Shown here one piece after another: positions 1 through 7,581 of a stretch of DNA of 7,581 nt; the first letter of the stretch is position 1; each line of letters begins with the position of its first letter. A model generated the notes under the pieces. The model had not been told where the DNA came from. It searched no databases and saw nothing but the letters and a program-made list of their open reading frames with translations. The position numbers and the translations under genes were made by a program. This stretch comes from Lachnospiraceae bacterium (GTDB taxonomy: Bacteria > Bacillota_A > Clostridia > Lachnospirales > Lachnospiraceae): positions 1-7,581 of the forward strand of contig JAGDDC010000177.1 in the NCBI GenBank assembly GCA_017958245.1, given 5' to 3'.

Positions 1-1
1 T

Positions 2-574
2 AAAGACGAGAACATCTCGCAGATCTACACCTCACCGCTCGGGCGCTCCGTCGAGACCGCTGGCTGCGTGAGCAAGGCGCTCGGGCTGCCCGTTCAGACG
101 CTCGACTTCATGGAGGAGATATACTGGGCAATGGGCGACAGCCCACTGTACAAGAACGGTCACCCGTGGATGATCGCGGACGAGATGGCCGCACACGGCA
201 TCAACCTCAACCGGCCCGACTGGCGCGAGACCGAGGATTTTAAGACCAACCGCGTGCTCGAATGCGTAGACCGGATCGAGAGCGACATAGACAAGTGGCT
301 TGAGAGCCTCGGTTACAAGCGGGAAGGCTTTTATTACAGGCACACCGAGGAAGAGAAGGAGCACAGGACCATAGCGCTGTTCTCGCACGGCGGCTCCTCG
401 AGCGTCGCGATCGGACACATCATAAACCTCCCGTTCCCCTACGTCTGCGGCCTGTTTCACACCGATTACACGGGGATCACCATACTTCGCTTCGAAAAGA
501 AAAAGGGGTTGGCAGGCCTTCCCTGTCTCGAACTTGCAAATGATGCCCGCCACGCGATGTCGACCCTGAAGTAA
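2..574 (+). CDS. Histidine phosphatase family protein (phosphoglycerate-mutase-like), 5' partial
   Basis: Reading from base 2 the frame is open from the window edge to the TAA at 572-574, giving 190 residues without the true start. Near its beginning it reads IYTSPLGRSVETAG, matching the motif that follows the catalytic RHG loop in histidine phosphatases. Near the end, ALFSHGGSSSV carries the second conserved histidine (codon 386-388) of the active site. Members of this superfamily remove or transfer phosphate through a phospho-histidine. The first histidine (RHG motif) must lie upstream of the window, so roughly the first 40-50 residues are missing. There is no signal peptide in the visible part and the protein is probably cytoplasmic. 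The substrate cannot be inferred, since the superfamily includes sugar phosphatases, cobalamin-pathway phosphatases and mutases. It ends 54 bases before a hairpin terminator shared with the convergent gene. Confidence 0.88.
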   Translation, partial: KDENISQIYTSPLGRSVETAGCVSKALGLPVQTLDFMEEIYWAMGDSPLYKNGHPWMIADEMAAHGINLNRPDWRETEDFKTNRVLECVDRIESDIDKWLESLGYKREGFYYRHTEEEKEHRTIALFSHGGSSSVAIGHIINLPFPYVCGLFHTDYTGITILRFEKKKGLAGLPCLELANDARHAMSTLK

Positions 575-621
575 ACCATCCTGCAGCCCCCTTCGGCCGC
601 GCAACCGGCACGACTCTTTAC

Positions 622-658
622 AAAAAAACGCCCGAAAGGTGTAAAACCTCTCGGGCGT
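622..658 (-). terminator. Intrinsic terminator, mainly for the acidic-protein gene
   Basis: Bases 628-640 pair with 646-658 to form a 13-position stem with one A/C mismatch and a 5-nt loop. Read on the minus strand, the hairpin is followed directly by seven T residues (the A run at 622-628), which is a classical intrinsic terminator for the gene at 686-916. On the plus strand the following bases (CTGCTTTCTTTC) are only moderately T-rich, so termination of the histidine-phosphatase transcript here is possible but weaker. Confidence 0.85.
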
Positions 659-685
659 CTGCTTTCTTTCAAAAACTTGTTCGGA

Positions 686-916
686 TCAGTCCTCAGTTGC
701 GGGCTCTTCCTTCTTGTCCTCATCGGATGTGATGTTGATCGATACGTACTCTCTGGAGTCATCGTCGTCCTCGTCGTCCTCCTCGAGATCATCCTCGAAA
801 TCATCGAAATCCTCTTCGTCATCTCTTGCCACAAACTTTTTATAACATGCAAACCCTGCTGCGCAAGCTCCGGCTAAAGCGCCGACGCCAAGCAAAAACT
901 TAAAAAACTTCTTCAT
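686..916 (-). CDS. Small membrane-anchored protein with an extremely acidic tail
   Basis: The gene encodes 76 residues. The ATG at 914-916 is preceded by an AAAGGAAG ribosome site (about 925-932) with about 8-nt spacing, a strong promoter lies upstream, and a terminator follows the stop. Residues 1-7 are basic (MKKFFKF). Residues 8-24 form one hydrophobic, Gly/Ala-rich segment, probably a single membrane anchor or uncleaved signal, followed by YKKF. Residues 32-53 are 19 Asp/Glu out of 22, and the C-terminus (DEDKKEEPATED) is also acidic. No lipobox or enzyme motif is seen. The positive-inside rule is ambiguous because basic residues flank both ends of the hydrophobic segment. Small proteins of this layout occur in Clostridia without an assigned function. 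Cation binding, an electrostatic brush or protein docking are guesses only. I do not recognise a named family. Confidence 0.85.
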   Translation of the reverse strand: MKKFFKFLLGVGALAGACAAGFACYKKFVARDDEEDFDDFEDDLEEDDEDDDDSREYVSINITSDEDKKEEPATED

Positions 917-965
917 ATGCTACACTTCCTTTCTTGATTGCAAAATCAATTACAGTATAGAACAC

Positions 966-994
966 ATTATACAGGCAAATCCATCAAATGTAAA
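966..994 (-). promoter_or_regulatory. Sigma-A-type promoter for the acidic-protein gene
   Basis: On the minus strand a TTTACA -35 box (989-994) and a perfect TATAAT -10 box (966-971) are separated by exactly 17 bp. The start codon at 916 lies about 50 bases downstream, so the leader is short and has no room for an elaborate riboswitch. Confidence 0.85.
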
Positions 995-1028
995 GACGAC
1001 AAGCCGCATGTATTTTTAAAAAAAGTGC

Positions 1029-1057
1029 TTGCATTTTGGAAAGCCCTGCGTTATAAT
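1029..1057 (+). promoter_or_regulatory. Sigma-A-type promoter for tRNA-Gln
   Basis: TTGCAT (-35, 1029-1034) and TATAAT (-10, 1052-1057) are separated by 17 bp and lie 27 bp upstream of the tRNA 5' end. The A-rich stretch just before the -35 (about 1014-1025) could act as an UP element. The promoter is back-to-back with the minus-strand promoter at 966-994; the two -35 boxes are 34 bp apart. Confidence 0.88.
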
Positions 1058-1084
1058 AGCGTGCGTGGTCAAGGGCCACAACAT

Positions 1085-1156
1085 AGGGCTATCGCCAAAC
1101 GGTAAGGCAACGGACTCTGACTCCGTCATTTCAAGGTTCGAATCCTTGTAGCCCTG
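1085..1156 (+). tRNA. tRNA-Gln (anticodon CUG)
   Basis: This is a complete 72-nt cloverleaf without an encoded CCA. The acceptor stem AGGGCTA (1085-1091) pairs with TAGCCCT (1149-1155), and G1156 is the discriminator. The D-loop region is CGCCAAACGGTAAGGC. The anticodon arm ACGGA-CTCTGAC-TCCGT places CTG at positions 34-36, reading the glutamine codon CAG. The T arm contains GGTTCGAATCC. The D-arm and anticodon regions closely follow bacterial glnV-type tRNAs. The gene stands alone, with its own promoter at 1029-1057 and a terminator directly downstream. CCA must be added by the nucleotidyltransferase. Confidence 0.96.
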
Positions 1157-1159
1157 GTG

Positions 1160-1193
1160 AGGTTTCGGTTAAGGCCGAAACCTTTTTCTTTTC
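1160..1193 (+). terminator. Intrinsic terminator of tRNA-Gln
   Basis: A perfect 9-bp stem (AGGTTTCGG at 1160-1168 with CCGAAACCT at 1175-1183) with a 6-nt loop is followed by TTTTTCTTTTT-type sequence to 1192. It begins four bases after the tRNA end. Its T-run ends two bases before the stop codon of the minus-strand HEPN remnant. Confidence 0.92.
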
Positions 1194-1529
1194 TCACAGT
1201 ATCTCTTCACTGTTCAGGTACGTTTTTATGTCGTGCAGAAACCCATCCGCCCGGTCAATCTGCCTTTTTGCATCCGCCTTCGACGCCACGTAAAAAACCA
1301 GGTAATCCGCCTTTTCCCTGTGTTTACTGCTGTCATAGCCTTTCAATGCATTGACAGCACGTATCGAGTGAAATATCGCATAATATGCCCTGTTCAAGCT
1401 GTTCTTATATCTTCCATATTGATCACGATTTTCATTTGACGTTCTCCACAAACGGTGATATAATTTTTGTATTATAGAACTTCGGGTCGGCAGTTTCTCT
1501 TTTTGGTGAGGAAGAGGCCTGTATTTCAC
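1194..1529 (-). pseudogene. Decayed HEPN-domain gene (N-terminus replaced, internal deletion)
   Basis: The open frame encodes 111 residues. The recognisable part starts near residue 39 (GRYKNSLNRAYYAIFHSIRAV), the hallmark helix of HEPN (PF05168/UPF0332-like) proteins, continues to KGYDSSKH (63-70) and ends with REKADYLVFYVASKADAKR and QIDRADGFLHDIKTYL, the family's C-terminal helices. From what I know of the family, about 30-35 residues that normally lie between the KH and the R..(A/S)DY stretch are missing at the H70-R71 join (about base 1319). The first 35 or so residues do not look like HEPN. A strong plus-strand promoter at 1436-1464 lies over this 5' part, and no ribosome site or convincing promoter for this strand was seen. 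HEPN proteins are often RNase toxins or partners of nucleotidyltransferase antitoxins, but no partner gene is present. It is most likely a non-functional remnant, though a shortened protein cannot be excluded. Confidence 0.65.
1436..1464 (+). promoter_or_regulatory. Sigma-A-type promoter for the hydrogenase-chemoreceptor gene
   Basis: TTGACG (-35, 1436-1441) and a perfect TATAAT (-10, 1459-1464) are separated by 17 bp. The predicted transcript starts near 1471 and has an untranslated leader of about 90 nt before the ATG at 1562. I saw no known riboswitch signature in that leader. The gene has a consensus GGAGG at 1551-1555, six bases before the start. Confidence 0.85.
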
Positions 1530-1561
1530 AAATTGGCAATATATAGGAACGGAGGCTGCAA

Positions 1562-3493
1562 ATGAGTATTATTCAAATCGACGAATCCAAATGCGTTGGC
1601 TGTAACTCCTGCATAAGGGTCTGCCCTTCTCTGGATGCCAACTATGCCCATGTGGACGAGGACGGGAAATCGATCATTTCGATCAACGACAATATGTGTA
1701 TCAAATGCGGCGCCTGCATCAAGGCGTGTACGCACGGAGCACGTTACTTTGTAGACGATACGGATGAATTCATGAGCGATGTCGCAGCCGGCAGAGAGAC
1801 CGCGCTGATAGTTGCTCCCGCGATCAAGCTCGCTTTCGACAGAGATTGGGAAGACCTTCTCTCCTACTTCAGGCAGCGAGGCGTCAAGCTCATTTACGAC
1901 GTCAGCTTCGGCGCGGATATCTGTACGTGGGTCCATGTGCGCTATGTGCAGCAGCATCCCCATGCGACCATCATTTCCCAGCCCTGTGCAGCCATAGTAA
2001 ACTACTGCTTAAAGCACAATCACGATCTCATCAAGTACCTCTCCCCCGGCCAGAGCCCCATGATGTGCACGGCCATCTATATGAGAAAGTACATGGGCTT
2101 CAAGGGCAAAATCGCAGCGATCTCCCCCTGTATAGCGAAGATCGACGAGTTCAAGCAGAACAACAACGTCATAAACTACAACGTCACCCTCGAGAAGCTC
2201 ACCAACTACTTGAAGGACAACAACATAAACTACCGCGGCGCCTCAAAGGGCAAGCATTTTACCTTTGACAGCCCCGAGGGCTTTGTGGGGGCCATCTATC
2301 CCCAGCCTGCGGGCCTCAAGGAGAACCTTCTCCTTCACGATCCCGACATGAGAGTCATCAACTCCGAGGGAACGGCCAGGATCTACCACGAGCTCGACCA
2401 GTATCTCCAGACCTCCGTAAGCTACAGGCCTACCGTGTTCGACGTCTTAAACTGCGAGTTCGGCTGCAACGGCGGTCCCGCGCTCGGCATCGAGTACGAG
2501 CCTTTCAAGATGTACTCAAGGACGATGGATGCCAAGTCAAAGACCAACAAGGCCCGCATGGAAGACTCCGGCAAGAAGGGCGTCGACAAGCAGTTCGCGG
2601 GATTTGATTCCAAGCTCAAGATCGAGGATTTCCTCCGAAGCTACAAGGCAGAGAACGTTGGCACGACCACCGTCACAGAGCCCGAGATACTCGCAGCTTT
2701 CAAGAGCCTCCACAAGAGGACCGAGACAGAGTGTCACTTCGACTGCCACGCATGCGGTTACCGCACCTGCCGCGACATGGCGACAGCTATCGCCAAGGGC
2801 CACAACGTGCCCGAGAACTGCCGCAGATTCAACGACTACATCATGGAGCAGGAGCGCATGAGACTCGACGAGTCGAACAACGCCATCGCCGGTATATCAA
2901 ATGAGCTCGGTGAGATCATCGCAAGCCTCTCCGACAGCATCAACACCGTTGAGACCTACGTCACCGAGATCCGCGACAACGGAAACGCAAGCTCCGAGGA
3001 TATGTCGATCGTTACAGAGCGCATGAGTTCACTCGGAGAGCTCACCGGCAACATACTCAACATGATGAAGGACATCGATTCCAACATCGTAAGCTACAGC
3101 GACATGACCAATTCGGTCAAGGCTATCGCAAACAAGATCAACCTCCTCTCACTCAACGCGTCGATCGAGTCGGCACGTGCAGGTGAGGCCGGCAGGGCAT
3201 TTGCGGTTGTGGCACAGAACATCAGAGAGCTCTCGGAGAGCTCGAGACAGTCAGTCGGAAGTGCGGAGGCGAACGAGGAGTCCATCAGGGCTTCGATCGA
3301 CAACGTCAACGCGACTGTGGACGAGTTCAGCGAAGGCTTCACGAAGCTTGTCAAGCTCCTCGAGGAAGCGCGTTCGAAGGTCGACACACTCTCCGACAAC
3401 AGCCTCAACATATCGGCTTCCATGCAGCGCGTGGACGACATCTCCAAGCAGCTTGAAAGCATAGCTGACCGCGCTTCGACCATAGTAGGATAA
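1562..3493 (+). CDS. [FeFe]-hydrogenase-like H-cluster protein fused to a chemotaxis signalling domain (predicted H2/redox sensor)
   Basis: The protein has 643 residues. Residues 11-21 and 46-56 are two ferredoxin-type CxxCxxCxxxC sites, each for one [4Fe-4S] cluster. Residues about 78-310 form an iron-only hydrogenase large-subunit domain with the four expected H-cluster cysteines: C142 (SQPCAAIV), C190 (SPCIAKIDE), and C298 and C302 (NCEFGCNGG). Residues 391-420 (C391, C395, C398, C403, C420; HACGYRTC) resemble the Fes [4Fe-4S] module of RnfB and group C hydrogenases. Residues about 439-640 are a helical methyl-accepting-chemotaxis signalling domain with the hairpin tip at 526-550 (INLLSLNASIESARAGEAGR, then AFAVV). 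No transmembrane segment is present, so it is cytoplasmic. The residue before C142 is Pro, where catalytic enzymes have the proton-relay Cys of TSCCP. In family terms this points to a sensory (group C/D-like) hydrogenase. H2 or redox state would be sensed at the H-cluster and relayed through the FeS sites to a CheW/CheA-type partner; that signal path is inference. Start: GGAGG six bases upstream. The gene is monocistronic, with its own promoter and terminator. Confidence 0.92.
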   Translation: MSIIQIDESKCVGCNSCIRVCPSLDANYAHVDEDGKSIISINDNMCIKCGACIKACTHGARYFVDDTDEFMSDVAAGRETALIVAPAIKLAFDRDWEDLLSYFRQRGVKLIYDVSFGADICTWVHVRYVQQHPHATIISQPCAAIVNYCLKHNHDLIKYLSPGQSPMMCTAIYMRKYMGFKGKIAAISPCIAKIDEFKQNNNVINYNVTLEKLTNYLKDNNINYRGASKGKHFTFDSPEGFVGAIYPQPAGLKENLLLHDPDMRVINSEGTARIYHELDQYLQTSVSYRPTVFDVLNCEFGCNGGPALGIEYEPFKMYSRTMDAKSKTNKARMEDSGKKGVDKQFAGFDSKLKIEDFLRSYKAENVGTTTVTEPEILAAFKSLHKRTETECHFDCHACGYRTCRDMATAIAKGHNVPENCRRFNDYIMEQERMRLDESNNAIAGISNELGEIIASLSDSINTVETYVTEIRDNGNASSEDMSIVTERMSSLGELTGNILNMMKDIDSNIVSYSDMTNSVKAIANKINLLSLNASIESARAGEAGRAFAVVAQNIRELSESSRQSVGSAEANEESIRASIDNVNATVDEFSEGFTKLVKLLEEARSKVDTLSDNSLNISASMQRVDDISKQLESIADRASTIVG

Positions 3494-3507
3494 AACAGGA
3501 ATTCCCG

Positions 3508-3544
3508 GAGGAAAGCCGCTTTACCACGGCTTTCCTCTTTTTTT
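3508..3544 (+). terminator. Intrinsic terminator of the hydrogenase-chemoreceptor gene
   Basis: A perfect 11-bp stem (GAGGAAAGCCG at 3508-3518 with CGGCTTTCCTC at 3527-3537) with an 8-nt loop is followed by seven T residues (3538-3544). It begins 14 bases after the stop codon. Confidence 0.95.
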
Positions 3545-3589
3545 GCCTCAAATGATCCATTTGCGGATTAACACTATCCGTTTTTGATA

Positions 3590-3618
3590 TTGCGAAGAGA
3601 CCCGATCATGTTTATAAT
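3590..3618 (+). promoter_or_regulatory. Sigma-A-type promoter for the lipoprotein gene
   Basis: TTGCGA (-35, 3590-3595, four of six consensus bases) and a perfect TATAAT (-10, 3613-3618) have a 17-bp spacer. The ATG at 3682 gives a leader of about 55 nt. The gap from 3545 to 3681 otherwise holds only this promoter and a weak AGGA ribosome site (3670-3673). Confidence 0.75.
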
Positions 3619-3681
3619 CTTCTTCGAAAACAAAAAAGTGCTGCCTTCACAGGCCAAAGTACAGAGAGTAGGATCAAACAT

Positions 3682-5283
3682 ATGAAAAAACGGTTTATTG
3701 CAATGATCATGGCGATGATGCTCGCAGCGAGCCTTGTCGCTTGTTCATCGGGAGATGATGAGCTTCCTCTGCCCTTCCCGACAAAAGAAGCGGAGACCGT
3801 CACCGAAGCTCCCACACCCGAACCCACTGCCGTTCCCCCGGCAACACCCGAGGCAACGCCCGAGCCCACCCCGGACCCCGTAAGCGAAGCTGATGCACAA
3901 AAGGCGAAGATCGCAGGCGCTTTCAAGACCTATCTTGAGGGCCTCGCATCAAACCCCGGGCCCGACTTCTCACCGGAGTACGATCAGCTCAAGTTCGGGC
4001 TTGCATTTGTCGATGAGGACGACATCCCGGAGCTCCTCTGGAGCTACAGTGATACCCACGCTTCGGGCATCCATGTAGTCATGTACAACGACGGAAGCCC
4101 TGTCGACATCGGAGAATTCGGGGAGTTTGGAACCCTCAATTACAAGAAAAAAGGCAACTTCATAATGAGCAATTATATGGGAATGGGCGTCGAGACCGAG
4201 GATTTCTACAGGATCTCGGGGACAAAGACCGAGCTTTTGCAGTCCTTCTACTCGGATGACAACACCGGAGAGACCCGTATTGATGAGACCGAGACGAGCA
4301 TGGACGAATACCTCAATCAGCTCGGGGCCATGACAGTTCAGATCGATGCGTATTTTTCGTATTATACGGCCACTCCGTACGAACTGTCCCTCCCGCTCAC
4401 GGACAAATACCTCGAAGGCATGGCAGATGCCCTTCTTGAGGACGGCGAATTCTACACCTACATGAACGACGAGTTGAAGGGCATGGTGGGCAGCTGGGCC
4501 CTCACCGAGGCTGAATATCCCGGCCCCACGGGTGATTACGAAAAATACCCCGCCGGAGACAATGCGTCATCGATGTTCACTCTATCCGACAACGGCATAA
4601 CGAGCCTCTGGTTCTCAAACGTTTCGAACGGACCGGATCTCTCGGTCACGAACTACGCCGCAACGATCCACTACAAGCCTTATCCGATGTATGACGGCTG
4701 TGAGAACAACAAGTGGTCGGCAGAGATAGCGGATGCGGAGCGCACGGGCAAGGCATTCTACGCCACTCTTCTCTCTCCCGAGAAGCTCATGGTCCTGATC
4801 GTGCTGGACAAGAATTCGGCAAGCGGCGAGTCAGATACGATCACATGCTACTACGAGCCGTCTCCCGACTATGACGAGGGACCTGACGATTCATACAGAG
4901 AACTCCTCGGAGATGTCAGTCTTGCCGAGTACAACGCTCTCGGAGATGACTACATCGCCCTGACTCTCGATGTGAAAGAATTCGTAAGTTCCGATGATGC
5001 CGACAAGATCGCGGAGTACGGACTGCCCGAAGATCTCGACGGTTATGATTACGAAATAGTCGACGTCCCGGGTTCCGACATCACCTTCTACGTTCCTCAG
5101 GTGGGTTCCACCTTCAAGGTGATCGAATACAACCCCGGCATTGAGAGCGTCGAACTGAGCCCGGCCGAGTTCCTTGATCACTTAAGCAGCCACTACGGCA
5201 TGATCTTCGCAAGTGTGTACTTCGAGGAGCCGTACGCGGAGACCCCGATCGCAACCTCAGTCGAAGAATACTATGTGCCTTAA
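3682..5283 (+). CDS. Secreted lipoprotein of unknown function with a Pro/Thr-rich linker
   Basis: The protein has 533 residues. Residues 1-20 are a signal peptide (MKKR, then a hydrophobic Met/Ala-rich core) ending in the lipobox LVAC, with lipidation predicted at C21, so the protein should be anchored on the outside of the cytoplasmic membrane. Residues 37-67 are a Pro/Thr/Glu-rich spacer with repeated TPEPT/ATPE units, as in cell-wall-spanning linkers. Residues about 70-190 resemble a domain common in clostridial lipoproteins, in which a DxDxDG-like motif precedes PEL: here FVDEDDIPELLWSYSDTHAS. The expected calcium-loop glycine is missing, so the loop looks degenerate. Residues about 266-335 (MVGSWALTEAEY ... 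FTLSDNGITSLWFSN) suggest a lipocalin-like beta barrel. The remaining C-terminal part, beta-rich and very acidic, is not recognised. No enzyme motif was found. The AGGA at 3670-3673, 8 nt before the ATG, is a modest ribosome site. The gene is separate from the upstream gene, with its own promoter. Confidence 0.92.
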   Translation: MKKRFIAMIMAMMLAASLVACSSGDDELPLPFPTKEAETVTEAPTPEPTAVPPATPEATPEPTPDPVSEADAQKAKIAGAFKTYLEGLASNPGPDFSPEYDQLKFGLAFVDEDDIPELLWSYSDTHASGIHVVMYNDGSPVDIGEFGEFGTLNYKKKGNFIMSNYMGMGVETEDFYRISGTKTELLQSFYSDDNTGETRIDETETSMDEYLNQLGAMTVQIDAYFSYYTATPYELSLPLTDKYLEGMADALLEDGEFYTYMNDELKGMVGSWALTEAEYPGPTGDYEKYPAGDNASSMFTLSDNGITSLWFSNVSNGPDLSVTNYAATIHYKPYPMYDGCENNKWSAEIADAERTGKAFYATLLSPEKLMVLIVLDKNSASGESDTITCYYEPSPDYDEGPDDSYRELLGDVSLAEYNALGDDYIALTLDVKEFVSSDDADKIAEYGLPEDLDGYDYEIVDVPGSDITFYVPQVGSTFKVIEYNPGIESVELSPAEFLDHLSSHYGMIFASVYFEEPYAETPIATSVEEYYVP

Positions 5284-5354
5284 ATAAAATTTTGCCGTCA
5301 CGAGGCCATTTGCAAACGGCTTCCGCGCGGTGAGATTCTAAGTCCGCTTTTCAA

Positions 5355-5411
5355 AAACACAGTCGATTCGGGAATTGTTGACCGAGACGGTCCAATTCCC
5401 GAATTGTGTTT
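5355..5411 (+). other. Long central hairpin of the structured element
   Basis: AAACACA (5355-5361) pairs with TGTGTTT (5405-5411). After a 4-nt bulge (5362-5365), the 12 bases 5366-5377 (ATTCGGGAATTG) pair perfectly with 5393-5404. After a TT bulge, GACCG (5380-5384) pairs with CGGTC (5388-5392) around an AGA loop. This gives 24 base pairs in one arm, with both bulges on the same 5' side. The asymmetric bulges are more like a folded RNA than a simple DNA palindrome. Confidence 0.8.
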
Positions 5412-5414
5412 ATA

Positions 5415-5480
5415 GTCATGCTTTCGAAGAAAGCTTGACGTAGGCCGCGCCCCTCGCGAAGCGAGATCTAATGGCGCGGC
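5415..5480 (+). other. Two adjacent hairpins with GAA loops inside the structured element
   Basis: The first hairpin pairs GTCA (5415-5418) with TGAC (5436-5439) and, after a T/T mismatch, GCTTTC (5420-5425) with GAAAGC (5429-5434) around a GAA loop. The second pairs GCCGCGCC (5444-5451) with GGCGCGGC (5473-5480) and, inside it, CTCGC (5453-5457) with GCGAG (5461-5465), again around GAA. A 7-nt single-stranded stretch (5466-5472) remains on the 3' side of the second hairpin. Confidence 0.75.
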
Positions 5481-5554
5481 TTTCTCGTTCTAAGCGAACA
5501 AGAATCTCTACCGCTTGTGCAGGATGTTTGCAAATGGCCTCGTGACGGCTTTTT

Positions 5555-6697
5555 TTATTTTAAGTCATATGAGATCTCGAATGATTGTCCCTTGTACTTC
5601 ACCTTCGCGTATGCTCCCGTCACCATCGGGATCCGTGGCGGGAGGTGTCCTATGTCGAGGTCCATGATGATCGGTACGTTTAAGTCGCCGAGAACTTCGA
5701 GGACGGCGCGGTCCATGCCGAACCCGAAGACTTCCTCTCCGTAGTGCATGGGGCGGCCCACCAGGAATGTCTTCGTATGTTCGAACCATCCCGCGTTCTT
5801 GAGCTGCCAGAGCGCACGGTAGACGCCGAGCGGATCGAGATCGCAGGATTCGAAGAAGAAGATCACCCCGTCGCTCTCGTATCTCTTCGAAAATTCTTTC
5901 ATGCCGTCAAAGCACGTCCCGACAAGGTTTGCAAGACAGTCGAGGCAGCCCCCGACAACTCTCCCTTCAAACTCCGCCGCTTCGCAGTTCGACTTAAGCA
6001 CTCTCTTCTCCGTCAGGTTGTAGAGGGGATAGGTCCCGTCCTCATGGTCGAAGCCTTCCCTCTCCCACATCGGATATCCTTCGAATGAGGTCTTCTTTCC
6101 ACGCAGGAAGTCGAAAGAGTCCTTTACCGATCCCTGCCAGTATCCCTCTCCATCCGCAGAAATTGTCGCGCCCGAAGGCTCATCGATGCCCGGTTTCGCA
6201 ACAGCATCCACCGCGCTTCCGATACTCTCGCCCTCCGCAGCTTTCTTCGCCGCGAGATACCCCGGAAGGCCTCCGAAGGACGCCGCATTCTGCCCGTAGA
6301 CTGCTGCCGTATCGCAGAGTGTAGCCTGCAGGAAAGTAAAATTCGTATTGTCGGAGAATCCCATGAACCACTTAGGTTTTGCTGCCCTGATGCGCTCAAA
6401 GTCGAGATACGGAAGGATGGTGCACATCAGCTCGCCGCCGCCGCAGGATATCAGGACGTCTGCTGCGGGATCGAGATACATGTCCTCAAGCTCCTTTGCG
6501 CAGAGCTTCGGCGTGTTGCTGATCCCGAGGCCCTTGTCCTCGAAGCAGTTCGGGCCGAGCACCGTCTTGTAGCCCAGCTCCTCAAACACCGAGACCGCCT
6601 TCTTAAAAGCCGTCATGTACGGCTCCCTCGAACACCCGAATGCCGGCGCAACAAACCCTATGGTCCCGCCTTCCTTCAAAAACTCAGGATATCTCAT
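5555..6697 (-). CDS. LD-carboxypeptidase / MccF-like serine peptidase (family S66)
   Basis: With the ATG at 6695-6697 the protein has 380 residues. The N-terminus (LKEGGTIGFVAPAFGC) is the typical S66 opening strand. GFSDNT carries the nucleophile elbow Ser (residue 115), FFFESCD carries the Glu (residue 283), and DIGHLPPRIPMVTGAYA carries the His (residue 351), so the Ser-Glu-His triad looks complete. The ISCGGGE and LVGRP stretches are also family-like. S66 enzymes cut the L,D peptide bond of murein tetrapeptides during cell-wall recycling (LdcA). The MccF branch instead cleaves acyl-sulfamoyl or microcin-type amides and gives self-immunity. The length, above the roughly 300 residues of LdcA, and the GRP stretch lean towards the MccF-like branch; the substrate is not settled. 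There is no signal peptide, so it is cytoplasmic. A GTG six bases upstream would add two residues but overlaps the ribosome site and is not the likely start. The stop codon lies inside the T-tract of the structured element. Confidence 0.92.
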   Translation of the reverse strand: MRYPEFLKEGGTIGFVAPAFGCSREPYMTAFKKAVSVFEELGYKTVLGPNCFEDKGLGISNTPKLCAKELEDMYLDPAADVLISCGGGELMCTILPYLDFERIRAAKPKWFMGFSDNTNFTFLQATLCDTAAVYGQNAASFGGLPGYLAAKKAAEGESIGSAVDAVAKPGIDEPSGATISADGEGYWQGSVKDSFDFLRGKKTSFEGYPMWEREGFDHEDGTYPLYNLTEKRVLKSNCEAAEFEGRVVGGCLDCLANLVGTCFDGMKEFSKRYESDGVIFFFESCDLDPLGVYRALWQLKNAGWFEHTKTFLVGRPMHYGEEVFGFGMDRAVLEVLGDLNVPIIMDLDIGHLPPRIPMVTGAYAKVKYKGQSFEISYDLK

Positions 6698-6701
6698 CTC
6701 C

Positions 6702-6707
6702 ACCTCC
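6702..6707 (-). promoter_or_regulatory. Ribosome binding site fixing the S66 peptidase start
   Basis: On the minus strand GGAGGT is followed by GGAG and then ATG. It is well placed for the ATG at 6695-6697 but overlaps the alternative GTG at 6701-6703, which rules that GTG out as the usual start. Confidence 0.85.
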
Positions 6708-6738
6708 GTGCGTATTCATCACAATCTCTCTAAAACCA

Positions 6739-6776
6739 AGAGATCGCCCGCGGGTTGCCCCCTGCGAGCGATCTTT
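6739..6776 (-). terminator. Hairpin downstream of clpB, probable weak terminator
   Basis: Bases 6741-6751 pair with 6764-6774 (AGATCGC-type stem of 11 positions with one mismatch), extended by GGG/CCC near the loop. It starts 14 bases after the clpB stop. On the minus strand it is followed by CTTGGTTTTAG, a poor U-tract, so read-through into the S66 peptidase gene is possible. I found no convincing promoter in the 90-bp gap for that gene. Confidence 0.5.
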
Positions 6777-6787
6777 CATTTGCTGTC

Positions 6788-7581
6788 CTAATCTGCTTTT
6801 ACTCTGGTCATTGCGATCAGCTCATCTCCATCCAAGTCTATCACAATCTCATCCCCGGGTGCAACCTGATCTGCCACGATCAGTTTCGCGCTCAGAGTCT
6901 CCACGCTCTTTTGCAGATATCTCTTGAGCGGTCTCGCGCCATATACCGGATCGTAGGCCCTGGATACTATGAAGTCCTTCGCGCGGTCTGTCACGGAGAT
7001 CTTGAGCTCCCTGTCCGCAAGCCTTCTGTTCAGGTCTGCGACTATCAGGTCTATGATGCTCGTGATGTTGTCCTTCGTGAGCGGCTTGAACATGATAGTC
7101 TCATCGAGCCTGTTCAAAAACTCGGGTCTGAAATGCGCCCTAAGCTCAGCCATGACCTCAGCCCTCGCGTCCTCCCTTATGTTGCCGTCCGGGTCGATGC
7201 CCTCGAGCAGGTAGGAGGATCCGATGTTTGATGTCATGATGAGTATGGTGTTCTTGAAATCCACGGTCCTGCCCTGTGAATCCGTGATACGCCCATCATC
7301 GAGCACCTGAAGAAGTACGTTGAAGACATCTGGATGCGCCTTCTCAACCTCGTCGAAGAGCACGACGCTGTAGGGTTTCCTTCTGACTGCCTCGGTGAGC
7401 TGTCCGCCCTCATCGTACCCCACGTATCCGGGAGGCGCACCGATGAGCCTCGAAACCGAGTGCTTCTCCATGTACTCACTCATATCGATCCTGACCATGT
7501 TGGCCTCGTTGTCAAAGAGCGCCTCGGCAAGCGCCTTCGCAAGCTCTGTCTTTCCGACGCCGGTGGGCCCCAAGAAGAGGA
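6788..7581 (-). CDS. clpB: ATP-dependent disaggregase ClpB, C-terminal part (5' end outside the window)
   Basis: The frame is open from the window edge ([17 protein letters not shown]) to the TAG at 6788-6790, giving about 264 residues, roughly the last third of a ClpB of about 860 residues. It covers the second AAA+ domain: Walker A GPTGVGKT, the pore-loop region with GYVGYDEGG, Walker [10 protein letters not shown], sensor 1 with TSN, the arginine-finger region [11 protein letters not shown], and sensor 2 GARPLKR followed by the C-terminal small domain. ClpB hexamers thread aggregated proteins through the central pore with DnaK help. No ClpP-binding loop would be expected. The [23 protein letters not shown] and [16 protein letters not shown] stretches fit clostridial ClpB rather than ClpC or ClpA. 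The first domain, the coiled-coil middle domain and any heat-shock promoter (CIRCE/CtsR) lie beyond the window. Confidence 0.94.

Follow-up and report, generated by a model that had tools for sequence, protein, structure and literature searches.

A hydrogenase-domain chemoreceptor of Lachnospiraceae with a HydS-type sensor module and a chemotaxis output

The locus and its protein

The stretch of DNA analysed (7,581 nt, called the window below) carries a gene for a 643-residue protein, preceded by a likely ribosome-binding site (Table 1). From the N terminus, two ferredoxin-type [4Fe-4S] sites are followed by an [FeFe]-hydrogenase H-domain, a Cx2Cx4Cx16C iron–sulphur module and the hairpin of a methyl-accepting chemotaxis protein (MCP), all on one chain, as described in the first-pass annotation of this DNA. 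The protein reaches the curated profile score of PF02906, and its match to MCPsignal (PF00015) has 72.6 bits for a cut-off of 34.6 (Pfam). There is no transmembrane segment and the protein is soluble by sequence. The tip of an MCP hairpin is the expected contact with CheA and CheW.

Table 1. Features of the window and of the hydrogenase-domain chemoreceptor
Feature	Position	Strand	Basis
Histidine-phosphatase-like neighbour	68-574		
Small DUF3042-like acidic protein, neighbour	686-916		
HEPN-domain protein, neighbour	1194-1529		
Likely ribosome-binding site, GGAGG	1551..1555	+	sequence read by eye
Gene for the 643-aa hydrogenase-domain chemoreceptor (HydS-type sensor and MCP output)	1562..3493	+	
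First [4Fe-4S] motif, C11-C21	1592..1624	+	
Second [4Fe-4S] motif, C46-C56	1697..1729	+	
H-domain, PF02906, residues 80-306	1799..2479	+	profile match and predicted fold
C142, L1 H-cluster cysteine, preceded by P141 at the position of the proton-relay cysteine (CpI C299)	1985..1987	+	alignment
C190, L2 H-cluster cysteine (SPCIAK), with S188 at the CpI M353 position and K193 at the presumed K358 position	2129..2131	+	alignment
C298 and C302, L3 H-cluster cysteines (DVLNCEFGC)	2453..2467	+	alignment
C-terminal FeS module, C395-C420, Cx2Cx4Cx16C	2744..2821	+	
Long helical hairpin, residues 421-642, arms of ~121 and ~102 residues flanking the tip	2822..3487	+	
Conserved MCP hairpin tip (NLLSLNASIESARAGEAGRAF)	3140..3202	+	tip alignment
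Lipoprotein-like protein, no family match, neighbour	3682-5283		
S66 LD-carboxypeptidase, neighbour	5555-6703		
ClpB C-terminal part, neighbour	6788-7573		

A protein search gave 4245 proteins at E <= 0.001 among 8000 scored candidates. In all 120 matches listed (the window protein is one of them) PF02906 and PF00015 occur together. The length is 640-650 residues in 112 of these 120 sequences (full range 638-686), the L2 and FeS motifs are present in every one and the MCP-tip pattern in 119. One listed homologue shares 86% identity with the window protein, and the closest named relatives among the matches listed belong to gut and rumen Lachnospiraceae. A frameshift or an assembly join between the two halves, which the first-pass annotation regarded as fatal to its reading, was looked for and not found. 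The gene is a single open frame, GC and GC3 are alike in the hydrogenase half and in the MCP half, and the 120 listed matches with the same architecture argue against a join, so that an artefact (frameshift, chimeric contig or chance open reading frame) can practically be dismissed. Proteins of this hydrogenase-domain chemoreceptor type are real and widespread.

Among the neighbours in the whole window, no che, flagellar or hydrogen-related gene was recognised. Neither is there a conserved operon: when the relatives' neighbours are compared with one another, without annotation, neighbour families are each shared by at most 3 of 25 loci (with a flank of only ~1.5 kb in L016-L025). Orphan cytoplasmic MCPs encoded outside che operons are common. 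Two arrangements in relatives are rare hints to hydrogen. In L046 (G114), a group B-type hydrogenase gene (363-1871) lies directly upstream of an MCP fusion (2159-4096), on the same strand and with ~290 bases between them, and on contig C24 of G087 a kinase fusion (L028) adjoins a group A hydrogenase.

Active-site residues, hydrogenase class and exchange of outputs

The four H-cluster cysteines announced by the first-pass annotation are all located by alignment (C142, C190, C298 and C302). Loop L1 reads SQPCAA in the window protein and mostly TSCCPxW in canonical group A/B proteins. With respect to CpI, C299 is replaced by P141, M353 by S188 and M497 by L296, and the L2 lysine is retained (K193, which we take to be K358 of CpI). 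In 62 aligned sequences, the window protein included, there is no variation at the four H-cluster cysteines, at the L2 lysine or at the four cysteines of the C-terminal FeS module. The same cysteines and lysine are kept in a set of 51 fusion rows, where the pocket residues holding the [2Fe] cofactor are likewise conserved. One more cysteine, C169 (SPMMC, window 2066-2068), belongs to no cluster motif known to us; none of the 62 aligned sequences lacks it, and 50 of the 51 fusion rows have it. A diverged copy in G099 (L060) is without several of the pocket residues.

PMC8163306 and PMC10055695 give C299, M353 and M497 (CpI numbering) as the positions altered in sensory hydrogenases, and proline at the C299 position is found in about 10% of the sensory HydDB sequences (PMC10055695). 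The combination of P141 with serine and leucine in place of M353 and M497 is as expected for a slow, sensing H-cluster and not for a production enzyme. The canonical group A/B cut-offs of NCBIfam are missed by the window protein (88 bits for 405.95 with TIGR02512 and 108.9 for 450 with TIGR04105). Group C (M2f), as defined in PMC8163306, has two N-terminal [4Fe-4S] sites and a C-terminal Cx2Cx4Cx16C (a motif that unites groups C and D). The window protein has this layout, and it has the altered residues of the group as well, with no cysteine at C299 and with M353 and M497 changed. Pfam finds no PAS domain after the FeS module of the window protein; an MCP hairpin is in its place.

In HydDB, Table 1 separates C1 (histidine-kinase-linked), C2 ("Chemotactic (putative)") and C3 (phosphatase-linked), with roles given as undetermined for all three (PMC5037454). 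C2 is defined there by linkage to chemotaxis and not by PAS, and in the window protein that linkage is found on the same chain: as in C2, a hydrogenase catalytic subunit is tied to a methyl-accepting chemotaxis output. Because HydDB already lists this group in 2016, the window protein is not a new kind but a member of a named class of putative H2 receptors, a membership that rests on the layout and on a table line that does not say "fused" (PMC5037454). The novelty suggested at first is thus not supported as stated. The C2 description is repeated in PMC9431212, where C2 proteins are among those discarded from the validated set. We did not find an experimental study of an MCP–hydrogenase fusion in the open-licence literature; subscription papers may hold one.

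The nearest characterised proteins are sensory hydrogenases with other ends. TmHydS of Thermotoga maritima (group C, M2f) shares with the window protein the two N-terminal [4Fe-4S] sites, the H-domain and the Cx2Cx4Cx16C motif, and it is altered at C299, M353 and M497 too; its output is a PAS domain, whereas that of the window protein is an MCP hairpin. TamHydS of Thermoanaerobacter mathranii (group D, M2e) has the same sensor layout, also with a hydroxyl residue at the M353 position, but its chain carries no output domain. Both proteins, similar in layout, carry a bound H-cluster and show reactivity towards H2 (PMC8163306, PMC13104023 and PMC10055695). Among the relatives' genomes, the two sequences that we label D-like (L077 and L078) branch apart from the window clade, with a long-branch warning. 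On the output side, cytoplasmic MCPs with non-canonical input domains share with the window protein the hairpin, its conserved tip and the lack of a transmembrane segment. The input of the window protein, in contrast, is built from a hydrogenase H-domain and as many as four iron–sulphur sites.

The sensor module (two Fer4 sites, the H-domain and the C-terminal FeS cysteines) was compared across outputs. It is followed by a hybrid histidine kinase in L026, L027, L028, L031 and L034, and by a kinase for which no receiver was found in L014 and in L032 (the latter ends at a contig edge). In L033 (G076) and L035 (G187) it precedes GGDEF-EAL, an apparent cyclic-di-GMP output; such fusions of an [FeFe] H-domain are absent from the passage around Table 1 of HydDB (PMC5037454). 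L030 (G130) has an MCP hairpin and then a response-regulator receiver, and L029 has the sensor without any output domain. In L035 the L2 lysine is an arginine.

In the tree, the window protein lies inside a clade of 11 MCP members with support 100/100. The sequences joining this clade at an unstarred fork (93/88) are the short MCPs L004 and L037, three kinases and one solo protein. The rows labelled "HKorOther" (kinases mixed with GGDEF-EAL) need at least 4 changes on the tree, and so the outputs of the sensor have probably been exchanged repeatedly. Long-branch warnings apply to L035, L060, L076 and the D-like pair L077/L078, and the label "MCPfar" includes L014, a histidine-kinase fusion. 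Two hydrogenase chemoreceptors are encoded next to each other in L036 (G106), one of the near clade (50% identity to the window protein) and one of the far clade (35%).

Chemotaxis genes, maturases and the possible stimulus

Gene content was compared in relatives' genomes and not in the window's own organism. The sample comprises 200 genomes in the family to which Roseburia faecis (G013) belongs, requested with a completeness filter of 90%. A match at E <= 1e-60 occurs in 40 of them. G077, G084, G037 and G057 were excluded since their copies have other outputs, and G087 was retained on account of L037, an MCP fusion. In all of the 36 carriers that remain, an MCP hairpin was recognised by motif or by Pfam. 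In G120 a single stop interrupts the match to the fusion copy.

CheA (PF02895) is present in 36/36 carriers and in 62/164 other genomes (p 1.2e-13, in a test that ignores shared ancestry). CheW occurs in 15/15 genomes behind a separate set of 15 loci, of which 14 are MCP fusions and one, L014 (genome G014), is a kinase fusion. A lack of CheA or CheW, held in the first-pass annotation to count against its proposal, is thus contradicted in the relatives (CheA in 36/36, CheW in 15/15, 14 of these with an MCP fusion), and the link of the fusion to chemotaxis is well supported.

We lean towards a cytoplasmic receptor in which the H-domain, loaded where the cell is able to do so, would follow H2 and the ferredoxin redox poise and would signal through the hairpin and CheA. 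The architecture, the conserved residues, the predicted fold and the co-occurrence with CheA, on which this reading draws, are observed. The HydS-type sensor (two ferredoxin clusters, H-domain and C-terminal [4Fe-4S]) would substitute for the usual ligand-binding domain. Binding of H2, or electrons coming from ferredoxin, would produce a redox or conformational shift of the H-domain, which could reach the C-terminal [4Fe-4S] module; the signalling helix follows right after C420, the last ligand of this module. The MCP hairpin would then alter the activity of CheA, through its contacts with CheA/CheW. In this chain of events we infer the loading of the [2Fe] cofactor, H2 as the stimulus, the direction of the response and the membership in an array. 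In TamHydS, the C-terminal cluster is unresponsive to H2 according to PMC13104023, which speaks against a redox relay by way of this cluster, and a conformational path from the H-domain to the hairpin would by this analogy be as likely as a simple electron relay.

The output beyond CheA could be other than swimming. The sigma-28 promoter consensus was used for scoring upstream regions, and a sigma-28-like flagellar promoter is rejected for the window: its best score is equalled by 100/100 shuffles. In the best-scoring relatives (7 of 65 rows) the score is still reached by 9-20 of 100 shuffles. The lack of such a promoter, the lack of any recognised che or flagellar gene among the window neighbours and the receiver after the MCP hairpin of L030 would fit a hairpin that signals through CheA/CheW to type IV pili, gene regulation or cell–cell contact, or that merely scaffolds arrays. 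The presence of CheA in every one of the 36 carriers and the commonness of orphan cytoplasmic MCPs stand on the other side, and we consider this alternative improbable.

The maturases follow a different distribution. HydG, called by TIGR03955 above its cut-off, is found in 17/36 carriers and in 73/164 others (p 0.85), that is, without enrichment. With HydE and HydF searched as well, 17 of the 36 carriers have all three maturases, none is found in 14, and five are partial (HydE and HydF in G129, G013 and G083, HydF in G120, HydE in G086). When 13 further MCP carriers from the set of 15 loci are included, the numbers are 25 complete, 17 with none and 7 partial among 49. The maturase-complete (25 rows), maturase-free (17 rows) and partial sets do not differ in their H-cluster cysteines, their L2 lysine or their FeS cysteines. 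Close orthologs come from maturase-complete and maturase-free genomes alike: L059 (G166) and L048 (G210) share 82% identity, L045 (G187) and L057 (G110) 79%. In G210 the fusion is the sole PF02906 protein and HydE, HydF and HydG are all not found; a stretch with HypB, HypE-like and HypD-like genes in that genome looks of the [NiFe] type.

The first-pass annotation had also taken the absence of hydEFG as speaking against its proposal. As far as found, that absence is real in 14/36 carriers, while 17/36 carry the complete set. Group A/B hydrogenases (E <= 1e-90), several of them with intact motifs, occur in 184 of the 200 genomes; 94 of these 184 are without HydG. HydG is present in 90/200 genomes and in 0/16 of those without a group A or B hydrogenase. 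The rule "no HydG, no H-cluster" fails this positive control and was rejected as a proof. With canonical group A/B hydrogenases occurring without HydG, its absence is not decisive against the [2Fe] cofactor. PMC9431212 notes HydG as undetected in 5 of 8 Clostridium acetogens having HydE and HydF, and cites work in which these two maturases, with no HydG present, activated hydrogenase in vitro at a level of about 1%. In three of the genomes without HydG, proteins of group A type (L065 in G045, L066 in G114 and L069 in G002) have TSCSPGW as L1; the second cysteine, which aligns as an H-cluster ligand, is missing, and these are perhaps hydrogenase-like oxidoreductases devoid of an H-cluster.

In the genomes compared, the receptor is always accompanied by CheA but not by the maturases; either it works without [2Fe] or some of these genomes build [2Fe] otherwise. 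Nar1 is a hydrogenase-like protein whose H-domain is without the [2Fe] part of the H-cluster. On the first of these readings, some or all carriers would have a [2Fe]-free iron–sulphur chemoreceptor that senses ferredoxin redox, oxygen or nitric oxide, and not H2. The 14 carriers in which no maturase was found, the absence of HydG enrichment, the sameness of the H-cluster cysteines and the L2 lysine in the 25 maturase-complete and 17 maturase-free rows, and the near orthologs at 82% and 79% identity in both kinds of genome all point that way. Against it, the pocket residues for the [2Fe] cofactor are conserved too, the 94 genomes with group A/B hydrogenases and no HydG mean that a missing HydG is no proof of a missing cofactor, and a candidate alternative pathway exists, though it was seen in only 2 of the 36 carriers (G013 and G083). 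We regard a [2Fe]-free receptor as rather unlikely, and it is with the same reserve that we mention its broader form, in which the H-domain would have been turned into an iron–sulphur redox receptor for chemotaxis, either [2Fe]-free or with optional loading, and the C2 proteins, kept independently of H-cluster biosynthesis, would largely be redox chemoreceptors.

For the H2- and redox-following receptor that we favour, the maturase data weaken the sensing of H2 but do not refute it, since group A/B hydrogenases also occur without HydG. The want of recognised che or hyd neighbours and of a sigma-28-like promoter counts against this receptor as well; in its favour are the hydrogenase genes beside the fusions of G114 and G087, the HydG count of 0/16 and the H2 reactivity of TmHydS and TamHydS. 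Of the cytoplasmic H2 or redox chemoreceptor first proposed, the tie to CheA stands (36/36), whereas H2 as the stimulus gains nothing from HydG (17/36 vs. 73/164); from the sequences, H2 sensing by the fusion protein is plausible. In the fermentations of gut and rumen, H2 serves as a central currency; the question is whether organisms that make H2 also taste it and move accordingly. The class offers for this a soluble single chain, in which the H-domain and the CheA output can be assayed together.

NifHDK-like clusters with HypD, HypE and HypF

In genomes without HydG, a cluster recurs in which HypF, HypD and HypE stand beside NifH-, NifD- and NifK-like genes. Seven such clusters were read: L088 (G013), L089 (G169), L090 (G209), L091 (G033), L092 (G072), L093 (G122) and L082 (G083). 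The genes of L088-L093 were mostly named by similarity to those of L082 and L084, and a sample of them by NCBIfam. Five of the seven clusters (L088-L091 and L093) contain two sets of the NifHDK-like genes; L092 has one set, with the D and K parts in one frame. HydF is present in L091, HydE in L092 and both in L082, and a TM1266-family "[FeFe] hydrogenase system regulator" occurs in L090 and L093. The apparent C-terminal half of HypF in L082 is not a real truncation; the gene is cut by the edge of the stretch examined.

By coordinates read by eye, HypD is close to a nitrogenase-like protein (PF00148) in at least 13 genomes. Among the matches listed, HydG occurs in 0/13 of these and in 90/187 of the others (p 3e-4, for a comparison chosen post hoc), and a group A or B hydrogenase in 13/13. 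In [NiFe] enzymes, the Fe(CN)2CO unit is the product of HypD, HypE and HypF (PMC9431212), which suggests the NifHDK-like/HypDEF cluster as a candidate for a HydG-independent pathway of H-cluster assembly. Two counts argue against such a route: HydG is present in 8/38 HypD genomes, and HypD is found in 1/14 maturase-free carriers, namely in the [NiFe]-type setting of G210. The PF00148 genes alone are not supported as a general stand-in for HydG, since of the 64 genomes with PF00148 among the matches listed, 23 have HydG too (p 0.09). We did not find a paper on the NifHDK-like/Hyp cluster in the open-licence literature.

L084 (G002), L086 (G129) and L095 (G161), all from genomes without HydG, show another arrangement, with no Hyp gene seen. 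Here an ABC transporter ATPase and an iron-type binding protein accompany the NifHDK-like genes, and next to them lies HydF in L084 and L086 (the latter named by likeness to L084) or a TM1266-family regulator in L095.
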